Positions 1 to 6,692 of a DNA stretch of 6,692 bases are shown one piece after another. The notes under the pieces were generated by a model. That model was given only the letters and a program-made list of their open reading frames with translations. It was not told the origin of the DNA and searched no databases. The stretch comes from Nitrospinota bacterium (lineage in GTDB: Bacteria; Nitrospinota; Nitrospinia; JACRGO01): contig JACRGO010000108.1 in NCBI GenBank assembly GCA_016212295.1, positions 1 to 6,692 of the forward strand, read 5' to 3'. A program made the position numbers and the translations under genes. Position 1 is the stretch's first letter; each line of letters begins with the position of its first letter.

Positions 1-138
1 ACAATTTTACAGATTTTGAGCCTGACCTTGTTCGAGAAAAGTCCATTATTTCAAATACTTACAAAAAGAGAATACAAAATACAGGACTGCTATATGCCTA
101 ACCAATTGAATTTATTCGATAATTTAACCGGACAGTAG
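1..138 (+). CDS. IS4-type transposase, C-terminal end only (partial at left edge)
   Basis: Frame 1 is open from the first base to a TAG at 136-138, giving 45 residues. It begins TILQILSLTLFEKSPLFQ and ends in NQLNLFDNLTGQ. The 'ILQ-LSLT-FEK-P' string followed by 'NQL-LFD' just before the stop is, from memory of the family, the usual tail of IS4-type DDE transposases (the group with an N-terminal DUF4372-like region). The catalytic DDE core would lie left of the window, so activity cannot be judged. The stretch is AT-rich compared with arsM and mpl, as expected for a mobile element. CCGGACAGTAGTG (129-141) spans the stop codon and could belong to the right terminal repeat, but without the left end this is unproven. 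A decayed copy is also possible. Confidence 0.6.
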   Translation, partial: TILQILSLTLFEKSPLFQILTKREYKIQDCYMPNQLNLFDNLTGQ

Positions 139-276
139 TGGATCCACATATTTAAATAAAATTACCTGAAAAAAGCTTAACAGAACAAAGCCAAGAACAA
201 TTTTTTTAGCAGTGGAAAAAATGGATTTGCCGATGGCTTTTTTGATGGCTCAAGAGAAGCGGCCAAAAAGAATGGG
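139..276. other. AT-rich spacer between transposase tail and NlpC/P60 gene
   Basis: No supported gene is present. Stops occur in the transposase frame at 157 and 178. The right end of the insertion sequence should lie in or just before this stretch. A direct repeat of GATGGCT occurs at 232-238 and 244-250. The plus-strand frame from 181 reads a protein-like string (GFADGFFDGSREAAKKNG, about 223-276) but has no start codon. No clear terminator for the minus-strand gene that ends at 277 was found. Confidence 0.4.
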
Positions 277-1506
277 TTAATAAGTAAAATTCAACTTAAA
301 AAGGAAACGCTGGTCAACCAGGCTCCCGGCGCGCGGCTCATCAGCCTGACTCTTGAAAGACTGGCTTAATTGTCGTCCTACAAGAGAAAACTGAAGCTGG
401 TCGGAGAGCTTCCTTGAGTAAGTCAGGGACATATCAACATCATTGCGTTCGTCATAAAACTCAGCGGGATTGGTGGACGGCCCATCAAGGGTGGCATATT
501 GCAATTCCGTTAACAAGGACCATCCGCTTCCTGCAAGAGACCCAAAACTTATATCAAACTCCAGGGTGCGGGTCGGCATGGCCATGTTAATCAGCCTTCC
601 CACGTATTCGTATGATGTGTAAGACGGCGTAATGCTCATCCAATCAAACGGCTTTATATCGCTGGAAACCTTTATGCCGTAAGAGAAGGCCGGGCCGCCC
701 TGGTTTTGCTGCTCGCTGTATTTATCAAAGCTCGCGGGGGACGCGGACAGGTCAAGGCCGTTACGCGGAACGTTTTCGCTGAAAGGGGTGAAATGAATGT
801 TCCATGCGTCTCCCCAAAATGATTGAGCATAGTCATACTCTAAATGCCTCTGGCTGCCGTATATATCGTCCCTCCGGTAAAAGTCCATTTCGTCTGGGTA
901 ACCGAGGTCGGCCTCCATATCTTTTGCGGCAAGTTCCGCGAAAACATCCTCAGGCCCGCTGTCATATCCGGTTTCCTGGCCCGCATACCTTTTGGCGGAA
1001 ACAACGCGTTTTTTCCAGTGGCCCTCCTCCAGGCTGGAAATCATGATTCCCTTGCTGCGGGCCGCATGAATGAATTTTCCGTCCGAGAGATAAATGCCCA
1101 CATGGCTTATGCGGTTCTTGGTTGGCGTGGAGCCGAAAAACAGGAGGTCGCCGGTCTTCAGTTCATCATCAACCCTGGCAAGCCTGGAATGGTCAAAAAA
1201 CTGGGAAGCGGCGTTATGCGGTATTTCAACGCCGAAAATATTTTTATAAACTAGATGGGAAAACCCGGAGCAGTCAAGCCCTTTTTCATTTGTGCCTCCC
1301 AGCTTATAGCGTATGCCAAGATACCTTTCCAGTTCACTTTCCAACCGTGGGTCCGTGCCTGGCGCGGTTTTCAGGGGAACGCTTTTTATCTCCTTGGCTT
1401 TTGCGTCCCTGGCTTTCGATTGTTTCTGCCCGGCATCCACCGTGGCCGCTATGAGGCCTGAAAAAATAAAGCAGCAAATAAGGCAATAGAATATAATCCT
1501 TCTCAA
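277..1506 (-). CDS. Secreted NlpC/P60 cysteine peptidase with C-terminal beta-barrel-like domain
   Basis: This is likely an envelope endopeptidase cutting peptidoglycan stem peptides. From the start at 1506 (409 aa), residues 1-25 form a signal peptide: a basic N-terminus, then a hydrophobic run, with a plausible signal peptidase I site after VDA. No proper lipobox is seen. Residues about 50-175 are the NlpC/P60 domain: YLGIRYKLGGT, catalytic Cys79 in GLDCSGF, His135 in SHVGIYL and His147 in FIHAA, the expected triad order. An acidic linker of about 45 residues follows. The last ~190 residues alternate polar and hydrophobic residues in about eight segments and end in FLFKLNFTY, a terminal aromatic like the beta-signal of outer-membrane barrels. 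No ATG is available. TTG at 1506 sits 7 nt after AGGA (1517-1514). TTG at 1512 is also in frame but abuts it, and a TAG lies just upstream. The NlpC domain is secure; the barrel is inferred from pattern. Confidence 0.88.
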   Translation of the reverse strand: MRRIIFYCLICCFIFSGLIAATVDAGQKQSKARDAKAKEIKSVPLKTAPGTDPRLESELERYLGIRYKLGGTNEKGLDCSGFSHLVYKNIFGVEIPHNAASQFFDHSRLARVDDELKTGDLLFFGSTPTKNRISHVGIYLSDGKFIHAARSKGIMISSLEEGHWKKRVVSAKRYAGQETGYDSGPEDVFAELAAKDMEADLGYPDEMDFYRRDDIYGSQRHLEYDYAQSFWGDAWNIHFTPFSENVPRNGLDLSASPASFDKYSEQQNQGGPAFSYGIKVSSDIKPFDWMSITPSYTSYEYVGRLINMAMPTRTLEFDISFGSLAGSGWSLLTELQYATLDGPSTNPAEFYDERNDVDMSLTYSRKLSDQLQFSLVGRQLSQSFKSQADEPRAGSLVDQRFLFKLNFTY

Positions 1507-1513
1507 TCTCAAA

Positions 1514-1813
1514 TCCTATGAAAAATTGGTTAAAAGAAAATACAGGGCGGGATTTTCGTCGATTTTTAAAATTCAATGCCCCCAAGTATAGCATTTTTCA
1601 TGCTTGATTTAAAGTCCTGGCAAGCCGGGCGCCAAGCCGAAGCCAAAATCATTTTTTATACTGGATTTAAAATGAAAAATTTTACAGTGGGAGATCGCGG
1701 ACGCGGAGCTGTGGAGAAAAAAATATTGGCTGGCAATTGCGGCCAAAAAAACTTAACCATGAGGGTTTTGAAAATGCCGAGGTTTGTGAAGAAACAGGAG
1801 AAGGAATAATAGG
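1514..1813. other. Region upstream of NlpC/P60 gene, possible decayed coding sequence
   Basis: Apart from the minus-strand promoter at 1585-1613, no intact gene is supported. Plus-strand pieces read like protein in successive frames: ADAELWRKKYWLAIAAKK at about 1697-1750, then, after a one-base shift at the A-run near 1745-1751, NHEGFENAEVCEETGEG at 1755-1805. These could be further remains of the broken STAND-TPR gene that begins at 1814, but I see no motif in them. No Walker A P-loop was found. Confidence 0.3.
1585..1613 (-). promoter_or_regulatory. Extended -10 sigma-70-type promoter of the NlpC/P60-barrel gene
   Basis: Read on the minus strand, the -10 is TATACT (1590-1585), preceded directly by TGC (1593-1591), which makes an extended -10. 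The -35 is TTTAAA (1613-1608), 4 of 6 matches to TTGACA, with a 17-bp spacer. Transcription would start near 1578 and leave a leader of about 70 nt before the TTG start. Found by eye, without scoring. Confidence 0.5.
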
Positions 1814-2279
1814 GATGAAAGGATTATTTTCCTGGACAATTTCCAGGATGTGATGGATGTTTCCTTCCGGGAATTTTTCGTTTTTTCCTAAAGACGCCTG
1901 AAAAAAGCCAGGTTCATTTTGATCGCCCGCGAGCATCCTGTTTTAGGGAGTTTGCGGGTTTCCCCTGTGGAATTGGAGAGGCTGGAAGAGGATTCCCTGG
2001 AGTACGCCAGAAAGGCCATAAGGGCTTTTTACAGCGCTGTCGCCATTGATGATGAAAACCTGAAAAAAGTATGTATCGTAGAAAAATTTTTTCACTTAAA
2101 GGACAAGATTGATGAGTTGCCCCATAGGCTTCTGGACGAGGTATTCAACCACCCCAAGAGTGATGATCCATACCGCCAGAGAAGACGAAAAGGGCGCTAT
2201 AGAAAAATACAATGAAAGTTTAAAAATCTCTAAAGAAATAGGGCACAAGGAAGACAAAACGGCGCGGCAGGAAATATAA
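1814..2279 (+). pseudogene. Broken STAND-type NTPase with TPR tail (remnant)
   Basis: Frame 2 reads DERIIFLDNFQDVMD from 1814, the form of a Walker B strand in NB-ARC/NACHT-type STAND ATPases. An in-frame TAA stops it at 1889-1891. The same frame resumes with RRLKKARFILIAREHP (1892-1939), like the strand ending in Arg (sensor 1 region), then VSPVELERLEEDSLEYARKA, like the segment leading into the winged-helix region, and continues to 2215. At about 2163-2190 homology appears to pass to frame 3, where GAIEKYNESLKISKEIG (2193-2243) is a typical TPR helix pair, ending at TAA 2277-2279. The order Walker B, sensor, TPR is that of STAND-TPR proteins. No Walker A is present, so the gene lost its front, gained a stop and is frameshifted. 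The longest intact piece, 1919-2215 with a TTG start (98 aa), might be called a hypothetical protein. Family assignment rests on motif memory. Confidence 0.6.
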
Positions 2280-2401
2280 AAAATGTTGCGGCGCTTGAAG
2301 ACGTATTACCAGTCTCAAAATAGCATATATAACCAACCCCGGCGCTCCGAGCCACCCCTCCAATTCTTGGAGCGGACATGCCGCGCTATGAATTCTCTTG
2401 A

Positions 2402-3196
2402 TTAAAAAAACACATCCATGACCCGGCTAACGTAGTGCTGCGAGGCGATATCGAAGTCCACCCCCCGCTCCTTCAGGAATTTTCCGACGGAGGAATGGAC
2501 CAGATCAGGATGGTTGTTCGTTTCGCTGAGGTGGGTAAGGATGACAGACTTCAGGCCGGGGGAGTGCAGGATGTCCTCCAGCAGCTGCCTGCTCTCCTCG
2601 TTGGATAGGTGTCCGCTCTTGCCCTTCACCCTCTGCTTGAGAGCCCAGGGATAGGGACCGGAAAAAAGCATTTCGATGTCGTGGTTCGACTCCAACACAA
2701 GCGAGTTAACCCCCTTCAGGCGTTCCCTCACCAGATGCGTGACGTATCCAAGGTCGGACACGACTCCTAAACTCTTGCCGTTGTTTCTGATGACCAGGCC
2801 GATGGGGTCCTGGGCGTCGTGAGGGATGGAAAAAGGGGAGAAGATCAAATCGTTGATCTTGAAGTCCTCGGATGATTGGAAGAATACGGCGTCAGCCGCA
2901 TTGTCCCATTGCCGCTTGACGATATCGTACGCGGCGCGGTTCAGATAAACCGGCGTGTGGTGCTTCTTGGTGAACACGTTCACGCCGTTGGTGTGGTCCC
3001 TGTGCTCGTGGGTTATGACTATGCCGTGGAGTCCCTTGGGGTCGACCCCTATCTTCTCCAGCCTCGCCTCCAACTGCTTGCAGGAGAGCCCGGCGTCTAT
3101 GAGTATCCTGGTCTTTTCACTTTCTATGTAGATGGAGTTCCCCTTGCTTCCCCCGGCAAGGACGCAAAATCGAAAAATCTGGTTTTTCAGCAGCAT
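2402..3196 (-). CDS. MBL-fold metallohydrolase, YycJ/WalJ-like
   Basis: The 264-aa product is a full-length cytoplasmic metallo-beta-lactamase-fold protein of the YycJ (WalJ) type, a family thought to act as nucleases or phosphodiesterases; its substrate here is unknown. The opening FCVLAGGSKGNS is the family's N-terminal hallmark (usually CVLASGSxGNS). Metal-binding motifs in order: THEHRDH at 62-68, His126 in SIPHDA, Asp148 in VVSDLG, ESNHD at 169-173, SGHLSN with His196, and THLSETNNHP with His222. All expected ligands are present, so it should bind two metals. Its ATG (3196-3194) lies inside the end of arsM, overlapping by 10 bases. GGTGGAGG directly abuts the ATG, too close for a normal Shine-Dalgarno, so translation probably depends on coupling to arsM. 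A 6-bp hairpin beyond the stop (2372-2358) lacks a T-tract. Confidence 0.9.
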   Translation of the reverse strand: MLLKNQIFRFCVLAGGSKGNSIYIESEKTRILIDAGLSCKQLEARLEKIGVDPKGLHGIVITHEHRDHTNGVNVFTKKHHTPVYLNRAAYDIVKRQWDNAADAVFFQSSEDFKINDLIFSPFSIPHDAQDPIGLVIRNNGKSLGVVSDLGYVTHLVRERLKGVNSLVLESNHDIEMLFSGPYPWALKQRVKGKSGHLSNEESRQLLEDILHSPGLKSVILTHLSETNNHPDLVHSSVGKFLKERGVDFDIASQHYVSRVMDVFF

Positions 3197-4155
3197 CCTC
3201 CACCGTCATAAAAAAAGGTTGGGCCTGTGACGTGGATGTCCGCCCTTCCCAAGGACTTCAACGCCTTGGCGGTCTTGTCGCACACGCTGAAGGGCATGTC
3301 GCGCGAAAGGACGTGTCCCTTGCGGTCATCGAAGAATTTCTCCTCCCCGAAGTAGATGGCCGAGCGCCCGGTGAAGACGCATGGGCCGTCCGCCGGTATG
3401 GGGTCCTTGACGGCCGCGACCTCGATGCTCTCAAGAAGGACGTCCTTTTCCACCCCGTAGCGTTTCTTGTCCAATATCCGGTAAGGCCGCCTGGCCCGCA
3501 CCTCTATGGTCCCGAAGCCGGTCTCCACCAGAAGCTGCAAATAGCGGTCGTAGGTAAGCGCCCCGGAGAGGCACATGGCGCGAAGCCGCTCGTTTTCCCT
3601 TAAATGCCCTGGAATTTTCCCGGGCGCGATGGGGTCGGATAGCGCCAGCTTGCCTCGCGGCTTAAGGACCCGGTACATCTCGGCCAGGGCCTTTCTTAAG
3701 TCGTCTTCCTTCAGGATGTTGAAGAGGCAGTTCTGCGCGGCCAGGTCCACTGTCCCGTCATGGAGCGGCAGACTCAAGGTATTTCCCATTTCGAGGCGGA
3801 CGAAGTCATGCCGGAACCAGGGGTTGAGCCTTTCCGCCTCCAGGAAATTTTCTTTCGCGGCCCGGATCATCTCCGGCACGGCGTCCACTCCGATCACCGC
3901 CCCCTTTTCTCTCAGGAAGTAGGCGAATTGGAGGAGTTCCATGCCTCCGCCTATCCCGGCATACAGGATCTTCATGCCGTCGTCCAGGTCCCTTGGGTGG
4001 ACCGTGGTCCCGCACCCGTAGTTCATCTCCAGCATTTTAGGGGGTACGCGCAGGTCGGGCAGTTTCCACACCGGAGAGGTGGTGCAGCAGAGGCCCTTTT
4101 CCGGGGCCTCGGCCATTTCCTTATAAAAATCCTCGGCCGCCTTCAGATAACTCAT
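3187..4155 (-). CDS. arsM: ArsM-like arsenite S-adenosylmethionine methyltransferase (arsenosugar-type)
   Basis: The 322-aa product should transfer methyl groups from SAM to trivalent arsenic in the cytoplasm. ArsM cysteines are in place: Cys23-Cys24 in GLCCTT, Cys48 in NYGCGT, Cys143 in AQNCLFN and Cys195 in AMCLSGAL. By family knowledge the last two match the As(III)-binding pair. The SAM loop is YAGIGGGMELL (65-75), with Asp91 at the end of the next strand. Instead of a short ArsM tail it has a long C-terminal extension (RARRPYRILD, ADGPCVFTG, FDDRKGHVL) ending in GGGCC. This matches my recollection of the cyanobacterial form, annotated as the arsenosugar biosynthesis methyltransferase, which normally sits with the radical-SAM enzyme ArsS; no arsS is in this window. 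The start fits that family's N-terminus. No Shine-Dalgarno is visible, only an AT-rich leader. No ArsR-like operator was recognised. The MBL gene overlaps its stop codon. Confidence 0.85.
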   Translation of the reverse strand: MSYLKAAEDFYKEMAEAPEKGLCCTTSPVWKLPDLRVPPKMLEMNYGCGTTVHPRDLDDGMKILYAGIGGGMELLQFAYFLREKGAVIGVDAVPEMIRAAKENFLEAERLNPWFRHDFVRLEMGNTLSLPLHDGTVDLAAQNCLFNILKEDDLRKALAEMYRVLKPRGKLALSDPIAPGKIPGHLRENERLRAMCLSGALTYDRYLQLLVETGFGTIEVRARRPYRILDKKRYGVEKDVLLESIEVAAVKDPIPADGPCVFTGRSAIYFGEEKFFDDRKGHVLSRDMPFSVCDKTAKALKSLGRADIHVTGPTFFYDGGGCC

Positions 4156-4215
4156 TTTTATATTTTAATACGAGGTGGGTGAGGAAGGAAAGGGTTTTGG
4201 AAATTTAAAATATAC

Positions 4216-4239
4216 CGCAGAGACGCCGAGGCGCGGAGA
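4216..4239 (+). repeat. Octamer mini-array in the arsM/mpl divergent spacer
   Basis: Three consecutive 8-bp units follow each other without gaps: CGCAGAGA (4216-4223), CGCCGAGG (4224-4231) and CGCGGAGA (4232-4239). It is a GC-rich island in an otherwise AT-rich spacer. Similar 'cgcagagacgc' strings are, from memory, common as dispersed intergenic repeats in environmental bacterial genomes. Function unknown. Confidence 0.5.
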
Positions 4240-4306
4240 AAAAATTATTTTAATATCTTTTGTTCCGCATAGACGTATTCCACTCAAAAGAAACAAGACG
4301 CGAGAA

Positions 4307-4335
4307 TGGATAGGACAAGCGGAATATGCTATAGT
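4307..4335 (+). promoter_or_regulatory. Extended -10 promoter upstream of mpl
   Basis: TGGATA (4307-4312) is a 4-of-6 match to TTGACA. After a 17-bp spacer comes TATAGT (4330-4335), 5 of 6 to TATAAT, preceded by TGC as an extended -10. Transcription would begin near 4342, leaving a leader of about 80 nt before the mpl ATG. The pattern TGC-TATA is shared with the promoter at 1585-1613. Found by eye. Confidence 0.5.
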
Positions 4336-4389
4336 AAACGCCGAAAATAAGTATACATGAACCGCTATCAAATCCAGCCGGATATTCAA

Positions 4390-4406
4390 CGTTTTTTTAA
4401 AAAACG
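4390..4406 (+). repeat. Perfect T/A palindrome in the mpl leader
   Basis: The 17 bases from CG through a run of seven T and six A back to CG form a perfect inverted repeat (CGTTTTTT/AAAAAACG around one base). It ends 15 nt before the mpl start codon. It could fold weakly in the transcript or simply be a bent A/T tract. No Shine-Dalgarno lies between it and the ATG. Confidence 0.35.
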
Positions 4407-4421
4407 CCTTTAATTTTCGCA

Positions 4422-5882
4422 ATGAAAATCGAAATTCCCTTGAACGAAAGACTGTTCGGCCTTGACCCGCTCAAGGCCCGCTCCATCCACTTGACCGGGG
4501 TTTGCGGCACTGGAATGGGGGCCATGGCGCGGCTTTTAAAGGACCGTGGATACGACGTGAGGGGTTCTGACGAGGCGGTCTACCCTCCCATGAGCGACTT
4601 CCTGAGGGACTGGGGGATCCCGGTGATGGAGGGTTTCAATGCCTCCAATCTGGACCCTGAGCCGGACCTTGTAATAGTGGGAAACGTGGTAAGCCGCCGC
4701 CATGGAGAGGCAGAGGTCCTGCTGAAGGGCCGGATACCGTACCTTTCTTTCCCTGAGGCGGTCCGGAGGTTTTTCCTGGACCACAAACACCCCATAGCCG
4801 TCTGCGGCACACACGGCAAAACAACCACCACCGGCCTGCTTGCCTGGATATTCCGAGCCTCTGGAAAGGACCCGGGCTTTTTCTTCGGCGGGATAATGAA
4901 AGGACTTAACGTCAGTTCCCATTACGGGGAGGGGGATTACTTCATCATCGAAGGCGACGAATACGATACCGCCTTTTTCGATACGCGCCCGAAATTCGTC
5001 CACTACATCCCGGAGATCGCCATTGTGAACGGCATCGAGTTCGACCATGCGGACCTTTACAAGGACATCGGAGAGATGAAAAGGGCCTTCTCCCTTCTGA
5101 AAGAGGAAGAAGGAAATAAGCGCTGGATCATCTTCCACGGCGATGATCCTGTTTGCCGGGAGATTTATGGGGAGTTCCGACGCGCCGAGACCTTTGGCCT
5201 TGGGACGGGAAACCTATGGTCCGCCCGGAACCTGGCCGCGGAAAAGTCCGGGACCCGCTGCCAACTGCTCCACGATTCCAAGCCGGAGGCGGAAGTTTTT
5301 CTTCCGCTTTGGGGCAGGCACAATGTCCTTAATTCAATCGCGGCCTTTGCCGCAGCAAGACGCGCCGGGCTCTCCAGCGAGGAAATTCAAAAAGGCATTC
5401 AAACCTTTCCGGGAATGAAAAGGAGGCAGGAGATTTTTTATTCGCGGGACGGTGTGTCCTTGGTGGATGACTTCGCCCATCATCCAACGGCTGTCAGGGA
5501 GACCATTGACGCTGTCAGAAGCCACAACCCAGGATCAAGGGTCCTCGCGGTTTATGAGCCAAGGAGCAATACCAGCCGTTCGAATATTTTCCAGGAGGAG
5601 TATGAAAGGTCCTTTGATGGAGCGGACGAAGTGGTTCTTTACAAACCGATCCAGAAAAACACGCGCCTCTTGAAGGAGAGTCCCTTTCTGGATGTTGATC
5701 TCTTATCGCGCAAGGTAAACGAGAGGACCCCGTGCAAGGCCCTCGCCGGCAGGGAGGAACTTTTTGAAGCCGTGGCGGGGAGGATCAACTCCAGAGCCCT
5801 GGGGGAAAACTTGATCGTGCTCATCATGAGCAACGGGAAGTTCGAGGGTATTTACAAGGAGCTTCCTCAAAGGATCAAGTGA
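4422..5882 (+). CDS. mpl: UDP-N-acetylmuramate:L-alanyl-gamma-D-glutamyl-meso-diaminopimelate ligase
   Basis: Mpl joins recovered murein tripeptide to UDP-MurNAc with ATP, feeding turnover products back into cytoplasmic peptidoglycan precursor synthesis. The 486-aa product is slightly longer than E. coli Mpl, with about 20 extra residues at the N-terminus. Domains in order: N-terminal nucleotide-binding domain starting HLTGVCGTGMG (23-33); central ATPase domain with P-loop GTHGKTTT (129-136, Lys133), EGDEYDTAFFD (177-187) and NGIEFDHAD (203-211), which separate Mpl from MurC; linker GRHNVLNSIAA (298-308); C-terminal domain with DDFAHHPTAV (349-358) and VYEPRSNTSRSN (377-388). All key residues are present and the frame is intact. 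The ATG at 4422 has no Shine-Dalgarno; the next in-frame candidate, TTG at 4440, has none either. It is transcribed away from arsM and followed by a hairpin at 5885. Mpl marks a Gram-negative-type recycling route. Confidence 0.96.
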   Translation: MKIEIPLNERLFGLDPLKARSIHLTGVCGTGMGAMARLLKDRGYDVRGSDEAVYPPMSDFLRDWGIPVMEGFNASNLDPEPDLVIVGNVVSRRHGEAEVLLKGRIPYLSFPEAVRRFFLDHKHPIAVCGTHGKTTTTGLLAWIFRASGKDPGFFFGGIMKGLNVSSHYGEGDYFIIEGDEYDTAFFDTRPKFVHYIPEIAIVNGIEFDHADLYKDIGEMKRAFSLLKEEEGNKRWIIFHGDDPVCREIYGEFRRAETFGLGTGNLWSARNLAAEKSGTRCQLLHDSKPEAEVFLPLWGRHNVLNSIAAFAAARRAGLSSEEIQKGIQTFPGMKRRQEIFYSRDGVSLVDDFAHHPTAVRETIDAVRSHNPGSRVLAVYEPRSNTSRSNIFQEEYERSFDGADEVVLYKPIQKNTRLLKESPFLDVDLLSRKVNERTPCKALAGREELFEAVAGRINSRALGENLIVLIMSNGKFEGIYKELPQRIK

Positions 5883-5884
5883 AC

Positions 5885-5912
5885 TTTTCCAAATTGGCTG
5901 GAAAGCTTTTTT
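5885..5912 (+). terminator. Possible intrinsic terminator of mpl
   Basis: Three bases past the mpl stop, TTTTCCA (5885-5891) can pair with TGGAAAG (5899-5905) around a 7-nt loop, including one G-T wobble, followed by C and six T (5907-5912). The stem is AU-rich and modest, so efficiency is uncertain. Confidence 0.5.
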
Positions 5913-5940
5913 AGTCGAGCGCGTCCCGGCAACGGTTTGC

Positions 5941-6144
5941 TCATGTGCCTCTCTGCTCCAATTGAAAATTGTAAATTAACGATTGAGAATGTCCTCCGCC
6001 TTTTGCCCTTAACCTTTCGCCCAATGACTCATCGGAATAGTCGGCCAGGGGCAGAGAGCCGCACACGCTGCTCCCGCATAAGGTTATTAGCTGTGTCAGA
6101 GACCGTGCCAGGAATAAAACCGGATGAAGGAATATTTTTTTCAT
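5941..6144 (-). CDS. Possible small exported protein, perhaps a decayed gene
   Basis: The 67-aa frame is not recognised. In its favour, AAGGAGG (6157-6151) lies 6 nt before the ATG (6144-6142), the strongest ribosome binding site in the window. The product starts MKKIFLHPVLFLA, a charged start followed by a hydrophobic stretch to about residue 22 as in a signal peptide, then CGSSVCGSLPLADYSDES. No standard lipobox is seen. Against it, the last ~15 residues are translated from the heptamer array at 5960-5993, so the natural C-terminus is either lost or made of repeat DNA. It may be the 5' end of a truncated or frameshifted gene, or a short peptide. It is convergent with mpl. Confidence 0.33.
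   Translation of the reverse strand: MKKIFLHPVLFLARSLTQLITLCGSSVCGSLPLADYSDESLGERLRAKGGGHSQSLIYNFQLEQRGT
5960..5993 (+). repeat. Heptamer array A, AATTNNN-like
   Basis: Consecutive 7-bp units start at 5960, 5967, 5974, 5981 and about 5988: AATTGAA, AATTGTA and AATTAAC are followed by GATTGAG and AATGTCC. Three perfect AATT steps and two variants give a clear 7-bp period. Confidence 0.55.
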
Positions 6145-6178
6145 GCCTTCCCTCCTTTTAAAAATTGGCCATTAACTC

Positions 6179-6201
6179 TTGAACCAGGCGCAAAGGCTGA
6201 A
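6179..6201 (+). repeat. Direct repeat R, copy 1
   Basis: A 23-bp string beginning TTGAACCAGGCG and ending AAAGGCTGAA is repeated at 6282-6304 with one mismatch (G to A at the twelfth base). The two copies bracket the heptamer arrays B and C. Confidence 0.75.
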
Positions 6202-6210
6202 TGACTATCT

Positions 6211-6252
6211 TCGTACATCGTCATTCGTACTTCGTCGTTCGTGCATCGAGCT
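6211..6252 (+). repeat. Heptamer array B, TCGTNNN
   Basis: Six gapless 7-bp units start at 6211, 6218, 6225, 6232, 6239 and 6246. Five begin TCGT and the last begins TCGA. The variable three bases are ACA, CAT, ACT, CGT, GCA and GCT. Confidence 0.75.
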
Positions 6253-6255
6253 TCC

Positions 6256-6283
6256 AATCCGCAACTCGTAACCCGCAATTATT
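6256..6283 (+). repeat. Heptamer array C, AAYYCGY-like
   Basis: Four 7-bp units follow array B after a 3-bp phase shift: AATCCGC (6256), AACTCGT (6263), AACCCGC (6270) and the degenerate AATTATT (6277). All begin AA and the first three share a CG at positions 5-6. Confidence 0.5.
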
Positions 6284-6304
6284 GAACCAGGCACAAAGGC
6301 TGAA
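6282..6304 (+). repeat. Direct repeat R, copy 2
   Basis: This is the second copy of the 23-bp direct repeat at 6179-6201, 22 of 23 bases identical, 103 bp downstream start to start. It directly follows array C. Confidence 0.75.
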
Positions 6305-6329
6305 GTTTGAACCCTATCCCCTGCCCCTG

Positions 6330-6371
6330 AAAATTTACAATTTACAATCGACGATTGACAATTGTAAATTC
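6330..6371 (+). repeat. Heptamer array D, ACAATTK, also an inverted repeat
   Basis: Six gapless 7-bp units start at 6330, 6337, 6344, 6351, 6358 and 6365. The core units are ACAATTT, ACAATCG, ACGATTG and ACAATTG, flanked by AAAATTT and TAAATTC. The same stretch is an imperfect inverted repeat: 6332-6350 against 6352-6370, 17 of 19 positions pairing. Confidence 0.65.
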
Positions 6372-6420
6372 CCCCTGGCCCCATTTTGGCTAAATTTGGC
6401 CAAAAGATTTTCTTTATCTG

Positions 6421-6449
6421 TTGACATATTTATCTCCGCGAATTACAAT
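6421..6449 (+). promoter_or_regulatory. Strong sigma-70-type promoter
   Basis: TTGACA (6421-6426) is a perfect -35. After a 17-bp spacer comes TACAAT (6444-6449), 5 of 6 to the -10 consensus. Transcription would start near 6456 and run rightward into the candidate intron. This is the best promoter match in the window. No obvious gene start follows it directly. Confidence 0.65.
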
Positions 6450-6468
6450 TATGCCTTGAATGTAATTC
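6440..6468 (+). promoter_or_regulatory. Operator-like dyad over the -10 and start site
   Basis: GAATTACA (6440-6447) and TGTAATTC (6461-6468) are perfect reverse complements, with a 13-bp gap and arm starts 21 bp apart (two helical turns). The left arm overlaps the -10 of the promoter at 6421 and the right arm lies just past the expected start. The geometry suits a dimeric repressor; alternatively it is a weak RNA hairpin. Confidence 0.45.
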
Positions 6469-6553
6469 AACAGTATAGGAATTTCCATTTTTTTAGTTTA
6501 TAAATCAACGAGATGCTAAATGCAGAAGAGGAAAAAAGTAAACGTCCAACATC

Positions 6554-6692
6554 GTCGCGCCAAGTAAGCTCAGGAAAGGGGGATTGCTTGTCGAAGTATG
6601 AAACCTTTCAAAGGAACCTTGTGGGTATAGAATCCCATCCGGGAAAGGTTAGCCGCCACCTGGAAGCGAGTCTTGCGTAGTCGCCAGCAATG
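6554..6692 (+). ncRNA. 5' part of a probable group II intron (domain I), cut by window end
   Basis: The run from GTCGCGCC (6554) resembles, with one extra base, the GTGCGCC-type 5' end of bacterial group II introns. Farther on come TGTCGAAGTATGAAACC, CCCATCCGGGAAAGGTTAG, CCGCCACC and GGAAGCGAGTCTTGCG, strings I recall from domain I of such introns. Folding fits a structured RNA: 6602-6609 pairs perfectly with 6643-6650 (8 bp), a GTGGG/CCCAT hairpin lies inside, and ATTGCT (6583-6588) pairs with AGCAAT (6686-6691) as a closing stem. Domains II-VI and any maturase gene would lie beyond 6692. The exact 5' splice site is uncertain. The similarity is from memory, not a search. Confidence 0.6.

Follow-up and report, generated by a model that had tools for sequence, protein, structure and literature searches.

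In this study, tandem heptamer arrays of bacteria are tied to S23p elements, in which a gene of the S23p family (PF05635) lies between complementary arms; heptamer repeats on the one hand and IVS-type S23p on the other were already known. The window, i.e. the whole stretch of 6,692 nucleotides analysed here (contig C61), belongs to a 3.74-Mb draft genome of a Nitrospinota bacterium (G000) and carries a heptamer array downstream of the mpl gene. We infer that this array is probably a solitary, decayed arm of a hairpin-armed, IVS-type mobile element. More tentatively, and with slightly less than even confidence, we propose that bacterial heptamer repeats (STRRs and their relatives) belong, as a class, to a widespread S23p-centred family of mobile hairpins, of which they form the arms and which would be recognised by the shape of the stem and not by its sequence, the word drifting through turnover of units and crossing phyla with the element. 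To our knowledge, heptamer repeats have been on record for decades, first from cyanobacteria and then from many bacteria, and their origin is not agreed upon; we also know of no function for the free-standing 'four helix bundle' S23p genes, which are common. An origin for the repeats would be offered by heptamer arrays serving as the two arms with which small mobile elements, many carrying an S23p-family gene, fold into hairpins, and if arrays and S23p belong to one element, both are explained. S23p genes are then predicted in hairpin loops, arrays at the edges, empty sites in sister strains, and words that track the S23p lineage.

The array in the window consists of two stretches:

6211 to 6252, + strand: TCGTNNN heptamer array, identified by sequence, TRF, shuffles and a word match to S23p arms
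6253 to 6281, + strand: further heptamers of this family (CGYAAYY), the register having slipped by 1 nt, identified by sequence and arm match

Six gapless TCGT-led heptamers had been described in the initial annotation. The array is real, but only five units are exact TCGT at 7-nt spacing (6211, 6218, 6225, 6232 and 6239), the sixth being TCGA (6246); TRF called 6210-6248. The 813-nt intergenic stretch was shuffled 2000 times (order 1), and five TCGT at period 7 never arose. At lag 7 the score is 10.6, which lies at about the 1% level of order-2 shuffles of the whole window, 0.5% of which reach 11, and a score of 11 was reached in none of 400 shuffles of the intergenic stretch. Compared with the words of S23p arms, 6211-6252 gave a match score of 20 and shuffled sequences at most 13. 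The second stretch, which had been taken for a distinct heptamer family with a different consensus, reads CGCAACT CGTAACC CGCAATT up to about 6281. Because both stretches read CGYNNYT in the CG register and one 6-nt unit (CCAATC) lies between them, the second consensus is the first word slipped by 1 nt, and the idea of two families was rejected. In addition, the second stretch scores 17 against the arm (AATTGCG/AATTACG) of an S23p element from Chitinophaga, and shuffles do not exceed 13. That the period of 7 is maintained while the word drifts was borne out. No Rfam match was obtained in the window, and the array does not lie inside an rRNA gene.

Further features surround the array:

6332 to 6370, no strand: second period-7 array, forming a hairpin on its own, with 19-nt arms that are 89% complementary and 1 nt apart
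5959 to 5986, + strand: short AATTGTNN-type heptamer stretch with direct and inverted matches to 6332-6370 and a weak fold
6174 to 6201, + strand: left copy of a 28-nt direct repeat bracketing the array, 89% identical to 6277-6304
6277 to 6304, + strand: right copy of the same direct repeat, 89% identical to 6174-6201
5941 to 6144, - strand: decayed remnant of a secreted-protein gene, context outside the element, with intact paralogues beside the array on contig C110

Copies similar to the compact hairpin at 6332-6370 exist elsewhere in the genome. The paralogous array on C110 (89% over 88 nt) adjoins the intact paralogues of the decayed gene as well as both copies of the 28-nt direct repeat. 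It is split by about 390 nt (L117:1110-1500), whereas it is uninterrupted in the window; the insert contains an ORF of 118 aa (102 from ATG), for which no Pfam family was matched. Elsewhere in the window, positions 3187-4155 (- strand) encode an arsenosugar-type ArsM arsenite methyltransferase (NF038099, 516 bits), and positions 1-140 are found again, 99-100% identical, at each end of contig C123 (L067), a repeat that probably broke the assembly.

A genome-wide excess of heptamers had been set beforehand as the test of an STRR-like class of dispersed arrays, and this excess is large. Runs of TTCGTNN with at most two mismatches (TTCGTNNTTCGTNNTTCGT pattern) were found at 180 places in G000, compared with 7 for the reversed control. 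Lag-7 self-similarity revealed 34 arrays in 238 kb, where order-2 shuffles lead one to expect 0.2; control lags in the same sequence gave three arrays (lag 6) and none (lag 8). Extrapolated from these 238 kb, which are contigs picked by number and the sole basis of the density estimate, the genome holds roughly 500 heptamer arrays. The remaining statistics rest on whole-genome pattern searches and on 561 kb of stretches (15% of the draft), partly from contigs with TTCGT matches. The array words are many (GTCATTG, AAATCTG, GAACATC, GGCGAAG, TTCGTGA and others), and the word often switches in register within one array. Since such arrays occur in many phyla, the setting of the window array, which had been described as a different one, is not odd. 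Unit length is not fixed at 7 either, as the sister species G001 also carries period-8 arrays, including period-8 hairpin arms (GGAGTAAT) at L076:8480-8645, L077:4610-4780 and L095:990-1145. The reversed control TGCTTNNTGCTTNNTGCTT is very common in G013, G015, G017 and G019 of the same class (184 and 214 per strand in G015) and is another heptamer word, used in another family of the window's class.

About half of the arrays in the 561 kb (55 of 111) have a complementary partner within 250 bp, compared with 12 of 111 when flanks were exchanged among arrays (p ~3e-10 by the Fisher test, which also served for the S23p comparisons). Same-strand partners showed no excess (7 versus 11 permuted, 111 arrays). 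This inverted pairing, often around an S23p gene, is the main feature of the arrays and had gone unnoticed in the initial annotation. Long clean stems with unrelated loops were obtained by folding in loci of G000, Lysobacter, Chiayiivirga, Chitinophaga, Thermomicrobiales and Prevotellaceae, the foreign loci having come up when named genomes were scanned for TTCGTNN runs. It is unlikely that the arrays are ordinary heptanucleotide SSRs, in which favoured 7-nt replication slippage in intergenic DNA would be followed by point mutation, with inverted pairs and S23p as side effects. In many bacteria no long SSR class is commoner than heptamers, for which a 7-nt polymerase footprint was proposed (Mrazek 2007, as relayed in PMC4679880 and PMC4692102), and the arm lengths of sibling copies do differ by whole units; inverted partners without an excess of direct ones are, however, not predicted by slippage. 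The initial annotation had concluded that simple slippage of one unit does not account for the array. This holds in so far as the word drifts and the period is kept, but the whole-heptamer changes in arm length between sibling copies indicate that slippage or unequal pairing also plays a role.

PF05635 (23S_rRNA_IVP) was searched in G000 because heptamers precede the S23p ORF in the 23S IVS of Coxiella (PMC4990558). It gave 18 matches, and none in 14 control genomes. At a score of at least 14, complementary and mostly heptamer-periodic arms enclose 13 of the 17 S23p ORFs that could be scored in G000, compared with 2 of 476 control ORFs of 95-180 aa (p ~2e-20). Across many phyla, 43 of 59 S23p ORFs have a stem (shifted controls, 2 of 209), and the best arm period was 7 in 31 of these 43, 8 in seven, 9 in four and 6 in one. 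As many of these genomes had been picked via TTCGT arrays, an independent set was taken by protein similarity alone: tblastn of G000 S23p against 72,556 plasmids gave 24 records, and 14 of the 16 loci examined possess complementary arms (shifted controls, 0 of about 62). Arm words on the plasmids were varied (GGGAAAA, GGGAGTA, AGGGAAC, AGGTGAC and, in Azospirillum, GAGGACG), two of the 16 cases have arrays on the same strand, and where neighbours are annotated, the elements have protein genes on one or both sides. Overall, a clear stem is missing at about a quarter of S23p ORFs. Phage records yielded no S23p match. An intact element consists of a 5' arm (about 30 nt), about 40 nt, the S23p ORF, 0-60 nt and the complementary 3' arm. 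The 5' arm is usually purine/G-rich, with more G than C in 52 of the 61 elements that have a G/C difference, and the tandem units are of 7, less often 8-9 nt. Complementary arms around one gene family are likewise not predicted by replication slippage.

Individual elements illustrate how far the arms vary. In Sorangium cellulosum (L294:1350-2010) an S23p element with a 103-nt stem shifts from period 7 to shorter units, and on a plasmid of Anabaena sp. 90 (L353:800-1700) dozens of ACAGGTG/ACAGGGA units form the 5' arm after cas6, the 3' arm apparently supplying, in frame, the N-terminus of cas4.

Within the window's class, all genomes with lag-7 arrays in the sample (G000, G001, G002, G008, G013, G015 and G017) have PF05635 matches, those of G017 lying only below the curated cut-off. 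No lag-7 array was found in 200 kb sampled from seven PF05635-free genomes of the class with readable sequence (G005, G010, G022, G031, G041, G043 and G044); G004, the sample of which consisted of N only, is not counted among these negatives.

Related cyanobacterial plasmids show that the arms come and go with the ORF beside genes. In the virB10 operon of Scytonema NIES-4073 and Trichormus (L354/L366), a complete element with its arms follows immediately on a stop codon, whereas this site is empty on Aulosira plasmid 3 (L359), with flank identity of about 97%. TAAT (or GTAAT) is duplicated at the occupied site, i.e. a target duplication of 4-5 bp. The 5' arm of one occupied copy has two heptamers (14 bp) more than that of the other, and at the same site of Nostoc C052 a deleted remnant has kept an arm. 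Insertion was also seen at the cas6-cas4, cmr2-cmr3 and nrd sites, where the duplication is not readable, so that it is clear at one site only. Nostoc ATCC 53789 has GGGAAC/GTTCCC arms without an annotated ORF where a Nostoc C052 plasmid has an S23p element with the same arms. Thus, arms change length in whole units and ORF-less remnants (L360 and L371) keep them. Occupied and empty sites are not expected from replication slippage. They also bear on the proposal that the arrays are protein-bound or transcript-acting sites (terminators, translational control) kept by selection. The arrays are intergenic, and such roles have been proposed for TAACTGA, GGGAATC and the Geobacter heptamers; yet the word varies between arrays, these undergo decay, and the corresponding operon position on sister plasmids holds no element at all, and we regard selection for regulation as very improbable. 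Single array copies may later have been put to regulatory use.

Arm words are passed down together with the S23p lineage, across phyla as well. Arm similarity is about 0.2 for pairs below 60% S23p protein identity and 0.48-0.85 for the 17 pairs above it. The element on C15 of G000 and one of an Oscillatoriales cyanobacterium, the proteins of which are 83% identical, both have AATTACG arms. Arrays in G000 are matched by 9 of 14 of its own S23p arms and by 26 of 48 foreign ones, but by only 1 of 61 shuffled arms. Words common to dispersed loci and phyla need transfer, which slippage does not provide. MacGregor (PMC4679880) reported that TAACTGA recurs in unrelated phyla and found no mechanism; inheritance of the arm word with S23p can explain such recurrence of the same heptamers.

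Many hairpins contain no ORF. In G000, the loops of most ORF-less hairpins leave no room for an S23p remnant, and S23p sequence was found in one of 21 sampled loops of at least 40 nt and was absent from the other 20. For most of these hairpins the tie to S23p therefore lies in anatomy and words and not in remnants. Of 28 genomes reached via TTCGT arrays, 27 have PF05635, the exception being Chiayiivirga (G070), with perfect heptamer hairpins. Besides, an ORF-less 146-bp family with period-7 arms and conserved ends is dispersed at L036:17317-17462 and at least 40 other places in G000 (88-95% identical), with a REP-like GCGGCGAAGCCGC sequence just past its 3' end; it is possibly a separate mobile element. 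A mixture is conceivable, in which S23p elements coexist with independent and more numerous ORF-less heptamer hairpins (MITE-/REP-like or terminators), the window array included. It would account for the short loops without S23p remnants, for Chiayiivirga and for the conserved ends of the 146-bp family. Against it, S23p arms and ORF-less arrays have common words far above shuffled controls, Nostoc S23p sites show ORF-less remnants with the same arms, and lag-7 arrays and PF05635 co-occur in the class; we consider such a mixture rather unlikely. A RAYT/Y1 transposase was also considered as mover and rejected, only two such genes without a specific link being present in G000.

The reading of the window array as a solitary arm in a decayed gene neighbourhood is based on the C110 paralogue beside intact genes together with a word common to S23p arms, at period 7 and in a genome with dispersed tandem heptamers in significant excess. 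No S23p ORF or recognisable remnant was found in the window (best tblastn E 0.015), nor was a partner arm for the array. It thus lacks the anatomy of a PF05635 ORF inside complementary arms and is filed as a possible remnant only, and since neither the window nor most ORF-less loops hold an S23p remnant, our claim is limited for those copies. Potentially, ORF and partner arm were lost from the window, or a local duplication brought the array along. The mobility machinery might recognise the long stem, as DNA or RNA, and not a fixed terminal sequence. Slippage between units, with one arm templating the other, would allow the word to drift without loss of period or complementarity. By analogy with its relative Avd, S23p might act as the nucleic-acid-binding partner of an enzyme. 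This raises the questions of how an element without a fixed terminal sequence moves, and how its two arms remain complementary during sequence drift.

Among the closest known systems is the IVS in the 23S rRNA of Coxiella burnetii (about 430 nt), which, like the elements described here, forms a long stem with an S23p (PF05635) ORF in its loop; tandem heptamers (GACAGAT) lie at its 5' end, in a number that varies by strain (PMC4990558). In contrast to it, the present elements are located beside or between protein-coding genes (cas, cmr, nrd, virB10 and others) and not in rRNA, their arms are mostly heptamer arrays, and many copies are ORF-less. No link between heptamer arrays and S23p was found in literature that leaves aside most subscription journals and older IVS papers. 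STRRs and other heptanucleotide repeats of cyanobacteria, Xanthomonas, Geobacter and Beggiatoaceae likewise have period 7, are mostly intergenic and occur in many copies, with 70 inverted pairs in Xanthomonas campestris, and regulation, G-quadruplexes or slippage were proposed for them (PMC4692102, PMC4679880, PMC2700814). Words like their TAACTGA occur here too. The texts of the Xanthomonas/Nostoc and Beggiatoaceae papers yielded no mention of S23, whereas the arrays are identified here as arms of S23p elements. S23p resembles Avd of diversity-generating retroelements (DGR) in sequence and fold (PMC10053308), the best-matching PDB chain for a G000 S23p being 2GSC (XCC0516); its function is likened to that of Avd by analogy only. 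MITEs and REP elements are also short, ORF-less, dispersed hairpins, but the elements described here have no conserved terminal sequence across copies, and their arms are tandem arrays with element-specific words.
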